A DNA stretch of 64,000 nucleotides from Actinoplanes flavus (GTDB lineage Bacteria; Actinomycetota; Actinomycetes; Mycobacteriales; Micromonosporaceae), in NCBI RefSeq assembly GCF_017592555.1, contig NZ_JAGFNS010000013.1, forward strand, positions 62,001 through 126,000. The letters run 5' to 3'. The notes beneath the pieces were generated by a model. The model did not search any database. It was not told the DNA's origin and saw nothing but the letters and a program-made list of their open reading frames with translations. Made by a program: the position numbers and the translations under genes. Positions 1 to 64,000 of the stretch are shown here, one piece after another. The stretch's first letter is position 1. Each line of letters opens with the position of its first letter.

Positions 1-1
1 G

Positions 2-667
2 GTGGCCATGCAGCTGCACGGCGAGAGCCAGCCGGAGTACACCGAGGCGCTCGAGTCGGCCGGCGCCCGCGTGATCGAGTTGCCGGTCTACCGCTGGGCG
101 CCGCCCACCGATCCGGCGCCGCTGCACCGCCTGGTCGACCTGATCATCGCCCGTCTGGTCGACGCCGTGACGTTCACCTCGGCCGCCGCCGTCCAGGCCG
201 TGCTGCGCGCCGCCGGCACCGGCGCCGACGCCCTCCTGGACGCTCTCCGCGACGACGTCCTGGCCGCCTGCGTGGGCCCGGTCACCTCGGCCCCGCTGCG
301 CCGGCACGGCATTCCGGTGGTCGTTCCCGGCCGCGCCCGCCTGAACTCGCTGGTCCGCACCATCGTCGACGAGCTGCCCAAACGCGCCGTCACCCTGCAG
401 GTCTCCGGCCACTCCCTGACCCTGCGCGGCCACGCCGCCATCGTCGACGGCGAACTGCGCCCGCTCGCGCCCGCCCCGATGGCGGTGCTGCGCGCCCTGG
501 CCGGCTCCCCCGGCCGCGTCCTGTCCCGCGCCGCCCTCCTCCAGGCGCTCCCCCGCGGCGCCGACGAACACGCGGTCGAGATGGCCGTCGCCCGTCTCCG
601 CGCCGGCCTCGCCCTCCCGGGCGTGGTCCAGACGGTCGTCAAGCGCGGCTACCGCATCCCCACCTGA
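2..667 (+). CDS. Uroporphyrinogen-III synthase-like protein with C-terminal winged-helix domain (5' partial)
   Basis: The visible 221 residues are the C-terminal part of a HemD-type protein. Residues 1 to about 125 look like the second half of the uroporphyrinogen-III synthase fold (TFTSAAAV followed by VGPVTSAPLRRHGI). Residues 130-221 look like an OmpR-type winged helix (SPGRVLSRAALLQAL, then AVEMAVARLR, ending VVKRGYRIPT). Such fusions are common in actinobacteria, where they are annotated as HemD/response-regulator hybrids; whether they still make uroporphyrinogen III or act as regulators is not settled by sequence. The reading frame is open to the window edge, so the true start lies upstream and the GTG at position 2 is probably internal. 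It converges on the acetyltransferase gene across a large palindrome. Confidence 0.8.
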   Translation: MAMQLHGESQPEYTEALESAGARVIELPVYRWAPPTDPAPLHRLVDLIIARLVDAVTFTSAAAVQAVLRAAGTGADALLDALRDDVLAACVGPVTSAPLRRHGIPVVVPGRARLNSLVRTIVDELPKRAVTLQVSGHSLTLRGHAAIVDGELRPLAPAPMAVLRALAGSPGRVLSRAALLQALPRGADEHAVEMAVARLRAGLALPGVVQTVVKRGYRIPT

Positions 668-669
668 GG

Positions 670-1045
670 ATCAGAACCAGGACGTCGTGGCCGGGTGGGT
701 GGTACAGACCGCTGCTCCCGCCGAGGGCCGGGCGCGGGCGGCCAGTCGCCTGGCGGCTCCTGAACGGCCACCCCCACCCGGCGACGTGCGTGAGCGGTCG
801 CCCTCGACCCCGAACCCCCGGCCGGTCCTCAGTGCTGTCCCGGGCCCTCGAAACAGCCCCACCACCAGCCCTCTCACGAGCGCCGGGCGAAGCGGGCCGG
901 GGTCGGGGGGAGCGCGACCGCTCACGCACGTCGCCCGGGGTGGGGAGCGGTCTGGACGCGCCAGCGGCCAGCGAGTCACGCCGGGCCCTCGGCGGGAGCA
1001 GCGGTCTGGACCCCCCACCCGGCCACGACATCCTGATTTCGATCT
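670..1045. repeat. Long imperfect inverted repeat filling a convergent intergenic region
   Basis: The 378 bp between the two convergent stop codons hold no credible gene. They form one imperfect palindrome centred near position 857. Perfectly matching arm segments include 684-690 with 1023-1029, a 25-nt block at 705-729 with 984-1008, and a 21-nt block at 781-801 with 914-934. Matches are weaker toward the centre. The arms begin just outside each stop codon. It could be a bidirectional terminator, a miniature mobile element or a decayed inverted duplication; nothing in it looks like a transposase. Confidence 0.85.
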
Positions 1046-1648
1046 TCAGGGGTCGCTGCGGATGCGGCTGTAGACGGTCAGGTCGGTACGGCCGGTGCGG
1101 AGCGTGCCGGCGTTGCGGGCGACGCCCTCGGCGACGAAGCCGGCCTTGACGGCGACCCGGTGGGAGGCGTGGTTGCCGGGGGCGGCGCGGAGCTCGACGC
1201 GTTCGAAGCCGACGTCGTGCAGCACCCAGCGGGTGAGGACGGTGACCGCCTCGGTGGTCACGCCGCGGCCGCGGACGGCCGGCATGGCCCAGTAGCCGAT
1301 CTCGACCGAGCGGGCCATCCAGTCCGCGCGTTTGAGGTCGATCACCCCGGCGAGGACGCCCGCGTGCTCGACCGCGCGGACCAGGCCCCGGCCGGTGGCC
1401 CGGGCGCCCGGGGCCAGCCGGTTGATGAGCAGCAGCGCGTGCCGCTCGGTGTAGGGCCGGGGCAACGGCAGCCACCGTTGGGTGAGCTCGTCCGCGGCGC
1501 CGGCGACGACGTCGCCGGCGTCCGATTCGCGCAGCCCCCGCAGCACCAGGCGATCGGTCCGCAGGACCAGATCGGGGAAGGTGTGCGCCCGGCGTGGATC
1601 AGCCGACCGCCGCGGCCTCGTGCTCGGCAACCAGGGTCGCCATCGCAT
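1046..1648 (-). CDS. GNAT family N-acetyltransferase (RimJ/RimL type)
   Basis: The protein begins its fold at LRTDRLVLRGLRESDA, the usual first strand of RimJ/RimL-type acetyltransferases, and contains VEIGYWAMPAVRGRGV, the acetyl-CoA-binding motif A (R/Q-x-x-G-x-G/A), followed by ERVELRAAPGNHASHRVAVK. It should transfer acetyl from acetyl-CoA to an amine, often a protein N-terminus; the substrate cannot be read. The start is unsettled: ATG at 1648 and TTG at 1630 both overlap the end of the upstream GTPase gene, and no start codon lies nearer the fold. The overlap implies translational coupling, so this gene is probably the last cistron of the conservon transcript. Confidence 0.75.
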   Translation of the reverse strand: MRWRPWLPSTRPRRSADPRRAHTFPDLVLRTDRLVLRGLRESDAGDVVAGAADELTQRWLPLPRPYTERHALLLINRLAPGARATGRGLVRAVEHAGVLAGVIDLKRADWMARSVEIGYWAMPAVRGRGVTTEAVTVLTRWVLHDVGFERVELRAAPGNHASHRVAVKAGFVAEGVARNAGTLRTGRTDLTVYSRIRSDP

Positions 1649-2210
1649 GCTCGACCACCCCGATCAGCACGGCCTTGACCGACTCGCGATGCCGCGCGTC
1701 GCACATCAGCAGCGGCACCCGCGCCGGGATGGCGAGCGCCTCACGCACCTCGCCGGGCTCGTAGCGTGGCGCGCCGTCGAAGCAGTTGACCGCGACGAGG
1801 TAGGGCAGATGCCGGTTCTCGAAATAGTCCAGTGGTGCGAAGGCGTCGGTGAGCCGTCGCGTGTCGACCAGCACCGCGGCGCCGACCGCACCCCGGATCA
1901 GCTCGTCCCACATGAACCAGAACCGGGTCTGACCCGGGGTTCCGAAGAGGTAGAGGATCAGGTCGTCGGCCATCGTGATGCGGCCGAAGTCCATCGCGAC
2001 CGTGGTGCTCTCCTTGCCTGGCACCTTCGACGCGTCGTCGATACCGGCACCGGCCACGGTCATCACCGCCTCGGTGGTCAGCGGCTCGATCTCGGAGACC
2101 GCCCCGACGAGGGTCGTCTTCCCCACACCGAAACCACCCGCGACGACGATCTTCGCGGACGTGATCTCCGCGGGATGCGGCCCCGTCCGCTCAGAGCTTG
2201 CGAAGTCCAC
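1599..2210 (-). CDS. cvnD: Conservon small GTPase (CvnD-like ATP/GTP-binding protein)
   Basis: This is a Ras-like G protein of about 203 residues. G1/P-loop GGFGVGKTT is at residues 25-33, a TPGQ motif replaces the classical DxxG of G3, and VNCFD stands in the place of NKxD. The GTG at 2210 is preferred over an upstream ATG because it overlaps the end of the DUF742 gene in the typical coupled way and puts the P-loop about 25 residues from the N-terminus. In Streptomyces conservons the equivalent protein works with the kinase-like CvnA, CvnB and CvnC as a membrane-associated signalling complex resembling eukaryotic G-protein systems. Confidence 0.9.
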   Translation of the reverse strand: MDFASSERTGPHPAEITSAKIVVAGGFGVGKTTLVGAVSEIEPLTTEAVMTVAGAGIDDASKVPGKESTTVAMDFGRITMADDLILYLFGTPGQTRFWFMWDELIRGAVGAAVLVDTRRLTDAFAPLDYFENRHLPYLVAVNCFDGAPRYEPGEVREALAIPARVPLLMCDARHRESVKAVLIGVVEHAMATLVAEHEAAAVG

Positions 2211-2553
2211 CCAACACCCTTCCCAAGAGGTCCATCCGCTCCGTGAACCCCGTCTTGGGAGCGGCACTGTGCAGCTGAAGCAGCCCGTCGGCCACCATGT
2301 CGGCGACAAGCACCCGGGCCACCCCCAGGGGCAGCCGGGTGTGCGCCGCCAACTCGGCGAGTGACAGCGCCTTCGGCTCGCACAGCACGGCTATGCGGTA
2401 CTTGTCGTGCCCGGCGAACCGTGCCTCCTGCACGGCCGCCGTACTGGCGATCAGGACCGCCTCGATCGGGATGTCCCGGATCGGTTCGGTCCGGCCACGG
2501 GTGACCGCGTACGGCCGCACCAGGTTGCCCCGGGGATCCTGCGGCTCTGTCAT
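2191..2553 (-). CDS. cvnC: DUF742 protein (CvnC-like)
   Basis: The 120-residue protein has the DUF742 layout: a basic N-terminus with VRPYAVTRGRTEP at residues 12-24, then a winged-helix-like part (SLAELAAHTRLPLGVARVL) and the C-terminal LLGRVLGGLRKL. The ATG at 2553 matches the usual family start (MTEPQDP). It is the third member of the conservon and overlaps the GTPase gene by 20 bp. The family is thought to take part in the kinase-GTPase complex; the helix-turn-helix resemblance is suggestive, but DNA binding cannot be claimed from sequence. Confidence 0.9.
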   Translation of the reverse strand: MTEPQDPRGNLVRPYAVTRGRTEPIRDIPIEAVLIASTAAVQEARFAGHDKYRIAVLCEPKALSLAELAAHTRLPLGVARVLVADMVADGLLQLHSAAPKTGFTERMDLLGRVLGGLRKL

Positions 2554-2595
2554 GACGCGGTCACCTCGTCTCCGCCGGGTCTGTCGGACCCGGCG

Positions 2596-3003
2596 CTAGT
2601 AACTGACGGCCTCGCGGGGCGCCGGCGACAGGGCCGCACCGACGCGTTCCACCAGCAGGGCCATCTCGTAACCGACCTGGCCGACGTCGCAACTGCGCGC
2701 CGCCAGGACGGCCATCGAGGAACCGTCGCTGATGGACATCAGGAAAAGATAGCCGCTCTCCATTTCGATGATGGTCTGTTGCACCGCGCCGGCGCTGAAC
2801 ATCCGGGACGCGCCGTCGGTGAGGCTGACCACGCCGGATGTGATCGCGGCCAGCTGGTCGGCCCGGTCCGGGGGCAGATCCCGGGACGAGGCCAGCAGAA
2901 TCCCGTCGGCCGAGACCGCGACCACGTGCGCGATGCCGGCGACGCTGTCCGCGAAGTTGCTGAGCAGCCAGCCCATGTCCTGCATGGTGGGGGGCCTGGT
3001 CAC
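2596..3003 (-). CDS. cvnB: Roadblock/LC7 domain protein (CvnB-like)
   Basis: The 135-residue protein is a single roadblock/LC7 domain: MGWLLSNFADSVAGIAHVV, then VSADGILLASS, and later GYLFLMSISDGSSMAVLA. Family members act as activators or scaffolds for small GTPases (MglB is the best-known bacterial example), which fits the GTPase encoded two genes downstream. The GTG at 3003 overlaps the stop of the kinase gene (GTGA-type overlap), so it is translationally coupled to it. It lies 42 bp before the DUF742 gene. Confidence 0.92.
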   Translation of the reverse strand: MTRPPTMQDMGWLLSNFADSVAGIAHVVAVSADGILLASSRDLPPDRADQLAAITSGVVSLTDGASRMFSAGAVQQTIIEMESGYLFLMSISDGSSMAVLAARSCDVGQVGYEMALLVERVGAALSPAPREAVSY

Positions 3004-5741
3004 TGTTCCCTCTCCTTAGGAGCCGGTGTTGCCGCGGCGGCGGTTTCGGCCACGCCGTCCGTCCGCCCTCGTTGCACTCCCCTGTGGTACGCGGAAAGCA
3101 GGCCGCGAACCTCATCGGGACTGCGACGATGTTGTGCCCGTGGGATCTCGTGCACCCCACCGGGTACGAGTTGCGCCTGTGGTACCCGCTTCGGCAGGCC
3201 GGACCGGGTGGTGCCGCCGTCCTGGGGGGCGGAGGCCGCCATGGCCCGCTGCCAGCCCTCGTCGGCCGCGGTGCGCCAGCGGTCCTCGGCGGACGAGCGT
3301 GGTTTCGGCATGGTGGCCTCGACCGGCTCGGATTTGACCGTGACCGCGGTCGGCGGTGGCGCGTATCCGGCCGTCGGCATGCCCTGCTGGCTGGTGGCCG
3401 GCGGATCACCGGCGAACCAGCTGTGCTGGACCTCCATCCGGATCGGCGCGGCGACCGGCGGCGCGGCGACCGGCGGCAAGGCGACCGGCGGCAAGGCGAC
3501 CGGCGGCAAGGCGACCGGGGCCGGAGCCGGAGCAGGAATCGGGGCCGGGGCCGGAGCGGGAGCCGGGGCCGGGGCGTCGGCCGGCTGGGGCGTACGGGTC
3601 GGCAGCGGCGGCCGGTCCGGGGTCGGGTCGAAGTCCGGTTCGACGGGCGCCACGGCCGGGTAGGTGCGCACCGGCGGCGAGACGGGCGCGGCGGTACGGA
3701 TCGGCGGCCGGCTCTCCACGGTGCGCGGCATGCCGGCGGGCGCCTGCGGCGGCGGGCCCGGCCGGGTCCAGCTGGCGGCCCGGGACGGCGGGGCGGCCGG
3801 CGCGCCGGGCAGCACCACGATGTCGGCCGGCAGGATCACCTCGGCGAGGGTGCCGCCCTCGGGGCCGGGCCGCAGCTCGACGCGGATGCCGTGCCGGGAC
3901 GCCAGCCGCCCGATCACCGCGAAGCCCATCAGGCGGAAGGTGGCCACATCCACTTCGGACGGCTCGCTGAGCCGCCGGTTGAGCTGCTCCATCTGGTCGG
4001 CGGAGATGCCCAGCCCTCGGTCTTCCACCTGGACCACGGCGTGATCGCCGGAGCGGCCGCCGTGCGCCACCACCACGGTGCTCGGCGGGGAGAAGCGGGT
4101 GGCGTTGTCCAGCAGTTCGGCGATCAGGCGTACCACGTCGTTGACGGCGGCCGCGGCGACCAGCACGTCGGTGTCGAGGGTGCCGAACTCGATCCGGTGG
4201 TAGAGCTCGACCTCGGACTGGGCGGCCCGCAGCGCGTCGATCAGCAGCGCGTCCTCGCGGCGCGGGGTGCCGACCTCGGCGCCGGCCAGCACCAGCAGGT
4301 TCTCGTCGTTGCGGCGCATCCGGGTGGCGAGGTGGTCCAGCTCGAAGAGGCGGGCGAGCCGCTTCGGGTCCTCCTCCATCCGCTCGATCTGGTCGAGTTC
4401 GCCGATCATCCGGTCGACCAGGGACTGGCTGCGCCGGGCCAGGCTCAGGAACATCGTGGAGACGCTGGTACGCAGCGCCGCCTGTTCCGCCGCGACCCGT
4501 ACGGCCTCCCGGTGCACCATGTTGAACGCCTCGGCGACCTGGCCGAACTCGTCCTGCTCGGGCATCTCGATCGGGTCCCGGGTCTGCGCCAGGATCCGCT
4601 CGACGCCGCCTTCACCGAGGTTCTCGGCGTCGTGCAGGCGGCTCACCACGTCGGGCAGGTCCCGGTGGGCGACGGCGAGCGCGCCCTCCCGCAGGCGGCG
4701 GACCGACAGCAGCAGCGAGCGGCCGAGGTAGACGGCGAGCGCCACGGCCGCGATCACGACCAGCAGCACCAGCACGAACTCGATGGTGGACCGCCGTCCG
4801 GTGCTCTCGCTCTCGTCCTCGGCGGCCGCGACGACCTGCTCCTCCAGTTGCCGTTCGGCGCCGCGCAGCAGTTCGGTGACGTCGCCGAAGGCCTCGGTGA
4901 TCTCGGCCGCTCCGGCGGCGGTGGGTCCGGTGAGCCGGGTGGACAGTTCGTCGGCGCGGGTCACCGCCTCGTCGCCGATGACCGAGTCGACCAGGGCGAT
5001 CTGTTCCCGGGCGGCGCCCGCGCGGAAGTCGGCGAGCGCCCCGGCCCGGGTGACCTGGGCGGTGGTGAGCGCTTTCTGCCGGTCGGCGTCGAGGTTGCCG
5101 GTGACCCGGGCCACGTACGCCACCGCGCCCTGCTCGGCGACCGCGGTCTCCAGCTCGGAGAAGGCGGCGAGCGAGCGCAGCCCGTCGGCGACCGGTCCCG
5201 GCTCGGCGACCTGGCTGAGCAGCGACTCGTAGCCGGACAGGACGGCCAGGGTGTCGCTGTATCGCTGGTTGGCGCCGGCCGGGTCCTCCCCGGTCCGCCC
5301 GCTGACCGCGACCCGCAGCGCGGCGAGCCCGGTCAGGTGCTGATCGATCAGGTCGAGGCGGTCGTCGACCCGGGCCGGCACCTCGGTGATCTCGGCACGG
5401 TCGGCGCGCAGGACGCGGGTCTGCGAGTCCACCGCCTTGATCGCCTCGCGGTATCCGGTCTCCGGCACGTCCAGCCCGGACAGGTATTCGACGGCGGCCA
5501 TCCGCTCGTCGTGCAGCGCCCGGGTCAGGGTGGCGAGGCCGGTGCCCAGGTCGGCGAGCTGGGCCACCCGTTCGGCGTCGGTGGCGCGCTCGCCGACCTC
5601 CATGAGCCGTACGGTCGCCAGCGCGAGCACCGCGGCCAGCGGGATGACGAGCAGACCGGCGAGTTTCGCGCGCAGTCGTGCGTTGCGCAGACCGAGGAAG
5701 CCACCACGTCGCGCAGCCAGGGTCGAGGATCCCGTGCTCAC
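3000..5741 (-). CDS. cvnA: Conservon sensor histidine kinase-like protein (CvnA-like, nitrate/nitrite-sensing-type sensor domain)
   Basis: A protein of about 913 residues. One membrane helix sits near residues 30-50 (LLVIPLAAVLALATV), a 250-residue extracytoplasmic helical sensor region of the nitrate/nitrite-sensing type follows, then a second helix (FVLVLLVVIAAVALAVYLG), a HAMP-like stretch, and a HATPase_c domain with N-box ELLDNATRFSPPS near residue 540 and G1 box VEDRGLGIS near residue 570. The last 250 residues are proline-rich and low-complexity. The GTG at 5741 is chosen because GAAGGAGA lies at good spacing before it. CvnA proteins often lack a canonical phosphoacceptor H-box; FELDHLATRMRRN occupies that place here. 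First gene of the conservon operon. Confidence 0.88.
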   Translation of the reverse strand: MSTGSSTLAARRGGFLGLRNARLRAKLAGLLVIPLAAVLALATVRLMEVGERATDAERVAQLADLGTGLATLTRALHDERMAAVEYLSGLDVPETGYREAIKAVDSQTRVLRADRAEITEVPARVDDRLDLIDQHLTGLAALRVAVSGRTGEDPAGANQRYSDTLAVLSGYESLLSQVAEPGPVADGLRSLAAFSELETAVAEQGAVAYVARVTGNLDADRQKALTTAQVTRAGALADFRAGAAREQIALVDSVIGDEAVTRADELSTRLTGPTAAGAAEITEAFGDVTELLRGAERQLEEQVVAAAEDESESTGRRSTIEFVLVLLVVIAAVALAVYLGRSLLLSVRRLREGALAVAHRDLPDVVSRLHDAENLGEGGVERILAQTRDPIEMPEQDEFGQVAEAFNMVHREAVRVAAEQAALRTSVSTMFLSLARRSQSLVDRMIGELDQIERMEEDPKRLARLFELDHLATRMRRNDENLLVLAGAEVGTPRREDALLIDALRAAQSEVELYHRIEFGTLDTDVLVAAAAVNDVVRLIAELLDNATRFSPPSTVVVAHGGRSGDHAVVQVEDRGLGISADQMEQLNRRLSEPSEVDVATFRLMGFAVIGRLASRHGIRVELRPGPEGGTLAEVILPADIVVLPGAPAAPPSRAASWTRPGPPPQAPAGMPRTVESRPPIRTAAPVSPPVRTYPAVAPVEPDFDPTPDRPPLPTRTPQPADAPAPAPAPAPAPIPAPAPAPVALPPVALPPVALPPVAAPPVAAPIRMEVQHSWFAGDPPATSQQGMPTAGYAPPPTAVTVKSEPVEATMPKPRSSAEDRWRTAADEGWQRAMAASAPQDGGTTRSGLPKRVPQAQLVPGGVHEIPRAQHRRSPDEVRGLLSAYHRGVQRGRTDGVAETAAAATPAPKEREQ
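3451..3525. repeat. Five 15-bp tandem repeats inside the kinase tail
   Basis: Five units with a 15-bp period start at 3451, 3466, 3481, 3496 and 3511 (core gcgaccggcggc on the plus strand). On the coding strand they specify repeated P-P-V-A-L/A-type pentapeptides in the proline-rich tail of the kinase-like protein, so copy-number change would keep the frame. Confidence 0.85.
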
Positions 5742-6258
5742 GACATCTCCTTCGCGGTCGTCACCGCTCCGCACCACGGTTGGAGCCGGTCTGTCGGCGG
5801 TCGCGGTCCGGCCCCGTCCGGCGCCCGCGTTTCCGGCGCGGCGATTTCATCAGAACGCCGGGGCCTTTGGGAAGTCTGGAACCTCCCGGAACCGGCCCGC
5901 CCGTCCGGGTGAAACCCGTGCACCGATCTCGTCACCAGCACTGACGTGCACGAATACGTCACACGTAACCATCCGTGAAGTCACGGTCACCGGACACCAT
6001 ATTCGTTCCAACCACTATCTGGGAGTTTCGTCCCGCGACCACGGTGGCAAGGTTTGGCACGACACGACGGACTCGTTGTCCGGTGCGCGACAGTGTCCAC
6101 TCCGGACCATCGTTCTGGCAAGTCGCTCGCCGTTCGCCCGGAGATTACCGTAGGTAACCAATTGTCAATAGAAGTTTATCGATCATAGACGGTTACGACT
6201 TTAGGCCGCCTTAAGAAGGACGACCCGGACTGGCGCATCCTGCGGAACATTCCGTAAC
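5742..6258. other. Divergent intergenic region between conservon and membrane-protein gene
   Basis: The 517 bp carry no credible gene. The half nearer 6259 is markedly AT-richer than its surroundings (6140-6220). It must hold the conservon promoter (minus strand) and the promoter of the membrane-protein gene (plus strand). The clearest element is a perfect 13-bp palindrome at 6145-6157 followed by a possible -35 box. Confidence 0.6.
6145..6191 (+). promoter_or_regulatory. Candidate operator palindrome and promoter for the membrane-protein gene
   Basis: TTACC-GTA-GGTAA at 6145-6157 is a perfect inverted repeat. TTGTCA at 6162-6167 could be a -35 box, with TAGACG at 6186-6191 as a weak -10 after 18 bp. 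The palindrome would sit directly upstream of the -35. The promoter match is modest. Confidence 0.35.
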
Positions 6259-7731
6259 GTGCCCGGCATGGCATTTCGGAGCTGGCTGAAGCTGTTAGCC
6301 GCCACCACCATGGCCGCCGCCGTCGTCGGGGCAGGTCAACTCGGCATCGCTTACGGACTCGGCATGGTGCGGCTCGACCAGACTCTGGAAGTCACCCAGC
6401 GTGATCAGTGGACAGCACAACTCGCCTGGGTCGCGTGGATCACGATGACCGCCGCGGCGCTCGGCGCCGTGGTCGCCACCGGACTCCGGCCCCGCTGGTC
6501 GCCCCGCCCGGTCGGTGCCGCCGGTTCCCTCGCGATGGGCCTGGCCGCCGGCGTCGGCGCCCTCGCCGTCCTGCCGCTGACCATGCAGCCGGCCCGCGCC
6601 GCCCAGGTGGCCGGCGTGCAGCCGGTCGTCGTCATCGGCATCTGTGCCGTGCTCGCCGCCGCGGTCGGCATCTTCGCCGCGGCCGCCGCCGCCGCGAAGC
6701 CGGTGGCCCGCTGGAGCGTCGCCACCCTGAGCGTCGTCGTCTGGGTCGTCGCGCTGATCTCCGTCGTGCCGTCCCTGCTGCCCGGCCAGAGCCCGGTCGC
6801 GGCCCGCCTGGGCGTGCTCGAGGGCCGGCTGATCCCGGCCGCCGCCACCGAGCACACGCCGTTCGTCACGATGCCCGTGCTGGCGCTGCTCACCGGCCTG
6901 ATCCTCGGGCTGGTGGCCCGGAGCCGGAAACTGTCCACCCTCGCGGTGGCGCTCAGCGGCCTGACCGGCCCGGTCCTGCTGACCGTCGCCTACCTGATCG
7001 CCGGCCCCGGTTCGGCGGCCGGCTTCGAGCTCAGCCCGTACTGGGCGGCGATGACCGCGGCCGGCGCCGGTGTGCTCGGCTCGGTCCTGGCCGCGATCGT
7101 CCGCGGTGGCGGCTCCGAGCCGGCCCCCGCCGCGGAGCCGGACGCCCCCGCCGACGACTCGCCCGCCGACGCCAAGCCGGAGCCCGTCTCCGGCCGCGCC
7201 AGCCTGCCGCGCCGCGACGTACCGGTGCAGTCGGCGATCGCGGCCGCCGCGGCGGCCGCGGCCCAGCGCCCCGAGGAGCAGCTGCGGCCGTCCGACACCG
7301 GCGTGTTCGCCGTGGGCGCCGGCGACCGCCCGCACCCGTTGCAGGACCTCGCCGCGGCATCGCCCGGCGCCACCTACACCTCCGGCGCGGCCTCCGCCGA
7401 CGCCGAGCCGCGCTTCTCCGGACAGCAGCCCGCCAAGCGCGGCGCCGGCCTCCGGCGCGGATGGCGTACGCGACGCGGCACGCCCGAAGCCCCCGCGCCG
7501 TCCCCGGCCCTGACCGGTGACAGCGGTTCGTTCAACGGTTTCACGGCCGGGCACCCGCGGGTCGCGAGCCGTGCCCCGCTCACTCCCGAGCCGACCCCGA
7601 TCAGCGCCCCGCTGCCGCAGCCCCAGCCGATCGCCCCGCCGCCGGTCGCTCCCGCCCCGGCCCAGCGCGGCGCGATGGGCGGCCGCAAGGAGGAGGACTA
7701 CGTCGACTGGGTGAACGGCCTCGGCAACTGA
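6259..7731 (+). CDS. Conserved actinobacterial multi-pass membrane protein
   Basis: No named family is recognised. The first 285 residues hold about eight hydrophobic segments (near residues 11-31, 52-72, 83-103, 119-140, 150-170, 202-222, 230-250 and 262-282). The remaining 200 residues are proline/alanine-rich and probably cytoplasmic. The extreme C-terminus EEDYVDWVNGLGN is acidic and hydrophobic and resembles a short tail seen in other actinobacterial membrane proteins, so it may be a binding motif. Translation starts at GTG 6259 or ATG 6268. The gene is monocistronic and converges on thiC across the G/C homopolymer tract. Confidence 0.75.
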   Translation: MPGMAFRSWLKLLAATTMAAAVVGAGQLGIAYGLGMVRLDQTLEVTQRDQWTAQLAWVAWITMTAAALGAVVATGLRPRWSPRPVGAAGSLAMGLAAGVGALAVLPLTMQPARAAQVAGVQPVVVIGICAVLAAAVGIFAAAAAAAKPVARWSVATLSVVVWVVALISVVPSLLPGQSPVAARLGVLEGRLIPAAATEHTPFVTMPVLALLTGLILGLVARSRKLSTLAVALSGLTGPVLLTVAYLIAGPGSAAGFELSPYWAAMTAAGAGVLGSVLAAIVRGGGSEPAPAAEPDAPADDSPADAKPEPVSGRASLPRRDVPVQSAIAAAAAAAAQRPEEQLRPSDTGVFAVGAGDRPHPLQDLAAASPGATYTSGAASADAEPRFSGQQPAKRGAGLRRGWRTRRGTPEAPAPSPALTGDSGSFNGFTAGHPRVASRAPLTPEPTPISAPLPQPQPIAPPPVAPAPAQRGAMGGRKEEDYVDWVNGLGN

Positions 7732-7785
7732 CCCGTAGCGGGTCGAGAGGTACCGCGGCCACCACCATCCGGTCTGAACGGACGC

Positions 7786-7875
7786 GGGGGGGGGGGGGCC
7801 CGCCCCCCCCCCCCCCCCCCCCCCCCCCCGGGGGCGGGGGGGGGGGGGGGGGGCCCCCCCCGGGCGCCCCCCCCG
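7786..7875. other. Poly-G/poly-C homopolymer tract (probable assembly or sequencing problem)
   Basis: For 90 bp the sequence is only G and C and mostly homopolymeric: 13 G from 7786, 27 C at 7803-7829, 18 G at 7836-7853 and 8 C at 7854-7861. It lies between two convergent stop codons, where a strong GC terminator hairpin would be expected. A miscalled hairpin is the simplest reading; no biological function can be supported. Confidence 0.8.
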
Positions 7876-7883
7876 CCGCACCG

Positions 7884-9437
<1,554 letters not shown>

Positions 9438-9482
9438 TCACATGGCAGCGGGCATCCTCGACCGCCGCCCCGGCCGGAAGAT

Positions 9483-10246
9483 CTAGACGGACCAGCCGAA
9501 GTGGTCCAGCGGCCCGGGTCCCGCCCCGAGCCGCCACTGAGCGCCACCACGCAGGCCGCGGTTCACGTACTCCTTGGCCGCCGCGACCGCCTCCGGAACC
9601 GCATCGCCGGCCGCCAGCCGCACCGCGATCGCCGACGAGAACGTGCAGCCCGAGCCGTGGTTGTTCACGGTCGCCACCGGCTCCCCGCGCAGCGGCGTGG
9701 TCTCCCCCGCGTAGTGCAGGACATCCAGCGCCAGCTCACTCCCGGTGACCACGACGGCACGCGGGCCACGCGCCGCCAGCTCGGCCGCCGCCGAGACCAT
9801 CTCCTCGGCCGTCTCGATCACCCTTCCGAGGAGGGCGCCGGCTTCGTGCCGGTTCGGTGTCAAGACGCAGGGGTACGCCGTGAGCACCCCGACCACATCG
9901 ACCTCGCCGAGCCGGCTGCCCGCGGTGGCCACCAGAACCGGATCGACGACGAGGTTCGGCAGCTCCGCGGCCCGGGCGGCGATCACCTTGGCCACCGCCG
10001 GGTCGGAGATCATCCCGACCTTCACGGCGGCCACCGGCAGGTCGGACAGCACGGCGTCGAGTTGCGCGGCCACGATCTCGGCGGGCACCGGGTGGATGGC
10101 CGTGACACCGAGCGTGTTCTGCGCGGTGATCGCCGTGATCACCGACGTGCCGAACGCCCCCAGCGCCGCGAACGTCTTCAGGTCCGCCTGGATCCCGGCG
10201 CCCCCACCGGAGTCCGACCCGGCGATCGTCAACACCACCGGCGGAG

Positions 10247-10250
<4 letters not shown>
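9483..10250 (-). CDS. thiD: Hydroxymethylpyrimidine/phosphomethylpyrimidine kinase ThiD
   Basis: ThiD phosphorylates HMP and then HMP phosphate to HMP pyrophosphate. The N-terminus [20 protein letters not shown] is the substrate-binding signature of the family. [15 protein letters not shown] near the C-terminus is the ribokinase-type anion hole (GSGCTF). The start is GTG at 10250 (or 10253), overlapping the TGA of the upstream thiE/tenI-like gene. The length, about 255 residues, is normal for a single-domain ThiD. Confidence 0.95.
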
Positions 10251-12849
<2,599 letters not shown>

Positions 12850-12853
<4 letters not shown>

Positions 12854-13434
12854 GGCAGAACCGCCAGGAATTCCGCGGCAGCTCCCTTCGGGTCCGCCGC
12901 GAAGGCGGAGACCGCCGCCACCCCGTGCACCGCGAGAAGCGGCACCCGGTCAGCGGTGATCCCACCGATCGCGAGGACCGGCGTACCCGGAACCGCCTCG
13001 GCGACCGCGGCGATCGCGGCCGGCCCGAGCGGTGGTGGCAGCCCGTCCTTGGTGGTGGTGTGGAACGCCGGCCCGGCGCCGAGGTAGCTCGCTCCGGCGG
13101 CGACGGCCGCGCGCGCGGCCGCGGGTGTCCGGCAGGTGGCGCCGACGATCGCGCCCGGCCCGAGAACCCGGCGGGCGGCCTCGACCGGCAGGTCGTCGGC
13201 GCCGACGTGGACGCCGTCCGCGCCCGCTGCCAGCGCCACCCCGACCCGATCGTTGACCAGGACCATCGTGCCGACCGGGCGGCAGATCTCCAGGGCCGCG
13301 ACGACCAGCGCGTACGCCGCGGCGTCGTGGGATTTCACCCGGATCTGCACCGCGATGTCGTCAAGCCCGGCGACACCACGGACAACGTCCAACGTGTCGG
13401 TTATGACATGTATGCGAGGGAACGCCACGTGCAT
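12850..13434 (-). CDS. thiE: Thiamine phosphate synthase ThiE
   Basis: ThiE joins HMP pyrophosphate and thiazole phosphate to thiamine phosphate. The 194-residue protein carries ADGVHVGADDLPVEAAR, GATCRTPAAARAA and SYLGAGPAFHTTTKDGLPP, then PVLAIGGIT, the canonical ThiE pattern. It is the first gene of the thiamine operon. The TPP riboswitch ends seven bases before its ATG, so the ribosome-binding site (AGGGAGGA) falls at the 3' edge of the aptamer. Confidence 0.93.
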
Positions 13435-13440
13435 GAAGCA

Positions 13441-13530
13441 CTCCTCCCTGCGCCGGCATTATCCGGATCAGGTTCGACGGTCGGGGGCCGCTTCAGCCCC
13501 CCTCTCAGCCCGGTGCCCGGACTCCCGTGG
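13441..13530 (-). promoter_or_regulatory. TPP riboswitch (THI element)
   Basis: On the minus strand the thiE leader contains the conserved CTGAGAGG, the GAACCTGATCCGGATAATGC core and GCGCAGGGAGG, in the order and spacing of the TPP aptamer, with a variable stem between them. The ribosome-binding site of thiE overlaps the 3' end, so control is probably at translation initiation (sequestration when TPP is bound). It lies in the 138-bp gap after the ABC-F gene and is the only such element visible for the seven-gene operon. Confidence 0.95.
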
Positions 13531-13572
13531 GGTTGGTGGTAATCGGACCCTAACCGGTCCGTGACAGGAAAA

Positions 13573-15219
13573 CTAGCGGACGTCCCAGACCGGTTCAGGG
13601 ACCTCCACAACTTCGTTGTCGCCCCTGAACAGCAGGAAACGGTCGAAGGAGCGGGTGAACCAGCGGTCGTGCGTGACAGCGATCACCGTGCCGTCGAACG
13701 CCTTCAGCCCCTCCTCCAGCGCTTCCGCCGAGGCCAGGTCCAGGTTGTCGGTCGGCTCGTCGAGCAGCAGCAGGGTGGCCCCCGACAACTCCAGCAGCAG
13801 CACCAGGAACCGTGCCTGCTGTCCACCGGAGAGCGTGCCGAACCGCTGGTCGCCCTGGGCGGCCAGCTCGTACCGGTTGAGCGCCTTCATCGCGCCGGCC
13901 CGGTCCGTCCCGGAGCGGTGCTCGTCGCCCCGCCACAGGATCTCGACGAGCGTCTTCTCCACCAGCTCCGGCCGGTCGTGGGTCTGCGAGAAGTGCCCCG
14001 GCCGGACCCGGGCGCCGAGCCTCGCCACCCCGTCGTGGGACACGTACGCCAGCGGCGCCCCGTCCACCGGCTTGTGCTCCAGATCCGGGTCGCTGCCGCC
14101 GGCCGCGAGCAGCCGCAGGAAGTGCGACTTGCCGGTGCCGTTGGCGCCCAGCACCGCGACCCGGTCGCCGTACCAGATCTCGCAGTCGAACGGGAACGTC
14201 AGGTTCTCCAGCTCGAGCTGCTCGCAGATGACCGCCCGCTTCCCGGTACGCCCACCGCGCAGGTTCATCTTCACCGCCTGGTCCTTGGGCGGCAGTGGCG
14301 GCGGCCCGGCCTCCTCGAACTTGCGGAGCCGGGTCTGCGCGGCCTGGTAGCGCGAGGCCAGCCCGTCGTTGAAGGCCGCCTTGTTCCGCAGCGTGAGCAC
14401 GAGTTCCTTGAGCTTCTCGTGCTCCTCGTCCCAGCGCCGCCGGTTCTCCTCGAGCCGTTCGTGCCGGTGCACCCGGGCCTCGTGCCAGGAGGCGAACCCG
14501 GCCGGATGGGTCCACGCGCCGCCACCCTCGACGGCGACCACCCGGTCCGCGGTCTGGGCCAGCAGCTCCCGGTCGTGCGAGACGTACAGCACCGACTTGT
14601 TCGACTCGCGCAGCCGCTGCTCCAGCCAGCGTTTGGCGGGCACGTCGAGGAAGTTGTCCGGCTCGTCCAGCAGCAGCACCTCGTCGGCGCCGCGGAGCAG
14701 CAGGTCGAGGGCGAACCGCTTCTGCTCGCCGCCGGAGAGGGTCCGCACGATCCGGTGCCGGGTCTCCTCCCATGGCCGGCCGAGGATGGACACCGCCACC
14801 GTGTCGAACAGCACCTCGGCGTCGTACCCGCCGACCTCACCCCAGCCGGCGAGCGCGTTCGCGTACGCGATCTGGGTCTTCTCGGTCTCGTCGAGGGCCG
14901 CGGTGGCCGTGCGCAGTCGCTCGCCCGCCGCGCGCAGCGCCGGCTGCACCAGCGACAGCGCGAGATCCTCGAGGGTGCGGTCGTCGCCGATCATCCCGAT
15001 GAACTGCCGCATCACACCGAGCCCACCGGACCGCGCGATCACGCCGCTCTGCGTCGGGATGTCACCCGCCACCATCCGCATGAGCGTGGTCTTGCCGGCG
15101 CCGTTGGGTCCGACGAGCGCCACCTTCGCGCCCTCGCCGACCCGGAACGACACGTCGGTGAAGAGCTCACGCCCGTCCGGGAGCACGAACCCGGCACCGG
15201 CGACATCCACGTAACCCAT
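13573..15219 (-). CDS. ABC-F family ATP-binding protein
   Basis: This soluble protein of about 548 residues has two ABC domains and no membrane part. Walker A GPNGAGKTT and signature LSGGEQKR are in the first, GANGTGKS and LSGGQQAR in the second, with Walker B LLLDEPDNFLD and LLLDEPTDNLD. The linker between them is long, charged and helical, as in ABC-F proteins, which act on the ribosome as translation factors or antibiotic-protection proteins. The ATG at 15219 (GYVDVAGAG) has GGGAGG nine bases upstream. Which subfamily it belongs to cannot be decided here. It ends shortly before the thiamine riboswitch. Confidence 0.9.
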   Translation of the reverse strand: MGYVDVAGAGFVLPDGRELFTDVSFRVGEGAKVALVGPNGAGKTTLMRMVAGDIPTQSGVIARSGGLGVMRQFIGMIGDDRTLEDLALSLVQPALRAAGERLRTATAALDETEKTQIAYANALAGWGEVGGYDAEVLFDTVAVSILGRPWEETRHRIVRTLSGGEQKRFALDLLLRGADEVLLLDEPDNFLDVPAKRWLEQRLRESNKSVLYVSHDRELLAQTADRVVAVEGGGAWTHPAGFASWHEARVHRHERLEENRRRWDEEHEKLKELVLTLRNKAAFNDGLASRYQAAQTRLRKFEEAGPPPLPPKDQAVKMNLRGGRTGKRAVICEQLELENLTFPFDCEIWYGDRVAVLGANGTGKSHFLRLLAAGGSDPDLEHKPVDGAPLAYVSHDGVARLGARVRPGHFSQTHDRPELVEKTLVEILWRGDEHRSGTDRAGAMKALNRYELAAQGDQRFGTLSGGQQARFLVLLLELSGATLLLLDEPTDNLDLASAEALEEGLKAFDGTVIAVTHDRWFTRSFDRFLLFRGDNEVVEVPEPVWDVR

Positions 15220-15247
15220 GCCGGGCATCCTCCCTGTACGGACCGGA

Positions 15248-15931
15248 TCAGTCAGTCGATTTTCCGGTGACCCGCAGCACCCGGAAACCGCGCTGGCTGG
15301 CCGTCCGCTCGACCGTCCAGCCGAGCCCGGCGAGCCAGGAGTGCAGCGAGTCGCCACCCAGGTTCCGGTTGATCACCAACCAGGCGACCCCGTCCGGGGC
15401 GAGCCGGGGCAGCCAGCGCTCCAGCAGCGTGTGCAGCCCGGCCTTGCCGATGTGGGTGGGCGGATTGCTCCAGATCTCGGTGAAGGTGACGTCGGCCGGC
15501 ACCTCCTCCGGGGCCCGCACCAGCACCCGGCCGGCCAGACCGAGCCGTTCGGCGTTCTCGCTCGCCAGGTCACGGGCCCGCGCGTTGACGTCGACGGCGT
15601 AGACGGTGGCGCCCGGCGCCTCACTGGCCAGCACGCACGCGATCGGGCCGTAGCCGCAGCCCAGGTCGAGCAGCGTGCCCTCGGTGACGGCGCCCGGCAG
15701 CCCGGCCTTGCGCAGCAGGACCGCGGTGCCCGGGTCGAGCCGGCCGGCCGAGAAGACCCCGGAGGCGACGGCCAGACGGTAGTCCCGGCCGGCGACGTTG
15801 AACTCGATCTCACCGCGGCGCATCGGCGCGTCCGGCTCGGCGGAGAAGTAGTGGTCGGCGCTCACCGGCCCAGTCTCCCGCGCAACGGAGGACACGACGG
15901 CGGCGGGGTGGCGGACACCGTGTGCGTTCAT
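15248..15931 (-). CDS. Class I SAM-dependent methyltransferase (RsmC/RlmG-like small domain)
   Basis: The SAM-binding motif I is LLDLGCGYGPIACVLA and the catalytic motif is NPPTH (NPP[FYWH] class), so the product is probably an N-methyltransferase acting on a nucleobase, most likely in rRNA. The best start may be the GTG at 15865 (SADHYFSAEPD), about 205 residues, because GGGAGA precedes it; the ATG at 15931 gives a low-complexity N-terminal extension. It lies 28 bp before the ABC-F gene and may be cotranscribed with it. Confidence 0.8.
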   Translation of the reverse strand: MNAHGVRHPAAVVSSVARETGPVSADHYFSAEPDAPMRRGEIEFNVAGRDYRLAVASGVFSAGRLDPGTAVLLRKAGLPGAVTEGTLLDLGCGYGPIACVLASEAPGATVYAVDVNARARDLASENAERLGLAGRVLVRAPEEVPADVTFTEIWSNPPTHIGKAGLHTLLERWLPRLAPDGVAWLVINRNLGGDSLHSWLAGLGWTVERTASQRGFRVLRVTGKSTD

Positions 15932-15960
15932 AGATCAGTGTGCGCGCCTAGCTTGAGCGC

Positions 15961-16689
15961 ATGCGGCACGCCACCCCCGGCCTGATCCGGCTTTCCACGC
16001 CGAGCCGCCATCGACGGCCGGCCCGGTCCCAACGGCACGCCTGGCGTGAACCGTATCGGACCGCTCACCTGCTGACCCGCGGTCTGGCCGCGCTGATCGT
16101 GCTCGGCATCTGCGTGATGCTGGGCGTCCTGTTCGTCGCCGACGAGCGTGACGCCACCCCGCGCCGGCTCGCCGCCGCCGAGATCGACCAGCTCATCGCC
16201 TCCCGTGCGGTGGATCCCGAGCCGCTCACCGAGGCCGAGGTCTTCCCCGGCGGCTCCATCGCCTTCGGCGTGCGGGAGACCGGCCTCACGGCCGACTGCA
16301 CGGTCGCGGTCACCGGCGCCCTGCGCTTCACCCTTCAGCGGTACGGGTGCTCGCAGGCGGTCCGGGCCGCTCTCACCGTCCCGTACGCCGACTACCGGGT
16401 GACCGCCGGCATGCTGAACCTGCCGGACGCCACCGGCGCGACGGCCGTCGCGGATCAGGTCCGTCACCTGGTCGAGTCGGGTGACGGCGGGTTCGCGCAG
16501 ATGTCCGGCGAGGCGACCGGCGCGGGCACCCCGGTGGTGTGGCGGACCCGCGGCCACTACCTGATGTACTGCGTGATCACCGGCCCGGACGGCGCCCTGG
16601 TCCCGGCCGACGAACCGCGGCTCGACCAGCTCACCCACGACCTGCTCGACGTCCACCTGAGCGAGACGGTCCTGTCCCGCCGCCCCTGA
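15961..16689 (+). CDS. Hypothetical single-pass membrane protein
   Basis: No family is recognised. The 242-residue product has a basic N-terminus of about 40 residues, one clear membrane helix near residues 42-60 (LAALIVLGICVMLGVLFVA), and an outer domain of about 180 residues with three cysteines (TADCT, YGCSQ, MYCVI). The topology suggests the domain is extracytoplasmic. It is transcribed away from the methyltransferase gene and converges on truA with only 8 bp between stops. Confidence 0.65.
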   Translation: MRHATPGLIRLSTPSRHRRPARSQRHAWREPYRTAHLLTRGLAALIVLGICVMLGVLFVADERDATPRRLAAAEIDQLIASRAVDPEPLTEAEVFPGGSIAFGVRETGLTADCTVAVTGALRFTLQRYGCSQAVRAALTVPYADYRVTAGMLNLPDATGATAVADQVRHLVESGDGGFAQMSGEATGAGTPVVWRTRGHYLMYCVITGPDGALVPADEPRLDQLTHDLLDVHLSETVLSRRP

Positions 16690-16697
16690 GGTCCGGG

Positions 16698-17513
16698 TCA
16701 GGCGCGCAGCCGACGGGTCGCCTCGGCGCGGGCCGCGTACTCCGCCTCGCCCGGATACCCGACCGCCACCAGGGTGAGCCCGTGCGCCGGAGCCACCACC
16801 ACGTCGTTGGACCGCTGCCGCAGCGTGAGCAGCGCGGCCGGCCACTCCGGATCCCGGCGCCCGTCCCCCACCGTGAGCATCGCCCCGACCAGGCTGCGCA
16901 CCATGGCCTGGCAGAACGCGTCGGCCTGCACGGTCGCCACGCAGACCCCGTCCGGGTCGCGGCGCCAGTCCAGCCGGTTGATCGCCCGGATCGTGGTGGC
17001 GTGCTCCTTGCGCTTGCAGAACGCCGCGAAGTCGTGCTCACCCAGCAGCCCGGCCGCGGCGGCGTTGAGCCGGTCCAGGTCGAGCGGGCGCACCCAGCCG
17101 AGCGTGTCGTGACGGCGCAGCGGCTCCGGGCCCCACGGCGTGTCCGCGACGCGGTACTCGTACCGCCGGAAGGTGGCCGAGAACCGGGCGTCGAAGGTGT
17201 CCGGCACCGGCGCCAGTGCCCGTACCCGGGCGTCCGGCGGCATCAGCGCGGCGAGACGCCGCAACAGCGACGACTCCAGCTCGGTCCAGCGGTCGGCCGG
17301 CAGATCCACGTGGCAGACCTGGCCGGTGGCGTGCACCCCGGCGTCGGTGCGGCCGGCCACGGTGAGCCCGAGGGCCGTCTCCGGCCCCAGCAGGCGGGCG
17401 AAGGCCTCGGTCAGAACCCCGGCGACGGTACGGCGTGACGGCTGTGCCGCCCAGCCGGAGAAGTCGGCGCCGTCGTACGACACGTCCAGCCGCAGCCGAA
17501 TCGTCTCCGTCAT
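16698..17513 (-). CDS. truA: tRNA pseudouridine(38-40) synthase TruA
   Basis: TruA converts uridines 38-40 of the tRNA anticodon stem to pseudouridine. The protein of 271 residues starts LRLDVSYDGADFSGWAAQ and carries the catalytic aspartate in AGRTDAGVHATGQV. ARFSATFRRYEYRV and VQADAFCQAMVRSLVG are further family motifs. The ATG at 17513 fits the family start; upstream codons would add an unrelated extension. Its position downstream of rplQ is the usual actinobacterial arrangement, here separated by a strong hairpin. Confidence 0.95.
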   Translation of the reverse strand: MTETIRLRLDVSYDGADFSGWAAQPSRRTVAGVLTEAFARLLGPETALGLTVAGRTDAGVHATGQVCHVDLPADRWTELESSLLRRLAALMPPDARVRALAPVPDTFDARFSATFRRYEYRVADTPWGPEPLRRHDTLGWVRPLDLDRLNAAAAGLLGEHDFAAFCKRKEHATTIRAINRLDWRRDPDGVCVATVQADAFCQAMVRSLVGAMLTVGDGRRDPEWPAALLTLRQRSNDVVVAPAHGLTLVAVGYPGEAEYAARAEATRRLRA

Positions 17514-17553
17514 TACCGTCCTCGCCCGTACGAATGAATGGTCGTGCAGAGAA

Positions 17554-17584
17554 AGGCCCGGCACCCAGAGTGGGTGCCGGGCCT
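17554..17584 (-). terminator. Terminator after rplQ
   Basis: A perfect 14-bp stem (17554-17567 with 17571-17584) and 3-nt loop, followed on the minus strand by TTTCTCT. It would end the infA-rplQ transcript before truA. Confidence 0.8.
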
Positions 17585-17598
17585 CTCAATGATCGAAC

Positions 17599-18162
17599 TC
17601 AGGCCTTGGTGTCGTCGCCCTCGGCCTGGTCGCCCGGGCCCTCGGCGCCCTTGTCACCGGAAGCGTTCACCGGCGGCTCGGCGTCCTGGTCGGCGTCGGT
17701 GCTGGCGGGCACCTCCTCCTCGGGCGCGAGCGCCTCGACCTTGGCCTGCTGCGCGGCGGCCTTGCGGGCCTCCTTCGACGGGCCGGAGGTGGTGGCCGCG
17801 ACCTGCAGCTCCTCGACCAGCTCGATGACCGCCATGGGGGCGGCGTCACCCTTGCGGGGGCCGATCTTGGTGATGCGGGTGTACCCACCGGGGCGGTTGG
17901 AGTACCGCGGAGCGATCTGCTCGAACAGGGCGTACACGACGTCCTTGTCCTTCACGACGGTCAGCACCCGGCGACGGGCGTGCAGGTCGCCGCGCTTGGC
18001 CTTCGTGACCAGCTGCTCGGCCAGCGGGCGCAGCCGCTTGGCCTTCGACTCGGTGGTCTTGATCTTCCCGTGCCGGAAGAGCTCGGTGGCCAGGTTGGCC
18101 AGGATGAGCTTCTCGTGAGCCGGGCTGCCGCCGAGGCGGGCACCCTTGGTGGGCGTGGGCAT
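17599..18162 (-). CDS. rplQ: 50S ribosomal protein L17
   Basis: Residues 1-120 are a normal L17: [40 protein letters not shown] and [20 protein letters not shown]. Residues 125-187 are an Ala/Glu/Asp-rich tail without structure-forming pattern, an extension often seen in actinobacteria. It is the last gene of the infA-rpoA unit, 36 bp after rpoA, and is followed by a terminator hairpin. Confidence 0.95.
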
Positions 18163-18198
18163 TTCCGATGCTCCTTGAAATGTGGCGCAGCCGAGCTC

Positions 18199-19221
18199 TT
18201 AGAGCTGCTCGGTCTCGCGGTAGTCGTCGGTGTCGTAGTCCACGTCGCCGAACGAGTCGACCACGTGCGCGGGGTCGAAGGACGGCGCGCTGTCCTTCAG
18301 GCCCAGGCCCATTCCGGCGAGCTTCATCTTGACCTCGTCGATCGACTTCTGGCCGAAGTTCCGGATGTCCAGAAGGTCGGCCTCGGTACGCCCTATCAAT
18401 TCGCCCACCGAGTTGATGCCCTCACGCTTGAGGCAGTTGTACGACCGGACGGTGAGGTCCAGCTCCTCGATCGGAAGGGCCAGGTCGGCAGCGAGCTGCG
18501 CGTCCTGCGGCGACGGGCCGATGTCGATGCCCTCGGCGGTCTCGTCCAGCTCACGGCAGAGGCCGAAGAGCTCGACGAGGGTCGAGCCGGCCGAGGCCAG
18601 CGCGGTCCGGGGGGAGATCGACGCCTTCGACTCGACGTCGATGATCAGGCGGTCGAAGTCGGTGCGCTGCTCGACACGGGTCGCCTCGACGCGGTAGGTG
18701 ACCTTGAGCACCGGCGAGTAGATCGAGTCGACCGGGATCCGGCCGATCTCGGCGCCGGCGTTCTTGTTCTGCGCCGCGGTGACGTAGCCACGACCGCGCT
18801 CGACGGTCAGCTCCATGTCCAGGCGGCCCTTGCTGTTCAGGGTCGCCAGCTTCAGATCGGGGTTGTGCACCGAGACACCGGCCGGGGGCTGGATGTCGCC
18901 GGCGGTCACGTCGCCCGGGCCCTGCTTGCGCAGGTACATGCTGACCGGCTCGTCGTGCTCGGAGCTGACGGTCAGTTCCTTGACGTTCATGACCAGCTCG
19001 ACCACGTCCTCCTTGACACCGGGGATCGTGGTGAACTCGTGCAGCACGCCGTCGATCTTGATGCTGGTGACCGCCGCGCCCGGGATGGACGACAGCAGGG
19101 TCCGCCGCAGTGAGTTACCGAGGGTGTAGCCGAAGCCCGGCTCCAGAGGCTCGATGGTGAACCGGGAGCGGGTCTCGCTGAGCGACTCCTCCGAGAGGGT
19201 CGGCCGCTGGCTGATGAGCAC
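18199..19221 (-). CDS. rpoA: RNA polymerase alpha subunit
   Basis: The 340-residue protein has the dimerising N-terminal domain ([20 protein letters not shown]) and, after an acidic linker, the C-terminal domain ([20 protein letters not shown] and [18 protein letters not shown]) that contacts UP elements and activators. It nucleates assembly of the polymerase with the beta and beta' subunits encoded at 41-48 kb of this window. Confidence 0.97.
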
Positions 19222-19270
19222 GCTGTTCTTCTTTCTGTCGGGCCACCCGCTATTTGATGGCCGTCCGTTT

Positions 19271-19299
19271 TGCCCGGCGCCTCGAAGAAGCGCCGGGCA
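19271..19299 (-). other. Intercistronic hairpin between rpsD and rpoA
   Basis: A 10-bp GC stem (19271-19280 with 19290-19299) with a 9-nt loop lies in the 84-bp gap after rpsD. No T-run follows on the minus strand, so it is more likely an RNA-processing or stability element than a full terminator. Confidence 0.55.
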
Positions 19300-19305
19300 A
19301 CCCTG

Positions 19306-19932
19306 TTACTTGGAGTAAAGCTCCACGATCAGCTGCTCCTGGACCTGGGTGTCGATGACACCGCGGGCCGGAAGCGTGTGGACCAGGATCTTCATCTCGC
19401 TGGGGATCGGCTCCAGCCACGCCGGGACCGGACGGGAACCCGCCTGCGCCTGCGCGACGACGAAGGGCGTGAGCTCCTTCGACTTCTCGCGCAGGGTGAC
19501 GATGTCCTTCTCCTTCACCCGGTACGACGGGATGTCGACCTTCACGCCGTTGACCAGGAAGTGGCCGTGCTTGACCAGCTGCCGGGCCATGTCGCGGGAC
19601 GCGGCGTAGCCGGCCCGGTAGACGACGTTGTCCAGACGGGACTCGAGGATCTGGAGCAGCACCTCACCGGTCTTGCCGGGCTTGGTGACAGCCTCCTCGT
19701 AGTAACCGCGGAACTGCTTCTCGAGCACGCCGTACGCGCGACGCGCCTTCTGCTTCTCACGGTGCTGGAGCAGGTACTCGGTCTCCTTGGTCCGACCACG
19801 GCCGTGCTGGCCGGGCGGGAAGGGACGCGACTCGAACGGGCACTTCGGCCCGTCGCACTTGCTGCCCTTGAGGAACAGCTTCATCTTCTCGCGGCGGCAC
19901 CGCTTGCAGTCCGCTCCGGTGTAGCGAGCCAT
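19306..19932 (-). CDS. rpsD: 30S ribosomal protein S4
   Basis: A 208-residue S4 with the S4 RNA-binding domain at LESRLDNVVYRAGYAASRDM to VDIPSYRVKEKD. The N-terminus keeps four cysteines (CKRCRREK, CDGPKCPFE) able to bind zinc, the C+ form. S4 is a primary binder of 16S rRNA and a repressor of its own operon in several bacteria; no such leader can be identified here. Confidence 0.96.
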   Translation of the reverse strand: MARYTGADCKRCRREKMKLFLKGSKCDGPKCPFESRPFPPGQHGRGRTKETEYLLQHREKQKARRAYGVLEKQFRGYYEEAVTKPGKTGEVLLQILESRLDNVVYRAGYAASRDMARQLVKHGHFLVNGVKVDIPSYRVKEKDIVTLREKSKELTPFVVAQAQAGSRPVPAWLEPIPSEMKILVHTLPARGVIDTQVQEQLIVELYSK

Positions 19933-19944
19933 CTCAGCTCCTCC

Positions 19945-20352
19945 TTAAACCCGGCGGCGCTTCGGCGGGCGGCATCCGTTGTGCGGCTGCGGCGTGACGT
20001 CGGAGATCTGCCCGACCTCGAGGCCGGCGGCCTGCAGCGAACGGATGGCGGTCTCCCGGCCGGAGCCGGGGCCCTTCACGAAGACGTCGACCTTGCGCAT
20101 GCCGTGCTCCATGGCACGACGGGCGGCCGCCTCGGCAGCGAGCTGCGCGGCGAACGGGGTCGACTTGCGGGAGCCCTTGAAGCCCACCTGGCCGGACGAG
20201 GCCCAGGAGATGACCGCACCGGTCGGGTCGGTGATCGACACGATGGTGTTGTTGAAGGTGCTCTTGATGTGCGCCTGCCCGTGGGCGACGTTCTTGCGTT
20301 CCTTGCGCCGGACCTTCTTTACAGCGGCCCCAGCGCGTGCCTTCGGTGGCAT
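19945..20352 (-). CDS. rpsK: 30S ribosomal protein S11
   Basis: A 135-residue S11: basic N-terminus, then [38 protein letters not shown] and the C-terminal [20 protein letters not shown]. It forms part of the 30S platform beside the decoding site. It sits 17 bp after rpsM and 12 bp before rpsD. Confidence 0.97.
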
Positions 20353-20369
20353 AAGTCAGTGCGCTCCTA

Positions 20370-20750
20370 TTACTTCCGACCGGGCTTCTTCTTACCGGCG
20401 ACCGTGCGCTTCGGACCCTTGCGGGTACGAGCGTTGGTACGGGTCCGCTGGCCCCGGACGGGCAGACCCTTGCGGTGGCGGATACCGGCGTAGCAGCCGA
20501 TCTCGACCTTGCGGCGGATGTCCGCGGCGACCTCGCGGCGCAGGTCGCCCTCAACCTTGAAGTTGGCCTCGATGTAGTCGCGGAGCTGAACCAGCTCCTC
20601 GTCCGAGAGGTCCTTGGCGCGCTTGTTCAGGTCAATCGCGGTCGCGGTCAGTGCCTCGACCGCGCGCGTACGGCCGATGCCGTAGATGTAGGTGAGCGCG
20701 ATCTCCATCCGCTTTTCGCGGGGAAGATCGACGCCGACGAGACGAGCCAT
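20370..20750 (-). CDS. rpsM: 30S ribosomal protein S13
   Basis: A 126-residue S13 starting [20 protein letters not shown], with [10 protein letters not shown], the helix-hairpin-helix region and the basic tail [18 protein letters not shown] that contacts P-site tRNA. The ATG at 20750 is the family start; the frame is open upstream but that extension is not S13-like. Upstream is rpmJ, 149 bp away. Confidence 0.97.
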
Positions 20751-20899
20751 TGCTGGGCGTACTCCTCGTTGTGATCGCGGAGGTCTGTGCCCGTCCCACC
20801 CCACCTGCCCTGGCGGGCCCCGGCCTCCGACCGGGGGTACAGCCGTGGACAGCCACGACCGGGACGAGCTTCTTCAGTGGTGCGGATCCTGCGCGGGAC

Positions 20900-21016
20900 T
20901 CAGCCCTGGCGCTGCTTGTGGCGCGGGTCGGTGGAGCAGATGACCATGACCCGGCCGTGCCGCCGGATGACCCGGCAGTTGTTGCAGATCCGCTTGACGC
21001 TCGGCTTGACCTTCAC
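20900..21016 (-). CDS. rpmJ: 50S ribosomal protein L36
   Basis: A 38-codon gene reading (GTG start) [20 protein letters not shown] and ending [11 protein letters not shown]. The four zinc ligands are present (CNNC, then C27 in VICS and H33), so this is the zinc-binding form. It lies between infA and rpsM in the usual order. The GTG follows 52 bp after the infA stop. Confidence 0.95.
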
Positions 21017-21068
21017 GGTTTGCCTTAACTCTCAGTCAGACGGGTTGGGAAAACCCCGCGACCCTTGG

Positions 21069-21290
21069 TTACTTGTAGCGGTAGACGATGCGCCCACGGG
21101 TCAGGTCGTACGGCGACAGCTCGACGACGACCCTGTCCTCGGGAAGGATGCGGATGTAGTGCTGGCGCATCTTCCCGGAGATGTGTGCCAGGACCTTGTG
21201 ACCATTGGCGAGCTCAACGCGGAACATGGCGTTCGGCAGGGGCTCGATCACTCGGCCTTCGATCTCGATGGCTCCGTCTTTCTTTGGCAT
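21069..21290 (-). CDS. infA: Translation initiation factor IF-1
   Basis: A 73-residue single S1/OB-fold protein starting [20 protein letters not shown] and ending [13 protein letters not shown]-1 binds the A site of the 30S subunit during initiation. The ATG at 21290 gives the exact family length. It is the first gene of the infA-rpmJ-rpsM-rpsK-rpsD-rpoA-rplQ unit and has its own promoter about 150 bp upstream. Confidence 0.97.
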
Positions 21291-21436
21291 GTCCTCCGCT
21301 ACCTGACATCGGGTTCTTGGGGCAGGCTTGCGCAACGTCGTTTCCGGGCCGAAATGACCCGGACCAGCCACGGCTCCCCCCGGTTCCTCGAAGCGCTTGA
21401 GGACATGAGGGAGTGGACGCTACGCGCCAGCGAGCC

Positions 21437-21465
21437 AGTCTACGCGCCCGTAACAGCGACGCCAA
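21437..21465 (-). promoter_or_regulatory. Promoter of the infA-rplQ unit
   Basis: On the minus strand TTGGCG (21460-21465) and TAGACT (21437-21442) are 17 bp apart, close to the housekeeping consensus, and lie about 150 bp before the infA start in the gap after the DUF1707 gene. Confidence 0.65.
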
Positions 21466-21527
21466 ACCGAGGGTTGCGTAACCCGCTGTCGGGCGTGTTC
21501 GTGACAGGCAACTCGACCATATCGGCC

Positions 21528-21950
21528 TCAGTGGCGTCGTTTCCCGAACTGGGCGAAGAAGGCGAAGGCGACCGGGATCAACACCCAGCCGGGCCAGAAG
21601 TACTGGAGCTCACCCGAGCCCAGGCTGCTCATCGCCCAGACCAGGGTGCAGACCACGAAGATCGCCAGCATGCCGGGGAAACCGGACCGGCCCTGATGCT
21701 TCGAGACCGGCGCGGCAACCGGCTCAGAAACCCCTTCATGGGGTACGACCTGCGACTTCTCCACCGGGACGGTGCCGGGCAGGTCGTCGAGCAGGCCGTC
21801 CAGGTCCCCGTAGGTCTTCGCCGCGTAGGCCCGCTGGACGCGTTCGTCGTACTCGCTCAGATCCAGCCGGCCCTCGTCGAGCGCCGCCTTCAGCCGGTCG
21901 GCGACCTTCTGCCGGTCGCTGTCGCCGGCCCGCATCCCCTCATGCCCCAT
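21528..21950 (-). CDS. DUF1707 domain membrane protein
   Basis: Residues 5-62 are the DUF1707 domain (MRAGDSDRQKVADRLKAALD, EGRLDLSEYDERVQRAYAAK), a short helical domain common in actinobacteria whose role is unknown. Two hydrophobic segments follow near residues 93-112 (LAIFVVCTLVWAMSSL) and 118-135 (FWPGWVLIPVAFAFFA). The domain would face the cytoplasm. It lies between map and infA, where it is not a core member of the operon. Confidence 0.8.
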   Translation of the reverse strand: MGHEGMRAGDSDRQKVADRLKAALDEGRLDLSEYDERVQRAYAAKTYGDLDGLLDDLPGTVPVEKSQVVPHEGVSEPVAAPVSKHQGRSGFPGMLAIFVVCTLVWAMSSLGSGELQYFWPGWVLIPVAFAFFAQFGKRRH

Positions 21951-21984
21951 GCGTCACAGCATGCCAGGAACGGACCACCGCGAT

Positions 21985-22818
21985 CTATGGCTGCCGGGCG
22001 GTCACCAGTTCACCCAGACGGGCGCGCCCGCCGTCCGGGGCCGTGGTCACCCAGACCCCGTCCTCCATCAGCGCCATGGTGTGCTCGACGTGCGCGGCCC
22101 GCGACCCGTCCCGGGTCACCACCGTCCAGCCGTCCTCCAGCTCCACCGTCCGCGGTGAGCCCATCGTGATCATCGGCTCGATCGCCAGGGCCAGGCCCAC
22201 CTCGAGACGGATGCCCCGGCCCGGCTTGCCGTGGTTGAGCACGTGCGGGTCCTGGTGCATCTCGGTGCCGATGCCGTGGCCGCCGTAGCCGTCGACGATC
22301 CCGTACCGGCCGGCCTTGCGGATCGACCGCTCGATGTTGAACGAGATGTCGGTCAGCCTGCCCCGGCCGTTGGCGATGCCGCGGGCCGCCGCGGCGATCC
22401 CGGCCCACATCGCGTCCTCGGCCACCTCGGCCATCCGCAGCAGCGCCGGGTCGGTCTCGCCCACCCCGACCGTGATCGCCGAGTCGCCGTGCCAGCCCTC
22501 CAGGATCGCGCCGCAGTCCAGCGAGATCAGATCGCCCTCCCGCAGCACCTGCCCGGCGCTCGGGATGCCGTGCACCACCTGCTCGTTCACCGACGCGCAG
22601 ATCGACGCCGGGAAGCCGTGGTAGCCCTTGAACGACGGGATGGCGCCGGCGTCCCGGATCACCTTCTCCGCGATGGCGTCCAGATCGGCGGTGGAGACAC
22701 CCGGCGCGACCGCTGCGCGCATCGCGTCCAGAGCCGCGGCGACGACCAGACCGGCCGCCCGCATCTTCTCGATCTGCTCGGGCGTCTTCAGCTGAATGTT
22801 CAGCTCTTGGCGGCGCAT
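21985..22818 (-). CDS. map: Methionine aminopeptidase type I
   Basis: Map removes the initiator methionine from nascent proteins using two metal ions. The 277-residue protein shows the ligand set in order: ISLDCGAILEGWHGDSAIT (two aspartates), GGHGIGTEMHQDP (histidine), LAIEPMITMG (glutamate) and AHVEHTMAL (last glutamate). It lies downstream of adk, the common gene order, but a strong hairpin stands between them. Confidence 0.95.
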   Translation of the reverse strand: MRRQELNIQLKTPEQIEKMRAAGLVVAAALDAMRAAVAPGVSTADLDAIAEKVIRDAGAIPSFKGYHGFPASICASVNEQVVHGIPSAGQVLREGDLISLDCGAILEGWHGDSAITVGVGETDPALLRMAEVAEDAMWAGIAAAARGIANGRGRLTDISFNIERSIRKAGRYGIVDGYGGHGIGTEMHQDPHVLNHGKPGRGIRLEVGLALAIEPMITMGSPRTVELEDGWTVVTRDGSRAAHVEHTMALMEDGVWVTTAPDGGRARLGELVTARQP

Positions 22819-22854
22819 GGCGGTGAGCCTAACCCTCTTCGTCCTAGAAATGCC

Positions 22855-22880
22855 GCCGCCCCGGGAGACCCCGGGGCGGC
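22855..22880 (-). terminator. Hairpin after adk
   Basis: An 11-bp GC stem (22855-22865 with 22870-22880), 4-nt loop, 21 bp past the adk stop, with CATTTCTAG shortly downstream on the minus strand. It may terminate or attenuate before map. Confidence 0.6.
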
Positions 22881-22901
22881 TCGGTGACTCGATCGGCGGA
22901 A

Positions 22902-23555
22902 TCAGCCGCCGTACGACCGGAGAGCGTCGATCGCGCGCACGGTGACGTCCTCCACCGGGCCGGTGGCGTCGATGCCCACCAGCTTGCCCTGGGCGCCGTA
23001 GAAGTCGACCAGGGGCGCGGTCTTGTCCGCGTACTCCACGAGACGGTTGGCGATCGTCTCGGCCTTGTCGTCGTCGCGCTGGAACAGCTCGCTGCCGCAG
23101 CGGTCGCAGATGTCCGGCTTGCTGGTCGGGTCGAACTCGACGTGCCAGATCTTGCCGCAGCCCCGGCAGGTACGCCGGCCGGACAGTCGCCGGATGACCT
23201 CGTCGTCGTCGACCACGAGCTCCATCACGATGTCCAGCGCCGTGCCCAGGTCCGCCAGCAGCTTGTCCAGGGCCGAGGCCTGCGGCACGGTACGCGGGAA
23301 GCCGTCGAGCAGGAAGCCGTCGCTCGCGTCCGGCTCGGCGAGCCGGTCGCGCACCATGTTGATGGTGACCTCGTCCGGAACCAGCTGCCCGGCGTCCATG
23401 TAGCGCTTGGCCTCGACGCCCAGCGGCGTCCCCTGCGACACGTTCGCCCGGAAGATGTCCCCGGTCGAGATCTTCGGTACGGCGAGATGGGCGGCGATGA
23501 ACTCAGCCTGGGTCCCCTTGCCGGCCCCCGGGGGGCCCACCAGTACCAGCCGCAC
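22902..23555 (-). CDS. adk: Adenylate kinase
   Basis: Adk interconverts ATP plus AMP with two ADP. The 217-residue protein has the P-loop [10 protein letters not shown] at residues 8-17, [10 protein letters not shown] for AMP binding, and a long LID with a zinc knuckle (CRGCGKIWH and CDRCGSEL). Four-cysteine LIDs stabilise the enzyme in Gram-positive lineages. The start is GTG at 23555. It lies 71 bp after secY. Confidence 0.96.
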
Positions 23556-23626
23556 CTACATCGCCTCGCTTCGGTCCTGAGAAACCACGCCCACCGACGC
23601 CAGAGCCCCCCGGCCCCGCGTCGCCA

Positions 23627-24967
23627 CTACCGGAGGAACCCTTCGTAGTTCCGCTGCATGAGTTGGCTCTCGATCTGCTTCACCGTCTCCAGACCCACAC
23701 CCACCATGATCAGCACCGCTGTACCACCGAACGGGAAGTTCTGGTACTGCTGCTGGTTCAGCCAGATGAAGAAGAAGTTCGGCAGGACCGAGATCAGGCC
23801 AAGGTACAGCGCACCCGGCAGGGTGATCCGGCTGAGGATGAAGTCCAGGTAGTCGGCGGTCGGCTTGCCCGGGCGGATACCCGGAACAAAACCACCGTAC
23901 TTCTTCATGTTCTCCGCGACCTCAGTCGGGTTGAACGTGATCGACACGTAGAAGTACGTGAAGAAGATGATCAGCAGGAAGTAGACCGCGATGTAGAGCC
24001 AGTGGGTCGGGTTGGCCAGGTAGTTCTGGATCCAGATCTGGTAGCCCTTGAGCTTGTTCTGGTCGAAGAACTGCAGGTACAGCTGCGGCAGGTAGAGCAG
24101 CGAGGACGCGAAGATGACCGGGACGACACCCGCCTGGTTCACCTTGAGCGGGATGTAGGTGGAGGTGCCGCCGTACATCCGCCGGCCGATCATGCGCTTG
24201 GCGTACTGGACCGGGATCCGGCGCTGCGCCTGCTCGATGAAGACGACCAGCGCGATGATGACCAGGACCAGGCCGATCACCAGGAAGAACTTGGCGGTGC
24301 CGCTGGACTCCTTGATGCTCCAGCCCTCACCGGGGAGGCGGGCCGCGATCGAGGTGAAGATCAGGACGGACATGCCGTTGCCGACACCGCGGTCGGTGAT
24401 CAGCTCGCCGAGCCACATGACCACACCGGTGCCGGCGGTCATCGTCATCACGAGCAGGCTCAGGGTGAGCCACATCGGGATGCCGGTGTTCTCGGGGATG
24501 ATCTGGTAGGCCGGGTCGTCCTGGTCGCACATGTTGTTGAACAGCTGACCGGTACGGGCGAGCGCCACGAACGCCGACGCCTGGAGCACGGCGAGGCCGA
24601 GCGTCAGGTAGCGGGTGTACTGCGTGATCTTCGCCTGGCCGGACTGACCCTCCTTGCGGAGCTGCTCCAACCGCGGGATGACCACGGTGAGCAGCTGCAG
24701 GATGATCGACGCCGTGATGTACGGCATGATGCCCAGCGCGAACACGGACAACTGCAGGAGCGCGCCGCCGCTGAACAGGTTCAGCAGGTTGAGGACGCCG
24801 TTCGTGTCGGACTCGGTGAGCTTGATGCAGGCCTGAACGTTGGAGTACGACACGCCCGGACTGGGCAATGTGGCACCGAAACGGTAGATCCCCACAATCG
24901 CTACCGTGAAGAGTAGCTTCTTCCGCAGGTCAGGCGTCCGAAGCGCGCTCGAGAAGGCGGACAACAA
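23627..24967 (-). CDS. secY: Protein translocase subunit SecY
   Basis: SecY is the ten-helix channel of the Sec translocon. Motifs include LRTPDLRKKLLFTVAIVGIY, the plug and helix 2 region (LLNLFSGGALLQLSVFALGI), and ITLPGALYLGLI near the C-terminus. I place the start at TTG 24967 (or 24964) because GGAGG lies five bases before it and the protein then begins LLSAFSSALRTPDL with normal length (446 residues); reading further upstream adds an unrelated 53-residue N-terminus. SecE is encoded at 53.6 kb. Confidence 0.93.
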   Translation of the reverse strand: MLSAFSSALRTPDLRKKLLFTVAIVGIYRFGATLPSPGVSYSNVQACIKLTESDTNGVLNLLNLFSGGALLQLSVFALGIMPYITASIILQLLTVVIPRLEQLRKEGQSGQAKITQYTRYLTLGLAVLQASAFVALARTGQLFNNMCDQDDPAYQIIPENTGIPMWLTLSLLVMTMTAGTGVVMWLGELITDRGVGNGMSVLIFTSIAARLPGEGWSIKESSGTAKFFLVIGLVLVIIALVVFIEQAQRRIPVQYAKRMIGRRMYGGTSTYIPLKVNQAGVVPVIFASSLLYLPQLYLQFFDQNKLKGYQIWIQNYLANPTHWLYIAVYFLLIIFFTYFYVSITFNPTEVAENMKKYGGFVPGIRPGKPTADYLDFILSRITLPGALYLGLISVLPNFFFIWLNQQQYQNFPFGGTAVLIMVGVGLETVKQIESQLMQRNYEGFLR

Positions 24968-25433
24968 CTGATCCTCCTGCGTGGTCGCCACACTCTGGGT
25001 TGCGGTATCCCGGAACTTCGGGCACACATCATTGAGCAGCCGTATAGGCCGCCAGCGGAGCACTGTATCAGCAAGGCCGAGAGCGCAACCACCGGCATCG
25101 CACCGGCCGATGTCCCAGTACAACACAAGTGTCCGGCTTCATGGCTGAACCGGGTGCTTGCGCGCCCGATCGAAATGCCCGCTCCACCCTACGGTACGGG
25201 CCGGACGGCGTCCGCAATCCATCGAAGACGGCCGCTCTCTCCATTCGGGATTCCCCTCAAACGGCCTGAGACGGCCGTCACGGCACTTTGGCCGCTCACC
25301 CGATGGGCAAGGCGTCTCCGGCGCGATCCGGGCCTCACGCGCCGCACAGGGCCGTTTACGCCACTCGGGGAACAACGGAAGAGGCCGCGGTGCCGGGTTT
25401 CCCCGGCGCCGCGGCCTCTCACCGTTTCACGCC
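24968..25433. other. Intergenic region between rplO and secY
   Basis: These 466 bp separate secY from the spc operon. The first part after rplO holds a strong hairpin (25381-25418). The middle contains short imperfect repeats (variants of cggccgt and of ttcggga/actcgggga between 25210 and 25380) with no convincing gene. A possible secY promoter on the minus strand is TACAGT at 25062-25067 preceded by TTGCGC at 25083-25088, but the spacing (15 bp) is short. Confidence 0.5.
25381..25418 (-). terminator. Terminator after rplO
   Basis: A 17-bp stem (25381-25397 with 25402-25418, one G-T pair) with a 4-nt loop, 16 bp after the rplO stop. Only a short T-containing tract follows, as is usual in high-GC genomes. 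Confidence 0.75.
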
Positions 25434-25883
25434 CTACAGCTCGGTAGCGGAACCACCGGCCGCGGCGATCTTCTCCTTGGCCGACTCGCTGAACGCGTGC
25501 GCCGAGATGGTCAGCGACACGCCGCCCAGCTCGCCCGAGCCCAGAACCTTCACCGGCTGGCCCTTGCGGACCGCGCCGGCCTCGACGAGCTCGGCCGGGC
25601 CGATCTCGCCGCCGTTCGGGAACAGCTCGGCCAGCCGGTCCAGGTTGACCACCTGGAAGACGACCTTGTTGCGGGGCCGGTTGCCCAGACCCTTGATCTT
25701 CGGGAGCCGCATGTGGATAGGCATCTGCCCACCCTCGAACGACGCCGGGGTGTTCTTCCGAGCCCCGGTGCCCTTGGTACCGCGGCCCGCGGTCTTGCCC
25801 TTCGAACCCTCACCGCGACCCACGCGGGTCTTGGCGGTCTTCGCACCGGGCGCCGGGCGAAGGTGGTGGACCTTGATCCCCAT
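25434..25883 (-). CDS. rplO: 50S ribosomal protein L15
   Basis: A 149-residue L15: [20 protein letters not shown], the glycine-rich [20 protein letters not shown] and [17 protein letters not shown]. Its start abuts the rpmD stop with no gap. It is the last gene of the S10-spc operon here and is followed by a hairpin, so secY has been uncoupled from the ribosomal genes. Confidence 0.97.
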
Positions 25884-26066
25884 TTACTCGACCTCCTCGA
25901 CAGTGACGAGGTGGTTCACGGCGAAGATCATGCCCCGAATCTCGGGACGGTCCTCCTTGACCACCACATCGTTGATCCGCTTCAGGCCGAGCGACCGCAG
26001 GGACTCCCGCTGGTTCTGCTTACGGCCGATACCGGACCGGATCTGGGTGACCTTCAAGCGCGCCAT
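25884..26066 (-). CDS. rpmD: 50S ribosomal protein L30
   Basis: A 60-residue L30 reading [20 protein letters not shown], then [15 protein letters not shown] and ending LVTVEEVE. The ATG at 26066 overlaps the rpsE stop by one base (TGATG). The frame is open further upstream but those residues are not L30. Confidence 0.96.
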
Positions 26067-26689
26067 CAGTGCACCGCCGCTTCCGCACGCGCCGCCAGCA
26101 TGGCCGCCGGCGCCACGTCCTCGACCGGCAGGCCACGGCGAGCCGCGACCTTCTCCGGCGACTCGAGGCCCTTCAGCGCGGCCACCGTCGCGTGCACGAT
26201 GTTGATCGGGTTCGACGAGCCGAGGCTCTTCGACAGGATGTCGTGGATGCCGGCGCACTCCAGAACGGCACGCACCGGGCCACCGGCGATGACACCGGTA
26301 CCGGCGGAAGCCGGCTTGAGCAGCACGACACCCGCGGCGGCCTCGCCGGTGATCGGGTGCGGGATGGTCGCACCGATCCGCGGGACCTTGAAGAAGTGCT
26401 TCTTGGCCTCCTCGACGCCCTTGGCGATCGCCGCGGGCACCTCCTTGGCCTTTCCGTAACCGATACCGACGGTGCCGTCACCGTCGCCGACGATCACCAG
26501 GGCGGTGAAGCTGAAGCGACGACCACCCTTGACGACCTTCGCGACACGGTTGATCGCGACGACCCGCTCCAGGTGCGGGGTCTTCTCGACGGGCGCGTTG
26601 CCGCGGCCGCCCTCACGGCGGTTGTCCCTGCGGTTGCCACCCTCGGTGTTACCGCCGGACCCGCCGCCTCGGCGCTGCTGACCAGGCAT
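26066..26689 (-). CDS. rpsE: 30S ribosomal protein S5
   Basis: A 207-residue S5 with a disordered Gly/Arg/Asn-rich N-terminus (about 35 residues), then the S5 RNA-binding domain ([40 protein letters not shown]) and the C-terminal domain ([20 protein letters not shown]). S5 shapes the mRNA entry site. 13 bp after rplR. Confidence 0.97.
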
Positions 26690-26702
26690 TGGTCAATCCC
26701 TC

Positions 26703-27098
26703 CTAGAACTCGAGTCCGGCTTCGCGAGCGGCGTCCGCGAGCTTGGCGATCCGGCCCGCGTACTTGTTGCCACCCCGGTCGAAGACGACCTTGGAAATCC
26801 CCGCGGCCTTGGCGCGCTCGGCGAGGAGCGAACCGACCTTGCCGGCCTGGGCGGTCTTGTCGCCCTCGCCACCCCGGATCGAGGTGTCGAGGGTGGACGC
26901 CGAAGCCAGCGTGTGGCCCTTGAGGTCGTCGATGATCTGCGCGGTGATGTGCCGCGAGGACCGGGTGACGACAAGGCGGGGACGCTCGGCCGTACCACGG
27001 ACGTTCTTGCGGACCCGGAAGTGCCGACGCGCCTTGCCGACGGCACGCTTGGCGGCGACGCCGCCGCCGTTGCGGCGCTTGAGCAGCGTGGCGGTCAC
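26703..27098 (-). CDS. rplR: 50S ribosomal protein L18
   Basis: A 131-residue L18 with a basic N-terminus, [20 protein letters not shown] and the C-terminal [20 protein letters not shown]. It binds 5S rRNA together with L5. Its start overlaps the rplF stop by 4 bp. Confidence 0.97.
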
Positions 27099-27634
27099 TT
27101 CTTACCTGCCTTTCCAGCCTTGCGGCGGATGACCTCGCCCTGGTACTTGACGCCCTTGCCCTTGTAGGGCTCCGGCGGACGGATCTTGCGAATGTTCGCG
27201 GAGACCTCGCCCACCAGCTGCTTGTCGATACCAGTGACGGTGAACTGGGTCGGCTTCTCGACGGAGAAGGTGATGCCCGCCGGCGCCGGAACCAGGACCG
27301 GGTGCGAGAAGCCCAGGGCGAACTCGAGGTCCTTGCCCTTGGCGGTCACGCGGTAACCGGTGCCGTTGATCTCGAGCGTCTTCTTGTAGCCCTCGGTGAC
27401 GCCGATGATCATGTTGGCGACCAGGGTACGAGAAAGGCCGTGCAGCTCCTTGGCCTTGCGCTCGTCGTTCGGGCGGTTGACGACCAGCTCGCCGCCGTCC
27501 TGCGAGACCGTGATCGGCTCGGCGACGGTGTGCGAGAGCTCGCCCTTGGGGCCCTTGACCTTGACGGTCTGCCCCGTGATGGTGACGTCGACGCCGGCCG
27601 GGACCGGGATCGACTTACGTCCGATTCGCGACAT
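27095..27634 (-). CDS. rplF: 50S ribosomal protein L6
   Basis: A 179-residue L6: [20 protein letters not shown], two repeated alpha-beta domains, and the C-terminal signature [20 protein letters not shown]. It lies near the sarcin-ricin loop. 14 bp after rpsH. Confidence 0.97.
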
Positions 27635-27648
27635 GTCTAAGTCTCCAG

Positions 27649-28056
27649 TTACCAGACGAAGGCGAGGACTTCCCCGCCCACGCTCCGCTTGCGGGCCTGC
27701 TTGTCGGTCAGCAGTCCCTGGGACGTCGAAATGATCGCGACACCGAGGCCACCGAGCACGCGGGGCAGCTCGTCGGACTTGGCGTAAACCCGCAGGCCCG
27801 GCTTCGAGACGCGCTTGATGCCGGCGAGGCTGCGCTCGCGGTTCTGGCCGTACTTGAGCTCAACGACCAGACGCTTGCCGACCGCGCCCTCCTCGGGCTC
27901 CTCAGACGTCCACGAGGCGATGTAACCCTCAGCCTTGAGGACCTCGGCGATGTTCGCCTTGATCTTCGAGTAGGGCATCGTCACCTTGTCGTGGTACGCC
28001 TGGTTGGCGTTACGCAGACGCGTGAGCATGTCTGCGATCGGGTCCGTCATCGTCAT
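27649..28056 (-). CDS. rpsH: 30S ribosomal protein S8
   Basis: A 135-residue S8: [20 protein letters not shown] at the N-terminus and [20 protein letters not shown], then [19 protein letters not shown]8 is an early 16S binder and, in E. coli, the repressor of the spc operon. It is separated from rpsN by 119 bp with a 10-bp hairpin (28141-28164). Confidence 0.97.
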
Positions 28057-28140
28057 GGGTATTCGTCAACCTTTCTCGCCGGGGTTCCCGAGCCGGGCTC
28101 AGGCCTACGGCGAAGCGGCATTACATTCGGGTCCGCCTGA

Positions 28141-28164
28141 CGGCCCGCCGCGGACGGCGGGCCG
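28141..28164 (-). other. Intercistronic hairpin between rpsN and rpsH
   Basis: A 10-bp GC stem (28141-28150 with 28155-28164) and 4-nt loop in an otherwise empty 119-bp gap. No T-run follows, so a processing or stability role is more likely than termination. Confidence 0.5.
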
Positions 28165-28175
28165 GAGGACGGAAG

Positions 28176-28361
28176 TTACCAGGAGGCCTTGGACACGCCG
28201 GGGAGCTCACCGCGGTGGGCCATGTCCCGCACGCAGACCCGGCACAGGCCGAACTTGCGGTAGACCGAGTGCGGACGACCGCACTTCTGGCAGCGGGTGT
28301 AGGCACGCACAGCGAACTTGGGCTTCGCGGCAGCCTTCAGGATCAGCGCCTTCTTCGCCAT
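28176..28361 (-). CDS. rpsN: 30S ribosomal protein S14, zinc-binding type
   Basis: A 61-residue short S14 (type Z) with CQKCGRPHS and [20 protein letters not shown], the four zinc-binding cysteines. Actinobacteria often also carry a longer zinc-free paralog under Zur control; none is in the window. 2 bp after rplE. Confidence 0.97.
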
Positions 28362-28363
28362 GC

Positions 28364-28933
28364 TCAGTTCTCCTTGAACGGGAAGCCCAGGAGCTTGAGC
28401 AGCGCCCGGCCCTCGTCGTCGGTCGTGGCGGTGGTGACCACCGTGATGTCCATGCCCCGCGGCCGATCGATCCGGTCCTGATCGATCTCGTGGAACACCG
28501 ACTGCTCGGTCAGACCGAAGGTGTAGTTGCCGTGCCCGTCCAGCTTCCGGCCGTCGAGACCGCGGAAGTCACGGATACGCGGCAGCGCGATCGACAGCAG
28601 CCGGTCCAGGAACTCCCACATCCGGTCGCCGCGGAGGGTGACCTTCGCGCCGATCGGCATGCCCTCACGCAGCTTGAACTGCGCGATGGACTTGGTCGCC
28701 CGGCGCACCAGCGGCTTCTGGCCGGTGATGGTGGTCAGGTCACGGACCGCACCGTCGATCAGCTTGGAGTCCCGGGCAGCCTCGCCGACACCCATGTTCA
28801 CGACGACCTTGACCAGGCCGGGGATCTGCATGGGGTTGCCGTACTTGAACTGCTCGTTGATGGCCGGCGCGACCTCGGAGCGGTACTTCTGCTTGAGGCG
28901 CGGCAGCGTCTTGGTCTCGGTGGCGGCAGTCAT
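28364..28933 (-). CDS. rplE: 50S ribosomal protein L5
   Basis: A 189-residue L5: [40 protein letters not shown] and [24 protein letters not shown] toward the end. It binds 5S rRNA and touches P-site tRNA. The ATG overlaps the rplX stop by one base. Confidence 0.97.
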
Positions 28934-29247
28934 CAGAGTTCCTTACCGGTCGTACGCGCGATCCGGACCTTGTTGCCGTTCTCGTCAATCTTGTAGCCGA
29001 TTCGGGTCGGCTTGCCGTCGCCGTCCAGCACCTGCACGTTCGAGATGTGGATCGGGGCTTCCTGAGTGACGATGCCGCCGGTCTTCGAACCGCGCTGGTT
29101 CGTGCGGATGCGCTCGTGCTTCTTGACGCGGTTGACGCCCTCGACCAGGACCTTGTCCCGCGTCGGGTAGGCCGCGATGACCTTGCCCTTGGCGCCCTTG
29201 TCCTTGCCGGCGATGACGACGACCGTGTCGCCCTTCTTGATCTTCAC
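28933..29247 (-). CDS. rplX: 50S ribosomal protein L24
   Basis: A 104-residue L24 with the KOW motif [20 protein letters not shown] at the N-terminus, then [11 protein letters not shown] and [14 protein letters not shown]24 initiates 50S assembly. 2 bp after rplN. Confidence 0.97.
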
Positions 29248-29249
29248 GG

Positions 29250-29618
29250 TCAGAGCACCTCCGGCGCCAGGCTGATGATCTTCATGAACCGCTTGTCGCG
29301 CAGCTCGCGCCCGACCGGGCCGAAGATGCGGGTACCGCGGGGGTCCCCGCCGTCCTTGATGATGACGGCGGCGTTCTCGTCGAAACGGATGTACGAGCCG
29401 TCCGGACGGCGCTTCTCCTTGGCGGTGCGGACGACGACCGCCTTGACGACGTCACCCTTCTTCACACCGGCACCCGGGATGGCGTCCTTGACCGTGGCCA
29501 CGATGACGTCGCCGATGCTCGCGTAACGGCGACCGGAGCCACCGAGCACCCGGATGCACAGGATCTCCCGGGCACCCGTGTTGTCGGCGACGCGCAGTCG
29601 CGACTCCTGCTGGATCAC
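29250..29618 (-). CDS. rplN: 50S ribosomal protein L14
   Basis: A 122-residue L14: [40 protein letters not shown] and [20 protein letters not shown]. It sits at the 50S-30S interface. A 94-bp gap with an 11-bp hairpin separates it from rpsQ. Confidence 0.97.
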
Positions 29619-29682
29619 GTCTGTCTCCTATGTCTGCCAGTTCTCCGGGCCGCAGGCCCGAAGCTTGGCGGAACGATGGTCC

Positions 29683-29708
29683 GCTGGGCCGGCCGGAGCC
29701 GGCCCAGC
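29683..29708 (-). other. Intercistronic hairpin between rpsQ and rplN
   Basis: An 11-bp GC stem (29683-29693 with 29698-29708), 4-nt loop, just past the rpsQ stop. No T-run follows; probably a processing or partial-termination element at the S10/spc boundary. Confidence 0.55.
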
Positions 29709-29712
29709 GCAC

Positions 29713-29988
29713 TCACTTGGCCTTTTCGAGGATCTCCACGATGCGCCACCGCTTGGTGGCGGAGAGCGGACGAGTCTCCATGATCGAAACCCGGTCGCCG
29801 ACGCCGGCCGAGTTCTGCTCGTCGTGCACCTTCAGCTTGCGGGTACGGCGGATGACCTTGCCGTACAGCGCGTGCTTGACGCGGTCCTCGACCTCGACGA
29901 CGACGGTCTTGTCCATCTTGTCGCTGACCACGAGACCCTCACGCACCTTGCGCTGAGCGCGCGGAGCGGTGGTGGTGTTCTCACTCAT
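29713..29988 (-). CDS. rpsQ: 30S ribosomal protein S17
   Basis: A 91-residue S17 with [20 protein letters not shown] and [20 protein letters not shown]. It is an OB-fold 16S binder. The start overlaps the rpmC stop by 4 bp. It is the last gene of what would be the classical S10 operon. Confidence 0.97.
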
Positions 29989-30218
29989 GCCGTCACCTCA
30001 TCCGGCGCGACCGAGAGCCCAAGCTCGCGCTCACGCATGATCGTGTAGATCTTCGCGATGTCCTTGCGGACGACCTGCAGTCGACGGTGATTGTCGAGCT
30101 GCCCGGTCGCGCGCTGCACACGAAGGTTGAACAGCTCCGCCTTGGCCTCCCGCAGCTTCGCGACCAGCTCCTCTTCAGGAAGCTCGCGCAGCTCGGCTGC
30201 CTTAACGCCCGCTGCCAT
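29985..30218 (-). CDS. rpmC: 50S ribosomal protein L29
   Basis: A 77-residue two-helix protein: [56 protein letters not shown]. It lies at the polypeptide exit and helps dock trigger factor and SRP. One-base overlap with rplP. Confidence 0.97.
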
Positions 30219-30643
30219 CAGCTTTCACCCACTTCGCGCGTCACGATGCGGCACTTCATCGGGAGCTTGTGGATCGCGCGGCGCATCGCCTCACGCGCGA
30301 CCGTCTCGTTCGGGAAGGACATCTCGAAGAGGATGCGACCCGGCTTGACGTTCGCGACCCACCACTCCGGAGAACCCTTACCGGAACCCATCCGGGTCTC
30401 GGCCGGCTTCTTGGTCAGAGCCTGGTCCGGGAAAATCGAGATCCAGACCTTGCCACCACGCTTGATGTGGCGGGTCATCGCGATACGCGCCGACTCGATC
30501 TGCCGGTTCGTCACGTACGCGGGCTCCAGCGCCTGGATACCGAACTCGCCGAAGACGACCCGGTTGCCGCCCTTGGACGCGCCACTGCGGTCCGGGTGGT
30601 GCGGCTTGCGGAAGCCCTTCGGGGGCTTACGCGGCATCAGCAT
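30218..30643 (-). CDS. rplP: 50S ribosomal protein L16
   Basis: A 141-residue L16 starting [20 protein letters not shown], with [20 protein letters not shown], the signature [20 protein letters not shown] and [18 protein letters not shown]16 positions the A-site tRNA; its loop is the site of evernimicin/avilamycin resistance changes in other bacteria. 3 bp after rpsC. Confidence 0.97.
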
Positions 30644-30646
30644 GGC

Positions 30647-31474
30647 TCAGCCCTCCTGCTGCGTTTCAGCCGCAGCCGGAGCAGCGGCGGTGTTGTCGGC
30701 GGACGCCTGGGCCTGAGCGGCCCGGCCGGCCTCGGTGCCGCCCGCGGTCGTGCCGGACGAACCGGAACGGCCACGACGCGGACGCTCGGCACGGTCGGCA
30801 CGGTCCCGGCGCGGACGAGCCGGCGCCTCGGTGACGACCTCACGACCCGGAACGGCGTCGCCCTTGTAGATCCAGACCTTCACGCCGATGCGGCCGAACG
30901 TGGTACGGGCCTCGAAGAAGCCGTACTCGATGTTGGCACGCAGCGTGTGAAGCGGAACGCGACCCTCACGGTAGAACTCCGTGCGGCTCATCTCCGCGCC
31001 GCCGAGACGGCCGGAGACCTGCACCCGGATGCCCTTGCAGATCGGGTTCTTCATGGCCGACTGCATCGCCTTGCGCATCGCCCGCCGGAAGCTGACCCGG
31101 GAGGACAGCTGCTCGGCGACACCCTGCGCGACCAGCTGGGCATCCGACTCGGGGCTCTTCACCTCGAGGATGTTCAGCTGGACCTGCTTGCCGGTGAGCT
31201 TCTCGAGCTTCCCGCGGATCTTGTCGGCCTCCGCACCCTTACGGCCGATGACGATGCCCGGCCGGGCGGTGTGGATGTCGACGCGGACCCGGTCCCGGGT
31301 GCGCTCGATGTCCACCTTGGAGATGCCGGCACGCTCGAGGCCCTGGGACATCATGCGGCGGATCTTGACGTCCTCGCCGATGTAGTCCTTGTAGAGCTTG
31401 TCCGCGAACCAGCGGCTCTTCCAGTCGGTGGAAATGCCGAGGCGGAACCCGGTGGGGTGAACCTTCTGACCCAT
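30647..31474 (-). CDS. rpsC: 30S ribosomal protein S3
   Basis: A 275-residue S3: [20 protein letters not shown], the KH domain ([20 protein letters not shown]) and the C-terminal domain up to [20 protein letters not shown]. The last 60 residues are an Arg/Ala/Gly-rich tail typical of actinobacterial S3. The ATG at 31474 overlaps the rplV stop by one base. Confidence 0.96.
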
Positions 31475-31917
31475 TACTCGGCACCCTCCGTGCTCTGGGA
31501 CTCGGCCTTCGGCGCAGCCTTCTTGGCCGCGGCCTTCTTCGCCGGGCGGGCCGCCTGGACCGCCTCGACCGCGATGGTGATGTGACACGTGCGCTTGCGG
31601 ATCCGGTACGCCCGGCCCTGCGCCCGCGGACGGAACCGCTTGAGGGTCGGACCCTCGTCGACGAACGCCTCGCTCACGAGGAGAGCGTCGGGGTCGAGCC
31701 GCTCGTTGTTCTCAGCGTTCGCGACGGCGCTGGCGAGGACCTTGTAGACCTGCTCGCTGGCGGCCTGCGGCGCGAACTGCAGGACGGTGAGCGCCTCCTT
31801 CGCGGGCAGACCGCGGACGAGGTTGACCACCCGGCGCGCCTTGTTCGGCGAGATGCGCACGTGCCGCGCAACCGCCCGCGCGCCCGGAAGCACCGGAGCG
31901 TCGCCCTTGACTGGCAT
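31474..31917 (-). CDS. rplV: 50S ribosomal protein L22
   Basis: A 147-residue L22: [20 protein letters not shown], then [25 protein letters not shown], the hairpin region that lines the exit tunnel and is the site of macrolide-resistance changes elsewhere. The C-terminal 20 residues are a Lys/Ala-rich extension. 37 bp after rpsS. Confidence 0.97.
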
Positions 31918-31954
31918 CGCTGTAGCTCCTAATTCCTCAGATCCGTGTATCTGC

Positions 31955-32236
31955 TTAGCGACGACGGCTCTTGCGGTCGTCCTTCTCGTGACCCTTGAAC
32001 GTGCGGGTCAGAGCGAACTCGCCGAGCTTGTGCCCGACCATCGCCTCGGTGACGAACACCGGGACGTGCTTGCGCCCGTCGTGCACGGCGATCGTGTGCC
32101 CGAGCATGTCGGGGATGATCGTCGAACGCCGCGACCAGGTCTTGATGACGTTCTTCGAGTTCTTCTCGTTCTGGACTTCCACCTTCTTGAGCAGGTGGTC
32201 ATCGACGAACGGGCCCTTTTTGAGGCTGCGAGGCAT
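31955..32236 (-). CDS. rpsS: 30S ribosomal protein S19
   Basis: A 93-residue S19: [40 protein letters not shown] and [20 protein letters not shown]. It binds the 30S head with S13. 12 bp after rplB. Confidence 0.97.
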
Positions 32237-32248
32237 CTTTAACTCCCG

Positions 32249-33088
32249 TTACCCGCGCTTGCGGGTGGCGTAGCGGCGGCGAACGATCAGCTTGTCGCTC
32301 TCCTGGCCCTTGCGGCGGGTACGGCCCTCCGGCTTACCAGCCGGGTTGACCGGGTGACGACCACCGGAGGTCTTACCCTCACCACCACCGTGCGGGTGGT
32401 CGACAGGGTTCATGGCGACACCACGGACGGTCGGGCGCTTGCCCTTCCACCGCATACGGCCGGCCTTACCCCAGTTGATGTTCGACTGCTCGGCGTTGCC
32501 GATCTCGCCGATCGTCGCGCGGCAGCGGACGTCGACGCGACGGATCTCACCGGAGGGCATACGCAGCGTGGCGTACACACCCTCACGGCCGAGCAGCTGG
32601 ATGCCGACGCCGGCCGAACGGGCCAGCTTGGCGCCACCGCCGGGACGAAGCTCCACACCGTGGATCGTCGTACCGACCGGGATGTTGCGCAGGGGCAGGT
32701 TGTTGCCCGGCTTGATGTCCGCGCCCACGCCGGACTCGACGCGGTCGCCCTGCTTGAGGTCCTTCGGCGCGAGGATGTAGCGCTTCTCACCGTCGGCGTA
32801 GTGCAGCAGAGCGATGCGGGAGGTGCGGTTGGGGTCGTACTCGATGTGAGCGACCTTGGCCGGCACGCCGTCCTTGTCGTTCCGCTTGAAGTCGATCAGC
32901 CGGTACTGCCGCTTGTGGCCACCGCCCTGGTGCCGCGTGGTGATGCGACCGTGGACGTTGCGGCCACCCTTCTTGGGCAGCGGAACCAGCAGAGACTTCT
33001 CCGGCGTGGACCGGGTGATCTCGGCGAAGTCGGCGACGCTGGAGCCGCGACGGCCCGGCGTGGTCGGCTTGTACTTACGGATTGCCAT
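32249..33088 (-). CDS. rplB: 50S ribosomal protein L2
   Basis: A 279-residue L2: [40 protein letters not shown], and the C-terminal signature [20 protein letters not shown] with the conserved histidine near the peptidyl-transferase centre. 14 bp after rplW. Confidence 0.98.
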
Positions 33089-33102
33089 GATTCACAAACC
33101 CC

Positions 33103-33405
33103 TTAGCTGACCGGGCCGCCGAAGGCCTCGATACGGTCACCGTCAGCCAGCTTCACCATCGCGCGCTTGGTGGCCTTACGCTGGCCCCAGCCGCTGCGGG
33201 TGCGCTTGCGCTTGCCCTCGCGGTTCGCGGTGTTCACGGTCAGCACGCGGACGTTGAAGATCTGCTGGATCGCGATCTTGATCTGGGTCTTGTTCGCGTC
33301 CGGGCGGACCTCGAACGTGTACCAGTTCTGGTCGAGAACGCTGTAGCTCTTCTCGGAGACCACCGGGGCGACGATGATGTCGCGCGGGTCGGCGATCGTG
33401 CTCAC
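33103..33405 (-). CDS. rplW: 50S ribosomal protein L23
   Basis: A 100-residue L23: [40 protein letters not shown] and [20 protein letters not shown]. It sits at the tunnel exit and docks SRP and trigger factor. Start overlaps the rplD stop by 4 bp. Confidence 0.97.
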
Positions 33406-34049
33406 TTGTCGCCCTCCTCGGACTTCTCGGAGCCGCCCAGGAACTCGTCGAGCGCGGCCTTCGTGAAGACCACCTCGTCGGCGACCAGCACGTCGTAGGT
33501 GTTGAGCTGGCCGGCCTCGATGAGGTGGACGGTCGGCTCGTTCCGCAGCGACACCCAGTTCAGCTCGTCCTGGCTGTCCAGGACGACCAGCACCTTGGTG
33601 GTCTGGGCGACCTTGCGCAGCGTCGCGATCGCGGTCTTCGTCGACGGCTTCTCGCCGGTGACGAACGACTCGACCACGTGCACGCGGTTCTCACTGGCCC
33701 GGTCCGAGAGGGCGCCACGCAGTGCGGCGGCCTTCATCTTCTTGGGGGTCCGCTGGCTGTAGTCGCGCGGCACGGGGCCGTGCACGACGCCACCACCGGT
33801 GAACTGCGGCGCCCGGATCGAGCCCTGACGGGCGCGGCCGGTGCCCTTCTGCTTGTACGGCTTCTTGCCGCCGCCGGCGACCTCACCGCGCGTCTTCGCC
33901 TTGTGCGTACCCTGGCGGGCCGCGGCCAGCTGCGCCACGACGACCTGGTGCATCAGCGGGATGTTCGGCTCCACGCCGAAGACGTTGCCGGGAAGCTCGA
34001 CCGAGCCGGCCTTCGCGCCCTCAGCGTTGATCACGTCAACCGAGCTCAC
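33402..34049 (-). CDS. rplD: 50S ribosomal protein L4
   Basis: A 215-residue L4: [20 protein letters not shown], the tunnel loop ([25 protein letters not shown]) and a globular C-terminal part. In gamma-proteobacteria L4 represses the S10 operon; conservation of that circuit here is not shown. Overlaps rplC by 4 bp. Confidence 0.97.
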
Positions 34050-34699
34050 TTGGCACCGCCCTTCTTCTTCGCCGCGGAACGGACCAGGATCAGCGCGCCC
34101 TTGGGACCGGGCACCGCGCCGCGGACCAGGATCAGGTTGCGCTCGGTGTCGACGGCCTGGATGACCAGGTTCTGCACGGTGAAGCGCTTGCCACCCATGC
34201 GACCGGCCATCTTGACGCCCTTGAAGACACGACCCGGGGTGGCGCAGGCGCCGATCGAACCCGGGGAGCGGTGCTTGCGCTCGACACCGTGGCTCGCGCG
34301 CAGACCGTGGAAGCCGTGCCGCTTCATGACACCGGCGTAGCCCTTGCCCTTGGTCTTGCCGGTCACGTCGATCGGCTGGCCGACCGCGAACGTGTCGACG
34401 GTGACCTCCTGGCCGAGCTCGTACTCGCCGGCGTCCACCGTCCGGAGCTCCACCACGTGACGGCGCGGCGAGACGCCCGCCTTCTCGAAGTGGCCGCTCT
34501 CCGGCTTGTTGACCTTGCGCGGGTCGATGGCGCCGTACGCCAGCTGGACAGCCGAGTAGCCGTCCTTCTCATCGGTGCGGACCTGGGTCACGACGCACGG
34601 GCCGGCCTGAACCACGGTCACCGGGACGACCTTGTTGTTGTCCCAGACCTGGGTCATGCCGAGCTTGGCGCCCAGGATCCCCTTAACTTGCCTGTCCAT
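34046..34699 (-). CDS. rplC: 50S ribosomal protein L3
   Basis: A 217-residue L3: [40 protein letters not shown] and [25 protein letters not shown], the loop reaching the peptidyl-transferase centre. 12 bp after rpsJ. Confidence 0.97.
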
Positions 34700-34711
34700 T
34701 AGTCGCGATCC

Positions 34712-35020
34712 CTACAGCTTGATCTCGATGTCGACGCCAGCCGGCAGGTCGAGGCGCATGAGCGAGTCGACCGTCTTCGGAGTCGGGTCGATGATGTCGA
34801 TCAGACGCTTGTGCGTGCGCATCTCGAAGTGCTCGCGCGAGTCCTTGTACTTGTGCGGCGAACGGATCACGCAGAAACGGTTGATCTCCGTGGGCAGCGG
34901 CACCGGGCCCGCGACCTGCGCCCCGGTACGCGTCACCGTCTCGACGATCTTCCGCGCCGAGGAGTCGACGACCTCGTGGTCATAGGCCTTGAGCCGGATG
35001 CGGATCTTCTGTCCCGCCAT
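34712..35020 (-). CDS. rpsJ: 30S ribosomal protein S10
   Basis: A 102-residue S10 (NusE): [40 protein letters not shown] and the signature [21 protein letters not shown]10 also pairs with NusB in antitermination and binds NusG, encoded at 52.9 kb. First gene of the S10-spc operon, with a 373-bp upstream region. Confidence 0.98.
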
Positions 35021-35393
35021 GGTGGCTTCTGTTTCCTTCTCTCGATGCCGCTACCTGCGGAAGCGGGTTGACCTCCGCATGCCCGCAGGACGGTTGATCC
35101 TGCGTTGTCCGACCCCCGCGGTCGGGCGTGTCGCGCCCCTCGGCATAAGGAGCCCACGCGGAGTGCTGGCACTCCAGTCGATCACGGGGATCTGAGGTGT
35201 CACTGGGTGGCAGAGGAACACACCCGGACACCCGGCGAGGGTGGGTACCTGATCAAGCAGCGCTAACTGCTGAGCGGCACCCACCCCGCGCGGACGCAAC
35301 CTGACTAGTATGCCGGATTCAATCCGGCAATGCTAATCGGGGTCACCAGTGAGGGTTGCTCACGACAAAACGCAACGTGAACAACCCCCGCTA
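35021..35393 (-). promoter_or_regulatory. rpsJ leader and promoter region
   Basis: These 373 bp between tuf and rpsJ hold no gene. At 35115-35133 is the 19-nt motif CGACACGCCCGACCGCGGG (minus strand), identical to one in the rpsL leader. A possible promoter is TTAGCA (35331-35336) with CATACT (35307-35312) at 18 bp, flanking a small palindrome. A 12-bp hairpin after tuf lies at 35353-35387. Ribosome-binding site for rpsJ is AGAAGGAAA. Confidence 0.55.
35353..35387 (-). terminator. Hairpin after tuf
   Basis: A 12-bp stem (35353-35364 with 35376-35387, one G-T pair) with an 11-nt loop begins six bases past the tuf stop. No clear T-run follows on the minus strand, so termination may be partial. 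Confidence 0.5.
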
Positions 35394-36587
35394 TCACTTG
35401 ATGATCTTCGTGACCGTTCCGGCGCCGACGGTGCGGCCACCCTCACGGATCGCGAACTTCAGGCCCTGCTCCATGGCGATCGGCTGGATCAGCTTCACGG
35501 CCATCGAGGTGGAGTCGCCGGGCATGACCATCTCGGTGCCCTCGGGCAGCGTGACGACGCCGGTGACGTCCGTGGTACGGAAGTAGAACTGCGGGCGGTA
35601 GTTCTGGAAGAACGGGGTGTGCCGGCCGCCCTCCTCCTTGGAGAGGATGTAGACCTGGCCCTCGAACTCCGTGTGCGGAGTCGTGGTGCCCGGCTTCACG
35701 ACGACCATGCCGCGCTCGACGTCCTCGCGCTTGATGCCGCGGAGCAGCAGACCGACGTTCTCACCCGCGCGGGCCTCGTCGAGCAGCTTGCGGAACATCT
35801 CGATGCCGGTGCAGACGGTCTTGGTCGACTTCTCGCGGATACCGACGATCTCGACCTCCTCGTTCGGCTTGAGGATGCCACGCTCGGCGCGACCGGTCAC
35901 CACGGTGCCACGGCCGGTGATCGTGAAGACGTCCTCGATCGGCATGAGGAACGGCTTCTCGGTCTCACGCTCGGGCTGCGGGATCGCGGTGTCGACCGCG
36001 TTCATCAGCTCCATGAGCTTGCCGGTCCACTCCGGGTCGCCCTCGAGCGCCTTGAGCGCCGACACGCGCACGACCGGCAGGTCGTCGCCCGGGAACTCGT
36101 AGGTGCTGAGCAGCTCGCGGACCTCGAGCTCGACGAGCTCCAGGAGCTCCTCGTCCTCGACCATGTCGCTCTTGTTCAGGGCGACGACGATGTACGGAAC
36201 GCCGACCTGGCGGGCCAGGAGCACGTGCTCCTTGGTCTGCGGCATCGGGCCGTCGGTGGCGGCGACCACCAGGATGGCGCCGTCCATCTGCGCCGCACCG
36301 GTGATCATGTTCTTGATGTAGTCGGCGTGGCCGGGGCAGTCCACGTGCGCGTAGTGGCGCGCCGCGGTCTGGTACTCGACGTGCGCGATCGAGATCGTGA
36401 TGCCGCGGGCCTTCTCCTCCGGCGCCTTGTCGATCTCGTCGAACGGGGTGTACGGGTTCAGGTCCGGGAACTCGTCGTGCAGGACCTTCGTGATGGCCGC
36501 AGTCAGCGTCGTCTTACCGTGGTCGATGTGACCAATGGTGCCGATGTTGACGTGCGGCTTAGTCCGCTCGAACTTCGCCTTCGCCAC
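35394..36587 (-). CDS. tuf: Elongation factor Tu
   Basis: A 397-residue EF-Tu delivering aminoacyl-tRNA to the A site. G1 GHIDHGKTT at residues 19-27, G3 DCPGHADY, G4 NKSD, then domains 2 and 3 ending [22 protein letters not shown] start at 36587 with CAGGAGGA upstream. No second tuf is in the window. 118 bp after fusA. Confidence 0.98.
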
Positions 36588-36665
36588 TGGTGTCCTCCTG
36601 TGGACTGATCATTACTTTTCGCCCGGCACGCCGATAAGGCGCTCAGGACTCTGTCGACTGCTCGT

Positions 36666-36696
36666 GCACGTGCGGCCCTCGACAGGCCGCACGTGC
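36666..36696 (-). other. Intercistronic hairpin between fusA and tuf
   Basis: A perfect 12-bp stem (36666-36677 with 36685-36696) and 7-nt loop lies just past the fusA stop. No T-run follows; it may mark partial termination or RNA processing that sets the higher tuf level. Confidence 0.55.
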
Positions 36697-36705
36697 CTCA
36701 ACGCG

Positions 36706-38808
<2,103 letters not shown>

Positions 38809-38887
38809 CCCTACTTTTCTTCGTCGTCGTCTCTAGGACCGGTACGACTGCCGTGGCCCGGCCGGAAGCCGGGCCCGCAGCAGGGTC

Positions 38888-39361
38888 TTACCAGCGGTAG
38901 TGCGCGAAGGCCTTGTTGGACTCCGCCATCTTGTGAGTGTCCTCGCGACGCTTGACCGCGGCGCCGAGGCCGTTGCTGGCGTCGAGCAGCTCGTTCTGCA
39001 GGCGCTCGATCATGGTCTTCTCGCGGCGGGCCTTGGAGTACTGGACCAGCCAGCGCAGACCGAGGGTGGTCTGACGCGGGGTGCGGACCTCGACCGGAAC
39101 CTGGTAGGTCGCGCCACCGACGCGGCGGCTGCGGACCTCGAGGGTCGGCTTCACGTTGTCCATGGCGCGCTTGAGGATGACCACCGGGTCGGTGCCACCG
39201 CTCTTCTCGCGGCAGCCCTCGAGAGCTCCGTACACGATGCGCTCGGCGAGCTGACGCTTGCCGCCGATGAGGATCTTGTTGACCAGCTGCGTTACCAGCG
39301 GGGAGTTGTACACCGGGTCAGCGACCACAGGGTGGCGCGGAGCGGGTCCCTTACGCGGCAT
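38888..39361 (-). CDS. rpsG: 30S ribosomal protein S7
   Basis: A 156-residue S7 starting [20 protein letters not shown] with [40 protein letters not shown] and the C-terminal [12 protein letters not shown] 39361 is the family start. It nucleates the 30S head. 1 bp after rpsL. Confidence 0.97.
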
Positions 39362-39362
39362 G

Positions 39363-39737
39363 TCAGCTCTTCTCCTTCTTCGCGCCGTAACGGCTGCGGG
39401 CCTGCTTGCGGTTGCGGACACCCTGGGTGTCCAGCGAACCACGAACGATCTTGTAGCGGACGCCCGGAAGGTCCTTCACACGGCCACCACGCACGAGCAC
39501 GATCGAGTGCTCCTGCAGGTTGTGACCGACGCCCGGGATGTACGCCGTGACCTCGATCTGGCTGCTGAGCTTCACACGAGCGACCTTGCGCAGCGCAGAG
39601 TTGGGCTTCTTGGGGGTAGTGGTGTACACGCGCGTGCACACGCCGCGCCGCTGAGGACTTCCCTTCAGCGCCGGCGTCTTCGTCTTGCTCGTCTTCGCCT
39701 GGCGGCCCTTGCGGACCAGCTGCTGGATCGTGGGCAC
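39363..39737 (-). CDS. rpsL: 30S ribosomal protein S12
   Basis: A 124-residue S12: [40 protein letters not shown] and [20 protein letters not shown]. The lysines in TPKKPNSA and GRVKDLPG, where streptomycin-resistance changes arise, are the sensitive type. First gene of the str operon, with its own promoter and a long leader. Confidence 0.98.
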
Positions 39738-40163
39738 CGGGTTTCTCCGCTCCCTTCGGCCGCTTCCTGTTTACGGCCGCACCGTGTATTTCTGCCTCTG
39801 TGTGCCGGCCACTTCCCTGAGGAAGCGTCCGGCACCCGCGGTCGGGCGTGTCGTCCGGCTCACGGTCCCATCGCGCGTGAAGGTTCACGCGTTCCGGATG
39901 TTGTCTGTGTGAGCAGGGCCTTCACCGACCCTGCCCGTCGTGGTGCTCTAACCCGTCGCACGTTCCGAAACGGGTGCACGCACGAGTTGCCCGGGCGAGC
40001 CCGGGCACGAGGGGAAAGACTACCCACCCTGCGCACCCAGGTCAAAATGAGCCCAGGCTCCCACGATGGACATCTCCGTATACCAGTGTACCGGGTCGCT
40101 CGGCGCACCATCGCCGCGGTGCCGGATCCGGGCCCGGCCACGGCCACGAGAGCCGCTGTCCGC
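39738..40163 (-). promoter_or_regulatory. rpsL (str operon) promoter and leader region
   Basis: These 426 bp contain no gene. A strong promoter is at 40017-40045. The leader of about 270 nt carries at 39835-39853 the 19-nt motif CGACACGCCCGACCGCGGG (minus strand), exactly as in the rpsJ leader. Other parts are unremarkable GC-rich sequence. Confidence 0.6.
40017..40045 (-). promoter_or_regulatory. Promoter of the str operon
   Basis: TTGACC (40040-40045) and TAGTCT (40017-40022) on the minus strand with 17 bp spacing, near-consensus for a housekeeping sigma factor, about 280 bp before the rpsL start. Confidence 0.75.
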
Positions 40164-40697
40164 TCATGACAACTGCAACGTCAGCCCCAGCGTCAACGAC
40201 AGCAACGCCAGGGAAGCGCCGATCAGGCCGCAGATGATCCCGCCGGTGGTCAGGCCACGGCCGGTGAAACGGACCCGCCACGGCTCGCCGGTGCCCGCGA
40301 TCTGCCGCCTGGCGATCACCGCGGCACCCACCGCTCCCCCGCACGCCAGGACGCTGAGCAGCGCAAACGCTCCGGCGACCCAACCGCCCCAGCCCGCCTC
40401 GGCACCGGAGACGCCGAAGCAGAGGGCCGCGAAGGAGACCACGATCGCGGCGATGCCGGCGGCCAGCGAGCCGATGGCCGGCCCCGATGTGATCGGCGCG
40501 ACGCGAAGATGGACCAGACCGAATTCGGTCCCGGTCACCTGCTCCAGCCGCTCCGGCTGCCAGCCCGCCGAGACCGGCGGCGGAGGCGGCTGGAGGGCAT
40601 AGGGAGATCCGTACGGCGACGGCGCCCCGTAGCCGGGCCCAGGACCGTACGAGGGGCCGTAGGACGGCTGGTAGGGCTGACCCGGGGGCTGCGTCAT
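40164..40697 (-). CDS. Proline/tyrosine-rich membrane protein (DUF4190-like)
   Basis: A protein of about 177 residues. The N-terminal 50 residues are Pro/Tyr/Gly-rich (QPYQPSYGPSYGPGPGYGAP). Three hydrophobic segments follow near residues 70-92, 102-127 and 150-172. The layout is that of actinobacterial DUF4190-type proteins, whose function is unknown. ATG 40697 is preferred over ATG 40739 because the protein then starts TQPPGQPYQPSYG as its relatives do. It shares its topology with the next gene upstream, so the two may be paralogs. Confidence 0.65.
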   Translation of the reverse strand: MTQPPGQPYQPSYGPSYGPGPGYGAPSPYGSPYALQPPPPPVSAGWQPERLEQVTGTEFGLVHLRVAPITSGPAIGSLAAGIAAIVVSFAALCFGVSGAEAGWGGWVAGAFALLSVLACGGAVGAAVIARRQIAGTGEPWRVRFTGRGLTTGGIICGLIGASLALLSLTLGLTLQLS

Positions 40698-40763
40698 ATG
40701 ACCAAGCATGTCACCCGTACGGGCGGCCGTGCAGCCCACCCGAGCCCCTCCGAACCGTGCCGG

Positions 40764-41111
40764 TCAATCGGTGCCGGGCGCGAAATCCTGCCCACCGGGC
40801 GCCGCCGCCAGGTGCAACAGCCCCGCGATCAGGGCCGCCACCAGGGCCGTCGCGGCCAGCACGAGGCCGGTCCAGGCGAGCTGACGACCCCGCCGGATCC
40901 AGGCCGAGCCGGTCAGATAACCCCCCGCCGCGTACGCCTGACGAGCCGACTGGCGAGCCAGGAGCAACGCCAGCGTGGCCGGGATCACCCCACCCACCAG
41001 CGGTCCGGTGAGCAGTCCCACCAGGCCCAGCGCGAAGACCGCCCGGGCCTTCGTCATCGGCACCGGCTCGGGGTCCATCGGGTGACGGGTGGGAACAACG
41101 GGAAGCGTCAC
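40764..41111 (-). CDS. Small DUF4190-like membrane protein
   Basis: A 115-residue protein with two or three hydrophobic segments (residues 23-50, ALGLVGLLTGPLVGGVIPAT; and 83-104, LVLAATALVAALIAGLLHLA) separated by a basic amphipathic stretch (ARQSARQAYAAGGYLTGSAW). The pattern GLxxGxxxGGVIPATLALLLAR recalls DUF4190. No catalytic motif. It lies between rpoC's terminator and the related gene above. Confidence 0.6.
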   Translation of the reverse strand: MTLPVVPTRHPMDPEPVPMTKARAVFALGLVGLLTGPLVGGVIPATLALLLARQSARQAYAAGGYLTGSAWIRRGRQLAWTGLVLAATALVAALIAGLLHLAAAPGGQDFAPGTD

Positions 41112-41131
41112 GCCACCATCCTAGAAACGCC

Positions 41132-41166
41132 CATGGGGCGGCCGCGCATCGCGCGACCGCCCCATG
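41132..41166 (-). terminator. Terminator after rpoC
   Basis: A 10-bp outer stem (41132-41141 with 41157-41166) continues into a second GCGC pairing, and TTTC follows on the minus strand. It begins 12 bp past the rpoC stop. Confidence 0.75.
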
Positions 41167-41177
41167 CGGAGAAACCC

Positions 41178-45068
<3,891 letters not shown>

Positions 45069-45169
45069 TTGGACTATCCCTCGTGTTTCGTTGCTCGGGT
45101 GAATTCAAGGCCGGCGGGGGCGTCCCCGGCCGGCCCCGAGTGATCGGGGCCGGCCGAGGACGCTCTCCG

Positions 45170-48100
45170 TCAGATCTCTTCGACGCTGCTGACGCCCTCG
45201 TTCGGGCGACGGGACAGGTCGATGCCGAGTTCCTCCGCGGCCCGGAAGACCTCGTCGTCGGTCTCACGCATCTCGAGCGCCACACCGTCGCTGGACAGCA
45301 CCTCAACGTTCAGGCACAGCGACTGGAGCTCCTTGAGAAGCACCTTGAACGACTCCGGGATTCCCGGCTCCGGGATGTTCTCGCCCTTGACGATGGCCTC
45401 GTAGACCTTCACTCGGCCCAGGACGTCGTCGGACTTGATGGTGAGCAGCTCCTGCAGGGCGTAGGCCGCCCCGTAGGCCTGCATGGCCCAGCACTCCATC
45501 TCGCCGAACCGCTGGCCACCGAACTGCGCCTTACCACCCAGCGGCTGCTGCGTGATCATCGAGTACGGGCCGGTCGACCGAGCGTGGATCTTGTCGTCGA
45601 CCAGGTGGTTCAGCTTGAGGATGTAGACGTAGCCGACCGAGATCGGGTCCGGCAGCGGCTCACCGGAGCGACCGTCGAACAGCTGCGCCTTACCGTCGCC
45701 GTTGACCAGCCGCTTGCCGTCGCGGTTGACCAGCGTCGACTCGAGCAGACCCTTGATCTCCTCCTCCTGGGCGCCGTCGAAGACCGGAGTCGCGACGTTG
45801 CTGTCGGCGGGAGACTCGTGAGCCTCGATCGAGCGGAGCTGACGCTTCCAGTCCTCGTCCTCACCCTCGACCGACCAACCGGTCTTGGCGATCCACCCGA
45901 GGTGGGTCTCCAGGACCTGGCCGATGTTCATACGCGAGGGCACACCCAGCGGGTTGAGCACGATGTCGACCGGGGTGCCGTCCTCCAGGAACGGCATGTC
46001 CTCGACCGGCAGGATCTTGGAGATGACGCCCTTGTTGCCGTGCCGGCCGGCGAGCTTGTCGCCGTCCTGGATCTTCCGCTTCTGGGCGACGTAGACCCGG
46101 ACCAGCTCGTTGACACCCGGGGGCAGCTCGTCGCCGTCCTCGCGGGAGAACGTCCGGACGCCGATGACCGTGCCGGTCTCGCCGTGCGGAACCTTCAGCG
46201 AGGTGTCCCGGACCTCCCGGGCCTTCTCACCGAAGATGGCGCGGAGCAGGCGCTCCTCCGGGGTCAGCTCGGTCTCGCCCTTCGGGGTGACCTTGCCGAC
46301 CAGGATGTCGCCGGGGACGACCTCGGCGCCGATCCGGATGATGCCGCGCTCGTCCAGGTCAGCGAGCATCTCCTCGCTGACGTTGGGGATGTCGCGGGTG
46401 ATCTCCTCCGGGCCCAGCTTGGTGTCGCGGGCGTCGACCTCGTGCTCCTCGATGTGGATCGAGGTGAGGACGTCCTGCTGCACGAGGCGCTGCGACAGGA
46501 TGATCGCGTCCTCGTAGTTGTGGCCCTCCCAGCACATGAAGGCGACGAGCAGGTTGCGCCCGAGCGCCATCTCGCCCTCGTCGGTGCAGGGACCGTCGGC
46601 GATGACCTGGCCGGCCTCGACGCGGTCGCCCTCGAACACGATCGGCTTCTGGTTGACGCAGGAGCCCGCGTTCGACCGGCGGAACTTGTGCAGCAGGTAG
46701 GTACGCCGGTGGCCGTCGTCCTGGTGCACCGTCACGTAGTCGGCGCACAGGTCCTCGACGACACCGCCGACCTCGGCGACGACCACGTCACCGGCGTCGA
46801 CCGCGGCGCGGTACTCCATGCCGGTGCCGACCAGCGGCGACTCCGCCTTGACCAGCGGCACGGCCTGACGCTGCATGTTCGCGCCCATGAGGGCACGGTT
46901 CGCGTCGTCGTGCTCGAGGAAGGGGATCATCGCGGTCGCGACCGAGGTCATCTGCCGCGGCGAGACGTCCATGTAGTCGACCTCGGTGCCGGGCACGTAG
47001 TCGACCTCACCGCCCTTACGGCGGACCAGGACGCGGTCCTCGGCGAAGGTGCCGTCGCTGGACAGCACGGCGTTCGCCTGGGCCTTGATGAACCGGTCTT
47101 CCTCGTCGGCGGTGAGGTAGTGCACCTCGTCGCTGACGACACCGTTCTCGACCTTCCGGTACGGCGTCTCGATGAAGCCGAACGGGTTGACCCGCGCGAA
47201 CGTCGAGAGCGCGCCGATCAGACCGATGTTCGGGCCCTCAGGGGTCTCGATCGGGCACATCCGGCCGTAGTGGGACGGGTGCACGTCGCGAACCTCGAAG
47301 CCGGCCCGCTCACGGCTCAGACCACCCGGGCCGAGCGCCGACAGACGGCGACGGTGGGTCAGACCCGCGAGCGGGTTCGTCTGGTCCATGAACTGCGACA
47401 GCTGCGAGGTGCCGAAGAACTCCTTGATCGCGGCCACGACCGGCCGGATGTTGATCAGGGTCTGCGGCGTGATCGCCTCGACGTCCTGGGTCGTCATCCG
47501 CTCGCGGACGACCCGCTCCATCCGGGAGAGGCCCACGCGGACCTGGTTCTGGATGAGCTCGCCGACCGTACGCAGGCGCCGGTTGCCGAAGTGGTCGATG
47601 TCGTCGGCCTCGTAACCGTCCTCACCGGCGTGCAGCCGGCAGAGGTACTCGACGGTGCGGACGACGTCTTCCTCGGTCAGCGTGCCACGGACGATCGGCA
47701 CGTCGATCTCGAGCTTCTTGTTGAACTTGTACCGGCCGACCTTGGCGACGTCATACCTCTTCGGGTTGAAGAAGAGGTTGTCGAGCAGGGTCTGCGCGTT
47801 CTCCCGGGTGGGGGGCTCGCCCGGGCGCAGCTTGCGGTAGATGTCGAGCAGGGCCTCGTCCTGCCCGGCGATGTGGTCCTTCTCCAGCGTCGTCATGAGC
47901 AGCTCGGACCAGCCGAAGCGCTCGCGGATCTGGTCGGCGGACCAGCCGATCGCCTTCAGCAGGACGGTGACGGCCTGCCGGCGCTTGCGGTCGATACGGA
48001 CACCGACCGTGTCGCGCTTGTCGATGTCGAACTCCAGCCAGGCACCCCGGCTCGGGATGACCTTGACGCTGGTGAGGTCGCGGTCGGAGGTCTTGTCCGG

Positions 48101-48610
48101 CTCCTTGGTGAAGTACACGCCCGGCGAACGGACGAGCTGACTCACCACGACCCGCTCGGTGCCGTTGATGACGAACGTCCCCTTGGGGGTCATCATCGGG
48201 AAGTCACCCATGAACACGGTCTGGCTCTTGATCTCGCCAGTCGTGTTGTTGGTGAACTCCGCGGTCACGAACAGCGGGGCACAGTAGGTCAGGTCCTTCT
48301 CTTTGCACTCCTCGATCGAGGCCTTCACCTCGTCGAAGCGCGGAGACGAGAAGGACAGCGACATGGTGCCGGAGAAGTCCTCAATGGGACTGATCTCTTC
48401 GAGGATCTCTGCGAGGCCCGAGTGGGCGTGCGGGTCGTCCGTCGTCCGGGCCTGCCAAGCCTCATTGCCGACCAGCCAGTCGAAGGACTCGGTCTGGAGT
48501 GCGAGGAGGTTGGGGACCTCTAGCTGCTCGGTGATCCGGCCGAAAGAGACCCGGCGGGGTGCGTAAGCGCTCGACGTACGGCTGGTCTTCGCAGGGCGGG
48601 AAGCTGCCAA
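45170..48610 (-). CDS. rpoB: RNA polymerase beta subunit
   Basis: A 1146-residue beta subunit. The rifampicin cluster reads [20 protein letters not shown] then [19 protein letters not shown]. Residues matching E. coli D516, H526 and S531 are the sensitive type, while the residue matching N518 is threonine. C-terminal motifs include [23 protein letters not shown] start at 48610, with GGAAGGA upstream. It forms the polymerase core with RpoC and RpoA. Confidence 0.98.
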
Positions 48611-48751
48611 GATGCGTCCTTCCGAGGACCGGTGCTGCTATGCGGCTGAGTTGCTGATGCAACTGGTCTGCGTGCACTCCAATGAGCCCCCGGGAAGTTA
48701 TCCACATGGATATCCCGAGAGGCATCAAGACAGAAGGCAGCGCAAACTAGC

Positions 48752-48780
48752 AGTGTAGCCGCTTGGCTAACCGCTGTCCA
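48752..48780 (-). promoter_or_regulatory. Promoter of rpoBC
   Basis: TGGACA (48775-48780) and TACACT (48752-48757) on the minus strand, 17 bp apart, an excellent match to the housekeeping consensus, about 140 bp upstream of the rpoB TTG. Confidence 0.75.
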
Positions 48781-49149
48781 GCCCACACCTGAGGTGGCCT
48801 GCGGAACATGCCACCGTCACGGCTGACCTGGACCTCTACGGTCAGGGCCGGGACGGGGCCGCTCAGAAACGCGGCAACTACCCCTCTGGTGCCAGTCCGA
48901 CAGGTATCGGCAGTAGATCCGTTACCCAGCGGGCGGCTGTCGCAAGCGCGGAAACTTGCTGATGTCAGCGTGCCTGTCCGCCGACACACAGTCAAGGGCT
49001 GTGCCGCGGGTCGGACGGCCGCGGTCATCCGCCCGGCGCACCGAGGGGGCCTCGACGCGCGGATGGCGAACTTTGACAGGCTTTGCCACTCGCTGCGAAG
49101 GCGGCTCGACGGCACACCGTTGAGCTGCCCGGACGGCTGGAGAAACAGC

Positions 49150-49182
49150 GATGGCGGGGACCCGGAACGGATCCCCGCCATC
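49150..49182 (-). terminator. Terminator after rplL
   Basis: A 15-bp stem (49150-49164 with 49168-49182, one G-T pair), 3-nt loop, followed by GCTGTTTCTCC on the minus strand. It separates rplJL from rpoBC, which has its own promoter. Confidence 0.8.
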
Positions 49183-49208
49183 GACCGATGACACTGTGGA
49201 GCGTTAGA

Positions 49209-49589
49209 TCACTTGAGGGTGACCTTGGCGCCCTCACCCTCGAGCTTGGCCTTGGCGGCCTCGGCCTTCTCCTTGTTGACACCCTCGAGGATCGCCTTCG
49301 GGGCACCCTCGACGGCGTCCTTGGCCTCCTTGAGGCCCAGGCCGGTCAGCTCACGCACGACCTTGATGACCTGGATCTTCTTGCCACCGTCCGACTCGAG
49401 GACGACGTCGAAGGAGTCCTTCTCGGCCTCGGCCTCGGCCGGGGCGGCACCCGGGGCGGCGGCAACGGCGACCGGAGCGGCAGCCTTGACGTCGAAGACG
49501 GTCTCGAACTCCTTCACGAACTCGGAGAGCTCGATGAGGGTCATCTCCTTGAAGGCCTCGAGCAGGTCTTCGGTGCTGATCTTCGCCAT
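49209..49589 (-). CDS. rplL: 50S ribosomal protein L7/L12
   Basis: A protein of 126 residues: helical dimerisation domain ([20 protein letters not shown]), an Ala/Pro/Glu hinge, and the C-terminal factor-binding domain ([40 protein letters not shown]). The ATG at 49589 is preferred to an upstream TTG. It forms the stalk with L10. Confidence 0.97.
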
Positions 49590-49640
49590 GTGAGGCAACC
49601 TTTCCTAAGTTTTCTGACGTTTAACGGTTCACGCGAGGCA

Positions 49641-50186
49641 TCAGGCCTCGGTGGAACCGGCCTGCTCGCGCTGCGCCCGCAGAGCCTCGACCGTGCGCAC
49701 CGTCTTGGTGAGGGGCGCCTGGAAGGTGGCAGCGGCCTTGCTCAGGTTGGCCTTCATGGCGCCGGCCAGCTTGGCCAGCAGAACCTCACGGGACTCGAGG
49801 TCAGCAAGCTTGTTGACCTCGTCCGCCGTGATGGCCTTGCCCTCGAAGACACCGCCCTTGATGACGAGAACGGGGTGGGCCTTGGCGAAGGCACGGAGGC
49901 CCTTGGCCGCCTCGACCACGTCACCGTTCACGAAGGCGAGCGCGGTAGGACCGGTGAACAGCGCGTCGAGGCCCTCGATACCCGCGTCAGCCGCGGCACG
50001 CTTCGCGAGCGTGTTCTTGGCGACGGCGTACTTGTTCTCGCCGCCCAGCGACCGCCGGAGCTCGGTGAGCTCCTTCACGGTGAGGCCGCGGTATTCGGTC
50101 AACACGGTGGCCGTCGAACCACGGAAGTGATCCGTGAGCTCGGAAACAGCCGAAGCCTTGTCGGCCCGGACCGGCTTGTCCGCCAT
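49641..50186 (-). CDS. rplJ: 50S ribosomal protein L10
   Basis: A 181-residue L10: [40 protein letters not shown] and the C-terminal helix carrying L12 dimers. The stalk base normally also includes L11, for which no gene is present here. The leader contains an L10-type attenuator. Confidence 0.97.
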
Positions 50187-50400
50187 GTCCCTCCTCTCTC
50201 AGTGCTTCAGCCACTGGTCGAGAGGGTCCGTACAAAGCAAAACGCCCCGGCGCAGGGCACGGGGCGGACTCGAACACACGCTCACACGCGGTCGACGATC
50301 ACGAACCGTTCTCCCTACGCGGGTCGCCCGCTTTCAGCGGGACCTTCGGCCGCGGCGTCCGTCGAGACGACGGCTGCTACGGCGACCAGCGGTCTATGGG
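50187..50400 (-). promoter_or_regulatory. L10 (rplJ) leader with attenuator hairpin
   Basis: The leader of rplJ has the layout of the autoregulatory L10 leader: an upstream structured segment (about 50300-50400) and, at 50243-50266, a 7-bp GC hairpin followed by GTTTTGCTTTG on the minus strand, which would act as an intrinsic terminator when formed. L10-L12 binding to the upstream structure is known to control this operon in other bacteria. Confidence 0.65.
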
Positions 50401-50417
50401 TGGAACTTCGAGATGCA

Positions 50418-50447
50418 ACAGTACGCGGACCTGTCACGGAACACCAA
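50418..50447 (-). promoter_or_regulatory. Promoter of rplJL
   Basis: TTGGTG (50442-50447) and TACTGT (50418-50423), 18 bp apart on the minus strand, directly after the ABC permease gene. Confidence 0.5.
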
Positions 50448-50459
50448 ATCGGGGCGGGA

Positions 50460-51158
50460 CTACGAGCGTGCGCGGCGCAGGCCCGCATACCCGGCGAGGG
50501 CCACGGCGCACCACAGGACCGTCCAGACGACCAGGATCAGCAGGGTCGCGGCGTCCGGGGCGTGGTCCCCACCCAGCTTCCGGGCGGTGGCCATCACCGG
50601 CGGCACCAGCCACGGGGCGATCGAGCCGGTCAGGCCGAGCACGACGACCAGGATCGAGCCGCCCACCAGGACCAGGACACCGGGCAGGATCCGCCGGGTG
50701 ACCGCTCGGCCGGACAGGGCGCCCAGCGTCACGGCGGCGGCCAGCGACAGCAGGTGCGCCACGATCCCGAGCAGGATGCCGGTCTGCGTCGACGGCTCGG
50801 CGCTGTCCGGGCGCGGCGGCGCGATCCCGCCGACCACCCACGGGGCCAGCATCGTGAGGACGCACACCACCGCGGCGAGGAGCACGGCGGCGAGCAGGCC
50901 GCCGGCGCCCTCCCGGAACGGGCCGACGGCGAGGCGGGCCAGCCGGCGTTGAGCGTCCGGTTCGGTGTCCAGCAGCAGCTTGGTGATCCAGGCCAGGACC
51001 GGGAACAGGCAGACCGCCGAGTAGCCGTAGGCGTGCATGGCGAGCGACGGCCCGCCGCCGTACAGGATGGAGAGGATCACCAGCACGGTGATCAGGGGCG
51101 CCACAGCGCGGCCACCGCGCAGAAAACCGGCGAGGCGCATCCGGGTCAGTGCGATCAT
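50460..51158 (-). CDS. ABC transporter permease protein
   Basis: A 232-residue integral membrane protein with about six hydrophobic segments (for example APLITVLVILSILYGGG, GGLLAAVLLAAVVCVLTMLA, LVLVGGSILVVVLGLTGSIA, LLILVVWTVLWCAVALAGYA). No family motif is obvious, but the ATGA overlap with the ATPase gene makes it its membrane partner. Substrate unknown. Both genes are inserted between rplA and rplJ, outside the usual core order. Confidence 0.75.
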   Translation of the reverse strand: MIALTRMRLAGFLRGGRAVAPLITVLVILSILYGGGPSLAMHAYGYSAVCLFPVLAWITKLLLDTEPDAQRRLARLAVGPFREGAGGLLAAVLLAAVVCVLTMLAPWVVGGIAPPRPDSAEPSTQTGILLGIVAHLLSLAAAVTLGALSGRAVTRRILPGVLVLVGGSILVVVLGLTGSIAPWLVPPVMATARKLGGDHAPDAATLLILVVWTVLWCAVALAGYAGLRRARS

Positions 51159-52003
51159 CGCCCCTCGCTCTCGGTGCTTTCGATTCCGGGTACGCCCATC
51201 GCGCTCTGCCCCGGGAAGGGGCGCGTCTCGCGTACCCCCGCCGGGTCTCGCTCCCGGACCCCGAGGACACGGTGACCGGAGGCACGGAGCCGGTCCACCG
51301 TCGCGGCGGCCTCCTGGCGTCGCGCCACCACCTCGACCACCACCTCGTCGGCGCCGGTGTCCGGCTCGGGCTCGCCGGTGTGGTGCAGCCCGTGGCCGGT
51401 GACGGTCCAATGGATCGCGCCCGGCAGGTTGGCGATCTCGCCGCGGTGATCGCTGACCAGGACCGCGCCGCCGGCGGCGGTGACCTCCGCGACGAGTTCC
51501 GGGATGAGCTGACGGGACGGGGCGTCGAGACCCTCCCACGGCTCGTCCAGGACCAGCAGGCCCGGCGTGGTGAGCAGCGCCTGGGCCAGGCCGACCTTCT
51601 GCGCGGTGCCCTTGGAGAGGTCCGGCAGCGGGGTCTCGGCGTGCCCGGTCAGGCCGAGCCGTTCGAGCCACCGGTCGGCGCCGGCCGCGGGCAGGCCACG
51701 GATCTCGGCCATCGAGCGCAGGTAGCCGATCGTGGTGAACGGCTGGGCGGCCGGGAAGCGTTCGGGGACCCAGCCCACCACGGCCGGCCGGTCACGGATC
51801 ACGCCGCGGGACGGGCCGAGCACCCCCGCGGCGAGCTGGAGCAGGGTCGACTTGCCGGCGCCGTTGCGGCCGAGCACCACGATCGTCTGCCCGGGCTCCA
51901 CGGCGGCGTCGATGTCCTGGAGCGTCCAGTCGGCGCGTCGCGCGTACCGGAACCAGACTTTGTCGAAGCGCACGGCCGGAAGCCTGCCACAAAGCCCGCC
52001 CAC
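51155..52003 (-). CDS. ABC transporter ATP-binding protein
   Basis: Walker A LGRNGAGKST near residues 44-53, a diverged signature LSKGTAQKVGLAQAL, Walker B LLVLDEPWEGLD and the H-loop SDHRGEI are all present. The C-terminal 80 residues form an extra acidic/Arg-rich domain (DEVVVEVVARRQEAAATVDR). The start could be GTG 52003 or GTG 51973, the latter closer to the conserved VRFDKVWFRYARR. It is coupled to the permease gene; export or import is not decidable. Confidence 0.85.
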   Translation of the reverse strand: MGGLCGRLPAVRFDKVWFRYARRADWTLQDIDAAVEPGQTIVVLGRNGAGKSTLLQLAAGVLGPSRGVIRDRPAVVGWVPERFPAAQPFTTIGYLRSMAEIRGLPAAGADRWLERLGLTGHAETPLPDLSKGTAQKVGLAQALLTTPGLLVLDEPWEGLDAPSRQLIPELVAEVTAAGGAVLVSDHRGEIANLPGAIHWTVTGHGLHHTGEPEPDTGADEVVVEVVARRQEAAATVDRLRASGHRVLGVRERDPAGVRETRPFPGQSAMGVPGIESTESEGR

Positions 52004-52025
52004 GACGTAGGTCCGGAGGACGCGA

Positions 52026-52055
52026 AAATCCCCCGGGGACGTCCCCGGGGGATTT
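52026..52055 (-). terminator. Terminator after rplA
   Basis: A perfect 30-bp palindrome (AAATCCCCCGGGGAC and its complement) 15 bp past the rplA stop, followed by TTTTCGCG on the minus strand. A small part at the centre must be the loop. Confidence 0.8.
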
Positions 52056-52070
52056 CGAGAGATGCGACCG

Positions 52071-52790
52071 TCAGGCGGTGGCGTCCGAGCCGCGCAGGTT
52101 CTTCTGCACGTTCGGGTCGACCTGGATGCCGGGGCCCATCGTGGTGGTGATGGTGACCTTCTTCAGGTACTTGCCCTTGGCGGCCGACGGCTTCGAGCGC
52201 AGGACCTCGTCGAGGACCGCGCCGTAGTTGTCGATCAGCTGCTCCGGCGAGAAGGACGCCTTGCCGATGATCAGGTGCAGGTTGGAGTGCTTGTCCACCC
52301 GGAAGGTGATCTTGCCGCCCTTGATCTCGTTGACGGCCTTGGTGACGTCCATGGTCACGGTGCCGGTCTTCGGGTTCGGCATGAGGCCACGCGGGCCGAG
52401 GATCCGGGCGATCCGGCCGATCTTGGCCATCTGGTCCGGCGTCGCGATCGCGGCGTCGAAGTCCAGCCAGCCACCCTGGATCCGGGCGACGAGCTCGTCG
52501 GTGCCGACCTCGTCGGCGCCGGCCGCGACGGCCTCCTCGGCCTTCGCGCCCTGGGCGAACACGATGACGCGGGCGGTCTTACCGGTGCCGTGCGGCAGGT
52601 TGACGGTGCCGCGGACCATCTGGTCGGCCTTACGCGGGTCGACACCGAGGCGCATCGCGACCTCGACGGTGGCGTCGAACTTGGCGGAACCGGTCTCCTT
52701 GGCGAGGGCGACCGCGTCCTTCGGCTCGTAGAGCTTGTTGGCGTCGATCTTCTCGACGGCGGCGCGGTACGCCTTGCTGCGCTGTGCCAT
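52071..52790 (-). CDS. rplA: 50S ribosomal protein L1
   Basis: A 239-residue L1: [60 protein letters not shown] and the C-terminal [21 protein letters not shown]1 forms the mobile stalk and represses its own operon in E. coli. It directly follows nusG; the usual rplK in between is absent. Confidence 0.98.
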
Positions 52791-52803
52791 TTCACTTACT
52801 CCT

Positions 52804-52843
52804 GTGGTTGATGGCGGGGCCGCTCGCTGACGGCCCCTCCCAC
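52804..52843 (-). promoter_or_regulatory. Candidate L1-binding leader hairpin
   Basis: On the minus strand GTGGGAGGGGCCG pairs with CGGCCCC and, after an asymmetric internal loop, CCAC, about 10 bases before the rplA ribosome-binding site (AGGAGT). The stem with asymmetric loop resembles L1-binding sites in other rplK-rplA leaders. Similarity is judged by eye only. Confidence 0.45.
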
Positions 52844-52866
52844 TGAAATCGCCGGTCGTCCGGCGA

Positions 52867-53577
52867 TCAGATCTTGGTGACCTGGTTGAAGTTCAGCTCG
52901 ACCGGGGTCTCCCGGCCGAAGATCGACACCAGGACCTTGAGCTTCTGCTGGTCGGCATTGATCTCGCTGATCGAGGCCGGCAGCGAGGCGAACGCGCCGT
53001 CGGTCACCGTGACCGAGTCGCCCACCTCGAAGTCGAGCACCTTGACCTCGGGCTTCGCCTTCTTCTCCTCGGCCTGGACAGCCGGGGCCAGCCACTTCAG
53101 CACCTCATCGAGGGAGAGCGGGGCCGGCCGGTCGACCCGGTCGGTGGCGCCCACGAAGCCAGTCACACCGGGCGTGTTGCGCACGCAGGAGTAGGACTCC
53201 GGGGTCAGGTCCATCCGGACCAGGATGTAGCCGGGGAAGACCTTGGCCTGCACCTGGTTGCGCTTGCCGTTCTTGACCTCGACCTCTTCGCGGGTCGGCA
53301 CCTCGACCTGGAAGATGAACTCCTCCATGTCGAGGCTCGTGATCCGGGTCTCGAGGTTGGTCTTGACCTTGTTCTCGTAGCCCGCGTAGGAGTGCACGAC
53401 ATACCAGTCGCCGGGGGCGTAGCGCAGCTTCTGCCGCAGCTCCTTGACCGGGTCGTAGTCCTCGTCAGCCTCGGGCGCCTGAGCCTCGACCGGCTCGGCG
53501 GCCTCGACCGGCTCCTCGGTCTCCAGCGACGACTGCTCGTCAGCAAACTGCGCGGTCTCGTCGTCGTACTCAGGCAC
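52867..53577 (-). CDS. nusG: Transcription termination/antitermination factor NusG
   Basis: A 236-residue NusG. Residues 1-50 are an acidic Glu/Ala extension usual in actinobacteria. The NGN domain follows ([52 protein letters not shown]) and then the KOW domain ([20 protein letters not shown]). GTG start at 53577. 44 bp after secE. Confidence 0.97.
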
Positions 53578-53621
53578 GCTCGCTCACTTCCAAAAGTCTT
53601 CGGTTCGCGGATCGCCGGACG

Positions 53622-53996
53622 TCAGCCCAGCGCCCATAGCATCGCTTTACCGAACGCGTAGTCCAGGCCGGCCACGATGGCGGTCATGATCACCACGAAG
53701 ACGATCACGACACCGGTGTAGGTGAGCAGCTCTTTACGGGTCGGCCAGATGACCTTGCGAAGCTCGCTGACGACCTCGCGGAAGAAGCCACCCACCCGGC
53801 CGAAGAGACCCGAACGCCGGCCCGACTTCCTGGTCTTGGGGCTCTCCGAGTCACTCCGCTCGGCGACGGCGGTGCCACCGCCGGCGGTCACCAGCGCGTC
53901 ATCGGCGTTGTCGTCCGGAACATCGCCACCGGCGGCGGCGGCGAGCAGCTCGTCGTCGCCCGGGACGTCGTCACCGGGCCGGTCCTTCTCGGCCAC
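53622..53996 (-). CDS. secE: Preprotein translocase subunit SecE
   Basis: A 124-residue SecE. The first 65 residues are an acidic, disordered extension; the conserved part is FFREVVSELRKVIWPTRKEL followed by one membrane helix (YTGVVIVFVVIMTAIVAGLD). It clamps SecY. GTG start at 53996, 105 bp after tRNA-Trp, the common actinobacterial order. Confidence 0.95.
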   Translation of the reverse strand: MAEKDRPGDDVPGDDELLAAAAGGDVPDDNADDALVTAGGGTAVAERSDSESPKTRKSGRRSGLFGRVGGFFREVVSELRKVIWPTRKELLTYTGVVIVFVVIMTAIVAGLDYAFGKAMLWALG

Positions 53997-54101
53997 TTCG
54001 CCCTACTTCCGTCGTCGGTGGTCTTGAATCCTGTCAGCGCTCGACCGGACGCGGAATTTGTGCGGACCGCGCACCGGGCGGGCACGTCGAGGAGAAATGC
54101 G

Positions 54102-54174
<73 letters not shown>

Positions 54175-54217
54175 TTGCGGAGCTGCTGTCTTTCGACTCA
54201 CAGCCCCACGGCGCACC

Positions 54218-54247
54218 ACTGTACCGGTACGCCCGGCGTTACCCCAA
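54218..54247 (-). promoter_or_regulatory. Promoter of tRNA-Trp (and probably secE-nusG)
   Basis: TTGGGG (54242-54247) and TACAGT (54218-54223), 18 bp apart, about 40 bp upstream of the tRNA on the minus strand. Confidence 0.5.
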
Positions 54248-54253
54248 CCCGGG

Positions 54254-54649
54254 CTACCGCTTACTGATGAGCGCCTGTGCCAAGGACAGTACCTTGTCCC
54301 CGTTGCATGTCGCAGTCAGGCTCAGCCGAGTGTGCCCCTCATCGGTGACCTCCTTCACCGTGGCGGACACCACGACCTCGGTCCCCTCGTCGGTGTCGGG
54401 CACCGGGACGGGGCGGCTGAACCGCACGCTGAACTCGACCACCGCGTCCGGCGCGCCGGCCCACTCGGTGACGGCACGGCCCACCAGAGCCATCGTGAAC
54501 ATGCCGTGCGCGATGACGCCGGGCAGCCCGACGCCGGTGGCGACCCGGTCGCTCCAGTGGATCGGGTTGAAGTCGCCCGAGGCGCCCGCGTAGCGGACCA
54601 GATCGGCCCGGGTCACCCGGAAGGTCTTCGGCTCCAGTGCGTCGGCCAT
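54254..54649 (-). CDS. MaoC-like (R)-hydratase subunit (HadB-like)
   Basis: A 131-residue hot-dog fold protein with the hydratase-2 motif YAGASGDFNPIHWSDRVATG then GLPGVIAHGM, containing the catalytic Asp/His pair. It is the likely partner of the upstream gene, whose stop overlaps its ATG by one base. In mycobacteria the equivalent HadAB pair dehydrates 3-hydroxyacyl-ACP in FAS-II; whether this organism uses it so is not known. It lies next to tRNA-Trp, as in mycobacteria, where hadABC sits beside rpmG and secE. Confidence 0.88.
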   Translation of the reverse strand: MADALEPKTFRVTRADLVRYAGASGDFNPIHWSDRVATGVGLPGVIAHGMFTMALVGRAVTEWAGAPDAVVEFSVRFSRPVPVPDTDEGTEVVVSATVKEVTDEGHTRLSLTATCNGDKVLSLAQALISKR

Positions 54650-55104
54650 CAGTGCTCCTCACCGCGCTGGACCAACTTCGACCAGACGGTCACCACCGGC
54701 TCGCCGGCCTCGGTGGTCACCTCGGTCCGGGTGGTGATGAACTCGTGCCCGCCCCGGCTGGTGATCTCGTCCACCGAGTTGACGCAGACCAGGGCGTCGC
54801 CGGCGACCACCGGACGGGTGTAGGCGAACCGCTGGTCCCCGTGCACCACCCGGGTGTAGTCGAGGCCGAGGGCCGGATCGGCGATGACCTGGCGGCTGGC
54901 GGCCATGGTGATCGCGACCGGGAAGGTGGGCGGGGCCACCACGTCCGGGTAGCCGAGGGCGCGCGCCGCCGCGGGGTCGTGGTACGCCGCGTCGGTGGCG
55001 CCGATCGCCCGGGCGAACTCACGGATCTTCTCCCGACCGACCAGGTACGGCTCGGTGGGCGGCCAGCTACGGCCGACGAACGATTGGTCCAGAGGCATGC
55101 CCAC
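54649..55104 (-). CDS. MaoC N-terminal dehydratase subunit (HadA-like)
   Basis: A 151-residue FAS1-like dehydratase domain: REKIREFARAIGATDAAYHD, APPTFPVAITM and VVHGDQRFAYTRPVVAGDAL. It lacks the full catalytic DxNPxH motif and is expected to bind acyl chain while HadB supplies catalysis. GTG 55104 follows GGAGG by seven bases; ATG 55098 is also possible. No hadC gene is visible. Confidence 0.85.
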   Translation of the reverse strand: MGMPLDQSFVGRSWPPTEPYLVGREKIREFARAIGATDAAYHDPAAARALGYPDVVAPPTFPVAITMAASRQVIADPALGLDYTRVVHGDQRFAYTRPVVAGDALVCVNSVDEITSRGGHEFITTRTEVTTEAGEPVVTVWSKLVQRGEEH

Positions 55105-55175
55105 AAACTACCCTCCGGGGCCACCTCAGAAATAGCACTGCGAGTGCAGAAATATTGGAAGCGCTGCGGAAACAG

Positions 55176-55212
55176 CACTGCGCCGCCCGGAGTGACTCCG
55201 GGCGGCGCAGTG
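55176..55212 (-). terminator. Terminator after rpmG
   Basis: A 17-bp stem (55176-55192 with 55196-55212) and 3-nt loop, about 23 bp past the rpmG stop, followed by CTGTTTCC on the minus strand. Confidence 0.8.
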
Positions 55213-55235
55213 TGAAGATCAGATGTCGCGCGAGA

Positions 55236-55403
55236 TCAACGGGTCTCGCGGTGCAGGGTGTGCTTCCCGTCGCGCGGGCAGAACTTCTTCAGCTCGACGC
55301 GGTCCGGGTCGTTACGCCGGTTCTTCTTGGTGATGTAGTTCCGGTCCTTGCACTCCGTGCACGCCAGGGTGATCTTCGGACGGACGTCGGTCGCCTTGGC
55401 CAC
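55236..55403 (-). CDS. rpmG: 50S ribosomal protein L33
   Basis: A 55-residue L33 (GTG start) reading [40 protein letters not shown] and [14 protein letters not shown]. The first zinc pair (CTEC) is kept, but the second has only one cysteine (CPRD in place of CPRC), so zinc binding by four cysteines is not possible. Its position before hadAB is the usual one. Confidence 0.93.
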
Positions 55404-55509
55404 GGCGGGGTGCCTTCCTGCTAACGGATTTCTTACTGACGACGAACCAGCGTAGACGCTCGGTCAGCCGCTTCGCAAAGTGGGCCCCGGTTGAGGCACC
55501 ACAGAAGAG

Positions 55510-55582
55510 TAGCGATGGCCGGACTTGAACCGGCGACACAACGATTATGAGTCGTTTGCTCTACCGACTGAGCTACACCGCC
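55510..55582 (-). tRNA. tRNA-Met (anticodon CAT, elongator)
   Basis: A 73-nt cloverleaf: acceptor GGCGGTG/CATCGCT (two G-T pairs), D-arm TAGCTCAGTCGGTAGAGC, anticodon loop CTCATAA with CAT, T-arm CGGTTCAAGTCCG. The first pair G1-T72 and absence of the initiator's three G-C pairs (GGG/CCC) in the anticodon stem make it an elongator. Confidence 0.93.
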
Positions 55583-55632
55583 GAGCCAGGCTCATCAGTT
55601 CAGCGCCTGACGAGGCGGAACGAACCCGGTAG

Positions 55633-55705
55633 AGCCCCCTTACGGAATCGAACCGTAGACCTTCTCCTTACCATGGAGACGCTCTGCCGACTGAGCTAAG
55701 GGGGC
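55633..55705 (-). tRNA. tRNA-Thr (anticodon GGT)
   Basis: A 73-nt cloverleaf: acceptor GCCCCCT/AGGGGGC, D-arm TAGCTCAGTCGGCAGAGC, anticodon loop ATGGTAA with GGT, T-arm ACGGTTCGATTCCGT. It lies 50 bp upstream of tRNA-Met and is probably cotranscribed. Confidence 0.94.
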
Positions 55706-55740
55706 TTGCTGCTTGCGATCTCTCGCTCGCTGCAGGAGTA

Positions 55741-55770
55741 AGACTACACGGCCTGTCGGCGGGGGTGAAA
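55741..55770 (-). promoter_or_regulatory. Candidate promoter of the tRNA-Thr/tRNA-Met unit
   Basis: TAGTCT (55741-55746) on the minus strand is a good -10. A weak -35 (TTTCAC, 55765-55770) lies 18 bp upstream. The tRNA starts 36 bp further on. Confidence 0.45.
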
Positions 55771-55800
55771 TCAGTATCCCCTTTACCGGAAAACGCCTGG

Positions 55801-58329
55801 TCAGATGACTGCGCGGAGCCTGCGGACCTCACCGGTGGGGGTGGACTCCGGCTCGGTCTGAGCGCTCAGCCAGGCCTCCAGACGCTCGAACGGCAGAGGG
55901 CGGCTGAACAGATAGCCCTGACCGATCTCGCAGCCCATCTCCTCGAGCAACTCCAGGGTCAGCTCGCTCTCCACGCCCTCGGCGACCACGGTGAGGCCGA
56001 ACTCCCGGGACAGGCCGATCACCGCACGGACGATCGCGAGGTCACCCGAATCGGTGGCCATGCCCTGGACGAAACTGTCGTCGATCTTCACCTCGTGGAC
56101 CGGCCACTGGCGCAGATAGGCCAGCGACGAGGCGCCCGTCCCGAAGTCGTCGACGCTGAGCCGCACGCCCAGATCGCGCAGCCGGTAGAGCGACGGCAGG
56201 ACCCGCTCGATGTCGCCCAGCATGCCCGGCTCGGACACCTCGAAGGTCACCAGGCCCGGATCCACCCCGTGCTCCTCCAGCAGGTCCCGGACCAGCTCCG
56301 GGAAGTGCGAGTCGAGCAGGGTCCGGGCGGAGAGGTTGACCGCGATGGCGAGCGGCCGCTCCGCGTCGGTCCAGGCACGGCAGCGGCGCAGGCCGGCGAC
56401 GAGCACCACCTCGGTGAGCCGGGCCAGCTGGCCGGTGTGCTCGGCGACCGCCACGAAGTCCTCCGGGGCGACCTCGCCGTGCGCCGGGTGCACCCAGCGG
56501 GCCAGGCACTCGACGCCCAGCACGTGCCGGTCGGCGAGCGTCACCTTGGGCTGGAAGTAGACCTCCAACTGCTCGTTGTCGAGGGCGCGGCGCAGGTCGG
56601 CGGCGATGCCCAGGCGGCGGACCGCACGGGACTCCAGGGCCGGGTGGAAGGGCTGCACGCCGTACGGCAGGACCTTGGCCGCGTTGGCGGCCAGCTCGGC
56701 CCGCTGGAGCAGGGTCTCCGGGTCGCTGCCGTGGTCCGGATAGATCGAGACGCCGACCGCCGTGTTCACGTCCAGGGTGAGCGAGCCCACCGCCATCGGG
56801 CCGCGCAGCCGCTCCCGCATCCGGGTGGCGATCTCGATCGTGGCGTCGATGCTCGCGGCGCGCAGGGTGACCACGAACTCGTCCCCACCGATCCGGCCGA
56901 CCAGCGCCCCCGGATCGGCGATGCCGCGGATCCGGTCGGCGGCCTCGACGAGCAGTTTGTCGCCGGCCGCGTGGCCCATCGACTCGTTCACGTTCCGCTG
57001 GCCGTCGACGTCGAACAGCATGATCGCGACGACCTCGTCCTCGGCGCGGACCTTGACCGACTCGGCGAGCGCGTCGATCACCCGGCGCCGGTTCGGCAGG
57101 CCGGTCAGCCGATCGTGGTACGCGTCGTAGCGCAACCGGTCGACCAACCGCGAATTCTCCACCGCGACCGCGGCGTGCGCGGCGATCGTCTCGAGCACCT
57201 GCACGTCGGCTTCCCGGAAGGTACGGTTGTCGCCGACCCGGTTGACGACCTCCAGCGTGCCGATGATGGCCTGGCCCGAGCGCAACGGGATGACCAGGGC
57301 GTCCTTGACCTTCGCCGACCGCAGGCAGGGTCGCAGGTCCTCGGTCTCGGGAAAGCGGGCGCCGACGCCGACCGCCGACTTCATCTCGACGGCCCGCTGG
57401 CGGACCTCCTCCGGCATGGGCGCGATGTCCAGCAGGCCCCGGTGCTCGACCCGGGCGGTCAGCAGCACCTCCGGGTGCCGGCCCTGCGGGGCGAGCCAGA
57501 GCGTCGCGAACTCCGACTGCATCAGCGAACGCACCCGGCCCAGCAGCACGTCGGGCAGACCGCTGCGGCCGCTCTCGTCCCGGACCGCCTGGGTCAGCTC
57601 GTAGACCTCGGCCAGGGTCCGGTGGCGGCGGAAGAACTCCGCGTACGACCGGAGGACCATCACCAGGGCGGCGACCAGGATGGCGAGCAGGACGGCGGAC
57701 CAGGCGGTCGCCTCGAGCGCGACCAGGAAGATGAGGCCGACCACGATGTTGATGCCGTCGACCGTCATCGCGGAGAAACCGGCGCGCAGCGCGTCCCGCC
57801 CGGTGCGCGGGCTCTGCACGAGCGTGAACACGCCGGCGAGGCTGAGGAGCTCGACCAGATAGCTGAGGCCGACCGCGGCGGCCAGAATGGCCCAGGTGCG
57901 CGGGCCGGCGTCCTCGATGGGCGCGAAGGAGGCGATCAGCAGCAGGGCCGCACAGTTGCCGGCGGCCGACTTGGCGACGTTGAAGGAGAGTTTCGTGACC
58001 GGATAGTTCGCCCGGAAGTGGTGCACCAGATTGGCGCCGCTCACCACCAGGACGACCATCACCGGTGGGAGGTAGAAGAGTGCCAGGACGAGCGGCACGT
58101 CGGTCACCGCGACGGTGAAGCTGCTCCGCCAGATGACGACGTTGAAAACGTCCCGATAGGCGATCAGGTACGCCAGGAAGAACGCGAGGCCGGCCGGCCA
58201 GGCCTCATACCACTCCGGCTCCGCCAGCCAGAAGCCCGCCGTGCAAACGAGCGCGAACAGCACCAGCGGCCACGTGATCAACCACGCCCGCTGCGCGCCT
58301 CCATGCCGGACCGGGGACCGCTCGACCAT
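55801..58329 (-). CDS. Membrane GAF-GGDEF-EAL protein (cyclic di-GMP turnover)
   Basis: An 842-residue protein. Residues 1-215 are mostly membrane segments, 235-390 resemble a GAF domain, 405-565 are a GGDEF domain with intact GRIGGDEFVV near residue 480, and 580-825 an EAL domain. The EAL signature reads ECL (GVECLARWVHP), but other phosphodiesterase motifs are intact (FEVSEPG, LSVDDFGTGASSLAYL, VVAEGVES, GQGYLFSRPLPF). It could both make and degrade cyclic di-GMP; which activity dominates cannot be read. ATG 58329 begins VERSPVRHGG. Confidence 0.9.
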   Translation of the reverse strand: MVERSPVRHGGAQRAWLITWPLVLFALVCTAGFWLAEPEWYEAWPAGLAFFLAYLIAYRDVFNVVIWRSSFTVAVTDVPLVLALFYLPPVMVVLVVSGANLVHHFRANYPVTKLSFNVAKSAAGNCAALLLIASFAPIEDAGPRTWAILAAAVGLSYLVELLSLAGVFTLVQSPRTGRDALRAGFSAMTVDGINIVVGLIFLVALEATAWSAVLLAILVAALVMVLRSYAEFFRRHRTLAEVYELTQAVRDESGRSGLPDVLLGRVRSLMQSEFATLWLAPQGRHPEVLLTARVEHRGLLDIAPMPEEVRQRAVEMKSAVGVGARFPETEDLRPCLRSAKVKDALVIPLRSGQAIIGTLEVVNRVGDNRTFREADVQVLETIAAHAAVAVENSRLVDRLRYDAYHDRLTGLPNRRRVIDALAESVKVRAEDEVVAIMLFDVDGQRNVNESMGHAAGDKLLVEAADRIRGIADPGALVGRIGGDEFVVTLRAASIDATIEIATRMRERLRGPMAVGSLTLDVNTAVGVSIYPDHGSDPETLLQRAELAANAAKVLPYGVQPFHPALESRAVRRLGIAADLRRALDNEQLEVYFQPKVTLADRHVLGVECLARWVHPAHGEVAPEDFVAVAEHTGQLARLTEVVLVAGLRRCRAWTDAERPLAIAVNLSARTLLDSHFPELVRDLLEEHGVDPGLVTFEVSEPGMLGDIERVLPSLYRLRDLGVRLSVDDFGTGASSLAYLRQWPVHEVKIDDSFVQGMATDSGDLAIVRAVIGLSREFGLTVVAEGVESELTLELLEEMGCEIGQGYLFSRPLPFERLEAWLSAQTEPESTPTGEVRRLRAVI

Positions 58330-58381
58330 CGAGAATCCTCTCTAGCCGATCGGCCCCTAGTCCGTCAACGTGTGTGACCCA

Positions 58382-58528
58382 TCAGGCCCAGTCGAGCGCC
58401 GGGTTGCTCTGAACCTGGACGGCGCTGGTCGCTTCCTCAGCTGTCGATGCCCCAACGGTGACGCCACCGAAGACAACGGCAAGCACAAAAACCAAGCCAG
58501 CGAAGCGGCCCAGCTTTTTTGCAGACAT
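58382..58528 (-). CDS. Small secreted or membrane-anchored peptide
   Basis: A 48-residue product: basic start MSAKKLGR, a hydrophobic segment FAGLVFVLAVVFGGVTVGAS and a short polar tail TAEEATSAVQVQSNPALDWA. AGGAG lies seven bases before the ATG at 58528, supporting translation. It could be a signal-peptide-bearing small peptide or a one-helix membrane protein. No family recognised. It ends 52 bp before the GGDEF/EAL gene and may be cotranscribed with it. Confidence 0.5.
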   Translation of the reverse strand: MSAKKLGRFAGLVFVLAVVFGGVTVGASTAEEATSAVQVQSNPALDWA

Positions 58529-58741
58529 AGTCCTGCTCCTCGAGTCGGGGAATCGCATCAGGGTGGGGGTCACATGATGGTGCCACACCAGTTGTGCGAC
58601 AGGCAGCGTTCAGCGGCGGGTCGTGGCGACGCTCCGGCAAATCCTGGCCGAACGGCTGAACAGACCCTCACGCACACTGCTGAAGAATTGACGGCTTTAT
58701 AGCCCATTTAGGCGGAGAAGTGAGGCAAACTCGCACTCCGT

Positions 58742-58764
58742 CGTCAAGGCTGCTTGACGTCAAG
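58742..58764. promoter_or_regulatory. Nested inverted repeats upstream of the 58789 gene
   Basis: CGTCAAG (58742-58748) is inverted as CTTGACG (58753-58759), and CTTGACGTCAAG (58753-58764) is itself a perfect 12-bp palindrome. The cluster ends 24 bp before the ATG of the next gene, a fitting operator position. Confidence 0.5.
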
Positions 58765-58788
58765 ACAGCCTGACGAAAGACTGCCTTC

Positions 58789-59115
58789 ATGGCCACTCCC
58801 GAGGAGCTGGAACGGCGGCACACACTGACCACGGCGACCGATCGTTACGACGCCCTCCGGATGCGCGACGCCCTCGCCGCCATGGACCCGGAGAACGAGA
58901 CCTCTCTATCCCCCGACGAGACCCTCGAGATGCTCGCGCTCAGCGAGGTGATCATCCGCAAGGCGGGGTACGGGCGACAGGCGATGGTCCGCTCCGCCCG
59001 GGCCGCCGGCGCCTCCTGGACCCGGATCGGCGCCGCCCTCGGCACCAGCAAACAGGCCGCCTGGGAAGCCCACCAACGATGGATCGACGACCAGGCCGGA
59101 AGCGACCGGGCCTGA
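58789..59115 (+). CDS. Small helix-turn-helix-like protein
   Basis: A 108-residue protein. Residues 75-98 (GASWTRIGAALGTSKQAAWE) look like a helix-turn-helix and resemble the DNA-binding part of small actinobacterial proteins that have no assigned function. The N-terminal half is acidic and helical. An upstream palindrome could be an autoregulatory site. Its stop nearly meets that of the convergent rhodanese gene (1 bp apart). Confidence 0.6.
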   Translation: MATPEELERRHTLTTATDRYDALRMRDALAAMDPENETSLSPDETLEMLALSEVIIRKAGYGRQAMVRSARAAGASWTRIGAALGTSKQAAWEAHQRWIDDQAGSDRA

Positions 59116-59116
59116 A

Positions 59117-59920
59117 TCAGTCCCCGGTGGCGGCGGGACGGTCGGTGTGGGCGTACTGCGACCAGGAACCCGGGAAGAGACGGCCGGTACCCAGGCCGGC
59201 ATGCTCCAAGGCGATCAGGTTGTGGCACGCGGTCACACCGGACCCGCAGTAGGAGATGACGTCAGCCGAGCCGTCCACGCCCACCGCGGCGAACCGCTCG
59301 CGCAACGCCGCCACCGGCAGGAAACGGCCCTCGGCGTCGACATTGTCCCGGCAGGGGAGACTGCGGGCGCCCGGGATGTGGCCCGGACGCGGATCCACCG
59401 GCTCGGTGTCGCCGCGGAACCGGGAACGGTCCCGCGCGTCCAGCACCACGCCGGGCTTCGCCGCGGTCTCCTCCAGCGAGGCCAGCCGGTCGGCGGGCCA
59501 CGGCCGGGCGGTGAACGTCGCGGCGGGGCGCCGCGGAACCTCGGTGGTCAGCTCGCCCCGGTAAGCGGTCAGGCCGCCGTCCAGCAGCGCGGCGTCGTGC
59601 CCGATCGACCGGAGCAACCACACCAGCCGGGCCGCCACGACTCCGCCGGCGTCGTCGTACCCAATCACTTGATCTTGATCGCCGATCCCGGCCGCGGCCA
59701 TCGCAGCAGCGAAAGTCTCCGGATCCGGAAGCGGATGCCGGCCCTCGGCCGGCGACGCGGGCCCGGCCAGCGCGGTGTCCAGATCGATGAAGACCGCACC
59801 GGGCAGATGGCCGCGCTCGTAGGCCTCCCGGCCGGAACGGCCGTCCAGATACCACCGCACGTCGGCCAAGACCACACGGCGATCCCGCAGCCAGGACTCG
59901 TCCACCACCGGGTCGATCAC
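59117..59920 (-). CDS. Two-domain sulfurtransferase (rhodanese family)
   Basis: A 267-residue tandem rhodanese. The N-terminal inactive domain has VLADVRWYLDGRSGREAYER and the C-terminal domain the active-site loop YCGSGVTACHN with the catalytic cysteine. The CGSGVT loop is typical of 3-mercaptopyruvate sulfurtransferases, while thiosulfate:cyanide types have CRKGVT; so mercaptopyruvate is the likelier donor. 30 bp after the LysE-type gene. Confidence 0.9.
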   Translation of the reverse strand: MIDPVVDESWLRDRRVVLADVRWYLDGRSGREAYERGHLPGAVFIDLDTALAGPASPAEGRHPLPDPETFAAAMAAAGIGDQDQVIGYDDAGGVVAARLVWLLRSIGHDAALLDGGLTAYRGELTTEVPRRPAATFTARPWPADRLASLEETAAKPGVVLDARDRSRFRGDTEPVDPRPGHIPGARSLPCRDNVDAEGRFLPVAALRERFAAVGVDGSADVISYCGSGVTACHNLIALEHAGLGTGRLFPGSWSQYAHTDRPAATGD

Positions 59921-59950
59921 GCGCTCGCCCTCCCGCCCACCGGCACTCCT

Positions 59951-60586
59951 CTACTGGCTGGACAACCCCAGCCGCACGCCGAAACCGAGCAGCACCGCGC
60001 CGGTTCCGGCGTCGACGGTACGCCGAACGGCGCGCCGGGCCAGGAAGCCACGCGCCGCCTGCGCGCCCATGATGATCGCGGCGAACCAGAGCAGGCCCTC
60101 CACGTCGTGCACCAGGGCCAGCAGCAGACCGGTCGCCAGCGGGTCGGCGCCCTCCGGCACGAACTGCGGGATGACCGCCAGATAGAAGGCCCCCACCTTC
60201 GGATTCAGCAGGTTGGTCAGGAAACCCCGGCCGAAGGTGCTCCAGAACGTCGGAACACTCCTCGCCGCCTCGGTTTCCGCGCTGCGGCCACCACGCCGCA
60301 ACGCGGCGGCGATCATCCGCACCCCAAGAAAGATCATGTACGCGGCGCCGGCCACCCGCAGAATCGTGTAGCCCACACTCGACGCCGCCAGCAGCGCGGA
60401 CGCGCCCACCGCGGCGGCCGCGCCCCAGGCCAGCGCCCCCGCGCCGATACCCAGCGCGGTCGCGAACGCCGGGCCCCGGCCCATCGTGACCGCGGCCCGC
60501 AGAACCAGCGCGGTATCCAGGCCGGGAGTGATCGTCAACAGCGCGCCGAGCAGGGCGAACGAGAGGACGGCGTCAGTCAGGTCCAT
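59951..60586 (-). CDS. LysE/RhtB family exporter
   Basis: A 211-residue membrane protein with about six helices. The N-terminal signature LLGALLTITPGLDTALVLRA matches the LysE/RhtB pattern (TPGPxxxxV), with Leu-Asp in place of Pro-Asn. GFLTNLLNPKVGAFYLAVIP is the second conserved motif. Such proteins export amino acids or related metabolites; the substrate is unknown. Confidence 0.9.
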   Translation of the reverse strand: MDLTDAVLSFALLGALLTITPGLDTALVLRAAVTMGRGPAFATALGIGAGALAWGAAAAVGASALLAASSVGYTILRVAGAAYMIFLGVRMIAAALRRGGRSAETEAARSVPTFWSTFGRGFLTNLLNPKVGAFYLAVIPQFVPEGADPLATGLLLALVHDVEGLLWFAAIIMGAQAARGFLARRAVRRTVDAGTGAVLLGFGVRLGLSSQ

Positions 60587-60635
60587 GGCGCCGATTCTCG
60601 GCCCGGACCCCGCTCGGCGGCCACCGGGTTACCGG

Positions 60636-61127
60636 TCAGCGGTAGTTGGTGAACTGCAGCGCGACGCCGAAGTCCTCCTGCTTCAGCAGGGCGATGACCG
60701 CCTGCAGGTCGTCGCGCTTCTTGCCGGTGACCCGAAGCTGGTCACCCTGGATCTGGGCCTGCACACCCTTCGGGCCCTCGTCCCGGATCTTCTTGCTGAT
60801 CGCCTTGGCCTTCTCGGTCTCGATCCCCTCGACCACCTTGAGGTCGATCTTGAAGGTCTTGCCGGACTGGCGCGGCTCACCGGCGTCCAGGCTCTTCAGC
60901 GAGATGTTCCGCTTCACCAGCTTCTCCTTGAAGACGTCGAGCGCGGCGGTCGCCCGCTCCTCCGTCTCCGAGGTGATCGTGAACGCCTCCCCCGACTTGG
61001 CGAGACTCGTCCCGGTGCCCCGGAAGTCGAACCGGGTGCCGAGCTCCTTCTCCGCCTGGTTGAAAGCGTTGTCGACCTCCTGCCGGTCGACCTTGCTGAC
61101 GATGTCGAACGACGGGTTGGCTGCCAT
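60636..61127 (-). CDS. YajQ family nucleotide-binding protein
   Basis: A 163-residue Yaj[41 protein letters not shown] and the C-terminal [12 protein letters not shown]. Two RRM-like halves are expected. In Xanthomonas and Pseudomonas a member binds cyclic di-GMP; the GGDEF/EAL gene is 2.3 kb away, so a link is possible but unproven. Divergent from tRNA-Tyr. Confidence 0.93.
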
Positions 61128-61275
61128 GATCAGACTCCTGCGGCTGGATGCTTGTCGATGCTTACAGCGGACTCCGGGAGAGCCCGCGACATGCCGACCG
61201 TACCCGGTTGTTGAACCGCGCCGCGGTACGGCTATTGTTGTGTCCGCTGCCGCGGGAAACCGCGGTGGTAGCCCA

Positions 61276-61356
61276 GGCGGGTTGCCCGAGCGGCCAATGG
61301 GAGCGGACTGTAAATCCGTCGCGAAAGCTACAGAGGTTCGAATCCTCTACCCGCCA
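61276..61356 (+). tRNA. tRNA-Tyr (anticodon GTA), integration site
   Basis: An 81-nt cloverleaf with long variable arm: acceptor GGCGGGT/ACCCGCC, anticodon loop CTGTAAA with GTA, T-arm GAGGTTCGAATCCTC, discriminator A, and an encoded CCA at 61357-61359. An integrase gene lies immediately downstream and points at it, so the 3' half is the likely attachment site of the adjacent element. Confidence 0.94.
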
Positions 61357-61366
61357 CCACAGGCAC

Positions 61367-61410
61367 AAAGAGGCCCCTGACCAGCCGATTCGGCGGTCAG
61401 GGGCCTCTTT
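61367..61410 (+). terminator. Terminator after tRNA-Tyr
   Basis: A perfect 16-bp stem (61367-61382 with 61395-61410) capped by a small inner stem, ending in CTCTTT, eight bases past the CCA. It would also be part of the junction region between chromosome and integrated element. Confidence 0.85.
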
Positions 61411-61492
61411 CGTGGATCTCACTCGGTCTCACTCGATCGCGCTGGATCTCACCCGCTGTCCCCCATGCGTCCCCCGAACTTCGGGGCCGTGA

Positions 61493-62920
61493 TCAGGCAG
61501 CTTCGGGCGCGGCGTAGCCCTGCCGGAAGGCCTCGATGCGCCGGAGCGCGGCCTCCTGCTCTCCATAAAGGCACTTCGCGTAGATCTTCAGCAGGACGGC
61601 GATGCTGTGCCCTGCCCATGTCGCGACCAGGGCGGCCGAGACACCCGCGTTCAGCCATCCGGAGAGGCATGCGTGTCGGAGGCTGTACGGCACGGGCGCA
61701 ACTCCGGCCGCCAACTCAGCGGGAGTCAGACCCTTCTCACGCGCCTTACGCCACGCGGTATGCCGGGCGTTCGCGGTGACCGGCTTGCCATTCGACGGTC
61801 GGTACATCCCCCCGGGACCGCGCCTGGTGACGAACAGCCGGCCGTCCTTCCCCGGCGGGTACTTCTTGATGTGCTGGTCCAGGAGCGCGCACAGCTCCGG
61901 TTCGGCGGGAACGTCTCGCGTGTCCTTCTCTCCCCGGTGCTTCAACGCCCGGTATTCGATCGATTCGCCGGTGTCGGTCCAGGCTTCTCCGACCTCTACT
62001 GCCGCTCCCCCGAGGTGCAGCCATCCCCAACCGCCCGATTCGCGGGGCCGCTCGTAGTGCAGGTCATGCAGGTTGAGGACTTCCTCCGGGCGAAGTCCGG
62101 CGTAGTACATCGTGCCGAAGAACGCTTCCATTTCCGGGGTCGTCTCGCGAACCGCTTTGAGCAGTCTCCGTGCCTGCTCAGGATTCGCGACGACAGTCCG
62201 GTCTACCTCCTCCGCCTTCTTCGGGGCCATCCACTTCACACGGTCCATCGGGTGACCGGAGAGGTGCCCCAACTCGACCGCGTACCGGAGCGCTCCGCTG
62301 AATACCGCCTTCTTCCGGCCGACCGTGCTTGCCGCCGCAGCGGTGCCGTCCAGCTTGAGTGCCAAGCTGTCGAGCACCTTCCGGACGGTGGCCGGTTCCG
62401 CCAGGTCACCGAGGTTCACCGGGTTGTCTTCCAGCCAGGAAACAGCCGAAGCCAATTCGGCCGGCGGCGGCCCTGCCGTGTGGCGAGGCTTGTTGAACAC
62501 GTAGGTGATCAGGGCACGTCGTAGGAGCGCATCGGACGGCGCACCCCGTCGCCCCTGAACCAGTGCCACGGTCACCCCCGCCAGGGTCTCAGCGATGCCC
62601 TTCCGGTGCTTCGCTGCGACGTGGGGCCATTTCATCTCCGCGTACGCAATCGCGTGCTGGAACCAGTTCTGTCGGCTCAGCTCACGGGCCATCGGTTCCG
62701 GTAGCCCCGACGTCGTGTCGAATGCGGTTCCCTCCCGCTGGTGGGTGATCAGCCGGGACCGAAAGCTCTCGGCGAGAGCCTTTGTGTGGAAGGTGTCGCC
62801 GAACTTCTGGCCAGCTACCCGCCAACGGACACGATGGGACACCCGCGGCTTGCCGCCGTTGGCGGGCGCATACTTCCGCTCCTCGATGCTGAAAATCTGC
62901 ACGTCATAGCTGGTCTTCAT
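61493..62920 (-). CDS. int: Tyrosine recombinase/integrase of the integrated element
   Basis: A 475-residue tyrosine recombinase. The N-terminal part is an SAM-like core-binding domain. Catalytic motifs are TMYYAGLRPEEVLNL (Arg I), YSLRHACLSGWL (the H-x-x-R box with the first His replaced by Tyr), WAGHSIAVLLKIYAKCL (His/Trp position and catalytic Tyr). It resembles integrases of actinomycete integrative elements such as pSAM2-type AICEs. Its ATG overlaps the excisionase stop (ATGA). It ends about 140 bp from tRNA-Tyr. Confidence 0.92.
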   Translation of the reverse strand: MKTSYDVQIFSIEERKYAPANGGKPRVSHRVRWRVAGQKFGDTFHTKALAESFRSRLITHQREGTAFDTTSGLPEPMARELSRQNWFQHAIAYAEMKWPHVAAKHRKGIAETLAGVTVALVQGRRGAPSDALLRRALITYVFNKPRHTAGPPPAELASAVSWLEDNPVNLGDLAEPATVRKVLDSLALKLDGTAAAASTVGRKKAVFSGALRYAVELGHLSGHPMDRVKWMAPKKAEEVDRTVVANPEQARRLLKAVRETTPEMEAFFGTMYYAGLRPEEVLNLHDLHYERPRESGGWGWLHLGGAAVEVGEAWTDTGESIEYRALKHRGEKDTRDVPAEPELCALLDQHIKKYPPGKDGRLFVTRRGPGGMYRPSNGKPVTANARHTAWRKAREKGLTPAELAAGVAPVPYSLRHACLSGWLNAGVSAALVATWAGHSIAVLLKIYAKCLYGEQEAALRRIEAFRQGYAAPEAA

Positions 62921-63105
62921 GCAGCTTGCGGTTCCTCTCGGGCGGACAGCCAGGACTCGAACTCGGTGCGGCGGATGCGGATCTGGCGGTTGGGCATCTT
63001 GTAGTGGCGCGGTGCCTGACCGATGGCCTTCCAGCGGAAGAACGTCGATCGGGGAACCGCCATCTGGGCGAGGAATTCGTCGAGGGTCAGAAATTCGCTG
63101 GCCAC
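62917..63105 (-). CDS. xis: Excisionase-like helix-turn-helix protein
   Basis: With GTG 63105 (GGGAGG nine bases upstream) the product is 62 residues, a MerR/AlpA-type winged helix: SEFLTLDEFLAQMAVPRSTF, FRWKAIGQAPRHYKMPNRQI, RIRRTEFESWLSARE. Such proteins next to and coupled with integrases act as excisionases. Upstream codons are open but unrelated to the domain. Assignment rests on fold and position. Confidence 0.85.
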   Translation of the reverse strand: MASEFLTLDEFLAQMAVPRSTFFRWKAIGQAPRHYKMPNRQIRIRRTEFESWLSAREEPQAA

Positions 63106-63414
63106 GGGTTCCGGCCTCCCTGGCGAGGTGTTGAGCAGCCTGCCCAGCGCCTGATGTGGACGCTGGTCAGCGAAGGGGTGTGAAGTCGTGTGAGCAAAGC
63201 GCCATAAAGGCGCTGAAAGCCGACTGAGAGCCACGCTGCGCCGAGATCTCGCTGTTGCTGGCATGGAGGGATGCGCCAGCGTCACTGCGTGGCTCTCGGC
63301 ACGGTGCCGACCCGTCGGCGGGATGGGTCGGACTGGCGTGCCAGAACTGCCACAACTGCCAGAACCTCTCGGTGGTGGGGGTTGTGGCGGTTGTGGCAGT
63401 TCTGGCAGAGGGGT
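63106..63414. other. Intergenic region of the element (before excisionase)
   Basis: The 309 bp contain no gene. Their main content is the iteron-like cluster at 63339-63407. The part next to the excisionase gene is ordinary sequence that presumably holds its promoter. Confidence 0.6.
63339..63407. repeat. Iteron-like cluster: three 9-bp repeats facing three inverted copies
   Basis: Plus strand 63339-63365 reads TGCCAGAAC-TGCCACAAC-TGCCAGAAC. After a 15-bp spacer (63366-63380), 63381-63407 carries three copies in the opposite direction, GTTGTGGCG-GTTGTGGCA-GTTCTGGCA. The arrangement is an arms-long palindrome made of short direct repeats, as expected of a binding site for a replication or regulatory protein of the element. 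Confidence 0.85.
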
Positions 63415-64000
63415 TTATGAGGCTCGGCGCGTGGTGAGCGGGTGCACGGTGGCGGCCGGTTGGTGAACCTCGGGATTGACCAGGAAGCTCGGCGACGGCG
63501 GCCGGCCCCCGGCCCGCTTCGATGGCGGCGGGTCGAGCTGTCGGATGTAGCCGTGCGCTTCGAGCACCGACAGGGGCGCGTCGAAGTCCCCGGCGGTAGG
63601 GAGCTGGGAGGATTTCAGCGCGCGGAACACTTCGCGTTTGGTGAACGCGCGGCTATCGGTGCGCTCGATCCACGCCAGGATCGTTCGGGCGTTGCGGGTG
63701 GCGAGATCGGCGCCCATGTCGTCGAACGCGCCCAGGGCGTGAGTGGCGTAATACTCGCCGATCTGGGCGGCCCGCTTGACGGTGTCGACGTCGACAGGCC
63801 TACCCCACCCGTCGCGCAGATGCTCGGCGAGGTGGATCAGCCCAGCGATCCGCACCACGGCGCCGGTGTACTTCGACCCCCAGTCGACGATGTGCGACCA
63901 CGCCCCACCCGGGGCCAACCGGGGTTCCACCTGCCGCTCGATGTCGAGAACGGCATCGTTGGCGTCCGGGGTGAGGACCAGCACGGCCGGATCGGTCCAC
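63415..64000 (-). CDS. Replication-type protein of the integrated element, C-terminal part (5' partial)
   Basis: The reading frame is open to the window's right edge, so only the last 195 or so residues are seen; the codon at 63984 is internal. WSHIVDWGSKYTGAVVRIAG, LIHLAEHLRDGW and ILAWIERTDSRAFTKREVFR resemble the C-terminal part of DUF3987/primase-helicase proteins that many actinobacterial mobile elements carry upstream of xis-int. Function rests on this resemblance and position; the ATPase core lies outside the window. Confidence 0.6.
   Translation of the reverse strand, partial: WTDPAVLVLTPDANDAVLDIERQVEPRLAPGGAWSHIVDWGSKYTGAVVRIAGLIHLAEHLRDGWGRPVDVDTVKRAAQIGEYYATHALGAFDDMGADLATRNARTILAWIERTDSRAFTKREVFRALKSSQLPTAGDFDAPLSVLEAHGYIRQLDPPPSKRAGGRPPSPSFLVNPEVHQPAATVHPLTTRRAS

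Follow-up and report, generated by a model that had tools for sequence, protein, structure and literature searches.

Comparison of sequences across the family Micromonosporaceae shows that, in Actinoplanes, the housekeeping gene of ribosomal protein L11 (rplK) has been displaced by a divergent L11 paralogue, here called L11-B. We consider it likely that L11-B was an inducible L11 for thiopeptide resistance and that, once domesticated, it displaced the housekeeping rplK. If this is true, a ribosomal protein that is nearly universal in other bacteria has given way for good to a paralogue for antibiotic resistance.

Absence of rplK from the nusG–rplA junction

In the window, i.e., the whole stretch of 64,000 nucleotides of Actinoplanes flavus DNA that was analyzed, nusG (52867..53577, minus strand, with a GTG start at 53577) and rplA encoding L1 (52071..52790, minus strand) are both intact, with scores of 199.2 bits for TIGR00922 (cut-off, 135.7) and 336.9 bits for TIGR01169 (cut-off, 216.3), respectively. 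The upstream neighbor secE (53622..53996, minus strand; 74.8 bits for TIGR00964) is in the normal order, and rplJ (L10; 49641..50186, minus strand) and rplL (L7/L12; 49209..49598, minus strand), both named from their reading frames without a family search, follow downstream in the same direction. An earlier note on this DNA had claimed that rplK is missing between nusG and rplA, and this was borne out: the two full-length genes are 76 bp apart (52791..52866, minus strand), and this spacer contains no L11 reading frame. We also noticed that the usual L11–L1/L10–L12 neighborhood is split by minus-strand genes at 50434-52003, where an ABC transporter ATPase gene (51155-52003) and then a membrane-protein-like frame stand between rplA and rplJ–rplL.

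The spacer of the window was aligned with the rplK–rplA spacers of three relatives (G069, G118, and G165) and with the nusG–rplA spacer of G094, a genome of a neighboring genus; 27 of the 79 columns are invariant across these five rows. From base 24 onward, the spacer of the window matches the rplK–rplA spacer of the relatives, and the deletion therefore ends near the rplK stop codon and leaves the rplA leader in place. Its end is not placeable to the base, as no alignment is seen over the first 23 bases. Judging from this alignment, what was removed from the junction is rplK together with the nusG–rplK spacer, and the rplA leader was retained. The leader has a conserved element, GTGGGAGGG...CGCCA...ACCACAGGAG (52799..52843, minus strand), which includes the Shine-Dalgarno sequence and which we take to be a possible L1 feedback site; a search of Rfam near the junction gave only a tRNA.

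The earlier note had proposed to compare the junction in close relatives, and the comparison found the same arrangement throughout. Namely, the end of nusG stands directly before rplA, with no L11 between them, in all 30 rplA loci examined from the genus (that of the window and 29 others, of 67 genomes), and the junction of G094 is likewise without L11. The genus is taken here as Actinoplanes in the wide sense and was placed by named relatives (A. derwentensis 94%, Paractinoplanes rishiriensis, Winogradskya humida, Krasilnikovia, and Spirilliplanes 81%). The loci of the remaining genera have the end of L11 inside the rplA locus in 27 out of 27 cases, and in 25 of these the end of nusG is there as well, upstream of L11.

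The single L11 of Actinoplanes

Exactly one L11 match was found in each of the 67 Actinoplanes genomes sampled (16 are single contigs), and the outright loss of L11 raised in the earlier note is hence refuted. The search of the rest of the genome for rplK, also proposed there, did find an intact L11 gene on another contig, and this gene belongs to the separate lineage L11-B. It is the only L11 gene of the genome, rplK-B (G000:C23:239716-240138, corresponding to L111:9814-10239, minus strand), and codes for 141 amino acid residues. Relocation, as a further proposal of the earlier note, is thus right in that the L11 gene sits elsewhere and wrong in that the gene is an old divergent paralogue co-existing with rplK in other genera, not a moved rplK. 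Because the protein is simply named L11, the displacement is hidden in the annotation.

Actinoplanes L11-B has both of the L11 domains over their cut-offs (PF03946, 51.6 bits; PF00298, 91.7 bits) and begins with MPPKKK, as does ordinary actinobacterial L11. Its score with the NCBIfam equivalog of bacterial L11 (TIGR01632) is 133.9 bits and thus below the cut-off of 141.85 bits, and its identity to ordinary L11 of the family is ∼47-53% among the matches listed. An AlphaFold2 model based on a 20-row alignment (mean pLDDT, 87.9; pTM, 0.64) matched ribosomal L11 in Foldseek with the best TM of 0.92/0.93, and L11-B is accordingly modeled with the L11 fold. As the only L11 found in the genome, L11-B is presumably the one on the ribosome. 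Purifying selection on L11-B is evident from the median pN of 0.054 and pS of 0.268 (496 pairs of 32 sequences, that of G094 included).

Downstream of rplK-B is a ClpP-like gene in the convergent direction, and upstream are a transglycosylase gene and then TypA/BipA. It may be added that the neighborhood (L111:439-14570) has the genes for the ribosome-linked GTPases RsgA and TypA/BipA, the ClpP-like gene, and a TerC gene, all four of which are present again in the locus of G094.

In 23 of the 32 leaders from genomes with L11-B alone (hereafter, B-only), TTGACC is followed after 18 bases by a TAAGGT-like hexamer at about 110 bases before the start codon. The genome of the window has a weaker variant of this promoter-like element (TTGGTG, 18 bases, and TACTGT), and the leader of G094 gave no match to the pattern. 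Downstream of the element, the leader is conserved and has a ribosome site resembling AAGGAG; Rfam gave nothing over the gathering score at this leader. From its upstream sequence, rplK-B of Actinoplanes looks like a constitutive gene.

L11-B as a separate lineage

We searched 300 genomes of Micromonosporaceae (67 of the genus and 233 others) using Actinoplanes L11-B as the query and listed the best matches. L11-B is the sole L11 in the 67 genomes of the genus and in G094. Among the matches listed, furthermore, L11-B was found beside ordinary L11 in 18 of the 233 genomes from other genera, with identities of 55-71%, and the remaining genomes of the family had one match at the ordinary level; with this query, no L11 match was obtained in G091 and G156, and the one in G127 is very weak. 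One genome (G293) has two L11 matches, the better of which is at the ordinary level.

A tree of 99 L11 proteins, composed of 50 ordinary and 49 B rows and rooted at the midpoint, splits ordinary from B with a support of 100/100; the labels of the locus rows were set by a three-residue motif, with which the tree agrees. The B-only clade lies inside B, and its sister is the accessory copy of G118 (99/93), a genome that also keeps ordinary L11 between nusG and rplA. The B-only clade and the G118 copy are joined by a weak branch (84/66) to 26 other accessory rows, and the B rows of Pseudonocardiaceae and of genus g5 are outside that branch. In a tree of RplA and NusG from 44 genomes, the 17 sampled B-only genomes come out together, though weakly supported (64/60), and the partner of G118 is G137, not Actinoplanes. 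The copies of L11-B have therefore probably moved between genera.

Outside the family, L11 of the B type was found in Kibdelosporangium, Kutzneria, Pseudonocardia, Thermoactinospora, and Nonomuraea. When 394 genomes of the class were surveyed, the matches listed included two more second copies that are B-like by identity, namely those of G523 (61%), in which the B motif was read, and of G481 (55%), which is B-like by identity alone. The best single-copy outsider in this survey (G429; 53% among the matches listed) has ordinary L11 at the nusG junction. Eight of the 394 genomes gave no L11 match; in G307 and G351 (98% and 100% complete), for which the ten best candidates were scored, the lack of a match may be a search artefact. 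Identities were below 60% in all of the best 20 of 78 records of plasmid L11 genes and in all 19 records of phage L11 genes. An rplK gene is present on several small plasmids of staphylococci, which are similar in size, and near rplK in a plasmid of Staphylococcus hominis (L338) are a YcaO-like gene, a gene with the lantibiotic dehydratase C-terminal domain, and a precursor of the thiocillin/thiostrepton family. Collectively, the trees and searches portray L11-B as a separate lineage that is an accessory second copy in other actinomycetes.

Loss of the N-terminal prolines at the thiopeptide site

The thiazole rings of thiostrepton stack on prolines of uL11, and changes in those prolines or in A1067/A1095 of 23S rRNA lead to resistance, as stated in a review (PMC5960728). 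When the prolines are positioned at 22, 24, 25, and 28 by alignment with Mycobacterium smegmatis, ordinary L11 reads P-A-P-P-V-G-P in this block, with T for the final P in 5 of the 50 rows, and the B rows have a one-residue gap followed mostly by M, V, D/E, L/I, G, and K. All 50 ordinary rows retain at least three of the four prolines, and 47 of 49 B rows have none of them; the two exceptional B rows, both of genus g5, keep one proline. The link to thiopeptides drawn in the earlier note has proved a good lead. The remaining L11 lacks the prolines of the thiopeptide site, and its role in resistance is a putative one.

As a separate candidate, a compensating change in the GTPase-associated center of 23S rRNA was sought in 14 genomes, 12 of which matched, with one locus read in each. 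It was rejected, as the core sequence of the seven B-only genomes is also present among the five ordinary-L11 ones; in the draft of the window's own genome and in G082, the 23S search gave no match. We also note that two genomes from one other family of the class (G429 and G459; loci L333 and L334) have ordinary L11 with PPVGT, i.e., the last proline of the loop changed to threonine, like the TclQ-like copy described below.

A MerR-type operator before accessory L11-B and TipAS

The upstream region of accessory L11-B has TTGAC separated by 19 bp from a −10-like element, and the spacer contains a dyad, e.g., CTCCAGTnnCTGGAG. Among the 18 family copies, 14 have the ATG codon exactly 7 bases past the −10-like element, and the messages are thus likely to be leaderless. 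When promoters were scored against up to 300 shuffles, the MerR-type operator was present in 20 of the 21 accessory promoters (17/18 in the family and 3/3 in Pseudonocardiaceae), with scores of 11-14 that no more than 1 of 300 shuffles equaled. G118 is the accessory copy without it (score 6, with 222 of 300 shuffles as good), and none of the 32 B-only promoters reached a score of 11 (scores 7-10); the best of them (L018) was equaled by 1 of 100 shuffles.

A strict pattern made from the accessory promoters gave a single match in 10 of 22 genomes and always at L11-B, as expected by construction; sites at other genes are the independent evidence. With a looser pattern, a scan of 30 genomes gave 19 sites in 14 genomes, namely 11 at L11-B, five at stand-alone TipAS, and three at MerR-like genes, which were assigned by eye from the reading; the reversed pattern as a control gave three sites. 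As the three sites at MerR-like genes show, the geometry of the operator is general for MerR promoters. In the TipA regulators, TipAS is the part to which thiopeptides bind (PMC7762955). The five TipAS sites account for all five sampled two-copy genomes of genera g25 and g44 and, at the stringency of the scan, for 5 of the 18 two-copy genomes. In the corresponding loci (L283, L284, L285, L298, and L299), the stand-alone TipAS has no MerR domain, is apparently near-leaderless, and has the operator of the L11-B type in front. The window's own genome has a similar MerR-type operator before a MerR-like gene (L282; G000:C2:78868-78892), possibly for autoregulation.

With a limit of E <1e-30, a TipAS match was found in 11 two-copy genomes out of 18 (in 16 with a limit of 1e-3) and in 0 of the 67 Actinoplanes genomes, 17 of which have weaker matches (best, 7.4e-26). 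Among the five operator-bearing genomes of genus g32, G173 and G179 gave no TipAS match and G165 a sub-threshold one only. In 8 of the 18 loci, furthermore, the 3′ end of accessory L11-B is overlapped or directly adjoined by the gene of a small protein, a possible co-regulated partner (L094:9426-9812, L095:9438-9833, L097:9482-9838, L098:9487-9888, L103:10192-10611, L104:10229-10648, L105:1454-1873, and L108:9326-9784); one of the three that were scanned has the CGNR zinc finger (PF11706).

Discussion

As to how an inducible resistance L11 could have displaced rplK, we infer a thiopeptide-resistance function of L11-B and an order of events as follows. Accessory L11-B would be switched on by thiopeptides via a putative activator of the MerR/TipA type, and the induced L11-B would take the place of L11 on the ribosome so that the stacking surface for the thiazole rings is removed; TipAS would meanwhile soak up the drug. 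In the ancestor of Actinoplanes and the neighboring genus, L11-B would have turned constitutive, as the missing operator, the promoter-like sequence, the leader, and the Shine-Dalgarno sequence suggest. Constitutive L11-B would have made rplK dispensable, leading to its deletion, and thiopeptides would permanently have no effect, or a smaller one, on the ribosomes of the genus. On balance, we lean toward the view that Actinoplanes and the neighboring genus run on a former inducible resistance L11 and are intrinsically insensitive to thiopeptides, and that some other actinomycetes keep the inducible form, together with a TipAS regulon in two genera.

Several observations count against this explanation. 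The copy of G118, the sister of the B-only clade, has no operator, and moderate TipAS matches are present in 17 of 67 Actinoplanes genomes; also, the B-only clade is nested by a weak branch (84/66) in a tree rooted at the midpoint. Further points on this side are the geometry of the operator, which is general for MerR promoters, the score of the B-only promoter L018, the sharing of the operator with TipAS in just 5 of the 18 two-copy genomes at the stringency of the scan, and the outcome of the TipAS search in G173, G179, and G165. Thiostrepton resistance is the stated actinomycete marker of a vector used in Actinoplanes teichomyceticus (PMC3897980), which hints that this strain is sensitive enough to thiostrepton for selection and would speak against thiopeptide insensitivity of the genus. 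In a genome screen for self-resistance, Actinoplanes friuliensis is listed with a minus for rplK (PMC9290621), which counts against the resistance reading.

The use of the thiostrepton marker would rather fit a displacement that is real but has a cause other than thiopeptides; namely, L11-B might have been fixed by drift, or for a purpose such as another stress or tuning of the binding of elongation factors or the stringent factor. Sharing of the operator with TipAS in just 5 of 18 two-copy genomes is in line with such a cause, as is the CGNR-like small protein, not a known drug gene, that accompanies accessory L11-B at its 3′ end in 8 of the 18. Nonetheless, the altered residues are the prolines of the thiopeptide site, and the operator is shared with TipAS, a family described as thiopeptide-binding (PMC7762955); we thus regard a cause other than thiopeptides as rather unlikely.

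Quite improbable is a simple relocation, in which ordinary rplK moved and then changed fast and the accessory copies in other genomes would derive from Actinoplanes. The start with MPPKKK as in ordinary actinobacterial L11 would agree with it, and so would the midpoint root and the 84/66 support for nesting the B-only rows among the accessory ones; however, the B rows of Pseudonocardiaceae and genus g5 fall outside the B-only clade, the ordinary/B split is supported at 100/100, and G118, with the accessory B sister to Actinoplanes B, has ordinary L11 between nusG and rplA. An assembly gap or contamination, with rplK present and left unassembled at the junction, can be dismissed, and with it the assembly deletion suggested in the earlier note; although the window is from a 94-contig draft, the junction is the same in 30/30 loci of the genus, and one L11 is found in 67/67 genomes, including the 16 single-contig ones.

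A resistant core ribosomal protein is usually either a costly mutant or the second copy of a producer. A genus that has a divergent L11 alone would mean that the cost can be overcome, and Actinoplanes would offer a natural system for the role of the L11 proline loop with elongation factors and the stringent factor. Accessory L11-B, furthermore, suggests that a TipA-like response can have an arm in which the drug target is replaced on induction. We found no description of L11-B displacing rplK in the open-licence literature, which is not proof of novelty.

In terms of mechanism, the known proteins nearest to L11-B are TclQ/TclT, the L11 paralogues of the thiocillin/micrococcin clusters in Bacillus and Staphylococcus. 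According to two reports (PMC12724294 and PMC10704990), the proposal for TclQ is that it substitutes for the native L11 of the ribosome and blocks thiopeptide binding via an altered N-terminal proline, which is a proline-to-threonine change, and tclU is a putative MerR-family gene of the cluster. On that basis, TclQ and L11-B have in common a second L11, alteration of the N-terminal proline(s), and a link to the MerR family, whereas TclQ is inside a biosynthetic cluster in strains that keep native L11 and Actinoplanes L11-B has replaced rplK. By sequence, L11-B is not nearest to TclQ; the TclQ-like copy of S. hominis has a mean identity of 51.9% to ordinary L11 vs 42.1% to B. This copy keeps three of the four prolines, and the loss in L11-B (none of four in 47/49 rows) is more extreme. 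The possibility that accessory L11-B is part of a thiopeptide biosynthetic cluster was tried separately and rejected, as a search of the neighbors gave L11 alone: the seven non-L11 genes of the S. hominis cluster had no match at E 0.01 among frames of at least 60 amino acids in 21 accessory loci of 11-20 kb. This search covered the accessory loci and used single sequences, by which distant relatives can be missed.

The thiostrepton-resistant L11 mutants of Thermus and others resemble L11-B in the changes of N-terminal prolines of uL11 (PMC5960728; rplK mutants of T. thermophilus are cited in PMC9290621). These are, nonetheless, mutants of rplK, whereas L11-B forms a gene lineage of its own that has become fixed in a genus. 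The TipA class (TipAL/TipAS) is alike in its MerR-type promoter and in its thiopeptide-binding TipAS, and one type of operator stands before TipAS and L11-B in two genera; it is described, however, as acting by sequestration and transcriptional activation, and replacement of a ribosomal protein is not mentioned for its regulon in the accessible part of PMC7762955.
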